A stretch of DNA of 64,000 bases, from positions 1-64,000 of the forward strand of contig CALWPP010000005.1 of assembly GCA_944383455.1 (NCBI GenBank). The letters are read 5' to 3'. Below, piece by piece: positions 1 to 64,000 of the stretch; positions within the stretch are counted from its first letter, which is position 1; each line of letters begins with the position of its first letter. The stretch comes from an uncultured Peptostreptococcaceae bacterium. Its GTDB lineage: Bacteria > Bacillota > Clostridia > Peptostreptococcales > Peptostreptococcaceae. A program made the position numbers and the translations under genes. The notes under the pieces were generated by a model. The model made no database searches. It saw only the letters and a program-made list of their open reading frames with translations, and was not told the origin of the DNA.

Positions 1-204
1 GCAGCAGAAAATATAAGAGAAAGTATATCAGAAATATCAGCAGTAGTCCAAACAAACTCAGCAACAGCAGAGGAAAGCTCAGCAGCAAGTGAAGAGTTAA
101 GTGGACAATCACAAGTACTAAAAGATTTAGTAAGTGGATTTACATTAAGAGAAGGATTTGATTCTTCAACTAACGGTAATGCTAGCTTAGACTTTAACTT
201 TTAA
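1..204 (+). CDS. Methyl-accepting chemotaxis protein, C-terminal end (partial)
   Basis: The window opens inside a reading frame whose last 67 codons read as the end of a chemotaxis receptor signalling domain: Ala/Ser/Glu-rich helix with ISEISAVVQTNSATAEESSA followed by ASEELSGQSQVLKDLV. This is the C-terminal helix of the cytoplasmic four-helix bundle that carries methylation-type glutamates and docks CheW/CheA indirectly. The 5-prime part, including any sensor and membrane segments, lies outside the window, so the ligand cannot be judged. A rho-independent terminator follows directly. Family assignment is secure; the role implies a chemotactic or pilus-coupled signalling system elsewhere in the genome. 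Confidence 0.9.
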   Translation, partial: AAENIRESISEISAVVQTNSATAEESSAASEELSGQSQVLKDLVSGFTLREGFDSSTNGNASLDFNF

Positions 205-207
205 TAT

Positions 208-240
208 AAAAGGAGTATAGAAAAATCTATACTCCTTTTT
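208..240 (+). terminator. Rho-independent terminator of the chemotaxis receptor gene
   Basis: A 13-bp inverted repeat AAAAGGAGTATAG / CTATACTCCTTTT with a 6-nt loop, ending in a T run, 4 nt after the stop codon. Confidence 0.9.
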
Positions 241-325
241 ACATATAAACTTAAATTATAAAAATTATTAATAGGATAAAAATTTTAAAATTACAAAATA
301 TAAAAGTATGTATTTGGAGGTAAAA

Positions 326-1684
326 ATGAAAAATTTTAAATACGTACTTTTTATTTTTTTGCTTATAATATCAATATTTGATGAAATTTTATTTTATGAT
401 ATAAAAGATAGATTATTATCTAATATAAATAAAGCAAGTATATATTTAAAAGTAGATGAACAAAGTCTTAAAATAGAAGATAAAGATTTAACTATAAATA
501 TAAAAATACCTTCTATTTATTATAAAGACAATAAAGATGTAGAAAGGCATATAAACTCTTATTTAAGAAATGAAATAAATAGCTTTACAAATATAAAAAG
601 ACAATCAAATAGACTTAATTTAGATAAAACATATAAAACTATAAATATAGATTATCATATACCTTTTAAAAATAAAGATATATTAAATATTGTTGTATAC
701 AAAGAATTAATTGAAAAAGACAATAAGATAAATTTGTATAAAAATAGTTATGTGTTTGATTTAAGAAGTGGACAAAGAATTTATTTAAATCATTTTATTA
801 ATAATGAAGAAAAGATTTTTCGCAATATAGAAAATCATATAAAAAGTTATATTAAAGAAAATAATTTAGATGTTGACTTATCTATGATAAAAATAAGTAA
901 AGATACAAGTTATGAAATATCCGACAATAGTATAAATATAAATTTTAATCCTTATAAAACTACTTATAAAAAAGAATTTTATGAATTTAATATTCCTTAT
1001 GATTTATTTAAGTCTAATACTAAATCAATAAAAAGTAATAAAATAGAAGCTAACATTGATACCCAAACAATAACAAAAGATACTAAATATTTAAGTAGTG
1101 TTATTAATATACCAATAATAATTATAGATGATAAAGATTTTCAAAAAACTATAAACGATAAAATAACTACTGATATTATGAGTTTTTACAATACTACTGA
1201 AGAAGAAATTAAAAATTTTTATGTTGATATATTATACGGAGATACTAAGTTTTTAGCTAATGTTGACTATAAGGTCAAAAAAAATTCTGATGGAGTTATT
1301 AGTATCTTAATAAATTATTATAAATATAGTGGTGGAGCTCATGGATTATATGAAGATATTTCATATAATATAGATACAAAGAAAAAAGAGTTTTTATATT
1401 TTGATGATTTATTTGAAAAAAATTCTAACTATAAAGAAATAATAGAAGAGCAAATAAGACAAAATATAATAAATTTAGAAAAAGAAAACTCTGAAAATAT
1501 TGGTATATATAATTTTAAGGAGTTAAATGAAAATCAAAAGTTTTATATTGAAGATGATAATTTAGTTTTATATTTTGATTTATATGATATTGGTCCATAT
1601 TCTTTAGGAATACCATCATTTAAAATAAATATATCAAAAATAAAAGATATATTAAAAGATGAATATATAGGATTTTTCAAATAA
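326..1684 (+). CDS. Membrane-anchored or exported RsiV-like protein with duplicated DUF4163/DUF3298 modules
   Basis: A 452-residue protein with an N-terminal hydrophobic segment (about residues 4-24) and a long extracytoplasmic part. The ectodomain looks internally duplicated: two beta-rich segments of about 200 residues, each starting with a DUF4163-like stretch (near residues 40-150 and 255-340) and ending in a DUF3298-like stretch. The second copy has the GGAHG motif (near residue 337) typical of the DUF3298 domain shared by RsiV anti-sigma factors and PdaC-type proteins. No anti-sigma or deacetylase domain is visible, so function is unassigned; binding of lysozyme or cell-wall ligands is known for relatives. 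The ATG at 326 is chosen because GGAGG at 316-320 precedes it; the in-frame ATG at 308 has no ribosome site. Confidence 0.8.
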   Translation: MKNFKYVLFIFLLIISIFDEILFYDIKDRLLSNINKASIYLKVDEQSLKIEDKDLTINIKIPSIYYKDNKDVERHINSYLRNEINSFTNIKRQSNRLNLDKTYKTINIDYHIPFKNKDILNIVVYKELIEKDNKINLYKNSYVFDLRSGQRIYLNHFINNEEKIFRNIENHIKSYIKENNLDVDLSMIKISKDTSYEISDNSININFNPYKTTYKKEFYEFNIPYDLFKSNTKSIKSNKIEANIDTQTITKDTKYLSSVINIPIIIIDDKDFQKTINDKITTDIMSFYNTTEEEIKNFYVDILYGDTKFLANVDYKVKKNSDGVISILINYYKYSGGAHGLYEDISYNIDTKKKEFLYFDDLFEKNSNYKEIIEEQIRQNIINLEKENSENIGIYNFKELNENQKFYIEDDNLVLYFDLYDIGPYSLGIPSFKINISKIKDILKDEYIGFFK

Positions 1685-1710
1685 AAAACAAGTAATTCTA
1701 CTTGTTTTTT
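1683..1710. terminator. Bidirectional terminator between convergent genes
   Basis: Stem AAAAAACAAGTA / TACTTGTTTTTT with loop ATTC. It has A runs on one side and T runs on the other, so it can end transcription from both the RsiV-like gene (+) and the transglutaminase-SLH gene (-), whose stop codon it overlaps. Confidence 0.85.
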
Positions 1711-3212
1711 ATTCTATTTAACATAACTATTGCCTCAGCTCTAGTAACTAGTCTTTGAGGTTTTAAAGTATTATCACTGTAGCCACCAATATAATTATTT
1801 TTTAATGCTCCTTCAACACTAGCTCTATAATCAGGAGATATATTATGCCAATCATCATAAGCAAATATTTTATTTAAATTAGTATCAGCATTTGAATTGA
1901 TATTAGTAAGGATTTTTGCTACTTCTTCTCTAGTAATATCATCTTCTGGATTAAAGAAATTACCATCACCTTCAATATAACCAAATTTAATAGCATTCAT
2001 TATATCATTATAGTACCAACTATTTTTAGGTACATCTAAAAATGATATATTTTCGTTTTGGTTATTATCTTTTATAGTATCTGAATTTATATTAAATACC
2101 TCATTTACTATTTTTATAAATTCAGCTTTTGTTATTGTGTTATTAGGTCTTAAAGTATTATCACTATATCCTTTTTGTAAGAATAATTTTAAATCTTCCT
2201 TAGCCCAATGATTACTTATATCAACTATACCTAAAATAGGAGTAGATATTTCTGGCTTAGAAGGGTTATTTTGAATTGGATGATTTTCTGGGTCAAATGA
2301 ATCTTTAGCTATTTTGTATTTGTTATTAAATTCAGGTGTAGTAAATTTAGTATCTCTTTTATGGTCTTTGTCAAATTCCTCTGAATTTTTAAGGAAGTAC
2401 TTATAACTAATAGAATTTTTTGTAGTTAGATTTTCATCCCAAGTATTATCTATGTTGTACCATTTATTATTTATCTTAACTATATTCCATCCATGTGCTT
2501 GATTTTTGCTATATCCTGAAATAACTCTAACATCAACACCAAGTTCTTTTAGCATTTTATAAGTAAGAGATGCAAAACCTTGACAAACCACATTTTCTTT
2601 AATTATTGCATCATATGCAGTATAGCGAGTTAATGATTTATCATAATCTATATTTTGAACTATATAATCGTGAACTGCTTTAATTTTTTCGTAATCACTA
2701 GCATCATAAACATTTAATTTATCTAAAACTGACTTAACTTTTTTGTCAACTTCAAGTTCTTGTTTATAAGTTGATAAGTATTTTATAGATATTTCAAATT
2801 CAACATAATTAGTCTTTTTAAAGTACTTAGAAGAAGTTGAACTTAAGTGCCAATAAAGATAATCTCCTTCACTAGAGCTACCAGAATTATTAGAAAAAAC
2901 TAATTCAAATAAATCATTATACATTCCATTATAATATTCTTGATTTATACCTATTTTTATAAAACTTTCTCTTTTTACCATTTGACTACTTAAAAACTTA
3001 CTAGCATCATTTAAGTTATCAAATACATGAACAACATCTTTAGATTTATTTATTGATTTTTTGTTTGATGAAAATTCTGTGCTTTTTTCATCTAAACTAT
3101 GTAAATTATTTTCTATCTTATGTAATGTTTCATTATTTTCATATCCATTAATAAGACCTACATTACTTAAAAATAAGCTTAATGTAAGAATTATTGATAG
3201 TATTTTTTTCAT
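1698..3212 (-). CDS. Secreted transglutaminase-like protein with three SLH domains
   Basis: A 504-residue exported protein. Residues 1-25 form a signal peptide (MKKILSIILTLSLFLS). The middle (about 165-275) is a transglutaminase-like/CYK3-type papain fold: the catalytic Cys lies in NVVCQG (near 208), His in QAHGW (near 240), Asp in NIDNTWDE (near 255). Three SLH domains follow (about 333-375, 393-440 and 455-500) with repeated patterns such as SDNTLRPNN..TKAEF and TRAEAIVML; SLH domains bind pyruvylated secondary wall polymer, so the enzyme should be tethered to the wall. It may cross-link or hydrolyse wall proteins, but the substrate is not evident. It is transcribed away from the amidase-SLH gene and shares their anchoring module. 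Confidence 0.9.
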   Translation of the reverse strand: MKKILSIILTLSLFLSNVGLINGYENNETLHKIENNLHSLDEKSTEFSSNKKSINKSKDVVHVFDNLNDASKFLSSQMVKRESFIKIGINQEYYNGMYNDLFELVFSNNSGSSSEGDYLYWHLSSTSSKYFKKTNYVEFEISIKYLSTYKQELEVDKKVKSVLDKLNVYDASDYEKIKAVHDYIVQNIDYDKSLTRYTAYDAIIKENVVCQGFASLTYKMLKELGVDVRVISGYSKNQAHGWNIVKINNKWYNIDNTWDENLTTKNSISYKYFLKNSEEFDKDHKRDTKFTTPEFNNKYKIAKDSFDPENHPIQNNPSKPEISTPILGIVDISNHWAKEDLKLFLQKGYSDNTLRPNNTITKAEFIKIVNEVFNINSDTIKDNNQNENISFLDVPKNSWYYNDIMNAIKFGYIEGDGNFFNPEDDITREEVAKILTNINSNADTNLNKIFAYDDWHNISPDYRASVEGALKNNYIGGYSDNTLKPQRLVTRAEAIVMLNRIKNK

Positions 3213-3406
3213 AAATTCTTATCCCCTAACTATAAATTTTTCTTAAACTACATTATATAATAGAGTCTATAATTACTCAATATAATTTATTAATCATGAA
3301 TATTTGATTAAAATTAGACAAATATATCTATAAAAATACTTAAAAATATATATCTATTATGATAATATTATATATGAATTTAAAAATATGAAAGGGAGGT
3401 ATTTCT

Positions 3407-5155
3407 TTGAAAGTGAATAAGAAAATAAGAAATATACTATCTTTTGGTGTATTTTCAGTTATGTTATTTTCATTTGGCGCAAATATTTCATATGCTAATA
3501 ATAATATAGAAGATGAATTTAACTCTGTTTTAAAAAGATACGAAAATAAAAAAATAGAATTTGAAGATGGTATAGTTTTAGAATTAGGAGAAAAAATTGA
3601 TTTAAAAAAATACAAAGATGTTGAACTTTCAAATAACAAAGTTGCAAAAATAAATAAAGATGGTTATCTCGAAACTTTATCTGAGGGTACGGTTTTTTTA
3701 AGTATAAGAATTAACAATATTGTTTATATAGTCGAAATTTATGTTGATAATAATTTAGACAAGCCTAAAATTGCTAGAAATGATGTTTTAAACAATAAGT
3801 ATAAAGTTTTCATAGATGCAGGTCACGGTGGTTCTGATCCTGGAAGTGTTGCAAATGGAGTGGAAGAAGCAGATCTTAATTTAGCTGTTGCAAAGCTTGT
3901 AAAAGAAAAATTAAATCAAAGAGGAATAGATGTGTTAATGAGTAGGGAAACTGATATTTTTTACTCTTTAGGACAAAGAGGGGAGATGTCTAATAATTAT
4001 GACCCTGACGTTTTTGTTTCTATTCATCACAATTCAGCATCAAGTAGTGCATATGGTATAGAGAGTTACTATCACTCTAATAAACCACAATTTAAACCTT
4101 TAAGTGATGATATACAAGAAAACTTAATAATTCAAACTAATGGAAAAAGTAGAGGAGTTAAAAATGCTAACTTTTCTGTATTAAGAACTACTTATTCACC
4201 TTCATCTCTTGTTGAATGTGGATTTATAACTAATATAGAAGAGGTAAATAAATTAAAAACTCCAGAATATCAAGAAAAGTTAGCTACTGGAATTGCAGAT
4301 GGTGTAGAAAGGTATTTACTAGATAATATTGTACTTGATAACTCAAACACACAGGTTATAAAAACTGGAACAGTAAATACTGATTGGTTAAATGTAAGAA
4401 AAGGATATGGTAGTGATTATGAAGTCTTAGGAAGTATTCCAAAAGGTTCTACTGTTGAAATAGTTGGAGAAAGAAATGGATGGTATAAAATAAAATATAA
4501 TTCTAGATTTGGATATGTATCGTCTAATTATGTAACAATTAGTGAAGATAAGCATCCGGTTGTTGAAAATCCTGATAACAATGAAAATCAAAAGCCAGAA
4601 AATCCACCAGTTAATCCAGATAATAAACCAACAAATCCTGAAATTAAATTAACTGATATAGATAGTCACTGGGCAAAAGAATCTATAATTGATTTTGTAT
4701 CAAAAGGAATTTTAAATGGATATGAAGACAATACATTTAAACCAGATAACTCTATAACTAGAGCAGAGTTTGTTAAAATAGTTAATAAAGTTTTTGGATT
4801 TAGTGAAGTTTCTGAAGTTAAATTTACTGATGTAAATGAAAATGACTGGTATTATAATGAACTTCAAATAGCTTCAAAGCAGGGATATATAAATGGATAT
4901 GAGGACAACACATTTAGACCAAATAGCCAAATAACTAGACAAGAGGCAGCTTCTATAATTTCTAATATACTTAAGATTTCAGGAGATGGAAACTTAGATT
5001 TCGCTGATAAGGATAGCATAGGTGATTGGGCAAAAAGTTCAGTTGATGCCTTAAATGATAATAAAATAATGGGTGGTTATGAAGATAATACATTTAGACC
5101 AAATAATAATATGACAAGGGCTGAGGCTGTTGTTACATTAAGTAGGCTTAAATAA
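3407..5155 (+). CDS. N-acetylmuramoyl-L-alanine amidase with SH3b and three SLH domains
   Basis: A 582-residue secreted peptidoglycan hydrolase that cleaves the MurNAc-L-Ala bond. Order: signal peptide (1-28), a short beta-rich N-terminal module, zinc amidase (Amidase_3, about 133-305), bacterial SH3 domain (about 320-378), an Asn/Pro-rich linker and three SLH domains (about 412-580). Zinc ligands are visible as His in DAGHGG, Glu in VEEAD and His in SIHHNS, with the catalytic Glu in LVECGFIT, so it looks active. The TTG at 3407 is the start because GGGAGG at 3394-3399 precedes it by 7 nt. It is wall-anchored through the SLH domains like its neighbours, and the pattern fits cell separation or wall turnover. 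Confidence 0.93.
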   Translation: MKVNKKIRNILSFGVFSVMLFSFGANISYANNNIEDEFNSVLKRYENKKIEFEDGIVLELGEKIDLKKYKDVELSNNKVAKINKDGYLETLSEGTVFLSIRINNIVYIVEIYVDNNLDKPKIARNDVLNNKYKVFIDAGHGGSDPGSVANGVEEADLNLAVAKLVKEKLNQRGIDVLMSRETDIFYSLGQRGEMSNNYDPDVFVSIHHNSASSSAYGIESYYHSNKPQFKPLSDDIQENLIIQTNGKSRGVKNANFSVLRTTYSPSSLVECGFITNIEEVNKLKTPEYQEKLATGIADGVERYLLDNIVLDNSNTQVIKTGTVNTDWLNVRKGYGSDYEVLGSIPKGSTVEIVGERNGWYKIKYNSRFGYVSSNYVTISEDKHPVVENPDNNENQKPENPPVNPDNKPTNPEIKLTDIDSHWAKESIIDFVSKGILNGYEDNTFKPDNSITRAEFVKIVNKVFGFSEVSEVKFTDVNENDWYYNELQIASKQGYINGYEDNTFRPNSQITRQEAASIISNILKISGDGNLDFADKDSIGDWAKSSVDALNDNKIMGGYEDNTFRPNNNMTRAEAVVTLSRLK

Positions 5156-5159
5156 TTTT

Positions 5160-5185
5160 GACTAGATTTTTTATCTAGTCTTTTT
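5160..5185 (+). terminator. Terminator of the amidase-SLH gene
   Basis: Stem GACTAGA / TCTAGTC with a T-rich loop and T run, 5 nt after the stop codon. Confidence 0.85.
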
Positions 5186-5238
5186 AATTGGTTATACAAT
5201 ATTTTATTTAGGGTTATATTTTTGGTATATTATAGAGG

Positions 5239-5267
5239 TTACATTATGTAATATATTGTTATATAAT
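5239..5267 (+). promoter_or_regulatory. Probable sigma-A promoter of the GHL10-SLH and secA2 genes
   Basis: TTACAT (5239-5244) and TATAAT (5262-5267) with 17 nt between them, 51 nt upstream of the TTG start of the next gene. Confidence 0.55.
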
Positions 5268-5317
5268 ATTAGTTGTTAATTATGATTATAAAAAATTTTT
5301 TATCGGAGGGAATATAG

Positions 5318-7045
5318 TTGAGGAGATTATTATCTTTAATATTTAGTTTTATATTAGTTTTTTCAAATTGTTTTATAAATAGCTCATACGCATATGAGAG
5401 AGATAGTATGCAAGGAGCTTGGATAACTACAGTTTACAATTCAGACTGGCCAAAAGTAAAAGGAAATATAAATGCTCAAAAACAAGAAATGATAAATATA
5501 CTTGATACATTAAAACAAACTGGAATTAATACAATTATGTTTCAAGTTAGAACTCAGGGAGATGCATTATATAAATCAAATATAAATCCTTGGTCAAGTG
5601 TATTAACTGGTACCCAAGGAAAAGACCCAGGGTATGACCCATTACAATTTGTAATAGAAGAAGCTCATAAAAGAAATATGAAAGTTCACGCTTGGTTAAA
5701 TCCATATAGAGTTACTACTAGCGGAACTGACTTAAATGTATTAAGTAAAAATCATCAAGCAAGAAAAAATCCATCTTGGGTTTTAACTCATAATAATAAA
5801 CTTTACTTTAATCCAGAGTTAGAAGAAGTTAAAAACCATATAGTTGAGACTGTTGCTGAAATAGTTAACAACTATGATATTGATGGAATACATTTTGATG
5901 ATTATTTTTATCCATCAGGATATCCACTACCACAAGGTGAAAATAAAGATGGTATAGTTGCTAATTCAAGAAGAAATCATATAACAGATATGATAAATAG
6001 AGTAAATCAAAAAATAAAGTCTATAAAAAGTGATGTAGAATTTGGAATAAGTCCATCAGGTATATGGAAAAATAATAGAAATGATTCAAATGGTTCTAAT
6101 ACTAATGGAAAAGAAAGTTATTACTCAGATTATGCAGATACTAGACTTTGGGTAAAACAAAATATGATAGACTATATAGTTCCTCAGATATATTGGGAAA
6201 CTGGTCATAAATCTGCTGATTATGAAACTTTAGTAAAATGGTGGAATGATGTAGCTTATGGAACTAATGTTGACCTTTATATAGGACACGGAATATATAA
6301 AGATGAAGTTTCTGTACAAATAGATAAGCAACTTGAAATAGCATCAAAATATGAAAATGTTGATGGAAGTATATACTATACTACTAGAGATATATTAAAT
6401 AATAGACAAGGTGCTAAAGATAAAATAAAATCGTTTTTAGACAATTATAATAATACAAACGATAATTCAGATGATAATAATACTAATGATGACAATATAA
6501 ATAGCGAAGGAAACCAAATATTAAATGACATAAATAATCACTGGGCAAAAGAGAGTATATTATTATTTTTAAATAATGGATTTGTTGGAGGGTATGAGGA
6601 TAATACTTTTAAGCCTGATAATCAAATAACTCGTGCAGAATTTGTAAAATTAATAAATAAAGTTTATAATCTTACAAATTCAAGTGGAAAAGTTTTTGAT
6701 GATACAATAAATCACTGGGCAAAGAATGAGATAGATATTGCTTACACAAATAAAGTTGCAAGTGGGAAAAGTGAAAATGAATTTAGACCAGATGATTTTA
6801 TAACTAGAGAAGAAGCTGTTAGTATGATTTCTAATATCGAAAAAATTTGGGATGAAAATACTGATAAAGTAGACAATTATACTGATGGATACAAAGTATC
6901 TAGTTGGGCAAAATCTTCAGTTGAAGCAAGTATTGAAAAAGGTTATTTAGGTGGTTATAGTGATAATACCATAAGACCAAAAAATAACTTAACTCGTGCT
7001 GAAGCTGTTGTAATGCTACAAAGAACTATGAATAAATCTAACTAA
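5318..7045 (+). CDS. Secreted GHL10 (DUF187) glycosidase-like protein with three SLH domains
   Basis: A 575-residue exported protein: signal peptide (1-26, ending near SSYAYE), a glycosyl-hydrolase-like family 10 TIM barrel (about 30-365) beginning MQGAWITTVYNSDWP and containing DGIHFDDYFYP and GISPSGIWKN, a low-complexity Asn/Asp linker (about 375-402) and three SLH domains to the C-terminus. GHL10 proteins include YngK-type enzymes acting on wall or biofilm glycans; the acidic residues in HFDDYF fit a retaining active site. The TTG start at 5318 follows CGGAGGG. It ends 17 nt before secA2, so the two genes are probably one operon, linking wall-anchored substrates with their exporter. Confidence 0.9.
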   Translation: MRRLLSLIFSFILVFSNCFINSSYAYERDSMQGAWITTVYNSDWPKVKGNINAQKQEMINILDTLKQTGINTIMFQVRTQGDALYKSNINPWSSVLTGTQGKDPGYDPLQFVIEEAHKRNMKVHAWLNPYRVTTSGTDLNVLSKNHQARKNPSWVLTHNNKLYFNPELEEVKNHIVETVAEIVNNYDIDGIHFDDYFYPSGYPLPQGENKDGIVANSRRNHITDMINRVNQKIKSIKSDVEFGISPSGIWKNNRNDSNGSNTNGKESYYSDYADTRLWVKQNMIDYIVPQIYWETGHKSADYETLVKWWNDVAYGTNVDLYIGHGIYKDEVSVQIDKQLEIASKYENVDGSIYYTTRDILNNRQGAKDKIKSFLDNYNNTNDNSDDNNTNDDNINSEGNQILNDINNHWAKESILLFLNNGFVGGYEDNTFKPDNQITRAEFVKLINKVYNLTNSSGKVFDDTINHWAKNEIDIAYTNKVASGKSENEFRPDDFITREEAVSMISNIEKIWDENTDKVDNYTDGYKVSSWAKSSVEASIEKGYLGGYSDNTIRPKNNLTRAEAVVMLQRTMNKSN

Positions 7046-7062
7046 GGAAATGGATTGATATA

Positions 7063-9378
7063 ATGAGTATATTAGACAATATATTAAATTTAGATAGAAA
7101 AGAGCTTAAAGAATTAAATAAAATAGTAGATAAAATAGAAAGCTTAGAAAGTGAAATTTCTAAGCTTTCTGATAATGAACTTAAAGAAAAGACTCACTAC
7201 TTTAAAGAAAAACTAAAAGACGGACAAACTCTTGATGATATTTTGGTTGAAGCTTTTGCTGTTGTTAGAGAGGTTTCAAAAAGGGTTTTGAATATGAAAC
7301 AATATAGAGTCCAACTTATGGGAGGAGTTGTACTTCATCAATCTAAAATAGCTCAAATGAAAACTGGTGAAGGAAAAACTCTAGTTGGAGTTGCTCCAGT
7401 ATATTTAAATGCTTTAACTGGAAAGGGAGTTCATGTTGTTACAGTAAATGATTATCTTGCAAAGCGTGATAAAGAATTAATGGAACCAATTTTTAATTTT
7501 TTAGGGCTTACAGTAGGTGTTATTCTTCATGGTCAAAAACCAGATGAAAGAAGAAAAGAATATAGTTGTGATATAACTTATGGGACTAATAATGAATTTG
7601 GATTTGATTACCTAAAAGACAATATGGTAATGGATAAAGATGAAATGGTTCAAAGAGGATTAAATTTTGCTATAGTTGATGAAATTGACTCTATTTTAAT
7701 TGACGAAGCTAGAACACCTCTTATAATTTCTGGTCAAATAAGTCTTGATGAAAAAGCGTTTAGAGTTGCTAATGTTTTTATTAAGATGTTACTTCCTGAA
7801 GATTATGAATACAAAGAAAAAGAAAAGCAAGTACATTTAACTGATAGTGGGATAGAAAAAGCAGAAAGATTTTATAATGTAAAAAATCTTATGGATTTAG
7901 AAAATATGTCTATTTATCATCATATAAATCAAGCTCTAAAAGCTGATGTAGTTATGAGAAGAGATGTTGATTATGTTGTAAAAGACGATTCAGTAGAACT
8001 AATTGATGAATTTACTGGTAGAGTAATGGAGGGAAGAAGATTTTCAGAAGGTCTTCATCAGGCAATAGAAGCTAAAGAAGATGTAGAAATAAAAAACGAA
8101 TCAAAGACTTTAGCTACTATAACTTATCAAAATTACTTTAGAATGTATGATAAATTATCTGGAATGACTGGTACTGCAAAAACTGAAGAAGCTGAATTTG
8201 AAGCTATCTATAGAATGAATGTTGTTGAAATACCAACTAACAAACCAGTAATAAGAAAAGACTTAGATGAGAAAGTTTATGTAAATGAAGTAGAAAAGTT
8301 TAAGGCAATAGTTTTAGAAGTGGAAAAAGTCTATAATGAGACGAAGCAACCTATACTAATTGGAACATCGTCAATAAAAAAATCGGAAATACTTTCATAT
8401 TTATTAAGTTTAAAAAATATACCTCACAACGTCTTAAATGCAAAAAATCACGAAAAAGAAGCAAATATAGTAAAAGATGCAGGTCAGTTAGGTGCTGTAA
8501 CTGTTGCTACAAATATGGCAGGTCGTGGTACTGATATAAAACTTGGAGAGGGTGTAGCTGAACTTGGTGGACTTTATGTAATAGGTAGTGAAAAAAACGA
8601 AAACAGAAGAGTCGATGACCAATTAAAGGGACGTTCGGGTCGTCAAGGTGACCCAGGAAAATCAATATTTTATGTTAGTTTAGAAGATAGTTTAATAAGA
8701 AATTATGGGAGTCACAAAATAGAAAAGATTGCATCGAAAATAAATAGTGAAAAAGAATTAGTACATAAAGATTTTCCAAAATTAATTAGAAATGCTCAAA
8801 TTGCTCTAGAGTCTACAAATTTTGAAATAAGAAAACAAGTTTTAAAGTATGATGATGTTATGAATAATCAAAGAAAATCTATTTATTCAGATAGACAAAA
8901 AGTACTTTTTGATGATGATTGTGTAGATATCGTTTTAAGTATGATAGATAAAACAATAAAGTATGCTTTTGATAATTATATATCAGTTGAAGAAAAAGAA
9001 AGTGAAATTTATTATGTGAAAGATGAGTATATAGATTTTATAAAGAATTTATTTGATATAAAAGAGTTATATATTAATGATAAAGATATAAATGAAATTT
9101 TTGATTATACTAAAGAAGTTGTAGTTAATCTGTACAATGAAAAGCTACAAAACAATGAAAATCTAAAAGATTATCAAAAACCACTTATACTTAGTATTAT
9201 TGATAAATATTGGGTTGAACACTTAGACCTTATGGAACAACTTCAAAAATCTGTACCACTTCAAGCTATAGGTCAAAAAGACCCAGTAAAAGTTTATACA
9301 GTTGAAGCTTACGAAATTTTTGATGAAATGAATAGAAACATAATGTATGATTCGTTAAAACATATATTTTGCTTATAA
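7063..9378 (+). CDS. secA2: SecA-family preprotein translocase ATPase, probably accessory SecA2
   Basis: A 771-residue SecA homologue that drives preprotein export through SecYEG. Walker A is MKTGEGKT (near 100) and Walker B/DEAD is VDEIDSILIDEAR (near 205). The preprotein cross-linking domain, second nucleotide fold (MAGRGTDIKL, GRSGRQGDPG) and helical wing follow. It ends in KHIFCL and lacks the C-terminal linker and the zinc-binding SEC-C motif usual in housekeeping SecA. The short tail and the position 17 nt behind SLH-protein genes match the accessory SecA2 of Clostridia that exports S-layer proteins. The alternative is the housekeeping SecA; finding a second, longer secA elsewhere would settle this. 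No accessory SecY is seen nearby. Confidence 0.85.
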   Translation: MSILDNILNLDRKELKELNKIVDKIESLESEISKLSDNELKEKTHYFKEKLKDGQTLDDILVEAFAVVREVSKRVLNMKQYRVQLMGGVVLHQSKIAQMKTGEGKTLVGVAPVYLNALTGKGVHVVTVNDYLAKRDKELMEPIFNFLGLTVGVILHGQKPDERRKEYSCDITYGTNNEFGFDYLKDNMVMDKDEMVQRGLNFAIVDEIDSILIDEARTPLIISGQISLDEKAFRVANVFIKMLLPEDYEYKEKEKQVHLTDSGIEKAERFYNVKNLMDLENMSIYHHINQALKADVVMRRDVDYVVKDDSVELIDEFTGRVMEGRRFSEGLHQAIEAKEDVEIKNESKTLATITYQNYFRMYDKLSGMTGTAKTEEAEFEAIYRMNVVEIPTNKPVIRKDLDEKVYVNEVEKFKAIVLEVEKVYNETKQPILIGTSSIKKSEILSYLLSLKNIPHNVLNAKNHEKEANIVKDAGQLGAVTVATNMAGRGTDIKLGEGVAELGGLYVIGSEKNENRRVDDQLKGRSGRQGDPGKSIFYVSLEDSLIRNYGSHKIEKIASKINSEKELVHKDFPKLIRNAQIALESTNFEIRKQVLKYDDVMNNQRKSIYSDRQKVLFDDDCVDIVLSMIDKTIKYAFDNYISVEEKESEIYYVKDEYIDFIKNLFDIKELYINDKDINEIFDYTKEVVVNLYNEKLQNNENLKDYQKPLILSIIDKYWVEHLDLMEQLQKSVPLQAIGQKDPVKVYTVEAYEIFDEMNRNIMYDSLKHIFCL

Positions 9379-9381
9379 GAT

Positions 9382-9418
9382 AAAATCTAAGGAGTATTTT
9401 TATACTACTTAGATTTTT
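9382..9418 (+). terminator. Terminator of the GHL10-secA2 operon
   Basis: Stem AAAATCTAAG / CTTAGATTTT with T-rich tail, right after the secA2 stop codon. Confidence 0.8.
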
Positions 9419-9540
9419 ATTTATTTTAATCTAATTCTAATTTTTATCTAAATAAATACTAATTAATATTTATTATAATTAAGATATAAGTTGAGATTTT
9501 AAATAAATTAATTATATATATTGTATGGAGGGTTTTATAT

Positions 9541-9930
9541 ATGGAAAAAATAACTGTTGAACAAATAGATGCTGTAAGAAAAAGAGCAAATGTTGGATAC
9601 AAAGAAGCTAAGGAAGTTTTAGAAAGATTTGATGGAGATATAGTTTCAGCACTTTTGTATTTAGAAGAAGAAGACAAGACTGTCTCTGACTTTAAGAAAG
9701 AAACTGATAAATATTATAGAAAAGGTAAAAGTCTTGTAAAAAAATTAAATACAACAAGACTTAAAATTAGAAAAAATGAAAGAATAGCACTTGATATAAG
9801 TTCAATGCTTGCACTTATAATAACTTTTTTAGCACCACATATTACTTTACTATCTCTTGTTTTATCATTCTTTTATGGATATAAAATTAAGTTTGAAAAT
9901 GAACTTGAGTTTGATTTAACTAAAAAGTAA
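9541..9930 (+). CDS. UBA-like/DUF4342 small membrane protein
   Basis: A 129-residue protein. Residues 1-45 form a UBA/TS-N-like three-helix motif (ITVEQIDAVRKRANVGYKEA, then LERFDGDIVSALLYLEE) of the kind found in NAC, EF-Ts and DUF4342 proteins. A basic segment is followed by one hydrophobic stretch (about 85-115), suggesting membrane attachment with the UBA-like head in the cytoplasm. Ribosome site GGAGGG precedes the ATG. Its function is not known; a role in nascent-chain or ribosome contact is only suggested by the fold. It stands alone between two terminators. Confidence 0.75.
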   Translation: MEKITVEQIDAVRKRANVGYKEAKEVLERFDGDIVSALLYLEEEDKTVSDFKKETDKYYRKGKSLVKKLNTTRLKIRKNERIALDISSMLALIITFLAPHITLLSLVLSFFYGYKIKFENELEFDLTKK

Positions 9931-9933
9931 AGT

Positions 9934-9966
9934 AAAAAATACTTGCCAAATTGCAAGTATTTTTTA
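9934..9966 (+). terminator. Terminator of the UBA-like gene
   Basis: Stem AAAAATACTTGC / GCAAGTATTTTT with loop CAAATT and T run. Confidence 0.9.
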
Positions 9967-10237
9967 TTTTGTAAGGATTTACTTATATTTTTATATTTAT
10001 ACCCTATTGTGCTAGTTTATCCATTAAAAATACTACATATAACTTTTTAATTTTTGAAATTATGATTTTCAAACACTAGTTTTTTCAATATACCAAACTT
10101 AACTATCCCAATGCATATTTTTAATTATGTATATAATTTAACTCAACAGAATTGTTTTAAATAAAAGTATTGTTTATAAATATCCGTATAATATTAATTA
10201 TATATATTTAGGATAAAATATTTTTAAGGAGAAATTT
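9967..10237 (+). promoter_or_regulatory. AT-rich intergenic region with a dispersed repeat and the two-component operon promoter
   Basis: No gene is visible. Bases 10004-10017 (CTATTGTGCTAGTT) and 10023-10035 (ATTAAAAATACTA) recur near 28.8 kb and mark a degenerate dispersed repeat. A TATAAT at 10187-10192 lies 46 nt before the response-regulator start with no clear -35 box, so this is a tentative promoter. AAGGAG sits 8 nt before the ATG. Confidence 0.4.
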
Positions 10238-10921
10238 ATGAGAAATGTTTTAATAATCGAAGATGAAAATAAGATTGCAAGGTTTATAGAGCTTGAATTA
10301 AGGCATGAAGGATATAATGTTGATATAGTATCAGATGGAAGAGAAGGTCTTAATAAAGCTTTATCAAATGATTATGACATTATAGTTCTTGATGTAATGC
10401 TACCCTCGCTTAATGGTATGGAAGTTTTAAGAAGAATAAGAGCTGTAAGTGATGTTTCTGTTATTATGCTTTCTGCAAAAGGTGATATAACTGATAAAGT
10501 TATGGGGCTTGATATAGGTGCTGATGATTATATGGCAAAACCTTTTGCAATAGAGGAACTTCTTGCAAGAATTAGAGTTTGCCTAAAAAGAAAGAGTGGA
10601 CTTGCATCAAAAGTTAAAGAAGAATTAAAGGTTGGAAAGCTTGTTGTTAATGAAAAAAAGCATAAAGTAACTTATGATAATTATGAGATTGAATTAACTA
10701 AAAAAGAGTTTGATTTATTAAAATATTTAATTGAAAATAAGGGAGTAGTAGTTACAAGAGATAACGTTTTAGAAAAGATTTGGGGATATGACTATATAGG
10801 TGATACTAATGTTGTTGATGTTTATGTGAGATATTTAAGAAATAAAATAGATAATAGATTCGATGTGAAAATTATAAATACTGTTAGAGGGGTAGGGTAT
10901 CAGATAAAAGACGATGAATAG
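10238..10921 (+). CDS. OmpR-family response regulator
   Basis: A 227-residue two-component DNA-binding regulator. The receiver domain (1-115) has the acidic pair in IEDEN, the phospho-acceptor Asp52 in VLDVMLP and Lys near 101 in MAKPF. A winged-helix Trans_reg_C domain (about 130-225) follows, with ELTKKEFDLLKYL and the recognition region GDTNVVDVYVRYLRNKI. The stop overlaps the start of the histidine kinase by 8 nt, so the pair is translationally coupled. The regulon cannot be read from this locus; closest relatives are ArlR, CssR and PhoP types. It could be the regulator of the Pho boxes at 30 and 34.8 kb, but nothing here proves that. Confidence 0.93.
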   Translation: MRNVLIIEDENKIARFIELELRHEGYNVDIVSDGREGLNKALSNDYDIIVLDVMLPSLNGMEVLRRIRAVSDVSVIMLSAKGDITDKVMGLDIGADDYMAKPFAIEELLARIRVCLKRKSGLASKVKEELKVGKLVVNEKKHKVTYDNYEIELTKKEFDLLKYLIENKGVVVTRDNVLEKIWGYDYIGDTNVVDVYVRYLRNKIDNRFDVKIINTVRGVGYQIKDDE

Positions 10922-12038
10922 TAAAGAAAAGCTAATCGAAAATCTAAAATCTTACAAAGACAAAATAATTAAAGATACAAAAGATTTTATTGATAATAAT
11001 ATAAGGTTTTCAATAAAATCAAAACTTACCCTTAGTTATTTATTTATGTTTACAATAATTTCTATTATTTTTGTATATTTACTAATATTTTTATTCTTAA
11101 AAACTAACACAATAAATTCATATGAATCATTTTTCTATATGCTAATGTTTATTTTGATATTTAAGGGATTTGAGGTATTTATAAATACTATACTTATTTA
11201 CAAAATATCAAAAAGGGCTTTAAAGCCTGTTGATAATATGATTAATGAAGTTAATGAAATTTCAATAAACAACTTAGAAAAAAGGCTAGATGTTTCTGGA
11301 ACTAACAATGAATTTAAAGACTTAGCAAAAACTTTTAATCAAATGCTTGATGATATTAATATATCTGTACAAAATCAAAAAAGATTTGTATCTGATGCAT
11401 CACACGAACTTAGAACTCCAATATCTGTAATTCAAGGTTATGTAAATTTGCTTGATAGGTGGGGAAAAGATGATAAAGAAGTTTTAGATGAGGGAATTCA
11501 AGCTATAAAAGATGAGTCTGAAAGTATGAAAAGATTAATAGAAAGTCTTTTATTTTTAGCTCGTGGAGAGAATAATAAAAATATAGTACAAAAAGAAAAT
11601 TTTAATCTAAAATATTTAATAGATGAAATAGTAAAAGAAAGTAGTATGATAGATAAAAATCATACTATAAAGACTGATAAAAATGAAGATTTAAAAATTT
11701 TTGGTGATAAAAATTTAATAAAGGAAGCTATAAGAATTTTTGTTGACAATAGCATTAAATATACTGACGGTGGTGGAACTATAAAAATAAATTCCTATAC
11801 TGGAGAGAGTAATGTATATATAGTTATTGAAGATAATGGTATTGGTATTTCTAAAGAAGATTTAGAAAAGATATTTGACAGATTCTATAGAGTGGATAAG
11901 TCAAGAAGTAGAGAAAGTGGTGGATTTGGTCTTGGATTGTCTATTGCGAAATATATAATAGATACACACGATGGAGAAATAAAAATTTACTCTAAATTAA
12001 ATGAAGGTACGATAGTATCTATAATGTTACCAATTTAA
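10914..12038 (+). CDS. Sensor histidine kinase (HAMP, HisKA, HATPase)
   Basis: A 374-residue membrane kinase partnering the upstream regulator. Two transmembrane helices (about 40-65 and 75-100) are separated by only about a dozen residues, so there is no real extracellular sensor domain; this suggests sensing within or at the membrane. HAMP (about 100-155), HisKA with phospho-acceptor His164 in SDASHELRTP, and HATPase with N box DNSIKYT, G1 IEDNGIGIS and G2 GGFGLGLSIAK follow. All catalytic motifs are intact. The ATG at 10914 lies inside the 3-prime end of the regulator gene. The signal is unknown. Confidence 0.92.
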   Translation: MNSKEKLIENLKSYKDKIIKDTKDFIDNNIRFSIKSKLTLSYLFMFTIISIIFVYLLIFLFLKTNTINSYESFFYMLMFILIFKGFEVFINTILIYKISKRALKPVDNMINEVNEISINNLEKRLDVSGTNNEFKDLAKTFNQMLDDINISVQNQKRFVSDASHELRTPISVIQGYVNLLDRWGKDDKEVLDEGIQAIKDESESMKRLIESLLFLARGENNKNIVQKENFNLKYLIDEIVKESSMIDKNHTIKTDKNEDLKIFGDKNLIKEAIRIFVDNSIKYTDGGGTIKINSYTGESNVYIVIEDNGIGISKEDLEKIFDRFYRVDKSRSRESGGFGLGLSIAKYIIDTHDGEIKIYSKLNEGTIVSIMLPI

Positions 12039-12084
12039 AAAATTATAAATAAAAATAAATTATATGGTTATAATACTATTAAAT

Positions 12085-12126
12085 AAATGTATCTCACACC
12101 TCAGTAAAGCAAAATAGTGATACATT
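12085..12126 (+). terminator. Candidate first terminator after the two-component operon
   Basis: AAATGTATC / GATACATTT can pair across a 23-nt loop and is followed by a T run. The loop is long, so it is weaker than the hairpin that follows it. Confidence 0.5.
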
Positions 12127-12140
12127 TTTTATATATATCA

Positions 12141-12171
12141 AAAGTCCTTCTATACATATAGGAGGACTTTT
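12141..12171 (+). terminator. Second terminator before ligA
   Basis: Stem AAAGTCCTTCTATA / TATAGGAGGACTTT (with G-T pairs) and a short T tail. Confidence 0.75.
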
Positions 12172-12201
12172 ACTTATTTAAAATAAAATTAAAAATGATA
12201 A

Positions 12202-14235
<2,034 letters not shown>

Positions 14236-14301
14236 TTTATATAGTAAATTAAAACTAAAAGTGATAAGATTATTATACAATAATTATTAAGAGGTATTAT
14301 A

Positions 14302-15651
14302 ATGACTAGAATTGATAATAGAAATTTCGATGAAATCAGAAATATAAAAATAACTAGAAACTACACAAAATATGCTGAAGGTTCTGTGCTTATTGAGATG
14401 GGAGAAACTAAAGTTATATGTACGGCATCTGTTGAAGAAAAAGTTCCTCCATTTTTAAGAAACACTGGTACTGGTTGGATAAATGCAGAGTATTCTATGC
14501 TTCCAAGATCAACTCACGAAAGAAAAATAAGAGAGTCATCAAGAGGTAAAGTTGAGGGTAGAACTCAAGAAATACAAAGATTAATAGGAAGGGCTATAAG
14601 AAGTGTTGTTGATTTAGATAAAATTGGTGAAAGAACTATTTGGATAGATTGTGATGTTATTCAAGCAGATGGTGGAACTAGAACGGCATCAATTACAGGG
14701 GCTTATGTTGCAGTTGTTGATGCACTTTATAAATTATATTCATCAAAAAAAATAAAAACAATGCCTGTAAATAGATTTGTTTCAGCGATAAGTGTCGGAA
14801 TAGTTGAGGGTAATCATTTACTTGACCTTTGTTATGACGAAGACTCGAAAGCTCAAGTTGATATGAATATAATAATGACTAATGAAGGTGAATTTATTGA
14901 AGTTCAAGGAACTGGAGAAGAAAATCCATTTTCAAGAGAAGATTTAAATAAATTATTAGAACTTGGAGAAAAAGGAAATAAACTTCTTATAGAAGCACAA
15001 AAAGAAGCTTTAGGGCCTATAACTTATGAAATAGTAAGTATTGATTATGGAAATGATATTGTAATAGCAACTAATAATAAGCATAAATTAGAAGAAATAG
15101 GGGATATTTTAAAAGATTTAGATTATAATATAAAATCTCTAAAAGATGTTAATTTAGATGGTATAGAAATTGTTGAAGATGGAAAAACATTTGAGCACAA
15201 CGCACTAATAAAAGCTAGAACTATTTCTAAAAAAACTAATTTAATATCAATAGCAGATGATTCTGGTCTTGAAGTTAAGGCTATAGGAAATAAGCCTGGA
15301 ATATACTCAGCAAGATATGCAGGGGAAAATGCTACTGATTCTGAAAACAGAAAAAAATTAATAAAATCACTTCAAAATATTCCAATGAGTAAAAGAGATG
15401 CAAGATTTGTATCTTGTGTTGCAGTAGTATTTCCAGATGGAAAAGAGTTTGTAGTTAGAGGGACTTGTGAAGGATTTATTGGACTTGAAGAAAAGGGAGA
15501 TAATGGATTTGGTTATGATTCATTATTTATAGTTAATAACTATAATAAAACATTTGCACAGCTTCCATCATCAATAAAAAATAGCATAAGTCATAGAGCT
15601 AAGGCTTTAGAATTAATGAAAGAAGAGTTAAAAAAGAGAGTGGATAAATGA
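14302..15651 (+). CDS. rph: Fused RNase PH and RdgB/HAM1 nucleotide pyrophosphatase
   Basis: One 449-residue frame encodes two enzymes. Residues 1-245 are RNase PH (phosphorolytic 3-prime trimming of tRNA), with [20 protein letters not shown] and [19 protein letters not shown]. From about residue 251 a complete RdgB/HAM1 domain starts ([14 protein letters not shown]), with [21 protein letters not shown] and SISHRAKAL; it hydrolyses dITP, XTP and ITP to remove them from nucleotide pools. There is no stop or frameshift at the join. Separate genes are usual, but adjacent or fused rph-rdgB is known in some Clostridia and Fusobacteria. Its stop overlaps the next start (ATGA). Confidence 0.93.
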
Positions 15652-16118
15652 AAATAGGAGTAGTTAGTGATACTCATCAAATTACAAAAAATATAGATAA
15701 AATCATTCAAAATCTTAAAACTTGTGATTTAATAATTCATGCGGGAGATAATTTTGTTGATTCAAAATACATTCATTCTATGACTAACGTAGGAGTTATG
15801 GCAGTTAAGGGAAATTGTGATTTTTGTGATGTAGAAGATGAGATTTTATTTGAAGTAGAAGGAAAAAATATATTTTTATGTCATGGTGATAAATATGATG
15901 TAAAATATGATATAATAAATTTAAAAGAAAAGGCAAAAAAAGTTAATGCTGATATAGTTATATTTGGACATACCCATGTTCCATTTCACAAAGAAATTGA
16001 TGATATAGTTTTTTTAAATCCCGGAAGTTTATCTTTTCCAAGAGAAGTAAGTTATAAAAGTTTTGTTATTATAGATATTTGTGAAAATGATATAAATGTT
16101 GAGTTTATAAGGATTTAA
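15648..16118 (+). CDS. YfcE/MJ0936-type metallophosphoesterase
   Basis: A 156-residue calcineurin-like phosphodiesterase of the YfcE family. Metal-binding motifs are visible in order: [22 protein letters not shown] and GHTHVP, followed by NPGSLSFPR. Such enzymes cleave phosphodiesters such as bis-pNPP in vitro; the physiological substrate is not known. The start overlaps the rph-rdgB stop by 4 nt, so translation is coupled. The order rph-rdgB-yfcE-tig is a conserved neighbourhood in Peptostreptococcaceae. Confidence 0.88.
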
Positions 16119-16119
16119 G

Positions 16120-16149
16120 TTGTAAAATAAAAATATTATATGATATAAT
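16120..16149 (+). promoter_or_regulatory. Sigma-A promoter of tig-clpP-clpX
   Basis: TTGTAA (16120-16125), an 18-nt spacer and TATAAT (16144-16149), about 50 nt before the tig start. No CtsR or CIRCE operator is seen. Confidence 0.6.
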
Positions 16150-16200
16150 TATAAAGTTAAGTTGTATAAAAATTACATAATAAAAGGAGGAAACTTATTA

Positions 16201-17484
16201 ATGAAGACTGAATTATTAAAAAAAGAAGGTACTAAAGTATCTTTTAAAATGACTATAGAAAATGATAAGTTTGAAGAAGCAGTTAAAAAAGCATATAACA
16301 AGACTAAATCAAAATATAATATACCAGGGTTTAGAAAAGGTAAAGCTCCACAAAAGATAATAGAAGCTAATTATGGAAAAGGGGTATTCTATAATGATGC
16401 AATAGATATGCTATTTCCGGAAGTTTATCCAAAAGCAATAGATGAATTAAAATTAGAAGTTGTTGATAGACCTTCAATAGGAATAGAAGAAATAAGCAAA
16501 GAAAATGGTGTTGTAATATCTGTTGAAGTTGATGTTATGCCAGAGTTTGAAGTTAAAGATTATAAAGGTGTAGAAGTTAAGAAAGAAGAAACACTTATAA
16601 GTGAAGAAGAAGTTGAGCTTGAGTTAAAAGAAAGAGCTGATAGAAATGCAAGACTTTTAAGTGTTGAAGGTAAAGAAATAGAAAGTGGAGATACTGCTGT
16701 TATAGACTATGAGGGGTTTGATAATGGCGTAGCTTTTAATGGTGGTAAAGGAGAAAACTATTCTTTAGTAATAGGTTCTAATACTTTTATACCAGGATTT
16801 GAAGATCAATTAATAGGTAAAAAATCAGGGGATGAAGTTGATGTAAATGTTACTTTCCCAACTGAGTATCATGCAAAAGAATTAGCAGGAAAGCCTGTAG
16901 TATTTAAGGTAAAAGTAAATGACGTTAAGGTTAAAGAAGTTCCAACTTTAGATGATGAATTTGCAAAAGATACTAGTGAATTTGATACATTAGCTGAACT
17001 AAAAGAAGATATAAAAACAAATCTTCAAAAAAGAGCAGATGAAAACTCTAAAAATAAGATGAAAAATGACATAATAGAGAAGGTTTGTGAAAATACTGAA
17101 ATAGAAATACCAAATGGTATGATAGAAAACCAAGTAGATAATTTAATAATGCAACTTAACTATCAATTACAATATCAAGGAATGAATTTAGATACATTAC
17201 TAAAAATGACAGGAAGAAATATAGCAGATTTAAGAGAAGAAAGAAGAGAAGATGCTAAAAAGCAAGTTAAAGCTGAACTTGTTTTAAATAAGATAGCTAC
17301 TCTTGAAAATATAGAAGTTTCTGAAGAAGAAGTTGATAAAGAAATTGAAAAAATGGCTTCAATTTATAATATGGAAGCTGAGAAATTAAAATCAACTATG
17401 GGACCAGAAATAAATAATTTAAAAGAAGATATGAAGCTAAGAAAAGTAGTAGATTTCTTACTTGAAAATGCAGTAATAGCTTAA
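16201..17484 (+). CDS. tig: Trigger factor
   Basis: A 427-residue ribosome-bound chaperone and prolyl isomerase. The N-terminal ribosome-binding domain has the signature GFRKGKAP (near residue 43). The FKBP-type PPIase domain (about 150-245) has DTAVIDYEGF and GFEDQLIGKK, followed by the helical C-terminal chaperone arms. The ATG at 16201 follows AAAGGAGG and is chosen over an upstream in-frame start at 16162 that lacks a ribosome site. It heads the tig-clpP-clpX cluster and so couples folding of new chains to proteolysis. Confidence 0.96.
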   Translation: MKTELLKKEGTKVSFKMTIENDKFEEAVKKAYNKTKSKYNIPGFRKGKAPQKIIEANYGKGVFYNDAIDMLFPEVYPKAIDELKLEVVDRPSIGIEEISKENGVVISVEVDVMPEFEVKDYKGVEVKKEETLISEEEVELELKERADRNARLLSVEGKEIESGDTAVIDYEGFDNGVAFNGGKGENYSLVIGSNTFIPGFEDQLIGKKSGDEVDVNVTFPTEYHAKELAGKPVVFKVKVNDVKVKEVPTLDDEFAKDTSEFDTLAELKEDIKTNLQKRADENSKNKMKNDIIEKVCENTEIEIPNGMIENQVDNLIMQLNYQLQYQGMNLDTLLKMTGRNIADLREERREDAKKQVKAELVLNKIATLENIEVSEEEVDKEIEKMASIYNMEAEKLKSTMGPEINNLKEDMKLRKVVDFLLENAVIA

Positions 17485-17488
17485 TTAA

Positions 17489-17517
17489 TTTACAGTAGCC
17501 GTTTAGGCTACTGTAAA
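17489..17517 (+). other. Perfect 12-bp hairpin between tig and clpP without a T run
   Basis: TTTACAGTAGCC (17489-17500) and GGCTACTGTAAA (17506-17517) pair perfectly around the 5-nt loop GTTTA. No T run follows, so it is not a standard terminator. It may stabilise the tig mRNA 3-prime end, mark an RNase processing site, or act as a partial attenuator that sets clpP below tig. Confidence 0.7.
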
Positions 17518-17573
17518 TGTATATAGGAAAAATAAAAAAATTGTATAAATTTGATGAAAAGGGGGCTTTACCT

Positions 17574-18158
17574 ATGGCATTAGTACCTGTAGTTGTTGAA
17601 CAAACAGGAAGAGGCGAAAGGTCTTATGATATATACTCTAGATTATTAAAAGATAGAATAATATTTTTATGTGATGAAGTAAATGATGTAACTGCTGGAC
17701 TTGTTGTAGCTCAATTATTATTTTTAGAATCAGAAGATCCGGATAAAGATATTCATTTATATATAAATTCACCAGGAGGAAGTATAACTGCTGGTATGGC
17801 AATATATGATACTATGCAATATATAAAGCCTGATGTATCAACTACTTGTATAGGAATGGCAGCATCAATGGGTGCATTTTTATTAGCATCAGGTGCAAAA
17901 GGAAAAAGATTTGCTCTTCCAAATAGTGAAATAATGATACATCAACCATTAGGAGGAACTAGAGGTCAGGCGACTGATATAGAAATTCATGCAAAGAGAA
18001 TACTAAAAATGAAAGAAAATTTAAATAAAATATTATCAGAAAGAACAGGTCAACCACTTGAAAAAATTCAAAAAGATACTGAGCGTGATAATTTTATGGA
18101 AGCTATCGAAGCTAAAGAGTATGGTTTGATAGATGAAGTAGTAACTAAAAGACCTTAG
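17574..18158 (+). CDS. clpP: ATP-dependent Clp protease proteolytic subunit
   Basis: A 194-residue ClpP serine protease, the standard length. The catalytic triad is visible: Ser98 in GMAASMGA, His123 in MIHQPLGG and Asp172 in TERDNFM. Fourteen subunits form the barrel that works with ClpX, encoded next. The ATG at 17574 is chosen because AAAAGGGGGC lies 8 nt upstream and gives the conserved N-terminus [19 protein letters not shown]; an in-frame ATG at 17517 would add residues not found in the family and overlaps the intergenic hairpin. Confidence 0.96.
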
Positions 18159-18175
18159 GGAAAGAGGTGAGTAAT

Positions 18176-19408
18176 TTGTCAGAAAAAAATTTAAAATGCT
18201 CTTTTTGTGGTAAAAGTCAAGAACAAGTTAAAAGATTAATAGCAGGTCCAAATGTTTATATTTGTGATGAATGTGTTGAACTTTGTGATGAAATAATTCA
18301 AGAAGAGATAGATGAAGTTGTAGAAGACACTAACATAACACTTCCAAAACCTATGGAAATGATGGAAGTTTTAAATGATTATGTTATAGGTCAACAAAAA
18401 GCTAAAAAAGCTTTATCTGTTGCAGTCTATAACCATTATAAGAGAATATATAGCCCTAAATCAAAAACTAAAGATGTTGAGATACAAAAAAGTAATGTAT
18501 TACTTCTTGGACCAACAGGTTCTGGAAAAACTTTACTTGCCCAAACTTTAGCAAAGACTTTAAATGTTCCTTTTGCAATAGCTGATGCAACTTCATTAAC
18601 AGAAGCTGGATATGTTGGAGAAGATGTTGAGAATATATTACTTAAATTAATTCAAGCAGCTGATTTTGATATTGAAAAAGCTGAAAAAGGTATAATATAT
18701 ATAGATGAGATAGATAAAATAGCTAGAAAATCTGAAAATCCTTCTATAACAAGAGATGTTAGTGGAGAAGGAGTTCAACAAGCACTTTTAAAAATTCTTG
18801 AAGGTACTGTTGCTAGTGTTCCACCACAAGGAGGAAGAAAACATCCTCATCAAGAGTTAATAAAAATAGATACTACTAATATATTATTTATATTAGGAGG
18901 AGCTTTTGATGGTATTGAAAAAATAATAAAAAAACGTGATGGAGATAAATCTTTAGGATTTGGGGCAAAAATAGAGAGTAAAAAAGATGTAGACTTAGGT
19001 AAAGTGTATGCTAAAGTTTTACCAGAAGATTTATTAAAGTTTGGTATAATACCTGAATTTATAGGTAGATTACCAGTTATTGCAAGTCTTGAATTACTTG
19101 ATGAAGAAGCTTTAGTTAGAATATTAAAAGAGCCTAAAAATTCTTTAGTTAAGCAGTATCAAAAGCTATTAGAACTTGATGATATAGAGTTAGAATTTGA
19201 AGAAGATGCTCTTGTTCAAATAGCTAAAAAAGCTATAGAAAGAAATACTGGAGCTAGAGGTCTTAGAAGTATAGTTGAAGGAATTATGATGGAAACTATG
19301 TATGAAGTTCCTTCAAGAGATGATGTTTCAAAGGCAGTGGTTACAAAAGATTCTGTTGATGGTAAAGAAGAACCACTTTTAATAAAAAAAGAAAATACAA
19401 AAAATTAG
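18176..19408 (+). CDS. clpX: ClpX, ATPase subunit of the ClpXP protease
   Basis: A 410-residue AAA+ unfoldase that feeds ClpP. The N-terminal zinc-binding domain has CSFCGK ... CDECVELC. Walker A is GPTGSGKT and Walker B is [10 protein letters not shown], with sensor and arginine residues in [15 protein letters not shown] and GARGLR. The TTG at 18176 follows AGAGGTG; the in-frame GTG at 18167 belongs to that ribosome site. It lies 17 nt behind clpP in the same operon. Confidence 0.96.
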
Positions 19409-19422
19409 TGCAATTTAAATCA

Positions 19423-19454
19423 AAAAAGCAACCTTAATTTTAAGGGTTGCTTTT
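19423..19454 (+). terminator. Terminator of tig-clpP-clpX
   Basis: Stem AAAAGCAACCTTA / TAAGGGTTGCTTTT with a T-rich end, shortly after clpX. Confidence 0.85.
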
Positions 19455-19532
19455 CGTTTTAAAACGGATGATATAAAATATATTTTTAGTGTATAATAAA
19501 GAATATGCATTACTATAATTTATTAATGATTA

Positions 19533-19561
19533 TTGAAAATTAATTATCGTATATATATAAT
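19533..19561 (+). promoter_or_regulatory. Sigma-A promoter of lon-engB
   Basis: TTGAAA (19533-19538), a 17-nt spacer and TATAAT (19556-19561), 41 nt before the lon start. Confidence 0.7.
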
Positions 19562-19602
19562 ATACTAAGCAATAAAATTTGGCACTTTAAGGAGTGATTT
19601 TA

Positions 19603-21951
19603 ATGGAAGAGAATTTTACTAAAATAGAACACGAATTGCCTTTAATACCTCTTAGAGGCTCATCTATTTTTCCACATATGGTACTTAATTTTGATGTGGG
19701 GAGAGATATATCTATAAAAGCATTAGATAAATGTATAGGAACTGATGATTTAGTTTTTTTATCTTCTCAAAAAAATTTAGATATAGATAATCCTTTAGAA
19801 GATGATTTTTATAAAGTAGGGACTATATGTAAAATAAAACAAATTATAAAACTTCCTGGAAATGCTATAAGAGTATTAGCAGAAGGGGTTTCAAGAGGTA
19901 AAGTAAAGTCGTTAGAATTTTTAGAAGAAGGGTATTATAAAGCAGTAATTGAAGAAATAATATTAGATGAAGATAATTTAGAAGAAGACATAGAAATAGA
20001 TGGTTACATAAGAAATATAACTACTTCGTTTGAAGAGTACATAGGGATTGGAAATAGAATATCACCAGAAATATTGCTTACAATAGAAAATATAGATAGT
20101 ATAAGTAAATTTGCTGATGTTATAGCTTCTAATATAGCTTTAAAATTAGAACAAAAGCAAGAAATATTAGAAGAATTTGATATAAAAAAGAGATTAGAGC
20201 TTATATATAAAATACTAATTGAGGAAATAGAAATATTAAAAGTAGAAAAAAAGATTGCTATAAAAGTAAAAAAACAAGTAAATAAACTTCAAAAAGATTA
20301 CTATTTAAGAGAACAAGCAAAAGCGATTCAAAAAGAGCTTGGGGACTATGATGATTTTGATGAAGATATAAATGAATTTAGAGAAAAGTTAAAGAAATTA
20401 AAAGTAAGTAAAGAAACAAAAGAAAAAATAGAAAGGGAAATAAATAAACTTGCTAGAATTTCTCCAAGTTCTCCTGATGCATCTGTAAGTAGAAATTACT
20501 TAGAAACTATATTTTTACTTCCTTGGAACAAAGAAACAAAAGATAAAATAGATTTGAAAAAATCTGAAGAAATACTAAACGAAAAGCATTTTGGAATGGA
20601 GAAAGTAAAAGAGAGAATACTTGAGTACTTAGCTATTAGAAAGTTATCAAGTAGTCTAAAGTCCCCTATAATATGTTTAGTTGGTCCTCCAGGTGTAGGA
20701 AAAACTTCTATTGCAAAATCAATAGCAGACTCATTAAATAGAAAGTTTGTTAGAATTTCTCTTGGTGGAGTAAGAGATGAGGCAGAAATTAGAGGACATA
20801 GAAGAACTTATGTTGGAGCTATTCCAGGAAGAATAATAAATGCTTTAAAAGAAGCAAAAACAAAAAATCCAGTATTTTTACTTGATGAAATAGATAAGAT
20901 GTCATCAGACCAAAGAGGAAATCCTTATTCTGCAATGCTTGAGGTACTTGACCCTGAGCAAAATAAAGATTTTGTAGACCATTATCTTGAATTACCATTT
21001 GATTTATCAAAAATACTTTTTGTAACTACTGCAAATAGTTTAGGTAATATACCAAGACCGCTTTTAGATAGAATGGAAATAATAGAAGTTTCAGGATATA
21101 TAGAAGAAGAAAAATTAAATATAGCTAAAAAGTATCTTTTACCAAAACAAATAAAAGAAAATGGACTTAAAGAAGAATTTGTAAAAATAGATGAAACTAC
21201 ATTAAAAGAAATAATAAATTCTTATACAAGAGAATCTGGAGTTAGAAATTTAGAAAGAACTATTGGAACAGTATGTAGAAAATGTGCTAAAAAGTATGTA
21301 GAAAATGATAAGCTTTCTGAAATTGTAGTTACTAAAGACGACTTAAAAGAATACTTAGGAAAAGTAAAATATAGACACCAAATGCCAGAAACAAAGCCAC
21401 AAGTTGGTATTGTAACTGGTCTTGCTTGGACTAGTGTTGGCGGTGAAACTTTAACTGTTGAAGTTAACACACTAAAAGGAAAAGGAAATATTTCTTTAAC
21501 TGGTAAATTAGGAGATGTTATGAAAGAATCTGCAAAGGCAGGTATTACATATATAAGATCAATAGCAGATAAATTTGATATAGACCCTGAATTTTATAAA
21601 AATAATGACATACATATACATTTGCCAGAAGGAGCTGTTCCAAAAGATGGTCCTTCAGCAGGTATAACTATGGCGCTTGCAGTTTTATCTTCTCTTTCTA
21701 ATATACCAGTTAGAAATGATATTGCAATGACTGGTGAGATAACTCTAAGAGGTAGAGTTTTAGCAGTTGGTGGCATAAAAGAAAAGTTACTTGCAGCACA
21801 TAGAGCAGGGATTAAAAAAGTTTTACTTCCAAAAGAATGTGAAGCTGATTTAGATGAAATTCCAAAGAATGTAAAAGGTGAGATGGAATTTGTTTTAGTT
21901 GAACATATGGATGAAGTTTTAGAACACGGACTACTAAGGAATGGTGAATAA
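19603..21951 (+). CDS. lon: Lon protease (LonA type)
   Basis: A 782-residue cytoplasmic ATP-dependent serine protease. The N-terminal LON substrate-binding domain starts [17 protein letters not shown]. The AAA+ module has Walker [10 protein letters not shown] and Walker [11 protein letters not shown]. The protease domain has the Ser-Lys dyad: Ser near 685 in [10 protein letters not shown] and Lys near 726 in [14 protein letters not shown]. The soluble N-terminus makes it LonA rather than LonB. The ATG at 19603 follows AAGGAG; the in-frame GTG at 19594 lies within the ribosome site. engB follows at once. Confidence 0.97.
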
Positions 21952-21952
21952 T

Positions 21953-22564
21953 ATGAAAATAAGAAGTTCTGAAATAGTTATTAGTGCTGTTAATAAAAGT
22001 CAATATCCAAATGAAGGTATACCAGAAATTGCTATGGTTGGAAGATCAAATGTTGGTAAATCATCAACTATAAATACGTTATTAAATAGAAGAAATTTTG
22101 CAAGAGTAAGTCAAACTCCTGGAAAAACCAGAACAATAAACTTTTATCTTATAAATAAAGAGTTTTTCTTTGTTGATTTACCTGGATATGGATATGCAAA
22201 AATATCAAAATCAGAAAAAGAAAAATGGGGAGCTATAATGGAAAGATATCTAAAAGATAGAAATGAGCTTTGTGCTATATTCTTACTTGTAGATATAAGA
22301 CACGAACCAACTTCTGATGATGTTTTAATGTATGAATGGATAAAACATTTTGGATATGATTGTGTTGTTATTGCAACAAAATCAGATAAAATATCAAGAG
22401 GGAATTATCAAAAGCATATAAGTATTATAAGAAAAAAATTAAATATGGATAAAAATGAAAAAGTAATACCTATTTCTTCTCTTAAAAAAACTGGGGTTGA
22501 AGATGTTTGGAATGAAATAATAAGTACTTATAATAAAAATGGATACGAAATAACTGTTGAGTAG
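21953..22564 (+). CDS. engB: Ribosome-assembly GTPase EngB/YsxC
   Basis: A 203-residue small GTPase needed for large ribosomal subunit assembly. G motifs: G1 [10 protein letters not shown]2 around TPGKTRT, G3 DLPGYG, G4 TKSDK and G5 ISSLKK. The ATG at 21953 begins 1 nt after the lon stop, with GGTGA just upstream, so expression is coupled to lon. The lon-engB order is conserved in Firmicutes. A terminator overlaps the stop codon. Confidence 0.95.
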
Positions 22565-22584
22565 CATATTTTGCTACTCTTTTT
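22559..22584 (+). terminator. Terminator of lon-engB
   Basis: GAGTAGCA / TGCTACTC stem followed by TTTTT; it overlaps the engB stop codon. Confidence 0.9.
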
Positions 22585-22644
22585 GTATATATATTTAAAA
22601 TTTGTCAATAATACAAATAAATTTAATTATAGAGGTGATTATAA

Positions 22645-23727
22645 ATTATTGATAAAAATTTTCTAAATAAAATTAATTATCCTATAAAAAAACAGTCAAA
22701 TAATACTAAGTCTGATTTTTTGGAAAACGATATAGAAAAGTTTTTTAATGAAATGCTAATTGATTCTATTAATAAAAATTGTAGTGATATACATATAAAG
22801 CCTCAAAAAGAAAGATCAATAATAAAATTAAGAATTAATGGAAAGTTACAAGATTATATTACTATTGAAAATAGTATATATAAAAACTTAGTTTCCTACA
22901 TCAAACTTAAAAATAATATGGATATATCAGAAAAAAGAATTCCTCAAGATGGAAGAATGACATTTGATTTTAATTCAAGAGATATAGATATAAGAACATC
23001 ATCTGTACCAACCATTTTTGGTGAAAAATTGGCTCTTAGAATTTTAAATAGAAGTAATTTTTTAAAAGATAAAAAAGATTTAGGTTTTTTACAACGTGAT
23101 ATAAAGATAATAGAAAATTTACTTAAACAAAAAAGTGGAATGATTTTAATATCGGGTTCAACTGGGAGTGGTAAAACTACTACTGCATATTCTCTTATCA
23201 ATGATTTAATTGATAAAAACCTCAATATAATTAGTATTGAAGACCCAATAGAGTATAGAATTGATGAAATAACTCAAATTCAAGTTAATAAGAAAATAGG
23301 GATTGATTTTGATAATGGATTAAAATCAATATTAAGACAAGACCCAGATGTTATATTTGTAGGTGAAATTAGAGATTTAGAAACTGCAAAAACTGCTATA
23401 AAAGCATCAACAACAGGTCATTTAGTAATCAGTACAATTCACACAAATGACTCTTTATCATCATTATTAAGATTTATTGAAATGAACATACCACATTATC
23501 TGATAAATGCATCCCTTATAGGAATAATATCCCAAAGATTAATAACAATAAATGAAAAAATAAATTTATCATATGAAATTTTAGAAGTAAAAAATAGTTT
23601 AAAAAAATATATAAATAATGATATTGATTATAGCACTTTAAGAAGTAAAGCAAAAGAATTAAATTTAATAAGTTCTAATAAAGATATTTTTGAAAATAAT
23701 AAATTAATGTTAGAAGGTGCTAAGTGA
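22645..23727 (+). CDS. Type II secretion/pilus assembly ATPase (ComGA/PilB type) with apparent ATT start
   Basis: A GspE/PilB-family hexameric ATPase powering pilin assembly. Walker A is GSTGSGKTT, the Asp box region is SIEDPIEYR, Walker B is VIFVGEIRDLETA and the His box is IHTND. At about 360 residues it has ComGA size and lacks the long N-terminal domain of large PilB proteins. The only TTG in the usual set (22720) has no ribosome site and would cut off the N-terminus. An open frame reaches upstream to ATT at 22645, 7 nt after AGAGGTGA (22631-22638), giving IDKNFLNKINYPIKK as N-terminus; an adjacent ATT at 22648 is the alternative. It is coupled to the PilC gene by a 4-nt overlap. Confidence 0.85.
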   Translation: MIDKNFLNKINYPIKKQSNNTKSDFLENDIEKFFNEMLIDSINKNCSDIHIKPQKERSIIKLRINGKLQDYITIENSIYKNLVSYIKLKNNMDISEKRIPQDGRMTFDFNSRDIDIRTSSVPTIFGEKLALRILNRSNFLKDKKDLGFLQRDIKIIENLLKQKSGMILISGSTGSGKTTTAYSLINDLIDKNLNIISIEDPIEYRIDEITQIQVNKKIGIDFDNGLKSILRQDPDVIFVGEIRDLETAKTAIKASTTGHLVISTIHTNDSLSSLLRFIEMNIPHYLINASLIGIISQRLITINEKINLSYEILEVKNSLKKYINNDIDYSTLRSKAKELNLISSNKDIFENNKLMLEGAK

Positions 23728-24749
23728 GCAGTTTAAAAAATAAAGAATTACTAATTTTTTGTAAAAATATTAGTATACTATTAAACTCAGGACAAGATAT
23801 AACTAAAACATTAAATATTTTAAAAGAACAATCATCAAAAAATTTAGAAAAAGTTATTAACGAAATAACTACTAGCATAAATGATGGAAATAGTATATCA
23901 GAATCATTTGAAAAAACTAATTCATTCTCTTATTATTTTATAAATTTAATAAAGTCAGGAGAAAAAAGTGGGAATATATCGGATACATTCAAAAACTTAG
24001 CTTTGTTTTATGAAAAAGAAGCGAAGATATCATCTAAAATCAAATCATCTATAGCTTATCCTATAATATTACTTTTACTTATAATATTTGTTACAATTTT
24101 TGTAGTACTTTATTTTGTACCAAAATATCGAGAATTTTATGAGTATAGTAATGTAAAAGCCCCAAAAACTTTGGATTTTTTGTTTAGATTTTCACTTTTT
24201 ATAAAAAGTAATTATATTATTATAATATTTTTTATTCTACTAATTTTATTTTGTTTATATATTTTTAGATTTAGACTAAACTTAAAAGAAAGAATAGATT
24301 TTTTAAAGATTTACTTATTTAAAAATATTTTTCTAAATCAAGCAATAATAAGGTTTACAGATACTTTATTATCTCTTATAAAAAGTGGTGTAAATATTAT
24401 TGATGCAATAAATCTATCCTCTTTAGTTGTTAATAATTTATATTTAATAAATAAAATATCTATATCAAAAGATCTACTACAAAAAGGAAATAGCTTATCA
24501 TATTCTATGGATAAATGTAGTATTTTTCCAAATACTATTATATCACTTATAAAAATTGGAGAAGAAAGTGGTAATTTAGAACAATCACTCCAAACTATAA
24601 ATAAATTTTATACTGAAGAATTTGAACTAAGTATAGATAAATTTATAAAAAATATAGAGCCAACGCTAATTATAATTTCAGGTTTAATGGTTTTTATGTT
24701 TGTGATTGTTATGATAGTTCCAATGTATGATGCTATGAGTTTAATTTAA
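23724..24749 (+). CDS. Type IV pilus/competence inner-membrane platform protein (PilC/ComGB)
   Basis: A 341-residue GspF/PilC-family polytopic protein with two T2SSF repeats. The first has GQDITKTLNILKEQ, FYEKEAKISSKIKSSIAYP and a transmembrane helix near 110-130; the second repeats the pattern with FTDTLLSLIKSGVNIIDAI and ends in a helix near 310-335. It is the platform for pilin extraction, working with the upstream ATPase. GTG start overlapping the ATPase stop. Together with a single prepilin it makes a minimal pilus or pseudopilus locus; no prepilin peptidase is in the window. Confidence 0.88.
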   Translation: MSSLKNKELLIFCKNISILLNSGQDITKTLNILKEQSSKNLEKVINEITTSINDGNSISESFEKTNSFSYYFINLIKSGEKSGNISDTFKNLALFYEKEAKISSKIKSSIAYPIILLLLIIFVTIFVVLYFVPKYREFYEYSNVKAPKTLDFLFRFSLFIKSNYIIIIFFILLILFCLYIFRFRLNLKERIDFLKIYLFKNIFLNQAIIRFTDTLLSLIKSGVNIIDAINLSSLVVNNLYLINKISISKDLLQKGNSLSYSMDKCSIFPNTIISLIKIGEESGNLEQSLQTINKFYTEEFELSIDKFIKNIEPTLIIISGLMVFMFVIVMIVPMYDAMSLI

Positions 24750-24773
24750 AATATATATAGGAAAGGTTTTTAT

Positions 24774-25136
24774 ATGTATATTAAAATAAATAAAGTTATT
24801 AAAAATAATAAAGGAGTAACACTTTTAGAAATTATTGTTTCTATTAGTATATTAGTAATGATATCAAGTGTTGGGATTGTAAAAGTAAATGAAATACAAA
24901 AAAATGCTAGTGAGAAAGCTGATAAAGTAGTTTCAGCAAACTTAATAAATGCAACTAATTTATATTTATTAGATAATCCAACTAAAACTTCAATAAGATT
25001 AGATGAATTAAAAAATGGAGGTTATATTTCAAGTATTCCAAAACCTCAAAGTAAAGGAGATGCTTTTTCTATTGAAGTAAAGGAAAATGATATTAATATA
25101 TTAATTGATGGAGAAAAATTTTATCCTAAAGATTAG
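24774..25136 (+). CDS. Type IV prepilin-like protein
   Basis: A 120-residue prepilin. The leader is 14 residues long and basic (IKINKVIKNNKG). The PilD-type cleavage site KG^VTLLE has Glu at mature position 5, followed by a hydrophobic helix (about 15-40) that forms the fibre core. The short globular head has LDELKNGGYISSIPKPQ, a pattern common in major pilins and ComGC-like pseudopilins. It is the last gene of the ATPase-PilC-pilin operon and is followed by a terminator. Confidence 0.88.
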   Translation: MYIKINKVIKNNKGVTLLEIIVSISILVMISSVGIVKVNEIQKNASEKADKVVSANLINATNLYLLDNPTKTSIRLDELKNGGYISSIPKPQSKGDAFSIEVKENDINILIDGEKFYPKD

Positions 25137-25159
25137 AAGAATTAAGAATATATAAAAAT

Positions 25160-25207
25160 AAAAAACTATGTATTTTAGATAAAATTTCTATTTTCATAGT
25201 TTTTTTG
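25160..25207 (+). terminator. Terminator of the pilus operon
   Basis: AAAAAACTATG / CATAGTTTTTT can form an 11-bp stem across a 25-nt AT-rich loop, followed by T residues. Confidence 0.7.
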
Positions 25208-25285
25208 TTTGTATATGTAGAAACAAGTATTAAAAAGTGATATAATAACAAATTGTATTTTATTTTAAATAAAGGGAGTGAAAGA

Positions 25286-26341
25286 ATGCTTGGAAGAAAT
25301 GATTTATGTAGTTGTGGAAGTGGCAAGAAGTACAAAAAATGTTGCTTAAATAATGATAAAGCTAAAAAAATTGTTAATATTAAAGTTGAATCTGCACAAA
25401 ATAAATACGCTCGTTTATATGAAAAACTATATAATTATTCAGTACAAGATAGATTTGATTTAGAAAATAAAAAAGCAAGAGAAATATTTTATGTATTAAA
25501 TAATGATAATATTAATGAAAAGTTTGAAAGACTTTTTAGTACTTATTTTATGATAGATCACATAATGGAAAATAAAAAAGTTATAGCAGTTTCTTATTAT
25601 GAAGAGAATGCAAATAGAATAACTCAAACAGAGGCTAACGTTATGAGAGGTCTTTTTGATTCTTATATTAGTGTTTACTCTATACAAAATAAATTTAATG
25701 AAAATGTAGTACTAAAAGATTTATTAACTAACGAGACTATTGTTACTGAGGATATCAAATTATTAGAAAACTTTAAAGAAAATGATATTATAATAGCAAG
25801 AGTAGTGAATGTTGAAGGAGTTAATATATTAGTTGATGTAACAGTTAGTATATCTGAATCTATAAAAGACGTTATATGTAATGACTTAGAAAAGATTTTT
25901 GATAAGTACAAAGAAATCTATAAGGATATAAAAGTATTTTTAACTCATCATACAACTATTTTATATAGATATATACAACAATTATTAGAACCTGAAGTTG
26001 CAACTTATCTGCAAAATCAATTAAAGGAATCTAAAAATTCAATAGAAAACAATAGTGATATTTCTTCAAATAAAGATGAAAAGTCTGATAAAGAACTTAG
26101 TGTAGAAGAAATATTAAGTGAAAAAATCGAAGAAGATTATATGAATAAGTCTGTTGAATTTTGGAAAGAATACAAAAATTCAGGAAAAGAAATAAAAGGT
26201 AGTGAAATAGGTTGGGCAGCAGCTATTGAATATCATATTAAAAAAGAAAATAATATTAATGAAACTCAAACTGAAATAGCTAAAAAGTATGGAATAAGTG
26301 CAAGTACTTTAGGAAAAAGATACAAAGATTTAAGGGGATAA
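25286..26341 (+). CDS. SEC-C zinc-motif protein with C-terminal helix-turn-helix
   Basis: A 351-residue protein. It begins with a SEC-C motif (CSCGSGKKYKKCC, residues 8-20), the zinc module otherwise found at the C-terminus of SecA and in YecA-like proteins. The middle is helical with no recognised domain; residues about 255-285 are Ser/Glu/Lys-rich. The C-terminus (about 325-350) reads as a helix-turn-helix, TEIAKKYGISASTLGKRYKDL. SEC-C modules bind ribosomes or SecB-like partners, but no function can be assigned. The ATG at 25286 follows GGGAGTGA and puts the motif at the N-terminus. The secA2-like protein of this window lacks this module. Confidence 0.8.
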   Translation: MLGRNDLCSCGSGKKYKKCCLNNDKAKKIVNIKVESAQNKYARLYEKLYNYSVQDRFDLENKKAREIFYVLNNDNINEKFERLFSTYFMIDHIMENKKVIAVSYYEENANRITQTEANVMRGLFDSYISVYSIQNKFNENVVLKDLLTNETIVTEDIKLLENFKENDIIIARVVNVEGVNILVDVTVSISESIKDVICNDLEKIFDKYKEIYKDIKVFLTHHTTILYRYIQQLLEPEVATYLQNQLKESKNSIENNSDISSNKDEKSDKELSVEEILSEKIEEDYMNKSVEFWKEYKNSGKEIKGSEIGWAAAIEYHIKKENNINETQTEIAKKYGISASTLGKRYKDLRG

Positions 26342-26343
26342 AA

Positions 26344-26367
26344 TGCTAGGTGTTTTGCCTAGTTTTT
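26344..26367 (+). terminator. Weak terminator candidate after the SEC-C gene
   Basis: CTAGG / CCTAG with a 7-nt loop and T run. The stem is only 5 bp. Confidence 0.5.
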
Positions 26368-26410
26368 TATGTATAAATTTTTATAAGTATAAAAGGAAAG
26401 AGTGAATTTT

Positions 26411-26773
26411 ATGAACCTTAGTTTAGGAAAAGAGATAGCCGTATCAACAAGTTATATAAAATCAAATCCAGCAGTTCCAATTTATAGAAATGATGAAATT
26501 TATGGTGTAATTTATCATATAGAGATTGGTTATAATGAAAATAAAAATCAAAAGACTAAACAATATATAATAGTTGATTATAAAGATTTTGATTTAGATA
26601 ACATTAAAAAGAATGATTTAATAAATATTGCTAAAAGATACTGTGAAGATAAAAATATAAAAGACGAAATACATATAGAGTTACTTGATAATGAAGAAGC
26701 CGAAAATTTCATAGAAAAAATATTTAATAATATGAAAGTTATAAAAGGTCTTATAACTAAAAAGGATAAATAA
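26411..26773 (+). CDS. Hypothetical protein, 120 residues
   Basis: Not recognised. It is a small, soluble, acidic-basic mixed protein with beta-rich first half (AVPIYRNDEIYGVIYHIEIGY) and helical second half. There is no signal peptide or membrane segment. The ATG at 26411 follows AAGGAAAGAGTG; a GTG at 26402 is possible. It ends one codon boundary before the next gene (TAA then ATG), so the two are translationally coupled and probably work together. Confidence 0.65.
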   Translation: MNLSLGKEIAVSTSYIKSNPAVPIYRNDEIYGVIYHIEIGYNENKNQKTKQYIIVDYKDFDLDNIKKNDLINIAKRYCEDKNIKDEIHIELLDNEEAENFIEKIFNNMKVIKGLITKKDK

Positions 26774-27088
26774 ATGAATTTAGTCTTACTTGAAGAAATA
26801 GTTTTATTTGAAAATGTCTTTGAATTTGGAGTTTATAAGTATAGTGATGAAATTAATCTAAATGATAAGACTAATTTTATTTGTAACTTAAAAGTTATAA
26901 TAAATAAAGTAAAAAAAGAGTATGAAAATAAAACAGATAAAAAAAAAGAAGTATTAGTTTTATTAGATAAATTAAACTTAAACTACTCAAATGAATTAGA
27001 AAATAGTATAAAAAACTTAGTTTATGATGAACTAATAGAAAATAATATAAATAAAGAAGATATAAAAATATTAATTATAAAAAGCTAG
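26774..27088 (+). CDS. Hypothetical protein, 104 residues
   Basis: Not recognised. A small Lys/Asn/Glu-rich soluble protein, mostly helical, with VLVLLDKLNLNYSNELENSI in the middle. It starts directly after the stop of the previous small gene with no separate ribosome site, which points to translational coupling. A terminator overlaps its stop codon, so it closes the two-gene unit. Confidence 0.6.
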   Translation: MNLVLLEEIVLFENVFEFGVYKYSDEINLNDKTNFICNLKVIINKVKKEYENKTDKKKEVLVLLDKLNLNYSNELENSIKNLVYDELIENNINKEDIKILIIKS

Positions 27089-27104
27089 GTATATCCTAGC
27101 TTTT
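27080..27104 (+). terminator. Terminator overlapping the 3-prime end of the 104-residue gene
   Basis: AAAAGCTAGG / CCTAGCTTTT, a perfect 10-bp stem with a 5-nt loop. Confidence 0.75.
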
Positions 27105-27120
27105 AAAATATGGAGGAAAA

Positions 27121-28716
27121 ATGATTAGAGTATCAAATATAAAAATAGGAATTGATGATGATATATCTTTAATTAAAAGTTTATTACTAAAAAAGTTAAA
27201 AATAAGAGAAAGTGAACTAGAAAAGTATTATATATTTAAAGAATCTATAGATGCTAGAAAAAAAGGTAAAATAGATTTTGTATATACTATTGATGTAAAA
27301 GTAAAAAATGAAGATAAATTACTTAAAAAAGGAATTAAAGATGTAATAAAGCTTACAAATTACAAGTATATTGACGTTAAAATGGGGACTAAAAAATTAA
27401 AAAATAGACCAGTAATAATAGGAAGTGGTCCTGCTGGTCTTTTTGCAAGTTTGATTTTAGCACAAAGAGGATACAGTCCTATAATGATTGAAAGAGGACT
27501 TGATGTGGATGAGAGAACTAAAGATATAGATAATTTCTGGGAAAATAGAAAATTTAAAAATAACTCTAATGTTCAATTTGGAGAAGGTGGAGCAGGTACT
27601 TTTTCTGATGGAAAATTAACTACTAGAATAAAAGATATAAGGTGTAGAAAAGTTTTAGAAGAGTTAGTTAATTTTGGTTCTCCAAGTGAAATTTTATACT
27701 CTTATAAGCCACACGTAGGAACTGATATTTTAAAAGATGTAGTGAAAAATATAAGAAAAGAAATAATAAACCTTGGTGGTGAGGTTAGATTTAACTCACT
27801 TGTTACAGACATTATAATTGAAGATAATAAAGTAAGAGGGGTTATAATTAATGAAAATGAAAAAATAGAAACGGATAACATTATACTTGCAATAGGTCAT
27901 AGTGCAAGAGATACTTATAAAATGCTTGATAAAAGAGGAGTTTTAATAACTCAAAAGCCTTTTTCAATAGGAGTTAGAATTGAACATCCTCAAAGTCTAA
28001 TAAATAAATCTCAATATAAAGAGTTTTATAATCATAAAAGGCTAGGACCTGCTGATTATAAATTAATTGAACACACTTCAAATTTAAGAACTGCTTATAG
28101 TTTTTGTATGTGTCCTGGTGGAAGTGTTATAGCGTCGGCATCAAATGAAGGAGAAGTAGTTACAAACGGAATGAGTGAACACGCAAGAGATAAAGCTAAT
28201 GCAAATAGTGGATTTTTAGTTAATGTAGTTCCTTCTGATTTTGGAAGTGATAAGCCACTTGCCGGAGTATATTTTCAAGAGAAATATGAAAAATTAGCTT
28301 ATAAATTAGGAGGAAATAATTACAATGCTCCTGTTCAATTAGTAGGAGATTTTTTACAGGATAAAGTTTCAACAAGTATTGGAGAAGTTGAGCCTTCTTA
28401 TAAGCCTGGATATACTTTTGTAGATTTAAGAGAGTGTCTACCTAAATTTGTTACAGATACTATGAAAGAAGCATTAGTAAAACTAAATAATAAATTAGAA
28501 GGATTTTCTATGTATGATGCAGTTTTAACTGGAGTTGAAACAAGGTCATCTTCACCGATTAGAATAGTAAGAAATGAAGATACCTTAGAGTCTTTTAATA
28601 TAAGAAATTTATATCCTTGTGGAGAAGGTGCAGGATATGCTGGTGGTATAGTAACAGCAGCAGTTGATGGTATAAAATGTGCAGAAAAGATAATAGAAAG
28701 GTATTCTAATTTATAA
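27121..28716 (+). CDS. COG2509-type FAD-dependent dehydrogenase
   Basis: A 531-residue flavoprotein of the uncharacterised COG2509 family. Residues 1-90 form a ferredoxin-like N-terminal domain (VSNIKIGIDDDISLIKSLLL). The FAD-binding Rossmann motif is IGSGPAGLFA (near 100), followed by MIERG. The family pattern QFGEGGAGTFSDGKLTTR and the C-terminal GEGAGYAGGIVTAAVDGI that closes over FAD are present. The substrate of this family is unknown. GGAGG lies 5 nt before the ATG. The gene stands alone after a terminator. Confidence 0.9.
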   Translation: MIRVSNIKIGIDDDISLIKSLLLKKLKIRESELEKYYIFKESIDARKKGKIDFVYTIDVKVKNEDKLLKKGIKDVIKLTNYKYIDVKMGTKKLKNRPVIIGSGPAGLFASLILAQRGYSPIMIERGLDVDERTKDIDNFWENRKFKNNSNVQFGEGGAGTFSDGKLTTRIKDIRCRKVLEELVNFGSPSEILYSYKPHVGTDILKDVVKNIRKEIINLGGEVRFNSLVTDIIIEDNKVRGVIINENEKIETDNIILAIGHSARDTYKMLDKRGVLITQKPFSIGVRIEHPQSLINKSQYKEFYNHKRLGPADYKLIEHTSNLRTAYSFCMCPGGSVIASASNEGEVVTNGMSEHARDKANANSGFLVNVVPSDFGSDKPLAGVYFQEKYEKLAYKLGGNNYNAPVQLVGDFLQDKVSTSIGEVEPSYKPGYTFVDLRECLPKFVTDTMKEALVKLNNKLEGFSMYDAVLTGVETRSSSPIRIVRNEDTLESFNIRNLYPCGEGAGYAGGIVTAAVDGIKCAEKIIERYSNL

Positions 28717-29066
28717 TTATACTTAAATATTATTAATAATATAAAAAATATGCGTTGTGCTAGTTAAATATAAATATTAAAAATACTAGATTTATGATGT
28801 ATAAATTTTGATGTATTTAAAATTATGTATAGTAATTTTAATATGTTAAATAAAATAACTAGCACAATAGATAAAAAATATATCATTAATTAATGATAGT
28901 TTTATTAAAAATAATATGATTGTTTTTTATTTTATTTATTACTACACAATAATAATATGTTATAATTTGATTTATAAGTTTAAAATTATTAATATATAAA
29001 ATAGAAATATATAATAAATTACGTAACTTATTACTACGATTTTAAAAGAGGAATTGAGAAAATTTT
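28717..29066. repeat. Intergenic region with 12-bp inverted repeat, possible miniature element
   Basis: No gene is visible. TTGTGCTAGTTA (28755-28766) and its exact reverse complement (28856-28867) bracket 113 bp of very AT-rich sequence, like the ends of a miniature inverted-repeat element. The right arm extends to a 14-nt exact match, in inverse orientation, to 10004-10017. The 13-mer ATTAAAAATACTA (28776-28788) also recurs at 10023. An extended -10 box TGTTATAAT (28958-28966) probably starts transcription of the MazF-like gene. Confidence 0.5.
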
Positions 29067-29804
29067 ATGTCAATATTAAATAAATCAAATTTAAATTTAT
29101 TACTTAAACAAGAAAATGCTAAAACAATTAAATATCACGAAAATATAGAAATGTTAGAGCAATTTTCATATAACAATAATTATTTATTTAACTTTTTAGT
29201 AAAAAACTGCTCTATGCATGAAACTGGTTTAATGATAGGATCTACTGCTAAATATATAGAAATTAAGGACAGATGTTTAAATAATAAACAACCTAGTAAA
29301 TTTATAAACTATCAAAATAAACAAATTGTAATGGTTGAATTAGGTATAAATTATAATAAGTTATCTTATAAGCATCCGTGCGTTGTTTTGGCAAATTTAG
29401 ATGATAGGCTTTTTGTTGTCCCGTGCACATCTCGTAGAGCTAAAAGAGATAAATCAGGAGAGATACGTAGTGGTTATTTAGAGTTTGAAAAGACTGATGG
29501 ATTTGAACATACAACAACTGTAATATTAAAAGATGCCACTTGTATTAATAAAGAACAAGTAATATCTACAATTAAAGAAAATGGTAAATATAAAAAGATA
29601 AGTGATGATGCATTTATAAAAATAGTTAATAAGTTGCATGAAATGTTGTTTAGTTGGCAATATTTTAATTTAAGTAAACTAAGTCGTGAAGTTGAAAATT
29701 TAAAATCAGAAAAATTGATATTAGAAAAAGAAATTGAAATATTAAAATATGAGAAACAAAAAAATGAAAGTGTTACAAAAGAGGTTGCATTAAATTTAGA
29801 ATAA
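29067..29804 (+). CDS. MazF/PemK-like protein with N-terminal extension and coiled coil
   Basis: A 245-residue protein. A region of about 92-200 reads as a MazF/PemK-type fold: KQIVMVELGINYNKLSYKHP, CVVLANLDDRLFVVPCTSR and, further on, TTTVILKDATCINKEQVIS in the place of the usual loop before helix 3. It has about 90 extra N-terminal residues of unknown kind and a C-terminal coiled coil (about 205-240). MazF proteins are mRNA endoribonucleases; whether this one is active cannot be told. No antitoxin protein gene adjoins it. Instead a repeat-containing RNA with its own promoter and terminator lies downstream. GAGGAA sits about 15 nt before the ATG, so translation may be weak. Confidence 0.7.
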   Translation: MSILNKSNLNLLLKQENAKTIKYHENIEMLEQFSYNNNYLFNFLVKNCSMHETGLMIGSTAKYIEIKDRCLNNKQPSKFINYQNKQIVMVELGINYNKLSYKHPCVVLANLDDRLFVVPCTSRRAKRDKSGEIRSGYLEFEKTDGFEHTTTVILKDATCINKEQVISTIKENGKYKKISDDAFIKIVNKLHEMLFSWQYFNLSKLSREVENLKSEKLILEKEIEILKYEKQKNESVTKEVALNLE

Positions 29805-29837
29805 AAATAAATATTTATTTAAGTATAATAAAATTTA

Positions 29838-29866
29838 TTGATTTTTTACAAATTTTATAATATAAT
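29838..29866 (+). promoter_or_regulatory. Sigma-A promoter of the tandem-repeat small RNA
   Basis: TTGATT (29838-29843), a 17-nt spacer and TATAAT (29861-29866). The predicted start near 29873 is just before the first repeat unit, so the RNA can be made independently of the MazF-like gene. Confidence 0.7.
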
Positions 29867-29872
29867 TTACTT

Positions 29873-30000
29873 AAATAGAGAAGGCTAAAGCCATAGTACA
29901 CTAAAAATCTTGTTAGTGTTGAGAAAGAAAAAGGTTAAAACCATAGGCTCTTAAAAAAATGAGCTATTAAAGAAGAGAGATTTTTTGTCTCTCTTTTTTT
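29873..30000 (+). ncRNA. Structured small RNA with two tandem 50-nt repeat units
   Basis: About 128 nt from predicted start to terminator. Two units begin at 29881 (AAGGCTAAAGCCATAG) and 29931 (AAGGTTAAAACCATAG), exactly 50 nt apart. In each, a 3-bp stem closes the loop UAAA; the closing pair changes from C-G to U-A, which keeps pairing. A second hairpin follows in each unit: ACACTAA / TTAGTGT (29898-29919) and GCTC / GAGC (29947-29964). The RNA ends in a strong terminator. It contains no convincing reading frame. It does not match any riboswitch consensus I can recall. It may be an RNA antitoxin for the preceding MazF-like gene, a free-standing regulator, or an unrecognised riboswitch with only a terminated product. 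Confidence 0.65.
29974..30000 (+). terminator. Terminator of the tandem-repeat RNA
   Basis: AGAGAGA / TCTCTCT with a T-rich loop and a run of T residues. Confidence 0.9.
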
Positions 30001-30090
30001 GTGTTTAAAACAAAATATTAAAAATACCAAATAATAAGATTTAAAATTTACAATAAGTTACAGGATTTATTTATCTGAATCCAGAAGAAT

Positions 30091-30148
30091 TTAATTAATA
30101 TTTAACATTTAGTTAATATTATTTTAATATTTAACATAATTTTAACAT
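30091..30148 (+). promoter_or_regulatory. Pho-box array upstream of the Na/phosphate symporter
   Basis: Seven-base boxes recur every 11 bp: TTAATTA (30091), TTAACAT (30102), TTAATAT (30113), TTAATAT (30124); a second phase has TTAACAT at 30131 and 30142. The consensus TT(A/C)ACA with one-turn spacing is the PhoP/PhoB operator of Firmicutes. It lies after the small-RNA terminator and about 70 nt before the symporter start, so it should induce that gene at low phosphate. Confidence 0.8.
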
Positions 30149-30215
30149 AATAATGTATCGAAATTTGATAAAATACAAATGATAAAATATAAATACTCCA
30201 AGGAGGAAATTTAAA

Positions 30216-31841
30216 TTGGATATAGTTATAAGACTTATAGGAGGTTTAGGGCTATTTTTATATGGAATGAACCTTATGGGAGAAAGTCTTCAAAAGTCAG
30301 CTGGTGCAAAATTAAAGAAGATTATTGAATTACTCACAAGTAATGTAGTTATGGGAGTTATTGTAGGTACAATAGTAACTATGATAATTCAAAGTAGTAG
30401 TGCAACTACTGTTATGGTAGTTGGATTTGTTAATGCTGGAATTATGAGTTTAACTCAAGCAATAGGAGTTATAATGGGAGCAAATATTGGGACAACTGTT
30501 ACAGCTCAGTTAGTATCGCTTGATGTAGATTATTTAGCTCCAGTAGCACTTGGTATAGGAATTTTAATATATCTTTTTTCTAAAAAGACAAAAAGTAGAT
30601 ATTTAGCAGAAATACTTATAGGTTTTGGTATATTATTTACTGGTATGGAGTTTATGAAAGAGGCTGTTTCACCTCTTAAGGAGTATGAAGGATTTACTAA
30701 TATGTTACTTAACTTTGGTAAAAATCCTATCTTAGGAGTTTTAATGGGGTTTGCAATAACTGCTATAGTTCAGAGCTCTAGTGCCTCTATGGGAATGTTA
30801 ATTGCACTTGCATCAGAAGGATTAATACCAATAACCGCAGCTCTTCCAATACTTTATGGTGAAAATATAGGTACTTGTGTTACTTCATTAATATCTAGTA
30901 TTGGTGCGAGTAAAAATGCAAAAAGAGCAGCTGTTATGCATTTAACTTTTAATGTAATAGGTTCTTTACTATTTATGTTTTTATTAAGTAAGCCAATAGT
31001 TGCAATAGTTAAATACATAGATCCAACAGATGCAGCAAGACAAATAGCGAATGCACATACTTTATTTAATGTAATAAATGTTATATTATTATTACCTGCA
31101 AATAAATTAATAGTTAATATTGCAACAAGAATTATTCCTGATAAAGACTCAGATGAAGAAGATGATGATAGAGTTATAAAATATATAGATGAAAGAATGA
31201 TAGAAACACCATCAATAGCACTTTCAAATACTTTAAAAGAAAGTATTAGAATGAGTGAAAAAGCAAAACAAGCTTTTGATTTTTCTATGAATGGAGTTTT
31301 TGAAAGGTCAGAAGAAAAAATAAAAAAATCTTTTAAAAGAGAGCATTTAGTAAATGATTTACAAAAAAACATTTTAAACTATCTTTTAAAACTTTCTAAA
31401 TCACCACTTAATGATAATGCTATAGAAACTGTAGATTGTTTATTTAATGTTGTAAATGATATAGAAAGAATAGGGGATCATTCAGAAAATATAGCAGAAC
31501 TTGGAAAACTATTAATAGATAATGATTTAAAGTTTTCAAAAGATGCTCTTGAAGAATTAAAATCTATGTATGAAAAAGTAATGTCAACTTATAGTTATGC
31601 AATAGAAGCTATGAAAAATTCAGATGTTGAGCTTGCTTATAAAATAATAAAAATGGAAGAACAAGTTGATATGATGGAAAAGTCATCAAGAAAAAATCAT
31701 ATGACAAGATTAAACAATAACACTTGTAATATTGAAAGTGGAGTTTTATATTTAGATATGTTAAGTAATTTAGAAAGAATATCAGATCATTCTTTAAATA
31801 TAGCACAACAAGTTATATCAGGAAGAATAGTTTTTGAGTAA
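30216..31841 (+). CDS. Na+/phosphate symporter with C-terminal PhoU-like domain
   Basis: A 541-residue NptA/YjbB-type transporter (COG1283). The membrane half (about 1-300) has two inverted Na/Pi repeats carrying the signatures QSSSATT and QSSSASM that form the substrate site. The cytoplasmic half (about 335-535) has two PhoU-like helical bundles with IERIGDHSENIAEL and LERISDHSLNIAQQ. It moves phosphate with sodium; the direction can be import or export depending on the homologue. The TTG start follows AAGGAGG by 9 nt. The Pho-box array upstream argues for import under phosphate starvation. Confidence 0.92.
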   Translation: MDIVIRLIGGLGLFLYGMNLMGESLQKSAGAKLKKIIELLTSNVVMGVIVGTIVTMIIQSSSATTVMVVGFVNAGIMSLTQAIGVIMGANIGTTVTAQLVSLDVDYLAPVALGIGILIYLFSKKTKSRYLAEILIGFGILFTGMEFMKEAVSPLKEYEGFTNMLLNFGKNPILGVLMGFAITAIVQSSSASMGMLIALASEGLIPITAALPILYGENIGTCVTSLISSIGASKNAKRAAVMHLTFNVIGSLLFMFLLSKPIVAIVKYIDPTDAARQIANAHTLFNVINVILLLPANKLIVNIATRIIPDKDSDEEDDDRVIKYIDERMIETPSIALSNTLKESIRMSEKAKQAFDFSMNGVFERSEEKIKKSFKREHLVNDLQKNILNYLLKLSKSPLNDNAIETVDCLFNVVNDIERIGDHSENIAELGKLLIDNDLKFSKDALEELKSMYEKVMSTYSYAIEAMKNSDVELAYKIIKMEEQVDMMEKSSRKNHMTRLNNNTCNIESGVLYLDMLSNLERISDHSLNIAQQVISGRIVFE

Positions 31842-31866
31842 AGGGAGTTTATAAATCTCCCTTTTA
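31840..31866 (+). terminator. Terminator of the Na/phosphate symporter gene
   Basis: AAAGGGAG / CTCCCTTT stem with a 9-nt loop and T-rich tail. Confidence 0.8.
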
Positions 31867-31875
31867 TTTACATTA

Positions 31876-31904
31876 TTGAAATATATTTATTAATTAAGTA
31901 TAAT
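31876..31904 (+). promoter_or_regulatory. Sigma-A promoter of pgi
   Basis: TTGAAA (31876-31881), 17-nt spacer and TATAAT (31899-31904), 37 nt before the pgi start. Confidence 0.7.
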
Positions 31905-31941
31905 TTATATTATATTAATATTTAAAAGGAGGTTTATTTAT

Positions 31942-33288
31942 ATGGAAAAATTAACTTTTGACTATTCTAAAGCAAGCAGTTTTATATCTAAATATGAATT
32001 AGACGCTATGAAAGATTGCGTTAAAGCTATACATAATATGATACACAACAAAACTGGTCTAGGAAATGAGTTTTTAGGGTGGGTTGACCTTCCAAAAAAT
32101 TATGACAAAGAAGAATTTGAAAGAATTCAAAAATCAGCAAAAAAAATTCAAAGTGACTCAGATGTATTATTAGTAATAGGGATAGGGGGGTCTTATCTAG
32201 GAGCAAGAGCTGCAATAGAGATGATAGGACACTCTTTTAAAAATAATCTAACTAAAGAAGATAGAAAAGCTCCAGAAATATACTTTGTTGGACAAAATAT
32301 AAGTTCAACATATATGAGTGATTTATTAGACGTTATAAAAAATAAAGACGTATCTATAAATGTAATCTCAAAATCTGGAACAACTACTGAGCCAGCAATA
32401 GCATTTAGAATATTTAAAGACTACTTAGAGAAAAAATATGGAAAAGAAGAAGCTAAAAATAGAATTTATGCAACTACTGACTCAAAAAAAGGAGCTTTAA
32501 AAAAGTTAGCTGATGAAGAGGGGTATGAAACTTTTGTTATACCTGATGATGTTGGAGGACGCTTTTCTGTTTTAACTCCAGTTGGGCTTTTACCAATAGC
32601 AGTATCAGGTCTTGATATAAAAGCTATGATGGATGGAGCTTTAGAAGCTAGTAAAGATTTCTCAAATGATGATTTAGAAAATAATTATAGTTATCAATAT
32701 GCAGTTGTTAGAAATTGTTTACATAGAAAAGGTAAGGATATAGAATTATTAGTAAATTATGAACCAAAACTTCACTACGTTTTAGAGTGGTGGAAGCAAT
32801 TATTTGGAGAAAGTGAAGGTAAAGATAATAAAGGAATTTTCCCAGCATCAGTAGATTTTTCAACAGACCTTCACTCTATGGGACAATACATTCAAGAAGG
32901 AAAAAGAATATTATTTGAAACAGTTTTAAATGTTTTAAATGTAGATAAAGAGTTAACAATAGAAGAAGTGGATGGAGATTTAGACGGACTTAACTACTTA
33001 GCTGGAAAAACTGTTGATTTTGTAAATAAAAAAGCATTCCAAGGAACACTTCTTGCACATTCTGATGGGAATGTACCTAACTTAGTGGTTAACATACCAA
33101 AATTAGACGAATTTAACTTTGGATATATGGTTTATTTCTTTGAAAAAGCTTGTGCTATGAGTGGATATTTATCAGGAGTTAATCCATTTGACCAACCAGG
33201 AGTTGAAGCATACAAGAAAAATATGTTTGCACTTTTAGGAAAACCAGGATTTGAAAAAGAAAAAGAAGAATTAGAAAAGAGACTTTAG
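31942..33288 (+). CDS. pgi: Glucose-6-phosphate isomerase
   Basis: A 448-residue glycolytic isomerase that interconverts glucose 6-phosphate and fructose 6-phosphate. Motifs include the phosphate-binding [44 protein letters not shown] and the family C-terminal signature [16 protein letters not shown]. Length matches the short Firmicute form. AAAGGAGG precedes the ATG. It is monocistronic, with its own promoter and terminator. Confidence 0.96.
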
Positions 33289-33298
33289 TAAATAATAT

Positions 33299-33330
33299 AA
33301 AAATCATCATCAAAAGATGATGATTTTTTT
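33299..33330 (+). terminator. Terminator of pgi
   Basis: AAATCATCATC / GATGATGATTT with loop AAAA and a T run. Confidence 0.9.
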
Positions 33331-33426
33331 GTATGAATTTTTGTTCATAATTTTTATTTATTTTCTTCACAAAAATAAATAGTTTATATGTTAAAATAAA
33401 CACATAAACTGAAGGAGATGATTTTT

Positions 33427-34494
33427 ATGAAAAAAGGTTCTGTAATTTTAATGTGTATAATAAGTAGCTTAATAAGTAGTTCTATAACTTTACTTGCAGT
33501 AAAAAATGATATACCAAAAGATACTGTTAAAGAGCAAACAGAAATATCAGAAAATATAGACTCAAGTAAGGATAAGAATATATATCATGCAGTAAGCGAT
33601 AAAGCTATGCCGTCAGTTGTTGGTATAACTACTATAAGTATAAATGAAAATAATATATTTAATATACCGACTCAATCACAAGGAGTTGGAAGTGGGTTTA
33701 TAGTTGATAAAAATGGATATATAGTCACTAATTCTCACGTTGTAAATGATGGAGAAGTAGTTGAAGTTAATGTTGTATTTAACGATGGGGAAACTACAAA
33801 AGGTAAAGTTTTATGGAGTGACCCTCAGCTTGATTTAGCAGTTGTGAAAGTAAACAAAACAGGTCTTCCAGTTTCTGACCTTGGAGATAGTGATAAAGTA
33901 AGAACAGGAGATATTGCAATAGCTATAGGAAATCCACTTGGTCTTGAGTTTCAAAAGACTGTAACACAAGGTATAATAAGTGGTATGGATAGAAGTATAA
34001 CAACAGAAAACTCTAATATGACAGGGCTTATTCAAACTGACGCTAGTATAAATCCTGGAAATAGTGGAGGACCACTTCTTAATGAAGATGGTGAAGTTAT
34101 AGGAATTAATACAGCAAAAGTATCTGAAGCTGAAGGATTAGGTTTTTCAATTCCAATAAATACAGTAAAGCCAATAGTTGAACAAATAATTAAAAAAGGA
34201 AGTTTTGAAAAAGTAACTCTTGGTGTAAAAGGTTTTGATGTTTCTGTATTTGAGTCTGCAACGGGGACTGACTTAGAAGCTGAAAATGGTGTTTATATAG
34301 CAGAAGTTGTTACTAATACTCCAGCTCAAAAAGCAGGAATAAATGCAGGAGATGTTATAGTTAAAATTGGTGATATAGATGTTGAGACTATGTCTGACTT
34401 AAATAAAGCACTTTATAACTATTCATTAGGTCAAGAGACTGAGATAGTTTTAAATAGGGGTGGAAAAGAAGTAAAATTAAAAGTAAGATTTTAA
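33427..34494 (+). CDS. HtrA/DegP-like membrane-anchored serine protease with PDZ domain
   Basis: A 355-residue trypsin-like envelope protease. An N-terminal hydrophobic anchor (about 5-25) is followed by a Ser/Asp/Glu/Lys-rich linker, the protease domain with His in NSHVV (near 103), Asp in LDLAVVKV (near 136) and Ser in NPGNSGGPL (near 213), and one PDZ domain (about 265-355; GINAGDVIVKIGD). It should degrade or refold misfolded exported proteins. The ATG at 33427 is preferred since GAAGGAG ends 9 nt upstream; the ATG at 33418 touches the ribosome site. Confidence 0.93.
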   Translation: MKKGSVILMCIISSLISSSITLLAVKNDIPKDTVKEQTEISENIDSSKDKNIYHAVSDKAMPSVVGITTISINENNIFNIPTQSQGVGSGFIVDKNGYIVTNSHVVNDGEVVEVNVVFNDGETTKGKVLWSDPQLDLAVVKVNKTGLPVSDLGDSDKVRTGDIAIAIGNPLGLEFQKTVTQGIISGMDRSITTENSNMTGLIQTDASINPGNSGGPLLNEDGEVIGINTAKVSEAEGLGFSIPINTVKPIVEQIIKKGSFEKVTLGVKGFDVSVFESATGTDLEAENGVYIAEVVTNTPAQKAGINAGDVIVKIGDIDVETMSDLNKALYNYSLGQETEIVLNRGGKEVKLKVRF

Positions 34495-34527
34495 TAGAGT
34501 ATAGTATAATCTATACTCTATTTTTTT
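34493..34527 (+). terminator. Terminator of the HtrA-like gene
   Basis: AATAGAGTATAG / CTATACTCTATT with a 6-nt loop and T run. Confidence 0.9.
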
Positions 34528-34556
34528 ATAGTTAACTTATAACTAAAAACGTACAA

Positions 34557-34585
34557 TTGCGAAATTTGTAAAAAAATGTTATAAT
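34557..34585 (+). promoter_or_regulatory. Promoter of the Spo0E-like gene
   Basis: TTGCGA (34557-34562), 17-nt spacer and TATAAT (34580-34585), preceded by TGT as an extended -10. Confidence 0.6.
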
Positions 34586-34632
34586 CATTACGTCAAAATT
34601 TAGTCAAAAATTAATAATTAAAGGTGGTTACT

Positions 34633-34797
34633 TTGGACAAAAATCATTCAGAATACATTAAAGAGGAAATCGAAGTTTTAAGAGAAGAATTAAATGTTTT
34701 TATCCAATATCCAGAGATATTTTCAAGTGAAATAGAAGAATACAGCGATAAAATAAATAAATTAATAAATGAGTATATGATTAGTCAAATTAAGTAA
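34633..34797 (+). CDS. Spo0E-like aspartyl-phosphate phosphatase family small protein
   Basis: A 54-residue gene with TTG start 6-7 nt behind AAAGGTGG. The product is two helices: EYIKEEIEVLREELNVFI then a short turn and SSEIEEYSDKINKLINEYM. This is the Spo0E pattern, in which the second helix carries S-Q-x-L-D-x-L-I-x-x-Y; here the conserved SQELD is replaced by EYSDKINKLINEY. Spo0E proteins dephosphorylate Spo0A-P and delay sporulation. The divergence from the SQELD motif leaves catalytic function open. It suggests a spore-forming lineage. Confidence 0.7.
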   Translation: MDKNHSEYIKEEIEVLREELNVFIQYPEIFSSEIEEYSDKINKLINEYMISQIK

Positions 34798-34809
34798 ATT
34801 TTATAAAGA

Positions 34810-34860
34810 TTTACTAAACATTTACACATATTTAACATTCTTATAACATTTACTTAACAA
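34810..34860 (+). promoter_or_regulatory. Pho-box array upstream of pstS
   Basis: Five seven-base boxes at exact 11-bp steps: TTTACTA (34810), TTTACAC (34821), TTAACAT (34832), ATAACAT (34843), TTAACAA (34854). A -10-like TATTAT at 34869 follows about 9 nt later, the usual layout for PhoP-activated promoters where the boxes replace the -35 element. Confidence 0.85.
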
Positions 34861-34927
34861 AAAAAGTTTATTATATCAATTGTAAATAGAATTTATAAAT
34901 AATTTTTATAAACTAAGGAGACGGGAA

Positions 34928-35755
34928 ATGTTAAATAAAAGAATATCATTATTAGCTAGTTTTTTACTTGTTGGAACTTTAGCAGTAGGTTGTGGAGGTT
35001 CTGATAAATCACAAGAAAGTGCATCTACTATAACTATATCTGGTTCAACTTCTGTTGGTCCAAGTATGGAGCTTATCGCAGAAAAATTTGAAGCAAGTAA
35101 TGAAGGTGTATCTGTTGAAATACAACAATTAGGGTCATCTGCAGGTATAAAAAATGCAATAGAAGGCGTGTCTGAAATTGGAATGGCATCGAGAGATTTA
35201 AAAGAAGAAGAAAAATCATCAGGATTAACTGAAACTGAAATGGCAATAGATGCAATAGCTCTTATAACTAATGTTAACAATCCAGTAAAAAACTTAACAA
35301 AAGATCAAATAAAAGATATATACACAGGAAAAATAACTAACTGGAAAGAACTTGGTGGAAATGATGCTCCAATAGTTGTAGTATCAAGAGAAGATGGTTC
35401 TGGAACAAGAGGAGCTTTTGAAGAAATAGTTGGTTTTGAAAGTGCAGAACTAACGAAAGAGGCTTCAATAGGAGATGGTTCTGGTAATATAAAATCAACT
35501 GTTGAAGGAAATGAAAATGCAATAGGTTATGTTTCTGGCTCTTATGTAGATGATAAAGTAAATCTATTAACTGTAGATGGTCAAGAAATGACTGAAGAAA
35601 ACATAAAAGCAGGAAATTATCCAGTAGCAAGACCTTTCATATTAGTTCATAAAGAAGACAAAATATCAGAAAACGGAAAGAAATTATTAGACTTTATATT
35701 AAGTGAAGAAGGTCAAGCATTAGTTAAAGAAGAAGGATTAATAAGTATAAAATAA
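34928..35755 (+). CDS. pstS: Phosphate-binding lipoprotein PstS
   Basis: A 275-residue periplasmic-type binding protein anchored as a lipoprotein: lipobox LAVGCGG with Cys22. The phosphate-binding signature SGSTSVGP starts the mature domain, and GSSAGIKN, SREDGSGTRGAFEE and ENAIGYVSGSY are typical of PstS. It captures phosphate for a Pst ABC importer. No pstC, pstA or pstB follows; a terminator ends the transcript at once, so this is an orphan or a split regulon member. The Pho-box array upstream indicates low-phosphate induction. Confidence 0.94.
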   Translation: MLNKRISLLASFLLVGTLAVGCGGSDKSQESASTITISGSTSVGPSMELIAEKFEASNEGVSVEIQQLGSSAGIKNAIEGVSEIGMASRDLKEEEKSSGLTETEMAIDAIALITNVNNPVKNLTKDQIKDIYTGKITNWKELGGNDAPIVVVSREDGSGTRGAFEEIVGFESAELTKEASIGDGSGNIKSTVEGNENAIGYVSGSYVDDKVNLLTVDGQEMTEENIKAGNYPVARPFILVHKEDKISENGKKLLDFILSEEGQALVKEEGLISIK

Positions 35756-35779
35756 AAAAGTCCCAATTTTGGGGCTTTT
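35756..35779. terminator. Terminator after pstS
   Basis: AAAAGTCCC / GGGGCTTTT with a 6-nt loop and T residues; its A run lets it also serve the opposite strand. Confidence 0.8.
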
Positions 35780-35780
35780 A

Positions 35781-36023
35781 TTATTTTATATCTTCTTTAG
35801 GCTTTTTAAATAAGTTTATAGCTGATAAAACAGAAGGCACTAACATCATAATAAACTCAAGCTTACTTACAAAAAGCCAAAGTTCACCTCCAAGTACAAC
35901 ATCAGGAGATGTATTAAACTCATCTGAATAAATAGCTAAATTAATAATCTGTTTATAACATATGAAAAAACAAATAACACTTAAGATAAATATACTACAT
36001 TTGATTAACTTATAATTTACTAT
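35781..36023 (-). pseudogene. Minus-strand membrane-protein frame without a usable start
   Basis: An open frame of 80 codons on the minus strand ends with TAA at 35781-35783 and has no ATG, GTG or TTG in its upstream half; a TGA at 36024-36026 bounds it. The product reads as two membrane helices: CSIFILSVICFFICYKQIIN, then SPDVVLGGELWLFVSKLEF and LVPSVLSAINLFKKPKEDIK. The coding look (charged tail, helix spacing) suggests a degraded gene or a start with an unusual codon. The family is not recognised. Confidence 0.4.
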
Positions 36024-36026
36024 TCA

Positions 36027-36216
36027 CATTATTATAAATTAACAATTATTTTTCATAATAATTACTAATCAACATATTTTAAGTTGATAAATTAGTAAAA
36101 TATATCTAAATTATAACGTTTATTTTATAATTATGACGTTATAGTTTTTAGGTTAATTCCTTTTGTACTATTATAATAACTTATACTATTTAAAGCTAAT
36201 ATTTAATAAAAAAATA
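36027..36216. other. AT-rich intergenic stretch, no gene seen
   Basis: Between the minus-strand frame and the GntR promoter. ATAACGT near 36115 and ACGTTAT near 36134 form a loose inverted repeat. Nothing else is convincing. Confidence 0.3.
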
Positions 36217-36262
36217 TTGACTACAAGTTATATTTGTTATACTATAACTATAACAAATATAA
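36217..36262 (+). promoter_or_regulatory. Promoter and GntR-type palindromic operator
   Basis: TTGACT (36217-36222), 17-nt spacer and TACTAT (36240-36245) form the promoter. A perfect 13-bp inverted repeat TTATATTTGTTAT (36228-36240) / ATAACAAATATAA (36250-36262) with a 9-nt centre covers the spacer and -10. This is a steric-repression layout for the YtrA-type regulator encoded 34 nt downstream. Confidence 0.8.
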
Positions 36263-36295
36263 TAAAAGTTACATACAATAAATTGAGGTGATAAA

Positions 36296-36685
36296 TTGAT
36301 TTTAAATTTAGAGTTTGATAGTGACAAAGCAATTTATATTCAAATTAAAGAGCAAATAATAAAGGCAATAGCAATAGGTGAATTAAAAATAAACGAATCA
36401 TTACCTTCTGTTAGGGGTTTAGCTGAAGAAATAGGTATAAATCTTCACACAGTAAATAAAGCATATAATTTACTAAAAGACGAAGGATATATAACTATAG
36501 ACAGAAGAAAAGGAGCCATAATAAGTAACTTACCACTAAAAAAATCAGAAAATGATGAAGTTTTAATAAAAGAAGAAATAGAGCTTTTAACATCAAAAAG
36601 TTATCTAAAAGGTATAAAAGAAGAAGAATTTATTAATATATGTAAAGATTACTTTAAAAAATATGGGGTGAAAAATTATGAATGA
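36296..36685 (+). CDS. GntR-family (YtrA subfamily) transcriptional regulator
   Basis: A 129-residue repressor. The winged helix (about 8-75) has YIQIKEQIIKAIAIGEL, LPSVRGLAEEIGINLHTVNKAY and the wing DRRKGAII. It is followed by only a short helical dimerisation segment, the mark of the YtrA subfamily. The TTG start follows GAGGTG. The palindrome at its own promoter predicts autorepression. Its last 8 nt overlap the start of the membrane-protein gene, so the two form an operon; YtrA regulators usually control a membrane transporter or stress gene in the same unit. Confidence 0.9.
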   Translation: MILNLEFDSDKAIYIQIKEQIIKAIAIGELKINESLPSVRGLAEEIGINLHTVNKAYNLLKDEGYITIDRRKGAIISNLPLKKSENDEVLIKEEIELLTSKSYLKGIKEEEFINICKDYFKKYGVKNYE

Positions 36686-37787
36686 AGAAGTAGTTTTGCT
36701 AGCTATATTTGTACCAATTTTTGCATTTACTCATTTTTTTATATATAATATTCAATTTATAAGTAGTAAAAATTATTTTTATGGTGTTTTTGTTGGGAAT
36801 ATTGATTTAGATGAAGATTATAAGAAGAACATAAATTCTAGTTACAAAAAAAGTATAAATATATTATTTTTAATAGTAGTGTTAACTTCTATTTTAAGTA
36901 TATTTTTATTTAAATTTAATATAACTTTTATATTTACTATTGAAATTATACTATATTCTGTGTTTTCTATTTATTTTCTTAGAAAATACTATATTGAAGT
37001 TATTACTCTAAAAAAAGATTTATTAAAAAATAGTAATAAAGATTTAGAAAAGATAAAATACAAAACTTCAATAGATACAGAACTTGTAAATAGAAAGTGT
37101 AAATTAAAGAAAAAATTTACAATACTTTTTTCTATATGTTTATTTTTTTCAGTAGCATCACTTTTATATTTGGCAATTAATTATAGTAACTTACCTGATA
37201 CTATACCAACTCATTGGAACTTATATGGAGAAGCTGACGCTTTTACTAAAAAAAGTATAAAAAATATATTTTTTATGAGTTTTATAGATATTAGTTTTAT
37301 ATTATTACTTTCAATTATTACAATTGAAACAATTGGTGCTAAATCAAATATAAACATTAAAGATATAGAAAATAATAGAGAAAAGTATATAATCTATCTA
37401 AATAGAATAGGATATTCATCTTTAATTATAACTTTGAGTATACAACTACTTACAACAACAAATCCAATATTTATTATCAAAAATATTGATAAACCAATGA
37501 TTTTTATATTACAGGCATTATTTATACCAATAATAGTTTCTTTTTTTATTATTTATAATTATATAAAACTAGACAGTATACTATCAAAAGAGAATACAGG
37601 TCTTTTTGAAGATGATGAAAAATGGATTTATGGGTTTGTATATTTTAATAAAGAAGACCCATCAACTATTGTAAGAAAGAGATTTGGTAGTGGATGGACT
37701 ATAAATATAGGTTCTCCTATAGGTAAATTAATTATGTTAATTATATTTTTAATGATTTTATTTCCACTTATGCTAATTAATAAATAA
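36678..37787 (+). CDS. DUF1648/DUF5808 polytopic membrane protein
   Basis: A 369-residue membrane protein with about eight hydrophobic helices. The DUF1648 signature is seen as LPDTIPTHWNLYGEADAFTK (near 175). The C-terminal part, KWIYGFVYFNKEDPSTIVRK then GSGWTINIGSPIGKL, is the DUF5808 pattern. Members of this family are often paired with YtrA-type GntR or ArsR repressors and include immunity or stress proteins such as SdpI-like ones; the precise role is unknown. Translation is coupled to the regulator by overlapping ATGAATGA. Confidence 0.85.
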   Translation: MNEEVVLLAIFVPIFAFTHFFIYNIQFISSKNYFYGVFVGNIDLDEDYKKNINSSYKKSINILFLIVVLTSILSIFLFKFNITFIFTIEIILYSVFSIYFLRKYYIEVITLKKDLLKNSNKDLEKIKYKTSIDTELVNRKCKLKKKFTILFSICLFFSVASLLYLAINYSNLPDTIPTHWNLYGEADAFTKKSIKNIFFMSFIDISFILLLSIITIETIGAKSNINIKDIENNREKYIIYLNRIGYSSLIITLSIQLLTTTNPIFIIKNIDKPMIFILQALFIPIIVSFFIIYNYIKLDSILSKENTGLFEDDEKWIYGFVYFNKEDPSTIVRKRFGSGWTINIGSPIGKLIMLIIFLMILFPLMLINK

Positions 37788-37954
37788 TAATATAAGATCT
37801 AATATAATTAATAGCCAACATAAAATTAAAGTGTATAAATTTTAATATAAATAGGTCTTAAAAATTATTTAATAATAAAAATAATACTTTAATCAATGAA
37901 TATTAAAATATATTATAATAATAAATATATACATTAAATTTTTGGAGATAAATT

Positions 37955-39040
37955 ATGAACTTTATAACAGCAAAAGTCACTAATTCAAGGCTTATGGGAA
38001 GTCTTGGACTTATTATAAAATGGGAAAAAGAAGAAAATAAATTTTTTCAGTACTTTTTGCTTGATGCAGAAGGTCTTGGAGTAGCAGATTATGTTTCTTT
38101 AACTAATCCAGCAGAAAAAGATGATTATATTGAAGAAGAGAGATTAATGGGAGGACTTGGGTCTGATAGAATAGATTTAACTAAAGATGAAGCATTATTA
38201 TTACTTAAATCATTCGTTGATAAAAATATAAGATACGATAAAGAGCTACCAGAAAATAGTGATGAATTTTTGAGTTTATTAAATGATTTTAACACTAATA
38301 TTTCTTATGAGAGTATATTTAATAAAATATTAAAAAATATAGAAAATGAAGTAGAATTTATAAATTATATGGTTATGAGATTTATTGCAAGAGATAGAGA
38401 ATCTATTTATTACTTCTCAAAAAATAAAGATTTATCAAATATGCATATAACAAGTATAAATGGAACATTACTAAAAAACACAGTAACAAAAAAATCAAAT
38501 AATAAATTTATAAGTGAAGCTATTTATGAAGATAATGATGGATACTATACTTGTAAAATTGCTATGAGTATTGAAAAGTACAAAAATAGTTTTAAGTTAA
38601 ATTCAATAATTGTAGGAGAAAGAGAAGGTATTTTTGATTTTGAGGTATTTGATGAAATATCAAAAGAAGAATTTATTTGTATTTATAATATAAAAAATAA
38701 AAAAGAGTTTTTAGAAAAGTTTTATATAGAAAATCCATTTTTACAAAAAAATGAAATTGATTATAGTTCATTTTTTACTCTATTTAAATTTAATAACAAC
38801 CATGTAAAAGATAATATTTATGTAATTAATAATGATATAAAATCACTTTTTTATCAAGTTAATGATGAATTTTTTGTATCAACTTATAATGAAGAAGATA
38901 GAAAAAATATAAACAAAATATTAGTAAATAATTATGATGAATATTTAACTGAAAAAGAACAATTATACTTTGAAGAAAATGTATTGTATGATTTTATAGA
39001 ATCAGGTTCTGATAATTTTTATGACTTTTTAGATATATAA
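37955..39040 (+). CDS. Hypothetical protein, 361 residues
   Basis: Not recognised. A soluble acidic protein without signal peptide. It begins MNFITAKVTNSRLMGSLGLII and has FFQYFLLDAEGLGVADYVSL, which looks like a beta-rich first domain. The rest is helical, with a run of acidic residues at the C-terminus (ESGSDNFYDFLDI). GGAG lies 8 nt before the ATG. It is monocistronic with a strong terminator. Base composition is like the neighbours, so there is no sign of recent transfer. Confidence 0.7.
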   Translation: MNFITAKVTNSRLMGSLGLIIKWEKEENKFFQYFLLDAEGLGVADYVSLTNPAEKDDYIEEERLMGGLGSDRIDLTKDEALLLLKSFVDKNIRYDKELPENSDEFLSLLNDFNTNISYESIFNKILKNIENEVEFINYMVMRFIARDRESIYYFSKNKDLSNMHITSINGTLLKNTVTKKSNNKFISEAIYEDNDGYYTCKIAMSIEKYKNSFKLNSIIVGEREGIFDFEVFDEISKEEFICIYNIKNKKEFLEKFYIENPFLQKNEIDYSSFFTLFKFNNNHVKDNIYVINNDIKSLFYQVNDEFFVSTYNEEDRKNINKILVNNYDEYLTEKEQLYFEENVLYDFIESGSDNFYDFLDI

Positions 39041-39069
39041 AAATTGTTAATAAAAGTATTTGCAATATA

Positions 39070-39103
39070 AAAAGCTGTGAAGATTATCGACTTCACAGCT
39101 TTT
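39070..39103 (+). terminator. Terminator of the 361-residue gene
   Basis: AAAAGCTGTGAAG / CTTCACAGCTTTT with an 8-nt loop and T residues. Confidence 0.9.
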
Positions 39104-39132
39104 TAATGTATTTATAATATTGGGGGAATATT

Positions 39133-39231
39133 ATGAGGAATACATTTATATTATTGTCAGATAGGATTTTTTTATACATAAAAAATATAAAAAAATTTAC
39201 ATTTCTTCTTCATCAAACTCTTCCATATTAA
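39133..39231 (+). CDS. Possible 32-residue basic peptide
   Basis: ATG at 39133, 6 nt after GGGGGA, opens a 32-codon frame giving MRNTFILLSDRIFLYIKNIK then KFTFLLHQTLPY. It is basic and hydrophobic. The frame runs into the 3-prime end of the opposite-strand Asn/Gln-rich gene. A motif upstream (TATTGGGGGAATA) recurs at 61583. Coding status is uncertain. Confidence 0.25.
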   Translation: MRNTFILLSDRIFLYIKNIKKFTFLLHQTLPY

Positions 39232-39676
39232 AAGGAGTCATATTAGTCATACTAAAATAATTATTAATCATTTGGCATAGCATCATTTGATACGTCATCA
39301 TTTGTTGTATAACATAAGGGTTCATCTGATTAATTGGAGGTATTTGCTGATTAAAATTTGGTATCATATTAGATGATTGATTACATTCATTATTTTGATT
39401 AATACTATTATTAAAGTTTGTCATCATATTAGGTATTTGATTTAAGTCATTATTTTGCATACAATTATTCATATTTGGAGTCATATAAGGCATTTGATTT
39501 AAATTATTATTTTGATTAATGCCACCATTCATATTAGGAACCATATAAGGAAATTGATTTAGTTCATTATTATTTTGATTATCGTATACGTGTTTAATAC
39601 TATTGTAACCACTATATATGCTAGGATCTACATAAGGATTTGGATAAAAATAATTAAAATTGTTGTCTTGATTCAT
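39197..39676 (-). CDS. Asn/Gln/Met-rich repeat protein
   Basis: A 159-residue low-complexity protein. Four imperfect repeats of about 20 residues share the pattern N-N-x-L-N-Q-x-P-x-M-x-P-N-M-N, for example NNNLNQMPYMTPNMN and NNDLNQIPNMMTNFN. The C-terminal part has QQMMTYQMMLCQMINNYF and an acidic end EEFDEEEM. There is no signal peptide. The start is the ATG at 39676 behind GGGAGGT. Such composition is found in spore-coat and exosporium proteins and in prion-like aggregating proteins; no family can be named. It is divergent from the ArsR/CadA operon. Confidence 0.7.
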   Translation of the reverse strand: MNQDNNFNYFYPNPYVDPSIYSGYNSIKHVYDNQNNNELNQFPYMVPNMNGGINQNNNLNQMPYMTPNMNNCMQNNDLNQIPNMMTNFNNSINQNNECNQSSNMIPNFNQQIPPINQMNPYVIQQMMTYQMMLCQMINNYFSMTNMTPFNMEEFDEEEM

Positions 39677-39743
39677 AAAATTACCTCCCAAAATTAATAT
39701 CGTATTAAAATTTTATTCTACAGAAAAATATATATGAATTATA

Positions 39744-39795
39744 TTGACAATTAATTTGAAATAATTTACCATAATATATGAACATATATTCATAT
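39744..39795 (+). promoter_or_regulatory. Promoter and ArsR/SmtB-type operator of the metal-export operon
   Basis: TTGACA (39744-39749), 17-nt spacer and TACCAT (39767-39772). Just downstream, ATATGAA (39776-39782) and TTCATAT (39789-39795) form an inverted repeat whose core TGAACATATATTCA is close to the ArsR/SmtB operator TGAACA-NN-TGTTCA. Binding would block the start site and ribosome site. Confidence 0.75.
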
Positions 39796-39808
39796 ATTGG
39801 AGGTATTT

Positions 39809-40174
39809 ATGAAAAATGATATACAACTTTGTGAAGAGGTAGAAGTTCATACAGAAATAGTAAAAGATTTTGAAAACAAAATGATTGAAGATGAAATACT
39901 TTATGATTTAGCAGAGCTTTTTAAGGTATTTGGAGATACGACAAGAATAAAAATTATATATGTTTTATTTGAAAAAGAAATGTGTGTTTGTGATATAGCA
40001 AATTTACTATCAATGTCTCAATCTGCGATATCTCATCAACTAAGAGTGTTAAAAAGTGCAAGACTTGTTAAATTTAGAAAAGAGGGAAAAACAGTTTTTT
40101 ATTCTTTAGATGACTGTCATATAAATAAAATTTTTAATGAAGGTCTAAGTCATATAAAAGAAATTTATAAGTAG
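39809..40174 (+). CDS. ArsR/SmtB-family metal-sensing repressor (CadC/CmtR type)
   Basis: A 121-residue winged-helix repressor. The recognition helix region is SMSQSAISHQLRVLKSARLV. A CVCD motif (EMCVCDIANLL) in the alpha-3 position forms the Cd/Pb site of CadC-like sensors, and the C-terminal helix has DCHINKIFNEGLSHIKE, matching the alpha-5 D-x-H...H-x-x-E zinc site. Both sites seem present. The ATG at 39809 follows GGAGG; an upstream in-frame TTG at 39797 overlaps that site. It is the first gene of an operon with the metal ATPase and should autorepress until metal binds. Confidence 0.9.
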   Translation: MKNDIQLCEEVEVHTEIVKDFENKMIEDEILYDLAELFKVFGDTTRIKIIYVLFEKEMCVCDIANLLSMSQSAISHQLRVLKSARLVKFRKEGKTVFYSLDDCHINKIFNEGLSHIKEIYK

Positions 40175-40183
40175 GTGAAAACA

Positions 40184-42301
40184 GTGGAAGATACTTTAAT
40201 AAAAAAAGATATATATTTAGAAGGTCTTAATTGTGCTCATTGCGCACAAGTTATAAATGATAAAATAGAAAAACTAGAAGAAGTTAATAGTGCTAATTTG
40301 AATTTTATAAATAAAAAACTTACTATAAATATAAATTCTGATGTTGATTACAATATTTTATCACAAAAAATAAAAGATATAATAGATAAGATAGAACCTG
40401 GACTTAATATAATATTTGAAAATGATTTTGAAAGCAATGCGAAAATTAGTAATACAACAATAGAAAAAGATGATACAAAAGATGAACTTATAAAATTAGC
40501 AATAGGATTAGCAGTTTATTTATTTGGAATATACCAAAGTATATCTGGTAAAGAAAGTTTATTCGGTAATGTTATATTTATAATAACCTACTTTTTAGTT
40601 GGTTTTGATGTTTTGAAAAAATCATTAAAAAATATATTAAATGGTAAAGTTTTAGATGAGAACTTTTTAATGAGCTTAGCAACTATTGGAGCTATAGCGA
40701 TTAATGAAATACCAGAAGCCGTTGGAGTTATGCTTTTTTATAAAATAGGCGAATATCTTCAAAAAAAGGCTGTTGGTAAATCTAGAAAATCTATTGCTTC
40801 ACTAATGGATATAAGACCAAATACTGCCAACCTAAAAGTAGGTTCAAAAATTGAAGTAGCAAGCCCTAGTGAAGTTAAAATTGGAGATACTATAATAGTA
40901 AAAAATGGTGAAAAAGTTCCGCTTGACGGAGTTGTTATAGATGGTAGCTCTATGGTAGATACTTCTTGCTTAACAGGAGAGTCAGTTTTTAGAGGTGTAT
41001 CTATAGGAGATGAGGTTTTATCAGGGTTTATAAATAAAAATTCAACTTTAACTATTAAAGTTTCAAAAGAATTTGAGGATTCAACAATTTCAAAAATACT
41101 TGATTTAGTTGAGAATGCTAGTTCAAAAAAATCAAAAACTGAAAACTTCATAACAAAATTTGCAAGATACTATACACCAATAGTGGTTTTACTTTCTATT
41201 TTAATAACTTTCATAACACCTATTTTAACAGATAAAAGTTTATCAGAATCATTTTATAATGGACTTGTGTTTTTAGTAGTTTCTTGTCCTTGTGCATTAG
41301 TTTTATCAATTCCACTTACTTACTTTAGTGGAATAGGAGTAGCATCAAAAAATGGTATTTTAATAAAGGGAAGTAACTATTTAGAGTATTTAAGAAATAT
41401 TGATACAGTTATATTTGACAAAACAGGAACTTTAACAGAAGGAGTTTTTGATGTTTCAAAAATAAAAGGAATAAATATAACAGATGATAAGTTACTAGAA
41501 TATTGTGCATTTGCTGAAGTAAACTCAAATCACCCAATAGCTAAATCTATACTAAAGGCATATGATAAAGAAGTTGATATAGAAAAAATTATATCTTACG
41601 AAGAAATAGATTCTTATGGTGTGAAGGTTAATTATGACAACAATAATATATTAGTAGGAAATGAAAAATTACTAAAAAAAGAAAACATACTATTTACTAA
41701 ACCAAATGAATTTGGGACTATAGTATATGTTGCTGTTAATCAAGTTTACAAAGGCTATATAGTAATATCTGATAAAATAAAGGATGAAAGCGAAGAAGCA
41801 CTAAAAAGTATTAAAAATATGAATATAGATACTATTATGCTAACTGGTGATAATGAAGGAGTAGCAAAAAATGTTTCTAAAAAACTTAAAATAGATAAAT
41901 ACTATGCTAATTTACTTCCTATTGACAAGGTAAATAGATTAGAAGAAATTATAAAAGATAACAAAAAGGTAGCTTTTGTAGGAGATGGAATAAATGATGC
42001 TCCTGTACTTAAAAGAGCTGATATTGGTATTTCTATGGGTGGTATTGGCTCTGATTGTGCTATAGAGGCGTCAGATATAGTTATAATGAATGATGATATA
42101 AGTAAAATCAAAAAAGGAATAGAAATATCAGAAAAAACTTATAAGATAGTTTGGCAAAATATAATATTTGCACTTTCTATAAAAGCTATTGTTATGATTT
42201 TAGGTGCAGGAGGAGTGGCATCTATGTGGGAAGCTATATTTGCAGATGTTGGCGTAAGTATTTTAGCAGTATTAAATTCTATGAGAATAATGAAAGCCTA
42301 G
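40184..42301 (+). CDS. cadA: Cd2+/Zn2+/Pb2+-exporting P1B-type ATPase
   Basis: A 705-residue soft-metal exporter. The N-terminal heavy-metal domain has NCAHC (Cys17, Cys20). The transmembrane metal site is SCPCAL (near 368), phosphorylation Asp in FDKTGTLTEG (near 413), HP locus in NSNHPIAK, and the hinge GDGINDAPVLKRADIGISMG. The CPC motif and C-terminal helices fit the ZntA/CadA subgroup. The GTG at 40184 follows TAGGTG; the GTG at 40175 lies in that site. It is coupled to the ArsR-type sensor and ends in a bidirectional terminator. Confidence 0.93.
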   Translation: MEDTLIKKDIYLEGLNCAHCAQVINDKIEKLEEVNSANLNFINKKLTININSDVDYNILSQKIKDIIDKIEPGLNIIFENDFESNAKISNTTIEKDDTKDELIKLAIGLAVYLFGIYQSISGKESLFGNVIFIITYFLVGFDVLKKSLKNILNGKVLDENFLMSLATIGAIAINEIPEAVGVMLFYKIGEYLQKKAVGKSRKSIASLMDIRPNTANLKVGSKIEVASPSEVKIGDTIIVKNGEKVPLDGVVIDGSSMVDTSCLTGESVFRGVSIGDEVLSGFINKNSTLTIKVSKEFEDSTISKILDLVENASSKKSKTENFITKFARYYTPIVVLLSILITFITPILTDKSLSESFYNGLVFLVVSCPCALVLSIPLTYFSGIGVASKNGILIKGSNYLEYLRNIDTVIFDKTGTLTEGVFDVSKIKGINITDDKLLEYCAFAEVNSNHPIAKSILKAYDKEVDIEKIISYEEIDSYGVKVNYDNNNILVGNEKLLKKENILFTKPNEFGTIVYVAVNQVYKGYIVISDKIKDESEEALKSIKNMNIDTIMLTGDNEGVAKNVSKKLKIDKYYANLLPIDKVNRLEEIIKDNKKVAFVGDGINDAPVLKRADIGISMGGIGSDCAIEASDIVIMNDDISKIKKGIEISEKTYKIVWQNIIFALSIKAIVMILGAGGVASMWEAIFADVGVSILAVLNSMRIMKA

Positions 42302-42317
42302 AAAATTTCTAGGCTTT
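42293..42317. terminator. Bidirectional terminator between cadA and the TrhA gene
   Basis: AAAGCCTAG / CTAGGCTTT around AAAATTT, overlapping the cadA stop codon and adjoining the minus-strand gene end. Confidence 0.85.
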
Positions 42318-42965
42318 TTATATTACATATTTAAAAACACATAAAAAGTGTGTATAAGTTCCAAGCATTATAAATATATGGAATATCTCATGATATCCTA
42401 AATGTTTCGATTGTAAAAATTTTGGTTTGATAGCATAAATTAATGCACCAATAGTATAAAATACACCACCAACTACTAAAAGAGTAAGACCTTCTGGTGA
42501 AAGTGCAGTTTTTAGCGGTTCTATTAAAAATATAGACATCCAACCCATTCCAACGTAAATTAAAGTTGAAAGCCATCTTGGGCAGTTAAACCAAATAAGT
42601 TTAAAGCAAATTCCAATAACTGCAATAATAGCTATAATAAAAAACATTGGTAAACCAGTAGTTTTTTCTAGTGCTATTAAACAAAAAGGAGTATATGAAC
42701 CTGCTATAAGCAAAAATATCATAGCATGATCAAGTCTTCTTAAAAATGATATAACTTTATCTGTTGAAACAACTAAGTGATAAGTTGCAGAAGAAGCATA
42801 AAGTAAAATCATACTTATACCAAATATTATAACAGCAGTTAAAGATAAAAATGAAGGATTACTTATAGCAGTTTTAATAACTAAAGCTAAAAGCCCAATA
42901 AATGAAAGAATAGCCCCAGCTAAATGAGTAAATCCGTTTATTGGCTCTCTAAGGTAATTATTCAA
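42318..42965 (-). CDS. TrhA/hemolysin III (YqfA) family membrane protein
   Basis: A 215-residue protein of the PAQR-like hemolysin III family with seven hydrophobic helices. Conserved residues include NGFTHLAG, SATYHL, RRLDHAMIFLLIAGSYTPFCL and the C-terminal HLGYHEIFHIFIMLG, which together carry the Ser, Asp and His that bind zinc in this superfamily. Relatives alter membrane homeostasis; haemolysis is not implied. The start is the TTG at 42965 behind GGGAGGTG; an in-frame ATG upstream would lie before that ribosome site. Confidence 0.88.
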   Translation of the reverse strand: MNNYLREPINGFTHLAGAILSFIGLLALVIKTAISNPSFLSLTAVIIFGISMILLYASSATYHLVVSTDKVISFLRRLDHAMIFLLIAGSYTPFCLIALEKTTGLPMFFIIAIIAVIGICFKLIWFNCPRWLSTLIYVGMGWMSIFLIEPLKTALSPEGLTLLVVGGVFYTIGALIYAIKPKFLQSKHLGYHEIFHIFIMLGTYTHFLCVFKYVI

Positions 42966-43091
42966 AAAAACACCTCCCATTAAAATATACATAATTTTAA
43001 ATTCAATATTTTATTTTTATAATATTATTATAATTGAAAAAAATTACTTCGTATATCAAAATTTTTTAAATTATTAATTTTTAAATAACAC

Positions 43092-43122
43092 AAAGGGCTA
43101 TCCTCTTTGAGATAACCCTTTT
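43092..43122 (-). terminator. Terminator of the FtsH-like gene
   Basis: Read on the minus strand: AAAGGGTTATC / GATAGCCCTTT with a G-U pair and short T-rich tail. Confidence 0.65.
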
Positions 43123-43124
43123 TA

Positions 43125-44522
43125 TTAACAAATTTCTTTTCTTATAAGAGATTTTAACTCATCATGTGTCATGGTTTCATTTTCAAATAAATGATTAGAT
43201 ATTATATGTAATTCGTTTATATTATTTTGAAGAAGTTCTAAAGTTTCCTCATAACATTTTTCTACGATACTATTAGCTTCTTTTTGAATTTTTTCAGATA
43301 AAAATGATTTAGTATTATTATCTAAAGTCATAAATCCCAAATCACTCATTCCATACTCACAAACCATTTGATTTGCAATATCTGTAACTTTTCTTAAATC
43401 ATCTTTTGCTCCAGTTGATTTTTGGTTAAAAATAAGTTCCTCAGAAGCTTTACCTGCAAGAAGTATTTTCATTTTTCCAATAAGTTCATCTTTTGTATAG
43501 ATATATCTATCTTCATCAGGAAGTTGAAGAACATATCCAAGAGCCTGACCTCTAGGTATTATAGATATTTTTTGAATTGGAGATATACCAACTAAATCAC
43601 TAACGAGTGCATGACCTGCTTCATGGTAAGATACTATTTTTTTCTCTTTTTCTATTAACTTAGAGTTTTTAGACTCAAGTCCTGCTATAACTCTTTCTAA
43701 AGCTTTATCAAAATGACTTTCAGTAATTAACTTACTATTTTCTCTAACTGCAAATATTGCTGCTTCATTTGCTATATTTGCAAGATGAGCTCCATTAAAA
43801 CCATGTGTTTTTTTAGCTAAAAGCTCTATGCTTACCCTTTTATCAAGAGGCTTATTTTTCGTATGTACTTTAAGTATTTCAAATCTTGTATGATAATTTG
43901 GAGAACCAATATGTATATGTCTATCAAATCTTCCAGGTCTTAATAGTGCTTCATCAAGTAAATCAAGCCTATTAGTTGCTCCAATTACTATAACATTAGA
44001 ATCTTTTGTAAATCCGTCCATTTCAACTAAAAGTTGGTTTAGAGTTTGGTCTTTTTCGTTGTTACTTTCAGAATGTCTTTTTGCACCTAGTGCGTCTATT
44101 TCATCAATAAATATTATACTTGGAGCTTCTTTTCTTGCTTTTTCAAATAAAGTTCTAACTCTTTTTGCACCAACTCCAACATATTTTTCAACAAATTCAG
44201 AACCTGTAACATTAAAAAATGATGAATTAGTCTCACCTGCAACAGCTGAAGCTAAAAGTGTTTTACCAGTACCTGGAGGACCATAAAATAACACACCTTT
44301 TGGTATTTTTGCACCCATTTTTTTGTATTTTTCTGGATTTTTCATAAAATCAACTATTTCAAAAAGTTCTTCCTTAACCTCATCAAGTCCAGCAACATCA
44401 TCAAACGTTGTTTTAGGTTTTGTATATGAAGAATCGTCAGGTGTTTCTTTTTCCATTTTTGTTTGTGCAAAAACTGGAACAGGTTTATTAAGTTTTTTAA
44501 ATAAATTGTTAAGCATTTTCAT
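43125..44522 (-). CDS. FtsH-like AAA zinc protease without membrane anchor
   Basis: A 465-residue protein with an FtsH AAA module (Walker A GPPGTGKT near 85; Walker B IIFIDEIDALG; SRH RPGRFDRHIHIG) and an M41 peptidase domain with zinc motif HEAGH (near 301). Typical FtsH has about 600-650 residues with two N-terminal membrane helices; here only about 40 polar residues precede the AAA domain (FKKLNKPVPVFAQTKMEKE) and no helix is present. It therefore should be soluble or attached by a partner. Start at ATG 44522 behind GAGGTG. It could be a housekeeping substitute or a specialised protease; another full ftsH elsewhere is expected. Confidence 0.88.
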   Translation of the reverse strand: MKMLNNLFKKLNKPVPVFAQTKMEKETPDDSSYTKPKTTFDDVAGLDEVKEELFEIVDFMKNPEKYKKMGAKIPKGVLFYGPPGTGKTLLASAVAGETNSSFFNVTGSEFVEKYVGVGAKRVRTLFEKARKEAPSIIFIDEIDALGAKRHSESNNEKDQTLNQLLVEMDGFTKDSNVIVIGATNRLDLLDEALLRPGRFDRHIHIGSPNYHTRFEILKVHTKNKPLDKRVSIELLAKKTHGFNGAHLANIANEAAIFAVRENSKLITESHFDKALERVIAGLESKNSKLIEKEKKIVSYHEAGHALVSDLVGISPIQKISIIPRGQALGYVLQLPDEDRYIYTKDELIGKMKILLAGKASEELIFNQKSTGAKDDLRKVTDIANQMVCEYGMSDLGFMTLDNNTKSFLSEKIQKEANSIVEKCYEETLELLQNNINELHIISNHLFENETMTHDELKSLIRKEIC

Positions 44523-44694
44523 AATCACACCTCAAAATACAATTATTTATTATAATCTATATTTTCCATAAATAGAAATTTTATTATAAAATTTTTAAAA
44601 TTTGATTTTAAATAATTTTTAACACATATATCTATTATGTCCATATATTAGAAAAATAGTAGTTTATATATATAAAATTAAATAATAAAAATAC

Positions 44695-44723
44695 TTGAAA
44701 TGTTTTTTTTTTTCTGATATACT
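44695..44723 (+). promoter_or_regulatory. Sigma-A promoter of infC-rpmI-rplT
   Basis: TTGAAA (44695-44700), 17-nt spacer that is mostly T, and TATACT (44718-44723); predicted start near 44730, at the head of the leader. Confidence 0.75.
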
Positions 44724-44729
44724 TTATAA

Positions 44730-44862
44730 GTACCAAAATAAGAAGAAGTCCGCTTCTCACCTTACGATAAGTATGTTGTAAGTGTAAATATAAGTTAAAG
44801 CCTTCAAAAGGCTATGTTTTTGTAAACTTATATGCGGATGATTATTCATTCGTTTTTTTATT
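44730..44862 (+). promoter_or_regulatory. L20-type autoregulatory leader upstream of infC
   Basis: The leader has a long-range pairing between TCCGC (44749-44753) and GCGGA (44834-44838), an inner helix ATAAGTT / AACTTAT with hairpin AAGCC-TTCAAAA-GGCT, and then a terminator (CGGATGA / TCATTCG plus T run, 44835-44862). This matches the layout of the Firmicute L20 leader, in which L20 binds an rRNA-like fold and favours termination. Assignment rests on position and layout, not on a covariance search. Confidence 0.65.
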
Positions 44863-44889
44863 TGTAAAATTTTTTGGAGGTGTACCACC

Positions 44890-45399
44890 ATAAGTAAAGA
44901 GGTAGCAATAAATGAACAAATAAGAGATAAGGAACTTAGAATTATCTCTGACTCTGGAGAACAGCTAGGTATAATGTCTGCAAAAGAAGCTCAATCAATA
45001 GCAAATAGTAGAGATTTAGACTTAGTTATGATTTCACCTAATGCTAAGCCACCAGTATGTAAAATAATGGATTATGGTAAGTATAAATATGAACAAGCTA
45101 GAAAAGAAAAAGAATCTAAGAAAAAGCAAAAAGTAATAAATGTAAAAGAGGTTAGATTAAGACCAGGTATAGAAGATAATGATTTAAATACTAAGGCTAA
45201 TCAAGCTATGAAGTTTCTTAAAAAAGGAGACAAAGTTAAAGTAGAGCTTAGATTCAGAGGTAGAGAACTTGGACACAAAGATATTGGTAAAGAAGTTATG
45301 CTTAAATTTATAGATATAGTAAAAGAGTTTGGAGAACCAACTAAAGCCCCAGCTTTTGAGGGTAATAATATGGTTGTAATGATAGATCCAAAAAAATAG
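44890..45399 (+). CDS. infC: Translation initiation factor IF-3 with ATA start codon
   Basis: A 169-residue IF-3, normal length, with N-terminal domain AINEQIRDKELRIISDSGEQ, linker YKYEQARKEKESKKKQK and C-domain EVRLRPGIEDNDLNTKANQA. The first ATG (44974) would remove 28 conserved residues. The reading frame instead starts at ATA (44890), 6 nt behind GGAGGTG, at SKEVAINEQIRD. Rare non-AUG starts in infC are known to allow IF-3 to repress its own translation, since IF-3 rejects such codons. First gene of infC-rpmI-rplT. Confidence 0.92.
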   Translation: MSKEVAINEQIRDKELRIISDSGEQLGIMSAKEAQSIANSRDLDLVMISPNAKPPVCKIMDYGKYKYEQARKEKESKKKQKVINVKEVRLRPGIEDNDLNTKANQAMKFLKKGDKVKVELRFRGRELGHKDIGKEVMLKFIDIVKEFGEPTKAPAFEGNNMVVMIDPKK

Positions 45400-45426
45400 T
45401 TATAAATTGAGAGGAGGAACTATACT

Positions 45427-45621
45427 ATGCCTAAAATGAAAACACATAAAGGTGCTAGTAAGAGATTTAGAAAAACTGGAACTGGAAAGTTAAAGAGAGC
45501 TAAAGCTTTCAGAAGACATATATTAACTAAGAAAGATGCTAAGACTAAAATGCAACTTAGAAAATCTGGAATAGTTACTGCAGGAGATGCAAAGAGAATA
45601 GCTCAATTATTACCATACTAA
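45427..45621 (+). CDS. rpmI: 50S ribosomal protein L35
   Basis: A 64-residue basic protein, standard length, starting [27 protein letters not shown] precedes the ATG. Second gene of the IF-3/L35/L20 operon. Confidence 0.97.
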
Positions 45622-45655
45622 AATACGGATATAAAAAAACAAAGGAGGCAAAAAA

Positions 45656-46012
45656 ATGGCAAGAATTAAAAAAGCTATGAATGCTCGTAAGAAGCATAAG
45701 AAAATATTAAAACTTGCAAAAGGATACAGAGGTTCAAGAAGCAAGTTATTTAGACCAGCAAATACGTTTGTGATGAAGGCATTAAAGAATGCTTATATAG
45801 GAAGAAAATTAAAGAAAAGAGATTATAGAAAACTTTGGATACAAAGAATAAACGCTGGAACTAGAGCTCATGGATTATCTTATTCAAGATTTATGAATGG
45901 ACTTAAGTTAGCTGGTGTTGAAGTAAATAGAAAAATGTTAGCTGAAATGGCTATACATGATGAAAAAGGTTTTGCTAAGTTAGTTGAACTTGCAAAGTCA
46001 AATTTAGCTTAA
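45656..46012 (+). CDS. rplT: 50S ribosomal protein L20
   Basis: A 118-residue basic protein with [20 protein letters not shown] and [20 protein letters not shown]. It helps early 50S assembly and, in Firmicutes, binds the leader upstream of infC to control the operon. AAAGGAGG precedes the ATG; a strong terminator follows. Confidence 0.97.
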
Positions 46013-46016
46013 TGTT

Positions 46017-46047
46017 AAAGCACAGATATTTATGTCTGTGCTTTTTT
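46017..46047 (+). terminator. Terminator of infC-rpmI-rplT
   Basis: AAAGCACAGA / TCTGTGCTTT with an 8-nt loop and T run. Confidence 0.9.
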
Positions 46048-46064
46048 GAATTATATCCTAAATG

Positions 46065-46125
46065 TTGATATATAATAAGTTTTGGAATATAATAGATAAT
46101 ATTTGATGCTTTTAAAAGGAGGAGG
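46065..46125 (+). promoter_or_regulatory. Promoter and orphaned Shine-Dalgarno of trkH, cut off by an IS607 element
   Basis: TTGATA (46065-46070), 17-nt spacer and TATAAT (46088-46093), then AAAGGAGGAGG at 46115-46125 with no start codon after it. The sequence ATTACGAC plus the trkH TTG, found 1.83 kb away, continues it at ideal spacing. This shows that the pair belonged to trkH before insertion. Confidence 0.75.
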
Positions 46126-46201
46126 ATTATTTAGTTAATAAAAATATATGCAAATATAATCAAGTACAATATAATGCAATCATAGAAAGGTTGTGATTAC
46201 A

Positions 46202-46660
46202 TTGAGTAAACATTATAAACTAAAAGAATTTGCAGAACTATTGAACGTATCTGTTATAACTTTACAACGTTGGGATAATGATGATAAATTAAAAGTATTC
46301 AGAACTCCTACTAATAGGAGGTACTACACTTATGAACAATATCTTGAATATAAAGGTATTCATAAAAAAGATGATGATAGAAAAATTGTTATTTACACTA
46401 GGGTTTCAACTTCTAATCAAAAAGATGATTTAAAAAATCAAGTAGACTTTCTTAGACAATATGCAAATGCTAAAGGCATAATAATAGATGAAGTCATTGA
46501 GGATTATGGAAGTGGGTTTAATAATGAAAGTCTTTTACAACAAGAAGAATTAGTTCAAGATATAATTTCAATACTTCATATATTTAGTAGTCGTATATAT
46601 GGTTTAAGAAAATACAAGAAAAAAATTAGAAAGGATAAAGAAGTTGAAAAGAGCCTATAA
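46202..46660 (+). pseudogene. tnpA: IS607 TnpA serine recombinase, internally deleted
   Basis: A 152-residue product. The MerR-like helix-turn-helix (KEFAELLNVSVITLQRWDND) and start of the resolvase domain with catalytic Ser in VIYTRVSTSNQKDDL are present, then EDYGSGF jumps straight to NNESLLQQEELVQDIISIL. Full IS607 TnpA has about 50-60 more residues here, with the conserved KDR...RFG region; copy 2 keeps part of them (WFERFLEKFNIKIIVV before NNESL). The deletion is in frame, so a protein is made but lacks catalytic residues and should be inactive. It overlaps tnpB by 17 nt. TTG at 46202 or GTG at 46193 may be the start. Confidence 0.8.
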
Positions 46661-47807
46661 GATAGAGATTAATCCTACTAATGAACAAAAGACTAAAATA
46701 CATCAAACTATTGGTGTTAGTAGATTTATATATAATTTCTATATATCACATAATAAAGAAGTTTATGAAAAAGAAGGTAAATTTGTAAGTGGTATGGATT
46801 TTTCAAAATGGTTAAATAACGAATATATACCTAATAATCAAGAAATGAAATGGATTAAAAATGTATCGTCAAAAGCTACTAAGAAAGCTATTATGAATGC
46901 AGAAAAAGCATTTAAAAACTTCTTTAAAGGGAAATCTAAATTTCCTAAATTTAAGAAAAAGAAAAATCAAAATATTAAAGCATATTTCCCTAAAAATAAT
47001 AAAACAGACTTAACTATTGAAAGGCATAGAATTAAAATACCTACTATTGGTTGGGTAAGATTTAAAGAATATGGATATATACCTACAAATTCAATAGTAA
47101 AAAGTGCAACAGTAAGTCAAAAAGCCAATAGATATTATATATCAATATTAGTTGAGGAAGAATATAAAAAAGTGCCTATACCTACAAATGAAGGAATAGG
47201 AATTGATTTGGGATTAAAAGAATTTGCTGTATGTTCAAATGGTAAAAAATTTAAAAATATAAACAAAACCTCTACTGTTAAAAAAGTAGAAAAGAAATTA
47301 AAAAGAGAACAAAGAACACTTTCAAGGAAATATGAGAGTTTAAAGATAAGAAATAAAAATATAAAGGAAGGAGAAGCTACTCGTCAAAATATCCAAAAAC
47401 AAGTAATCAAAGTACAAAAACTTCATCAAAGATTAGTGAATATAAGAAATGATTATATTAATAAAACTGTAAATGAGATAGTGAAAACCAAACCATCTTA
47501 TATAGTTATAGAAGATTTAAATGTTAAAGGAATGATGAAGAATAAGCATTTATCAAAAGCCATTTCAAATCAAAAGTTTTTTGAATTTAGAGCTAAATTA
47601 ACTACTAAATGTAAACAAAATAATATAGAAATTAGAGTAGTTGATAGATTTTATCCATCAAGTAAGACTTGTAGTAGTTGTGGTGAGATTAAAAAAGATT
47701 TAAAGCTATCGGATAGAATTTATAAATGTAGATGTGGACTTACTATAGATAGAGATTTAAATGCGAGTATTAATCTAAAAAATGCTAAAAAATATAAGAT
47801 AGCTTAA
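46644..47807 (+). CDS. tnpB: TnpB RNA-guided nuclease, IS607-associated, copy 1
   Basis: A 387-residue TnpB, the compact ancestor-type relative of Cas12. The RuvC residues are visible: Asp in GIDLGLKEFAV (near 188), Glu in IEDLNVKGMM (near 290) and Asp in DRDLNASINL (near 371). A four-Cys zinc finger (CSSCG ... CRCG) lies between the last two. The N-terminal helix-turn-helix and wedge regions look complete. It should form a complex with the RNA transcribed from the element 3-prime end and cut DNA at the empty donor site. TTG start inside the end of tnpA. Confidence 0.92.
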   Translation: MKRAYKIEINPTNEQKTKIHQTIGVSRFIYNFYISHNKEVYEKEGKFVSGMDFSKWLNNEYIPNNQEMKWIKNVSSKATKKAIMNAEKAFKNFFKGKSKFPKFKKKKNQNIKAYFPKNNKTDLTIERHRIKIPTIGWVRFKEYGYIPTNSIVKSATVSQKANRYYISILVEEEYKKVPIPTNEGIGIDLGLKEFAVCSNGKKFKNINKTSTVKKVEKKLKREQRTLSRKYESLKIRNKNIKEGEATRQNIQKQVIKVQKLHQRLVNIRNDYINKTVNEIVKTKPSYIVIEDLNVKGMMKNKHLSKAISNQKFFEFRAKLTTKCKQNNIEIRVVDRFYPSSKTCSSCGEIKKDLKLSDRIYKCRCGLTIDRDLNASINLKNAKKYKIA

Positions 47808-47955
47808 CTAAAAAAGCACTTATATATGTACGGAGGGCTAACTTCGGAATTTAAGCCTTTGGAGAACCAAATCGTAGTAGCTTAGGCAAGGCGAGGTTCA
47901 TTGAAGAAGGAATAATCTCAATATGGATATATTTGACCATATTTTGAGTAGCAGG
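47808..47955 (+). ncRNA. Candidate omega (reRNA) scaffold at the right end of IS607 copy 1
   Basis: Noncoding sequence after tnpB that is largely identical to the region after tnpB in copy 2, including TACGGAGGGCTAACTTCGGA and CGTAGTAGCTTAGGCAAGGC. It can form several hairpins, one close to the element end (CTCAATATGG / CCATATTTTGAG). TnpB guide RNAs end at the right element border, so the guide would be the trkH start region beginning ATTACGACTTGAAAAATATT. The true 5-prime end may lie inside tnpB. Confidence 0.6.
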
Positions 47956-47963
47956 ATTACGAC

Positions 47964-49337
47964 TTGAAAAATATTTTGAGTAATTTTTCTAAAGTATTTC
48001 ATAAATTAAATTCTGGACAAATTATGGTACTTGGATTTGCCTCAATAATATTTATAGGTGCCTTTTTACTTAATTTACCGATATCATCAAGAAGTGGTGA
48101 AAGTATAGGTTTTTTAAATGCACTTTTTACTGCAACATCTGCAGTATGTGTTACAGGACTTGTAGTTGTTGATACTGCAACGTATTGGAACTCATTTGGA
48201 CAATTTATAATAATAACTCTAATTCAAATTGGTGGACTTGGATTTATGGCTATAACCACTATGTTTGCAATTATAATAAGAAAAAGAATAAATCTAAAAG
48301 AAAGGCTTTTAATTCAAGAGTCTTTTAATCAAGGTGACTTATCTGGTCTTGTAAAATTAACTAGATACATACTTATAACAACATTTACGATAGAAGGTAT
48401 TGGAGCTTTACTTTTATCAACTATATTTATACCACAATTTGGAATGTTAAAGGGAATATGGTATAGTATATTTCACTCAATATCTGCATTTTGTAATGCA
48501 GGATTTGACTTAATGGGAACTATAAGTGGAGAGTTTTCATCAATAACTTATTACTCAGAAAATATTATATTTATATCTACTATATCAATTCTAATAATAT
48601 TAGGAGGGCTTGGTTTTCCTGTTATTTTAGATGTAATAAAGTATAGGAAATTTTCAAAACTAAATATACATTCTAAGGTAGTTATTATAAGTAATATTAG
48701 TTTAATATTTATTGGTATGGTATTTATATTATTTTTAGAATATAGTAATCCAAATACTCTTGGAGTACTTAATACTAAAGGAACTTTTTTAGGTTCTATT
48801 TTTCAGTCAATAACAACAAGAACAGCAGGTTTTAATAGTATAGATTTAACTCTTATGAGAGAAAGTACTTTATTTTTAATGATAATGTTAATGTTTGTAG
48901 GAGCATCACCTGCATCAACTGGAGGAGGTATAAAAACTACAACAATAGCAACTTTAATACTTTCTGTTAGAGCATTAATACTTGAAAAAGAAGATGTTGA
49001 GATATACAATAAAAGACTTGCAAGTGGAGTTATTAGAAAATCTTTAGGTATATTTATGATAGGAGTTTGTGTTGTTGTTTTAGGAACTTTTATAATATCA
49101 ATAACAGAGCCTCAATTTACCCTTTTAGAATCTGGATTTGAGGTAGTATCTGCGTTTGCAACTGTTGGTCTTAGTATAGGTGGAAGTCCGACTCTTAGTA
49201 TACCTGGAAAAATATTTATAATATTATTTATGTTTATGGGAAGGGTTGGTTCTTTAACTATATTTATGGCACTTATGTCAAGAGTAAAGAAAAAATCGCT
49301 TATAAGATATCCAGAAGGAAGAATAATAGTTGGATAG
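47964..49337 (+). CDS. Potassium uptake protein, KtrB/TrkH family
   Basis: A 457-residue membrane subunit of a Ktr/Trk K+ channel-like transporter. Four pore-repeat segments each carry a selectivity-filter glycine, as in TSAVCVTGLVVVDT, SISAFCNAGFDLMG, TTRTAGFNS and VVSAFATVGLSIGG. It works with the TrkA-type regulator encoded 12 nt downstream. The TTG at 47964 is the start; CAGGA from the IS607 end and first flanking bases now serves as a weaker ribosome site because the original AGGAGGAGG lies 1.83 kb upstream. Expression may be reduced or rely on read-through. Confidence 0.92.
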   Translation: MKNILSNFSKVFHKLNSGQIMVLGFASIIFIGAFLLNLPISSRSGESIGFLNALFTATSAVCVTGLVVVDTATYWNSFGQFIIITLIQIGGLGFMAITTMFAIIIRKRINLKERLLIQESFNQGDLSGLVKLTRYILITTFTIEGIGALLLSTIFIPQFGMLKGIWYSIFHSISAFCNAGFDLMGTISGEFSSITYYSENIIFISTISILIILGGLGFPVILDVIKYRKFSKLNIHSKVVIISNISLIFIGMVFILFLEYSNPNTLGVLNTKGTFLGSIFQSITTRTAGFNSIDLTLMRESTLFLMIMLMFVGASPASTGGGIKTTTIATLILSVRALILEKEDVEIYNKRLASGVIRKSLGIFMIGVCVVVLGTFIISITEPQFTLLESGFEVVSAFATVGLSIGGSPTLSIPGKIFIILFMFMGRVGSLTIFMALMSRVKKKSLIRYPEGRIIVG

Positions 49338-49349
49338 AAAGGAAATTAT

Positions 49350-50003
49350 ATGAAACAGTATATAGTTATAGGGTGTGGAAGATTTGGAACTTCAGTAGCT
49401 ACAACTATGCACCTTTTAGGTCATCAGGTAATGGCAATAGATAAAAATGAAGAAGTAATACAAAATATATCAGATAAAGTAACTCACGCAGTTATAGGAG
49501 ATGTTTCTGATGAGCAAGTTTTAAGATCTATTGGACTTGGAAATTTTGATGTAGCAATAATTGCAATTGGTGGAGATATAAGATCCTCTATAATGGCCAC
49601 ACTTCTTGCAAAAGAAATGGGAGTTAACCAAATAGTTTGTAAAGCAAAAGATGAACTTCAGGGAAAAGTTTTATACAAAATTGGAGCAGATAGAGTCGTT
49701 TTTCCTGAAAGAGATATGGGAGTTAGGGTAGCTCATAATTTGGTTTCTGATAATATACTTGATCATATAGAACTTGACCCAAAATATTCAATAGTTGAAA
49801 TTGTAACTCCAGACTCTTGGGTTGGAAAAAGTTTAATAGAGCTTGATTTAAGAGCAAAATATGAAATAAGTGTTTTAGCTATAAAAATTGGTAAAGATAT
49901 AGATGTCACTCCTTCTCCAAATAAAAGCTTAGAATCTGGAACTATACTAGTAATACTGGGTCCAAGTAGTAGTATAAGTCAAATAACTATGCATAATGAA
50001 TAG
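49350..50003 (+). CDS. TrkA/KtrA-type K+ transport regulatory subunit
   Basis: A 217-residue cytoplasmic gating ring subunit. The N-terminal RCK domain has the nucleotide motif IGCGRFGTSVA and acidic AIDKNEE; the C-terminal TrkA_C domain (about 135-217) is the usual c-di-AMP binding module in Firmicutes. Translation starts 12 nt after the trkH-type gene with AAAGGAAA before the ATG. The stop codon TAG is directly followed, in the same frame, by a remnant of IS607 tnpA, so the downstream flank was remodelled but the protein has full length. Confidence 0.93.
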   Translation: MKQYIVIGCGRFGTSVATTMHLLGHQVMAIDKNEEVIQNISDKVTHAVIGDVSDEQVLRSIGLGNFDVAIIAIGGDIRSSIMATLLAKEMGVNQIVCKAKDELQGKVLYKIGADRVVFPERDMGVRVAHNLVSDNILDHIELDPKYSIVEIVTPDSWVGKSLIELDLRAKYEISVLAIKIGKDIDVTPSPNKSLESGTILVILGPSSSISQITMHNE

Positions 50004-50207
50004 GATTGGTTTGAAAGATTTTTAGAGAAGTTTAATATTAAAATTATAGTAGTTAACAATGAAAGTCTTTCACTCCAAGAAGAGTTAGTACAAGACATAA
50101 TATCAATACTTCATATATTTAGTTGTCGTATATATGGGCTTAGAAAATATAAGAAAAAGATTAGAGAGGATAAAGAAGTTGAAAAGAGCATACAAGATAG
50201 AAATTAA
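50004..50207 (+). pseudogene. tnpA: 3-prime remnant of IS607 tnpA (copy 2)
   Basis: A frame of 67 codons that begins right after the trkA stop: DWFERFLEKFNIKIIVV, then NNESLSLQEELVQDIISILH and IYGLRKYKKKI. It matches the last part of the tnpA of copy 1 but has lost the whole N-terminus, including the catalytic Ser. It keeps residues that copy 1 has lost. It overlaps the start of tnpB. Confidence 0.85.
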
Positions 50208-51342
50208 TCCTACTAATGAACAAAAAATAAAAATAAATCAAACTATTGGTGTTAGTAGATTTATATACAATTTCTATATAGCACATAATAAAGAAGTTTA
50301 TGAGAAAGAAGGTACTTTTGTAACAGGATTTGATTTTTCTGTATGGTTAAATAATGAATATATTCCAAATAATCAAGATAAAGAGTGGATTAAGGGGGTG
50401 TCTTCAAAAGCTACAAAACAAGCTATTATGAATGCAGAAAAAGCATTTAAAAACTTTTTTAAAGAGAAAGCAAAATTTCCTAAATTTAAGAAAAAGAAAA
50501 ATCAAAATGTTAAAGCATATTTTCCAAAGAACAACAAAACTGACTTAACTATTAAAAGGCATAGAGTAAAAATACCTACTATTGGTTGGGTAAGATTTAA
50601 AGAGTTTGGATATATTCCAATCAATTCAATAGTAAAAAGTGCAACGATAAGTCAAAAAGCTAATAGGTACTATATATCAATATTAGTTGAAGAAGATAGT
50701 AAAGAAATACCTAAACTAACAAATGAAGGTATAGGTATCGATTTAGGAATAAAAGAATTTGCAATATGTTCAAATGGGAAAAAATTTAAAAACATAAACA
50801 AAACATCTACTGTAAAAAAAGTAGAAAAGAAATTAAAAAGAGAACAAAGAAAACTTTCGAGAAAATATGAGAGTTTAAAAATAAGCAATAAAAATATAAA
50901 GAAAGGAGAAGCTACTCGTCAAAATATCCAAAAGCAAGTAGTCAAAGTACAAAAACTTCATCAAAGATTAGTAAATATAAGAACAGATTATATTAATAAA
51001 ACTATAAATAAGATAGTGAAAACTAAGCCATCTTATATAGTAATAGAAGATTTAAATATTAAAGGAATGATGAAGAATAAGCATTTATCAAAAGCCATAG
51101 TAAGTCAAAAGTTTTTTGAATTTAGAGCTAAATTAACTGCTAAATGCAAACAAAATAACATAGAGCTTAGGGTGGTTGATAGATTTTATCCATCAAGTAA
51201 AACTTGTAGTAATTGTGGAAATATAAAAAAAGATTTAAAACTATCGGATAGAATTTATAAATGTAGTTGTGGTTTAAGTATAGATAGAGATTTAAACGCA
51301 AGTATAAATCTAAAAAATGCGAAAAAATATAAGATAGCTTAA
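50179..51342 (+). CDS. tnpB: TnpB RNA-guided nuclease, IS607-associated, copy 2
   Basis: A 387-residue TnpB nearly identical to copy 1. RuvC residues stay intact (GIDLGIKEFAI, IEDLNIKGMM, DRDLNASINL) and the zinc finger is CSNCG ... CSCG. Differences from copy 1 are scattered and mostly conservative (for example SVWLNNEYIP for SKWLNNEYIP), which suggests retained function. The TTG start corresponds to that of copy 1; an in-frame ATG at 50134 lies within the tnpA remnant and is not used by the family. Confidence 0.92.
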   Translation: MKRAYKIEINPTNEQKIKINQTIGVSRFIYNFYIAHNKEVYEKEGTFVTGFDFSVWLNNEYIPNNQDKEWIKGVSSKATKQAIMNAEKAFKNFFKEKAKFPKFKKKKNQNVKAYFPKNNKTDLTIKRHRVKIPTIGWVRFKEFGYIPINSIVKSATISQKANRYYISILVEEDSKEIPKLTNEGIGIDLGIKEFAICSNGKKFKNINKTSTVKKVEKKLKREQRKLSRKYESLKISNKNIKKGEATRQNIQKQVVKVQKLHQRLVNIRTDYINKTINKIVKTKPSYIVIEDLNIKGMMKNKHLSKAIVSQKFFEFRAKLTAKCKQNNIELRVVDRFYPSSKTCSNCGNIKKDLKLSDRIYKCSCGLSIDRDLNASINLKNAKKYKIA

Positions 51343-51398
51343 CTAAAAAAATCATAACTTCGTGTTATTAATATAGCCAACGAACTAAAGTTACGTTG

Positions 51399-51551
51399 CT
51401 AAAAAAAGCACTTATATATGTACGGAGGGCTAACTTCGGAATTTACGCCTTTGGAGAACCATATAAAATCGTAGTAGCTTAGGCAAGGCGAGGTTCAATG
51501 AAAAAGGAATTTTCTCAATATTGGTATAATTGAACCTATTTTGAGTAGCAG
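51399..51551 (+). ncRNA. Candidate omega (reRNA) scaffold at the right end of IS607 copy 2
   Basis: Counterpart of the conserved region after the first tnpB, with the same TACGGAGGGCTAACTTCGGA and CGTAGTAGCTTAGGCAAGGC blocks and a similar terminal hairpin (CTCAATATTGG / CCTATTTTGAG). The guide would begin TAATTTATG, at the start of rlmB. A 56-bp stretch absent from copy 1 separates it from tnpB (51343-51398), flanked by the direct repeat CTAAAAAAA. Confidence 0.55.
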
Positions 51552-51557
51552 TAATTT

Positions 51558-52343
51558 ATGTTTATAAATTCAAAAGAAAATGAAAAAATAAAATATACAA
51601 AGTCACTTCTAAAGTCTAAAAATAGAAATAAAGAAAAAAAATTTATAATAGAGGGATATAGAATTTTAACTTTAGCAATTGAATGTAGGGTTAAAATAAA
51701 TTATGTTTTTGTAAATGAAGACTTTGAAAACAAAGAAGAACATAGAAATTTTATAGCAAAGCTTAATAACTTAAATATAAAAGTTTATAAAACTACTAAT
51801 AAAATATTTGAAGATTTTACTGATACAAAAAATACTCAAGGTATTATTGCTGTAGTAGATTTTATAGATAAAAACAATACTATAAGTACAGATGATAACT
51901 TCATATTAGTATTAGATAGAATTCAAGACCCTGGCAATATGGGAACAATAATAAGGACTGCTGATGCGTGTGGAGTAGATAGAATTATACTTATTAAAGG
52001 TTGTGTTGATATTTATAACCCAAAAGTAATTCGTTCGACTATGGGTTCAATTTTTGATATGAATTTAGTTTATTTAACTGAGGAAGAAGCTATAAATACT
52101 CTAAGAGAAAATAATTTTAATATAGTTTCAAGTTATTTAAATACTAATAATTTTTATAACGATATAAAGTATAAACATAAAACTGCATTAGTCATTGGAA
52201 ATGAGGCAAATGGAATTAGTGAAAATATAATATCAAATTCTGATACTTTAGTAAAAATTCCAATTTACGGAAAAGCAGAATCTTTAAATGCAGGAATAAG
52301 TAGTGCAATACTTATGTATGAAATAAAAAAACACTTGATTTAA
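51558..52343 (+). CDS. rlmB: SpoU/TrmH-family RNA 2-prime-O-methyltransferase
   Basis: A 261-residue SPOUT methyltransferase. The N-terminal substrate-binding domain has KYTKSLLKSKNRNKEKKFIIEG. The knotted SAM domain has motif 1 LDRIQDPGNMGTIIRTADACG, motif 2 ALVIGNEANGIS and motif 3 IPIYGKAESLNAGISSAILMYEI. It probably methylates 23S rRNA; the exact nucleotide is not certain, so the symbol is tentative. The start lies only 6 nt after the IS607 border, and no good ribosome site is seen (GAGTAG at most), so expression may be altered. It precedes the pheST operon as in Peptostreptococcaceae. Confidence 0.88.
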   Translation: MFINSKENEKIKYTKSLLKSKNRNKEKKFIIEGYRILTLAIECRVKINYVFVNEDFENKEEHRNFIAKLNNLNIKVYKTTNKIFEDFTDTKNTQGIIAVVDFIDKNNTISTDDNFILVLDRIQDPGNMGTIIRTADACGVDRIILIKGCVDIYNPKVIRSTMGSIFDMNLVYLTEEEAINTLRENNFNIVSSYLNTNNFYNDIKYKHKTALVIGNEANGISENIISNSDTLVKIPIYGKAESLNAGISSAILMYEIKKHLI

Positions 52344-52383
52344 ATCTATTTAAAAGAAGTAATATATGATATAATAAAAATAA

Positions 52384-52615
52384 AAACTATGAAAGAGAAA
52401 AGTATTTTAAATTAACTTATCACAGAGAAGAATACATTGCTGAGAGTATTTTATAAGAATTTAAAAGAAGTTCACTCTGGAGTTTCAATGCTGAAATTAT
52501 AGTAGGCTTTGACGTTAAACGCGTTAAGTTAATTGAGGTGGCAGAATTTTTGCTACTAGGGTGGTACCGCGAATACAGTCTTTCGTCCCTAGATTTGGGA
52601 TTGAAGGGCTTTTTT
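52384..52615 (+). promoter_or_regulatory. T-box leader of pheS (tRNA-Phe sensing)
   Basis: The T-box sequence AGGGTGGTACCGCG lies at 52558-52571. The start carries a GA-rich Stem I element (GAAAGAGAAAAGTA). A UUC phenylalanine specifier is likely at 52471-52473, followed by A as usual. The terminator AGTCTTTC-GTCCC / GGGAT-TGAAGGGCT with T run is at 52577-52615. Uncharged tRNA-Phe should stabilise the antiterminator and turn on pheST. A TATAAT at 52370-52375 fits as -10. Confidence 0.93.
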
Positions 52616-52644
52616 AATATAAAAATAGAAAGGAAAATTAAAAA

Positions 52645-53664
52645 ATGCAAGAAAAATTACTTACTTTAAAAGAAACTGCATTAAATGATATAAGAGAAGT
52701 TTCAAGTATTGAAGAAGTTGAAAACTTAAGAATAAATTATCTTGGTAAAAAGGGTGAGATAACTTCTATATTAAAAGAAATGGGTAAATTATCAAAAGAA
52801 GAAAGACCAGTAATTGGAAAAGTAGCAAACGAAGTTAGAGAAGCTTTGGAAGAAGCAATTTCTTCTAAAAAAGATGAACTTAAAACTATTGAAAAAAATA
52901 AAAAATTAAAAGAAGAAGTAATTGATGTTACTATGCCTTCTAAAAAAATAAGAGTTGGTAAACTTCATCCAATATCACAAATAATAGATGAAGTAAGTGA
53001 AATATTTATAGGTATGGGATTTTCAATAGCAGAAGGACCAGAAGTAGAAACTGTTGAAAATAATTTTGATGCTCTTAATGCACCAAAAGACCATCCTTCA
53101 AGAGATATGAGTGATACTTTTTATGTAAATAGCGAATTACTTCTTAGAACTCAAACATCTCCAGTTCAAATAAGAACTATGAAAAATAATGAATTACCAA
53201 TAAAAATAATATCTCCAGGAAGATGCTTTAGATTTGATGCACCAGATGCAACTCACTCTCCAATGTTTCACCAGATAGAGGGGCTAGTTGTTGGAAAAGA
53301 TATAACAATGGCTCAATTAAAAGGGACTTTAAATACTTTTGTTAAAAAGCTTTTTGGAGAAAATACAAAAACTAAATTTAGACCACATAATTTCCCATTT
53401 ACAGAACCAAGTGCAGAAGTTGATGTTACTTGCTTTAAATGTGAAGGTAAAGGATGTAGTATGTGTAAGGGAGAAGGTTGGATTGAAATACTAGGGGCTG
53501 GTATGGTTCATCCAAATGTTTTAAGAAATTGTGGAATAGACCCTAATGTTTACAGTGGATTTGCTTTTGGTATGGGTGTTGATAGAATAACTATGCTAAA
53601 ATATGAAATAGATGATATAAGACTTTTATTTGAAAATAATATGAGATTTTTAGAACAATTTTAA
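52645..53664 (+). CDS. pheS: Phenylalanyl-tRNA synthetase alpha subunit
   Basis: A 339-residue class II synthetase subunit: N-terminal coiled coil (about 1-85), then the catalytic domain with motif 1 around [21 protein letters not shown], motif 2 near [19 protein letters not shown], and motif 3 [15 protein letters not shown] Cys-rich loop ([17 protein letters not shown]) is common in this family. With PheT it charges tRNA-Phe. Controlled by the T-box leader just upstream. Confidence 0.97.
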
Positions 53665-53683
53665 TAATTAAGGAGGAAAATAT

Positions 53684-56074
53684 ATGTTAGTACCTTTAAA
53701 ATGGTTAAGAGATTATGTTGATATAGATGTAGATACTCAAGAGTTTGCTGATATGATGACTATGACTGGTTCAAAAGTTGAAAAAGTGGAGTTTTTTGGA
53801 ACTGAAACTACTGGAGTTGAGGTTTGTAAAATACTTGAGATAAATCCACACCCAGATGCAGATAAATTAAGAGTAACTAAGGTTGAAGTTGCAAATAATG
53901 AAACCTTACAAATAGTTACTAATGCAACTAATATAAAAGTAGGAGATTATGTTCCCGTTGCAAGAATTGGGGCAGTTTTACCAGGAAACTTTAAGATAAA
54001 AAAAGGTAAATTAAGAGGAGTATTATCAGAAGGAATGTTTTGTGGTGCAGAAGAACTTACAATACCTTCTCAATACGTTGAAGATTATAAAAAAGATGGA
54101 ATATACATACTAGACCATCAAGAAGAATTTACACTTGGACAAGATGTTCGTGAAGTTTTAGGAATAAATGATGCGTTAATAGAATTTGAAATAACTTCAA
54201 ATAGACCAGATTGTAGATCAATAATTGGACTTGCAAGAGAGAGTGCAGTAACATTAAACAAAAAATTAAAGTTCCCAGAAATATCTATTAAATGTTCTGA
54301 TGAAAAAATGGAATTTGAAATAGATATACAAACTGATTTATGTAAAAGATACTGTGGAAAAGTTATAAAAGATGTAAAAATAGCACCATCTCCATACTGG
54401 ATGCAAAGAAGACTTATAGAAGCTGGAATGAGACCTATAAATAATATAGTTGATATAACAAATTATGTTATGATAGAGCTTGGACAACCACTTCACGCAT
54501 TTGATTTAGATGATATAAAATATAATAAAATGATAGTTAGACTAGCAGATGAAGGAGAAAAATTCACTACTTTAGATGGGGTTGAAAGAACTTTAGATAA
54601 AGATATGCTAGTTATTGGAAATAAAGATAAAACTTTAGATTTAGCAGGAATAATGGGTGGAGAAAACTCAGAAATAAAAAATACTACAACATCAGTATTT
54701 TTAGAAGGAGCTAGTTTTTCAAAAGAGAACATAAGATTAACTTCTAAAAAATTAGGACTTAGAACAGAAGCATCATCAAGATTTGAAAAAGGTATAGATA
54801 TAAATTTAGCAGAAACAGCAGTAAAAAGAGCTTGTCAATTAATTGAAGAATTAAAATGTGGAATAGTTTTAGATGGAATGCTTGATTATTATCCACACAA
54901 AGAAGAAGCACAAAAGATAACTGTAAATCCAGTTAGAATAAATAAACTTTTAGGGGTTGATATTCCTATGAGTGAGTTTATAGATATATTAGAAAGACTT
55001 GAATTTAAAACTAATTTAATATCATCAGAAAAATTAGAGCTTATAGTTCCAAGTTTTAGACTTGATATAGTTGAAGATGCTGACATTTTAGAAGAAATAG
55101 CAAGAATTTATGGATATGAAAACATACCAGCAAAAGAACTTGAAGGAAATACTACTGCTGGAATTAAAACTGAAAAGCAAAAATTTGTGGATAATCTAAA
55201 AAAAGCATCTAATTCTTGTGGTCTTAACGAAATACTTACGTATTCATTTGTTAGCCCAAAAGGAGTTGACAAAATAAATTTAGATAAAGAAGACTCAAAA
55301 AGAGAATTTGTTAAAATAATGAATCCATTAGGTGAAGAAACTTCAGTTATGAGAACAACTCTAATACCTAATATGATTGATGTATTACAAACTAATATTT
55401 CTCATAAAGTAACAGAAGCTTATCTTTTTGAATGTGGAAATACATTTACACCAAAAGAAGGACTTCCAGTTGAAGTTAAAAAATATGTTATAGGAATGTA
55501 TGGAAAAGAAGTAGACTTTTTCGATTTAAAAGGTGCAGTTGAAACAGTTTTAGAAAATGTTTGTTTTAATGATTTTGAAATAGAGCCAGAAACAAAAAAT
55601 CCTACTTTCCATCCAGGAAGATGTGCTAAAATAGTTTTAAATAATATAGAAATAGGGACTTTTGGAGAGCTTCACCCAGACGTTTTAGAAAACTATGATT
55701 TAAACCAAAGAATTTATATTGCAGAAATTAATATAGATTTAGTTTTTGAAAACATAAATAAAGTTAAAGTTTATACTCCACTTTCAAAATATCCTTCAAC
55801 TTCAAGAGATATAGCACTTTTAGTTAAAGATAGTGTATTTGTAAAGCAAATAGAAGATATAATAAAGGAAAATGGAGAAGGTATAGTTGAAAGTTATGAA
55901 CTATTTGATGTGTATAAAGGAAGTCAAATAGAAGAAGGTTATAAATCAATAGCTTACTCTATAACTTATAGAGATAAGAAAAAGACTTTAACTGATGAGG
56001 AAGTTTCAAGAGTTCACGATAAAATACTAAAAGAACTAAGTGAAAAGTTAGACGCTAACTTAAGAAGTAATTAA
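53684..56074 (+). CDS. pheT: Phenylalanyl-tRNA synthetase beta subunit
   Basis: A 796-residue subunit of standard length. Domains in order: EMAP/tRNA-binding-like domain (about 40-150; EINPHPDADKLRVTKVEV), B3/4 editing domain (IEFEITSNRPDCRSIIGLAR, DITNYVMIELGQPLHAFD), B5, the catalytic-like core and the C-terminal ferredoxin-fold anticodon-binding domain (YPSTSRDIALLVKD). It lies 19 nt after pheS with AAGGAGGAAA before the ATG. Confidence 0.97.
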   Translation: MLVPLKWLRDYVDIDVDTQEFADMMTMTGSKVEKVEFFGTETTGVEVCKILEINPHPDADKLRVTKVEVANNETLQIVTNATNIKVGDYVPVARIGAVLPGNFKIKKGKLRGVLSEGMFCGAEELTIPSQYVEDYKKDGIYILDHQEEFTLGQDVREVLGINDALIEFEITSNRPDCRSIIGLARESAVTLNKKLKFPEISIKCSDEKMEFEIDIQTDLCKRYCGKVIKDVKIAPSPYWMQRRLIEAGMRPINNIVDITNYVMIELGQPLHAFDLDDIKYNKMIVRLADEGEKFTTLDGVERTLDKDMLVIGNKDKTLDLAGIMGGENSEIKNTTTSVFLEGASFSKENIRLTSKKLGLRTEASSRFEKGIDINLAETAVKRACQLIEELKCGIVLDGMLDYYPHKEEAQKITVNPVRINKLLGVDIPMSEFIDILERLEFKTNLISSEKLELIVPSFRLDIVEDADILEEIARIYGYENIPAKELEGNTTAGIKTEKQKFVDNLKKASNSCGLNEILTYSFVSPKGVDKINLDKEDSKREFVKIMNPLGEETSVMRTTLIPNMIDVLQTNISHKVTEAYLFECGNTFTPKEGLPVEVKKYVIGMYGKEVDFFDLKGAVETVLENVCFNDFEIEPETKNPTFHPGRCAKIVLNNIEIGTFGELHPDVLENYDLNQRIYIAEINIDLVFENINKVKVYTPLSKYPSTSRDIALLVKDSVFVKQIEDIIKENGEGIVESYELFDVYKGSQIEEGYKSIAYSITYRDKKKTLTDEEVSRVHDKILKELSEKLDANLRSN

Positions 56075-56102
56075 TAACCTTCTGATGAAAGGTGGTAAAA
56101 TT

Positions 56103-56720
56103 ATGAATAAAGTTAAAGTTACTATAAATGGATATGATTATCAGATGGTGAGTGAAAAATCTGAATCTCAGATGCTTAGTGTTGCAAAGTATATAGATCA
56201 AGAAATGATGGAATTAATTGAAAAAAATCCAAAGTTAAGTACAGCACAAGCTGGTATTTTAACTTCTCTTAATATTGCTGATAAACTTTTTGAATGCGGA
56301 TATGAAAATGAAGAACTTGTAAAGGAAAAAGAAGAATTATTAAAAGAAAAAGAAGAACTTTTAAAAAAAGTTGAAGAAAGTGGATCTGAGGTTAAATTTG
56401 AGTTAAGAAAAATTCAGATGAACTATGATAATTTAAAAAACTCTGTAAATGAAAAAGATGAAAAAATAAAATTATTAGAAGAAGAAATTGAAAAATATAA
56501 AAAAGAAGTTGAATCTCTTAATGAAAAAATTAATTCATCTAGTGAATTTGTAAAAGTAAGCGAAGAAAAAATTGAAGAATACAAAAAAATTGCAGATGAA
56601 AGCGAGAAAAAAGCAAAACTTGCAGAACAATTAGCATCAAAATTTCAAAACGATAATTATAAAATCCAACTTGAAAAAGCAGAAATTGAAAATGAATTAA
56701 AGGAATTAAAGTCAAAATAA
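56103..56720 (+). CDS. zapA: Cell division protein ZapA with long coiled-coil extension
   Basis: A 205-residue protein. The first about 75 residues form the ZapA domain (KVTINGYDYQMVSEKSESQM, LSVAKYIDQEM, STAQAGILTSLNIADKLFE) that bundles FtsZ filaments. A long charged coiled coil follows (about 80-205), rich in Glu/Lys, making it about twice the size of classic ZapA; this extended form is usual in Clostridia. The ATG at 56103 follows AAAGGTGG. Third gene of the pheST operon. Confidence 0.88.
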   Translation: MNKVKVTINGYDYQMVSEKSESQMLSVAKYIDQEMMELIEKNPKLSTAQAGILTSLNIADKLFECGYENEELVKEKEELLKEKEELLKKVEESGSEVKFELRKIQMNYDNLKNSVNEKDEKIKLLEEEIEKYKKEVESLNEKINSSSEFVKVSEEKIEEYKKIADESEKKAKLAEQLASKFQNDNYKIQLEKAEIENELKELKSK

Positions 56721-56746
56721 AAGCCTACTCTTTTGAGTAGGTTTTT
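56718..56746. terminator. Bidirectional terminator between zapA and the YhgE/Pip gene
   Basis: AAAAGCCTACTC / GAGTAGGTTTTT with loop TTTT; the genes on both sides end here. Confidence 0.85.
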
Positions 56747-56747
56747 A

Positions 56748-58913
56748 TTATTCCATTAAATCAGTTTCTCTAAGTTTAGTTTTTATAGATTCTGATGATT
56801 TATTTATAGGTTTTTTAAGAATTACTGCAAATAAAATCGATACAACTAAAAATACTGATAATAATGAAATTCCTTTTATTAAGTTTGGTTCGTATATACC
56901 ACTTATAGCCTCTCTAAGAATTGATATTCCATAAGTAAATGGTAAAAATGGATTTACATTTTGGAAAAACTCTGGTGTAACTTCTATTGGGAATGTTCCT
57001 CCAGAAGCTGAAACTTGAATAACCATTAATATTATGGCTATTGCCTTACCAAAACTTGCAAATACTGAAACTAAAGAATATATTATTGATACAAATACAA
57101 TACTTATAAATACTGATAGAGCAATAAATAAAGCAGGGTTTTTAACTGAAACTTTAAGAATAAATATATCTCCACTACTTACAATAAGTGATTGTAAAAT
57201 AGCTATAGTTAATATTGTAAGACCTCTACCAAAATAAACTTCTAAAGAAGTATAATCACCTTTAGAATCAGTTGAAAGAATTGACATTAAAAGTAAAATA
57301 CCAACCCATAATGCTAAAACTGTATAAAATGGAGTCATACCTGTTCCATAGTTTGGAAGTTCGTATAATCTTTTAGTTACTAATTCTACCGGTTGTTCTA
57401 AGAAGTTTGAATGCATACTGACATCATTTTTAAGTGTAGATATTAGCTCTTTTATATCTTCACCATTATTTATTTTATCAACTGCATTAACTAATTCATC
57501 AACTATATTTTTTGCTACTGGTAATTTTTCATTTATAAATTTTATAGTGTCTTTTGCACTAGACGAAAAAGTAGTACCAGTATTTAAAATATTTTCAATT
57601 TCAGGAAGTTTGCTTTCAGTTTGATTTAGTACACTTTCTATATTATTAGCTATTTTAAAACTTTGCTCAAACATATTATTTAAAGGTACTGATATTTTTG
57701 AATCAAAACTATTTAAAAGTCCTGATGTCATAGTTTTAATTTCATTACTTACTTGAGATAATTTATTTAAATCTTGAATTAATTTGTTTAAATCTTGAGC
57801 TTGTTGACTCTGAGGATTACTAAGTTGTTCTTTTAGAGTATTAAGTAGATTAATCGCAGAGTTTATATCATTTCTCATAACTTCAAGTTGTTTTATAGGT
57901 TCTTGAAGTTTACCTTCTGTATCAAATTGACTTAATCCTTTTAAAAACTCAATTATAGTTTCGTTATTTTTAGATAAAGTATCAAGTTTAACATAAATAT
58001 TATTTATATATTCAGGTGCTATAGTTGCACCTTGATTTATAGCATCAAGTAAAGATTTGACATTACTAGAAGTATTAGTTGAAACATCAAGTAACACTTG
58101 TAAGTCATTTTTAACAACAGGTATTACACTTTCTATATTTTTCTTGCTATCATTTAAGAAAGTCTTCATATCAGAAGTTAAGTTTTTAGCATCAGTTATA
58201 GTAGTTTTTATAGTGGGAATTTGCTTTTTAAAATCTGATATAACATCATCTATTTTATATGTAGAATCTGATGCAAGTGAAATAGTTTTTTCAACATCTT
58301 TAAATTTTTGTTGAACACTAACAAGTTCATTTTCTAAATTATTTAATTTAGGAAGTTGATTTTCTATTTCCATACCAACATCATTTGAAATTTCAAATAT
58401 AACTTCACTAACAGTTTTTACTATTATCTGATTAAGTTCAGTTTGAACATTTGTAGCACCTTTGTCAGTTATCTTTGGTGCAATAGCATTTAATTTTTCA
58501 TTAACTGTATATATAATTTCTCCTTTTTTTATATCATTAGAAGTTACTGAAGATATATTCTTTGAGAAATTTTCTGGAATTTCTATTGATGCATAGTATT
58601 TTCCAGTTTTAACTCCTTTTATAGCTTCTTTTTCATCAACAAACTTCCAACCCAACTTATCATTAGATTTTAGTTTTTCGATAACTTCTTTACCAACATT
58701 AATAGTTTTATCATTTATTGTAACACTTTTGTCTTTATTAACAACTGCAACTGATAAATTTTTAGTGTTACCATAAGGATCCCAAGATGCTTTAATATTA
58801 AACCAAGCATATAAAGATGGTAAAAAAGCAAGACCTAGTATTATTATTAATAATACTTTGTTACGGAAAATATCTTTTAAATCTGACTTATAGATTTTAA
58901 ATATATTCTTCAT
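56748..58913 (-). CDS. YhgE/Pip-family membrane protein (ABC-2-like)
   Basis: A 721-residue membrane protein. One helix (about 18-37) is followed by YAWFNIKASWDPYGNTKNL, the YhgE/Pip signature, a long extracellular helical and coiled-coil region (about 60-520), and about five C-terminal helices (about 525-705) of ABC-2 permease type (GGTFPIEVTPEFFQNVNPFL then PFTYGISILREAI). Homologues include the phage-infection protein Pip of Lactococcus and YueB-like receptors; they may export a small molecule or protein. Physiological role unknown. Convergent with zapA. Confidence 0.88.
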   Translation of the reverse strand: MKNIFKIYKSDLKDIFRNKVLLIIILGLAFLPSLYAWFNIKASWDPYGNTKNLSVAVVNKDKSVTINDKTINVGKEVIEKLKSNDKLGWKFVDEKEAIKGVKTGKYYASIEIPENFSKNISSVTSNDIKKGEIIYTVNEKLNAIAPKITDKGATNVQTELNQIIVKTVSEVIFEISNDVGMEIENQLPKLNNLENELVSVQQKFKDVEKTISLASDSTYKIDDVISDFKKQIPTIKTTITDAKNLTSDMKTFLNDSKKNIESVIPVVKNDLQVLLDVSTNTSSNVKSLLDAINQGATIAPEYINNIYVKLDTLSKNNETIIEFLKGLSQFDTEGKLQEPIKQLEVMRNDINSAINLLNTLKEQLSNPQSQQAQDLNKLIQDLNKLSQVSNEIKTMTSGLLNSFDSKISVPLNNMFEQSFKIANNIESVLNQTESKLPEIENILNTGTTFSSSAKDTIKFINEKLPVAKNIVDELVNAVDKINNGEDIKELISTLKNDVSMHSNFLEQPVELVTKRLYELPNYGTGMTPFYTVLALWVGILLLMSILSTDSKGDYTSLEVYFGRGLTILTIAILQSLIVSSGDIFILKVSVKNPALFIALSVFISIVFVSIIYSLVSVFASFGKAIAIILMVIQVSASGGTFPIEVTPEFFQNVNPFLPFTYGISILREAISGIYEPNLIKGISLLSVFLVVSILFAVILKKPINKSSESIKTKLRETDLME

Positions 58914-59103
58914 AAGACACCTCTTACTTAATATTTTTTGAAATTTTAACTTTATTATTTTACCAAAATATAAGAAAATAATAATTAAATAATTTCAAAT
59001 TTATAATGGTAGAAAATAGTATAACATATATTAATATATTTTCAATGAAAAGTTATATTTAAAATAGAAATTAAAAAATTTGAAATGATAGAAAGGAAAA
59101 ATG

Positions 59104-61515
59104 ATGAAAAAAATAGAATTATTAGCACCCGTAGGGTCATTTGAAGCCTTAAAGGCTGCTGTTCAAAATGGAGCTGATGCAGTTTATCTTGGTGGAAAAG
59201 AATTTAGCGCAAGAGCATCTGCAAATAATTTTGACAAAGAAGAATTAAAAAGAGCAGTTGAGTATTGCCATATAAGAGGATGTCAAGTTTTTGTTACTGC
59301 AAATACATTAATAAAACAAAGTGAGGTTAAAAGTTTTTTAGAGTACGCAAAATATTTATATGATATTGATGTTGATGCAATAATCCTTCAAGATATTGGA
59401 ATGGCCACTCTTTTAAAAAAGGAACTTCCAGATTTTGAACTTCACGCAAGTACTCAAATGGTCGCACATTCTTTAGAAGATGTTAGATATTTAGAAAGTG
59501 TGGGATTTGATAGAGTCGTTCTTGCAAGAGAAGTAAACGTTAATGAAATAAAATATATCTGCGAAAATTCAAAAGCTGATATTGAAGTTTTCGTTCACGG
59601 TGCTTTATGTGTTTCTTATTCTGGACAATGTTTTATGAGTTCTATGATTGGGAATAGGTCAGGAAATCGTGGAAGATGTGCACAACCTTGTAGACAAAAG
59701 TACAGTCTAATTAATTATAAAACTAAAGAAGTAATAAATACTAATGGAGAGTATCTATTAAGTCAAAAAGATTTAAATGCAATCGAAGAAATAGATAAAG
59801 TAATTGAGGCTGGAGTTTATTCGCTCAAAATAGAAGGGCGAATGAAAAAGCCAGAATATGTAGCAACAGTAGTTGAAAGCTATAGAAAAACTATTGATAA
59901 TTATTTAAAAACTAAAAAAATAAATGTATCAGATGAAACAATAAATGATTTATACACTATATTTAATAGAAAATTTACCAAAGGTCTTTTACTTGGAGAT
60001 GTTGGAATTGAGACTATGAATTCAAATCTACCAAATAATATTGGGTTATTCGTTGGAACTGTAATTGATTATAATAAAAAAGCAAAAAGACTTAAAATAA
60101 AATTAGAAAATACCTTAAGAAAGGGAGATGGAATTAACCTTGGAGGAGGAACTATTGGAAGAATTATAAAGGGTAAAAATATTGATACTATAGGATATAA
60201 AGGTGAAATAATTGAGCTTGATTTTGTGGGAGAAGCTAGAAAAAATCAAATAGTATACAAAACTTCAGATAGTGAACTTTTAGATAGAGTTCAAAAGACT
60301 TTTATGGAAGATAAAGAGTTTAAAAAGAATTTTATAAATGCTAAAGTTTCTATAAAATTAAATGAAAAACCAAGGCTAGAATTTACTGATTTTAATAATA
60401 ATACTTCAGTAGTTTATGGAGAAAACTTAGTAGAAAAAGCCTTAAAAGTATCACTTACAATAGACAAAGTAGAAAATCAAATAAAAAAGCTTGGAAATAC
60501 TCCTTATGAAATAAAGGACATAGAAATTGATTTAGATGAAAATGTGAGTGTACCAGTTAGTGTACTAAATAATTTAAGAAGAGAGTGTATTGAAAAGTTA
60601 AGCAGTGAGAGAATTAAGATAAAAAATAGAAAATTTAAAACTAAAAAAATAAATTATACTCCACAAATAGTTGATAAAAAGTATAAAAATAAAATCTCTG
60701 TAAAAGTAAAGAACTTAGAACAACTAGAAGTTGTTTTAAATTACGATTTAAAAAATATTTACTATGAAGATACAAACACCATAGAAGAAGCTATTAACTT
60801 AGCCACAAAATTTGACAAAGAAATAATTTATACATCGCCTAGAATAATAAGATTTAGCGAGTATAATAATTTACAAAAAGCAATAAAAAGCAATGTAAAT
60901 TCTGTGATGGTTTCAAATTGGGGAGCAATAGATTATTTTAAGTATAAAAACTTAAATATAGATTATTTTCTACACTCTTTTAACTTAGAAAGCTTAAATT
61001 ATTTTAAAAGTATTGGAGCAAAAACTGTATGTATATCTCAAGAGCTTAATTTAGATGAAATCAAAGAAACTACAAAGTATTCTGACTTAGAAATTGAAAG
61101 TGTTGTATATGGTTTTATGCCAGTTATGATAACAGAATATTGCCCTATGGGTGTTTTAGTTCGTGATTGTAAAAAAGATAAAAGAGTTTCTAAATGCAGA
61201 GAAAGTATTTATGCACTTAAAAATTTAAATGAAGAAGAATTTAGAGTTTCACAAGATTTATTCTGTAGAAGTACAATATACAACTCAAATGTAACACTTC
61301 TTGGAGAGAGTTTAGAAGAATTAAAAAACTCTGGTATAGATATATTTAGATTAGACTTTACCCTAGAAAACAAATATGAAGTAAAAGAAGTTATTGAATC
61401 ATTCATTGAGATACTAGAAAACAATTTTAAAGTTTCAAATAAATATAATAATTTGTACAAAAGACTTGATAAAACTGGTATAACTACTGCACATTATTAT
61501 AAAGGTGTAGAATAA
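59104..61515 (+). CDS. U32-family protein with DUF3656, RlhA-like 23S rRNA hydroxylase candidate
   Basis: An 803-residue U32 'peptidase' family protein. It starts KKIELLAPVGSFEALKAAVQ and has the family signature EVFVHGALCVSYSGQC, then SSMIGNRSGNRGRCAQPCRQ with the Cys cluster for an iron-sulfur site. A DUF3656 (collagenase-like insert) region lies in the middle and a second U32-like segment with EYCPMGVLVRDC at the C-terminus. Similar full-length proteins are RlhA, which makes 5-hydroxycytidine in 23S rRNA, and older annotations name them collagenases. RlhA-like is the better guess. Of the two adjacent ATG codons, 59104 has the better spacing from AAGGA. Confidence 0.85.
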   Translation: MKKIELLAPVGSFEALKAAVQNGADAVYLGGKEFSARASANNFDKEELKRAVEYCHIRGCQVFVTANTLIKQSEVKSFLEYAKYLYDIDVDAIILQDIGMATLLKKELPDFELHASTQMVAHSLEDVRYLESVGFDRVVLAREVNVNEIKYICENSKADIEVFVHGALCVSYSGQCFMSSMIGNRSGNRGRCAQPCRQKYSLINYKTKEVINTNGEYLLSQKDLNAIEEIDKVIEAGVYSLKIEGRMKKPEYVATVVESYRKTIDNYLKTKKINVSDETINDLYTIFNRKFTKGLLLGDVGIETMNSNLPNNIGLFVGTVIDYNKKAKRLKIKLENTLRKGDGINLGGGTIGRIIKGKNIDTIGYKGEIIELDFVGEARKNQIVYKTSDSELLDRVQKTFMEDKEFKKNFINAKVSIKLNEKPRLEFTDFNNNTSVVYGENLVEKALKVSLTIDKVENQIKKLGNTPYEIKDIEIDLDENVSVPVSVLNNLRRECIEKLSSERIKIKNRKFKTKKINYTPQIVDKKYKNKISVKVKNLEQLEVVLNYDLKNIYYEDTNTIEEAINLATKFDKEIIYTSPRIIRFSEYNNLQKAIKSNVNSVMVSNWGAIDYFKYKNLNIDYFLHSFNLESLNYFKSIGAKTVCISQELNLDEIKETTKYSDLEIESVVYGFMPVMITEYCPMGVLVRDCKKDKRVSKCRESIYALKNLNEEEFRVSQDLFCRSTIYNSNVTLLGESLEELKNSGIDIFRLDFTLENKYEVKEVIESFIEILENNFKVSNKYNNLYKRLDKTGITTAHYYKGVE

Positions 61516-61520
61516 AAAAT

Positions 61521-61546
61521 AAAGGTGCAAAATTTTGCACCTTTTA
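61521..61546 (+). terminator. Terminator of the U32 gene
   Basis: AAAGGTGCAAAA / TTTTGCACCTTTT palindrome. Confidence 0.85.
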
Positions 61547-61582
61547 ACATTTATTTTCCGATAACAAATGTTAACTCGATAT

Positions 61583-61630
61583 TATTGGGGGAATAAGGGG
61601 ATATTTTAATTTAGGGGGAGTAAATATCCC
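61583..61630 (+). repeat. G-run motif and hairpin after the U32 terminator
   Basis: TATTGGGGGAATA (61583-61595) is identical to 39118-39130. Next, GGGATATTT (61598-61606) and AAATATCCC (61622-61630) form a perfect 9-bp stem whose loop contains TTAGGGGGAG. No T run follows. No gene is seen here. Confidence 0.4.
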
Positions 61631-61719
61631 TTGTAGTTTAATTATTGACTTTTATTAGATTTATATACAATAAATAGAAAAAAATTTGAAAATTATTTTT
61701 ATAAAATATATTTCCTAAA

Positions 61720-61728
61720 TGTTATAAT
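61720..61728 (+). promoter_or_regulatory. Extended -10 promoter of the tsaE operon
   Basis: TGTTATAAT, 31 nt before the tsaE start; no clear -35 box. The same extended -10 string precedes the MazF-like and Spo0E-like genes. Confidence 0.5.
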
Positions 61729-61759
61729 ATATAGATAAAAATTTGTTTGGAGAGTTAAT

Positions 61760-62212
61760 ATGATTAAAATATATTTAGAAGATGAAAATAAAACTAAAGA
61801 GATAGGATATAAACTAGGAAAATTATTAACAGAAAATAGTGTTATTTGTTTGGTTGGAGATTTGGGAGCAGGAAAAACTACATTAACTCAAAGTATTGCA
61901 AAATCCCTTGAAGTTAATGATTATATAACTAGTCCAACATTTACTATAGTGAATGAGTATGAAGGAAAATATCCACTTTATCATTTTGATGTTTATAGAA
62001 TATCAAGTAGTGATGAAATGTATGATATTGGATATGATGAGTATATAGAAAATGGTGGAGTTTGTATTATTGAATGGGCAAACTTAATAGAGGATATTTT
62101 GCCAGATGAATACCTTTATATAAATTTAAAATACTTAGATAACTCAAGAGAAATGATTTTAAATCCAATTGGAGATAAGTATGAAAAAATAGTTGAGGAG
62201 TTAATAAATTAA
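61760..62212 (+). CDS. tsaE: tRNA t6A biosynthesis ATPase TsaE
   Basis: A 150-residue P-loop protein: Walker A GDLGAGKTTLTQ, then TSPTFTIVNEYEG and HFDVYRI. It regulates the TsaBD complex that adds threonylcarbamoyl to A37 of ANN-decoding tRNAs. It overlaps tsaB by one base (TAATG), so translation is coupled. Confidence 0.95.
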   Translation: MIKIYLEDENKTKEIGYKLGKLLTENSVICLVGDLGAGKTTLTQSIAKSLEVNDYITSPTFTIVNEYEGKYPLYHFDVYRISSSDEMYDIGYDEYIENGGVCIIEWANLIEDILPDEYLYINLKYLDNSREMILNPIGDKYEKIVEELIN

Positions 62213-62901
62213 TGAAGATTTTAGGAATAGATACATCATCACTTTCAACTACGGTTGCAGTAGTTGAAGATAATAAAGTTATTTGTGAGTATACTGTTAA
62301 TACTAAAAAAACTCACTCACAAAAGCTAATGGTTATGATTGAAAATATGTTTAAGGTGAGTGATATAAATATAGCTGAAATTGATTTGATTGCAGTTTGT
62401 GAAGGTCCAGGTTCTTTTACAGGGCTTAGAATAGCTATGGCTACTGTAAAATCAATAGCACACGCTAAGAATTTACCAATAGTTACAGTAAATTCTCTTG
62501 AGATTTTAGCGGGAAATATGAATTTATGTGAGAAGAAAATATGTTCTATACTTGATGCACAAAGAGCTCAAGTATACTTTGGAAAGTATGAGTATAAAGA
62601 TAATGAATTAATAGAACTTGATAAAGTGCAAGTTACTCAAATAGATGAATTACTTAATAGTTTAGATGGTGAATGGGTAATAGTTGGTGAAGCTGTTTAT
62701 AAATATATTGATAAAATAAATAATTATAAAAATTTATATATACCAAATTCATCACATTTAATAAATAGAGCTAGTTGCCTTTGCAGTATAGCTTTAAATA
62801 AATACGAAAAAAATATAAACGTTTATAATTCGCAAACTGCAAACTTAAACTATATAAGAAAATCTCAGGCAGAACTTGATTACGAAAAGAAAAATGGGTG
62901 A
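62212..62901 (+). CDS. tsaB: tRNA t6A biosynthesis protein TsaB
   Basis: A 229-residue ASKHA-fold scaffold partner of TsaD. It starts KILGIDTSSLSTTVAVVEDN and has CEGPGSFTGLRIAMATVKSI and AHAKNLPIVTVNSLE. Lacks the metal-binding His pair of TsaD as is normal. Second gene in the tsaE-tsaB-rimI-tsaD cluster. Confidence 0.95.
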   Translation: MKILGIDTSSLSTTVAVVEDNKVICEYTVNTKKTHSQKLMVMIENMFKVSDINIAEIDLIAVCEGPGSFTGLRIAMATVKSIAHAKNLPIVTVNSLEILAGNMNLCEKKICSILDAQRAQVYFGKYEYKDNELIELDKVQVTQIDELLNSLDGEWVIVGEAVYKYIDKINNYKNLYIPNSSHLINRASCLCSIALNKYEKNINVYNSQTANLNYIRKSQAELDYEKKNG

Positions 62902-62905
62902 TTTT

Positions 62906-63343
62906 ATGATAAAAATAGAAAAAATGACTAAAGAAGATATAGATGGAATTTTAGAAGTTGAAAATAGTTCTTTTTCTATTCCTTGGACAAGAGGTTCCTT
63001 TGAGGGGGAGCTCACAAATTCGAGGGCAAATTACTTAGTTGCTAAAATTGATGAAAAAATAGTTGGATATGTTGGAGTTTGGATAATACTTGATGAAGGA
63101 CATATAACTAACGTTGCAGTTCATAAAGATTATCGTAGTCAAAAAATCGGAGATAAGTTAGTAAGTGAAATTATAAATTTATGTAAAGAAAAAAATGTAG
63201 TATCAATAACACTTGAAGTTAGAAGTTCAAATACTATTGCTCAAAATCTTTATAAAAAATATGGATTTACTTTTGCAGGAATTAGAAAAGAATATTATAG
63301 TGATAATAAAGAAGATGCACTTTTAATGTGGAAGGATGTGTAA
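62906..63343 (+). CDS. rimI: Ribosomal protein S18-alanine N-acetyltransferase RimI
   Basis: A 146-residue GNAT acetyltransferase. The acetyl-CoA motif is [19 protein letters not shown] (R-x-x-x-I-G), followed by [19 protein letters not shown] and [17 protein letters not shown], typical of RimI. The ATG at 62906 is 5 nt after the tsaB stop; GGGTGA spans that stop. Grouping with tsaB and tsaD is conserved in Firmicutes. Confidence 0.93.
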
Positions 63344-63344
63344 A

Positions 63345-64000
63345 ATGAAAGACATAATAACTTTAGCTATTGAAAGTAGTTGCGATGAAACTTCTATTGC
63401 AGTTTTAAAAAACGGTAGAGAGGTTTTATCAAATATCGTTTCAACTCAGATTGAATTACATAAAAAATTTGGTGGAGTAGTTCCAGAAGTAGCATCAAGA
63501 AAACATATAGAAAATATAGATTTAGTTTTAAGTGAAGCTTTAACTAAAGCAGATATAAAGTTAGAAGAAATAGACCATATTGCAGTAACTTATGGTCCAG
63601 GACTTGTTGGAGCACTTTTAGTTGGACTTTCTTATGCAAAAGGATTAGCATTTACACTAAATAAGCCAATAGTTGGAGTTAATCATATAGAAGGTCATAT
63701 TTGTGCAAACTATATTGAACACAAGGACCTAAAACCACCTTTTATGACTTTAGTAGTATCAGGAGGACATACTCATTTAGTTGAAGTAAAGGATTATAAC
63801 ACCTACGAAATAATTGGAAGAACAAAAGATGATGCATCAGGAGAAGCTTTTGATAAAATAGCAAGAGCTATGAATTTAGGATATCCAGGAGGTCCCATAG
63901 TTGATAAATTAGCTAAAAAAGGAAATAAAAATGCTATAAATTTTCCAAAAGCATTAATTGATGAAGGCTATGATTTTAGTTTTAGTGGACTTAAATCAGC
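63345..64000 (+). CDS. tsaD: tRNA N6-adenosine threonylcarbamoyltransferase TsaD (partial, cut by window end)
   Basis: The first 218 codons of TsaD, the catalytic subunit of t6A synthesis. Visible motifs: [16 protein letters not shown], metal-binding His pair in [18 protein letters not shown] and [20 protein letters not shown]. It starts 1 nt after rimI and is open to the window end. About one third of the protein lies outside. Confidence 0.95.

Follow-up and report, generated by a model that had tools for sequence, protein, structure and literature searches.

Does the lone PemK/MazF-like toxin gene of an uncultured Peptostreptococcaceae bacterium of the gut have an antitoxin and, if so, of what kind? 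The gene lies in the window analyzed here, the 64,000-nt stretch of contig CALWPP010000005.1 (GCA_944383455.1). A first-pass annotation had proposed a type III-like toxin-antitoxin module in which an RNA, encoded downstream of the toxin gene and transcribed from its own promoter, takes the part of the antitoxin. This proposal is supported by the predicted fold of the protein and by some 70 downstream regions of related genes, which are enriched over controls for the features concerned. Of the two findings that the first-pass annotation had named as contrary to it, regular absence of the RNA from homologues and lack of a MazF fold, neither was obtained. We consider the locus (Table 1) to be probably, at roughly two chances in three, a mobile type III-like toxin-antitoxin or phage-defense module whose antitoxin RNA lies downstream and has a promoter of its own.

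Table 1. Coordinates of the toxin gene, the RNA unit and the inserted segment in the window
Feature	Position	Strand	Basis
Long PemK/MazF-like toxin gene, 245 aa	29067..29804	+	ORF, AlphaFold2 model, hhalign, Foldseek
N-terminal helices (residues 6-72), common to family	29082..29282	+	Model and family alignments
MazF-like beta barrel (residues 86-168)	29322..29570	+	Model, Foldseek
C-terminal long helix/coiled coil (residues 180-244)	29604..29798	+	Model
RNA promoter TTGATT-17-TATAAT, 10/12	29838..29866	+	Motif scan; homologues with same arrangement
Predicted noncoding RNA, ~128 nt	29873..30000	+	5' end inferred from -10 element; fold
Repeat core 1 AAGGCTAAAGCCATAG, small hairpin 29883-29892	29881..29896	+	Fold, repeat test
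Second hairpin of unit 1 (ACACTAA...TTAGTGT)	29898..29919	+	Fold
Repeat core 2 AAGGTTAAAACCATAG, small hairpin 29933-29942	29931..29946	+	Fold, repeat test
Second hairpin of unit 2 (GCTCT...GAGC)	29946..29965	+	Fold
Intrinsic terminator of RNA	29969..29999	+	Terminator scan
Inserted segment, ~1.4 kb, MITE + toxin gene + RNA	28717..~30095		Empty site in relatives; edges approximate

By sequence the window protein has no match in Pfam or NCBIfam, a PDB sequence search assigned it to no family, and PADLOC returned only weak coiled-coil type matches. With 29 relatives as input, AlphaFold2 gave a model (mean pLDDT 85) that matches S. aureus MazF (4mzp) in Foldseek (E 1.2e-5, probability 1.00); B. 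subtilis MazF (1ne8) is also among the matches, and the type III toxin CptN (4rmo) ranks 18th in the list. In a comparison by hhalign the protein matches the PemK-like family (probability 95.7%, E 8.7e-9), and the evidence for a PemK/MazF domain is of these two kinds only, profile and fold. The model thus confirms the predicted MazF fold that had been proposed for the product of this single gene, and places it nearer MazF than CptN by fold score. As a predicted MazF-fold endoribonuclease, the protein has the type of fold seen in type III toxins.

Searches with the window protein alone retrieved no relatives from phages, plasmids, viral contigs or genome contigs. A weak match in a family genome (L010), itself recognized by Pfam PemK_toxin (PF02452, E 1e-8), formed the bridge to its protein family, and from there relatives were found in phages, plasmids, genomes and viral contigs. 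The 71 non-redundant homologues (representatives at 80% identity) derive from plasmids, phages, satellites and genomes; they were collected by similarity to mobile-element proteins, which weights the sample toward phages and plasmids. Four loci in which the motif filter found no ORF (L226, L227, L236 and L238) were left out of the analysis, and one further locus (L240) is a frame-broken copy. Some homologues score with PF02452, and the family shares the core G-x-N-(x)G-x-E...H-x-x-V-V...P-(L)-S/T-S; in a tree the window protein is placed, weakly, beside a Fusobacterium plasmid protein. It belongs, as a divergent representative, to this family of long 'orphan' PemK/MazF proteins carried by plasmids, phages and satellites. 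The N-terminal domain, which the first-pass annotation took to be an extra for such toxins, is present in the model as helices, but family alignments identify these as a feature of the whole family and not as peculiar to this locus. The earlier reading that no protein antitoxin accompanies the gene holds, since the ORF list contains no other plausible ORF between the toxin gene and the flanking genes, and none is conserved in the homologues: a small upstream ORF is present in 19 of the 69 representatives, with a largest homologous group of two.

Behind the toxin gene, a promoter and a terminator delimit the separate transcription unit that had been predicted. The promoter is the joint best of 20 promoter-like sites in the region, where chance predicts 15.8 ± 4.2 sites, and is therefore weak evidence by itself; terminator-like sites number two, as against 0.2 expected. 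Counted from the toxin stop codon, the -35 element lies at 33 nt and the terminator ends at 197 nt, a wider spacing than usual in the family, where the medians are 10 and 127 nt. The predicted transcript folds into four small hairpins plus the terminator, with a fold z-score of -3.1, or -1.9 without the terminator. Of the two 50-nt repeat units described previously, the 50-nt spacing and the shared fold stand, whereas sequence identity is confined to a 16-nt core (14/16 positions; p 0.025 versus dinucleotide shuffles), outside which the units are alike in fold and unlike in sequence. The two mismatches in the core amount to a compensatory change in the small stem, from C-G to U-A, that keeps the pairing. 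A repeat search at default settings did not list the 50-nt-spaced repeat, no Rfam family matches the RNA, no coding potential was found in it, and its sequence has no relatives in the 71 family genomes or in viral contigs; a DNA search of the family genomes with the RNA, which gave mainly terminator look-alikes (e.g. L013), was discarded. By these comparisons the RNA sequence appears private to the window genome, and what is conserved is the arrangement. Taken alone, the evidence from the window is suggestive, not convincing.

An AT-rich inverted repeat, ATTTAAGT...ACTTAAAT (29816-29877), surrounds the RNA promoter, with the -10 element in its right arm. In L077, likewise, both hairpins lie within an outer stem that overlaps the -10 element. 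The inverted repeat around the promoter may serve as an operator, or it may be a structure formed in the read-through transcript.

The arrangement was examined in 70 downstream regions, comprising the window and non-redundant homologues (a few representatives being partial or broken ORFs), with 110 neighboring genes of the same loci and 29 canonical EndoA/MazF loci as controls. A promoter scoring at least 10/12 follows the stop codon in 32 of the 70 regions (5/110 neighboring genes), a terminator in 48 (16/110), and a sigma-A promoter with a terminator after it in 28, compared with 2/110 neighboring genes and 0/29 canonical loci. Tandem repeats at p ≤ 0.005 are present in 17/70 regions, as against 2/110 and 0/29 in the respective controls; at p ≤ 0.05 the count is only 25/70, most homologues failing the strict repeat test singly, perhaps on account of stem variation. 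Fisher tests of these downstream enrichments gave p values between 2e-13 and 2e-6. The median fold z-score is -3.75 downstream of the 70 genes and -0.68 for the 110 controls (MWU p 1.4e-14), and for the 200 nt that precede the homologue genes it is -0.76. Canonical EndoA/MazF genes also score low downstream (-2.7), from their terminators; the fold z-score alone is therefore not taken as proof, and its use as the sole criterion was dropped. In homologues with a strong promoter, the -35 element lies a median of 10 nt past the stop codon, and no terminator precedes the promoter in 21/21 cases. Read by eye, short hairpins and terminators follow nearly all homologues, and genomes found later show the same pattern (e.g. 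L229 and L228, repeats at p 0.005). The association of long MazF-like genes with a downstream RNA is thus well supported, with promoter, hairpin repeats and terminator strongly enriched behind the homologues.

The hairpins differ greatly in sequence among relatives. Within the repeat pairs of L143 (ACTGAGGGATTTACTCCCAC and ACTGAGTGCATTACGCACAC) and L193 (AGAGCTCCTAGCGAGCAAT and AGAGCCCTTTACGGGCAAT) the stem is altered on both sides while loop and flanks are kept; in L063, an S. aureus plasmid, ATTTCCGGTAACCAATCCGGCT occurs twice downstream of the toxin gene. Across nine Lachnospiraceae/streptococcal loci RNAalifold finds the second hairpin unprompted, with three of four pairs changed on both sides. 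Its covariation is 0.882, compared with 0.332 for shuffled alignments (0/500 as high), and all slid controls are lower; the hairpin structure came out of the very alignment on which it was scored, which tilts the slid comparison in its favor. The first hairpin differs in loop length in alignments A8 and A9 and was left unaligned by MAFFT, and in seven Bacillaceae loci most predicted pairs fall in the terminator, owing to hairpin stems that vary too much for alignment.

Copy number of the units also differs between loci. Three consecutive RNA units follow one toxin gene in L010 (900-1315, minus strand), each with ATTATGTGAGA before the hairpin and AGTG after it; Geobacillus virus E3 (L054) has this motif as well. 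Among near-identical staphylococcal loci, L127 has two repeat copies, and L135 and L136 have a single copy together with an interrupted toxin ORF.

The great variation in hairpin sequence would also suit an RNA that belongs to the system in another capacity, as a guide, licence or trigger of the nuclease, a phage sensor, or a decoy degraded on infection. TnpB and Cas13 work with guide RNAs, and AbiF-type RNA partners have been related to the evolution of Cas13 (PMC12373285). We regard such a role as improbable: neither a variable spacer-like segment nor a pairing target was seen, the RNA partners of the MazF-fold relatives ToxN and CptN are antitoxins, and two short repeats with covarying stems fit protein binding. 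It is decidedly improbable that the RNA, as a processed 3' UTR or an antisense-type sRNA, regulates expression of the toxin without binding the protein. That the RNA follows the gene immediately and has no terminator ahead of it agrees with this explanation, but a same-strand promoter of its own, tandem units and covarying hairpins would be needless for a plain 3' UTR or terminator, and the 3' ends of canonical MazF genes have no promoter, units or hairpins.

The toxin gene and the RNA sit between an FAD-dependent dehydrogenase gene and an Na/Pi cotransporter gene, which adjoin with a gap of ~130 nt in a genome of the same genus (L017) and in further family genomes (L018, L020-L025). Because relatives of the same family have this empty site, the segment (Table 1) is an insertion. 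No homologue of the window toxin protein was found in the same-genus genome, and the protein is absent from nearly all relatives. Among 394 genomes of the order, 12 have a match at E 1e-10, several of the matches being short canonical proteins. A chance neighborhood of a PemK-like gene and an unrelated small RNA would account for an RNA sequence private to this genome and for the modest statistics of the window RNA, yet is very improbable, as the arrangement recurs behind homologues far above controls and both gene and RNA lie within one inserted segment.

A MITE-like element of ~115-125 bp, bounded by 12-bp terminal inverted repeats (TTGTGCTAGTTA and TAACTAGCACAA), occupies 28748-28875, and at least eight copies (71-100% identity) occur in the same genome. 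TTAACA-type direct repeats at 30096-30151, ahead of the Na/Pi cotransporter gene, are kept in all related genomes looked at and resemble a phosphate-regulator box. Elsewhere in the window, two RAGATH-18 RNAs (47856-47912 and 51448-51509) each lie just downstream of an OrfB/TnpB-type gene (46644-47807, preceded by an IS607-type resolvase gene, and 50134-51342); they are IS607 TnpB guide RNAs of the kind reported in PMC11061315. A T-box leader (Rfam RF00230, 146 bits) is located at 52380-52593.

The MazF-like antiphage gene Sma, of S. aureus SaPIpT1028 and nuSa-alpha, is described as acting alone (PMC12409344), with no RNA partner named in the accounts consulted. L059 is presumably Sma, as the PT1028 record yielded no other homologue; it belongs to the same family as the window protein (~21% identity), and two hairpins and then a terminator lie downstream of it. 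The putative RNA beside L059 argues against lone-protein action of Sma. In the literature found, whose coverage excluded most subscription journals, including that of the original Sma paper, no RNA partner is described for these proteins. Least credible is the view that the window protein is a housekeeping or single-protein defense enzyme needing no antitoxin, for which the published description of Sma (PMC12409344) speaks, since a protein missing from nearly all relatives is not a housekeeping one and the SaPIpT1028 homologue likewise has hairpins and a terminator behind it.

Rfam sau-63 (RF02394) aligns over its whole length to the RNA downstream of three staphylococcal homologues (L127, L142 and L152), with scores of 40-52 bits that fall short of the gathering score, 100; the window RNA, unlike these, does not match it. 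Sau-63 is a Northern-confirmed S. aureus RNA of ~100 nt from the pathogenicity island SaPIn2 (PMC3053349). Matches to Spy779816 were set aside, being on the other strand and farther downstream.

Type III systems have the RNA upstream of the toxin on a shared transcript (PMC12373285). The present locus resembles ToxIN, CptIN and TenpIN in its MazF-like fold, short tandem RNA repeats, lack of a protein antitoxin and location on mobile elements. It differs in that the RNA is downstream with its own promoter just past the toxin stop codon, the terminator comes after the toxin gene and not before it, there are about two hairpin units (in the window with only the 16-nt core repeated), and the protein has N-terminal helices. 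An upstream RNA under one promoter, with a terminator between RNA and toxin gene, is not found here, and the locus is not to be filed as a ToxIN-type member because gene order and promoter arrangement depart from the usual definition. AbiF, a toxic RNase neutralized by a small RNA of the abiF motif in a type III-like system (RCd22 in C. difficile), is similar in that the RNA has two repeated hairpin motifs and occurs in mobile elements, and differs in that AbiF is a HEPN protein and its RNA lies upstream on a shared promoter (PMC12373285). With the type II systems MazEF and PemIK the locus shares the toxin domain fold, together with PF02452 in some homologues of the family; unlike in those systems, no conserved MazE/PemI-type antitoxin gene is present, and in the window there is no protein antitoxin beside the toxin, whereas canonical EndoA genes lack the RNA. 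The Rfam pemK RNA (RF02913) matches neither the window nor 13 homologue loci and was rejected, the likeness being one of name only: three inspected copies have no adjoining PemK-like gene. In family genomes (L066-L068) the neighbors of RF02913 are recombinase/integrase and sigma-factor-like genes, and the 3 kb inspected include no PemK-like gene.

In the RNA-antitoxin mechanism that we favor, the toxin would be an endoribonuclease of MazF fold that carries a helical domain at its N-terminus and lacks a protein antitoxin, and the small structured RNA directly behind its gene would be the antitoxin. The promoter just past the toxin stop codon would make the RNA in excess, and toxin transcripts would also read into it because no terminator separates the two. 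The RNA, composed of two repeated hairpin units and ending in its own terminator, may bind and silence the toxin through these units as an RNA-protein complex, by analogy with ToxI, CptI and abiF RNA; an RNA antitoxin has precedents in ToxN, CptN and AbiF and their partner RNAs (PMC12373285). Phage infection or loss of the element would halt RNA synthesis, whereupon the RNA would decay and the freed toxin would cut RNA. We infer the antitoxin action of the RNA, and likewise toxicity, RNA binding, RNA processing and the trigger. An RNA antitoxin is the most economical reading of a MazF fold, no protein partner, a tandem RNA, a promoter suited to excess and a mobile distribution.

The presence of a similar RNA behind most of about 70 distant toxins of mobile elements suggests a widespread system of toxin plus RNA antitoxin. 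We would put the chances at a little better than even that this is an undescribed RNA-antitoxin defense family with a MazF-type toxin, spread through Bacillota and Fusobacteria and their phages, plasmids and satellites, which includes Sma and gives Sau-63-type RNAs a function. If so, Sma would not be a single-protein system, and its tolerance by the cell would be explained, while a known and hitherto unexplained S. aureus RNA would gain a function. Many 'type II PemK/MazF toxins' annotated as orphans on phages, satellites and plasmids would prove to be mis-filed, with an RNA antitoxin encoded behind them. A type II toxin, MazF, would be joined to the type III logic of an RNA antitoxin, suggesting that RNA antitoxins came about more than once on the MazF fold.
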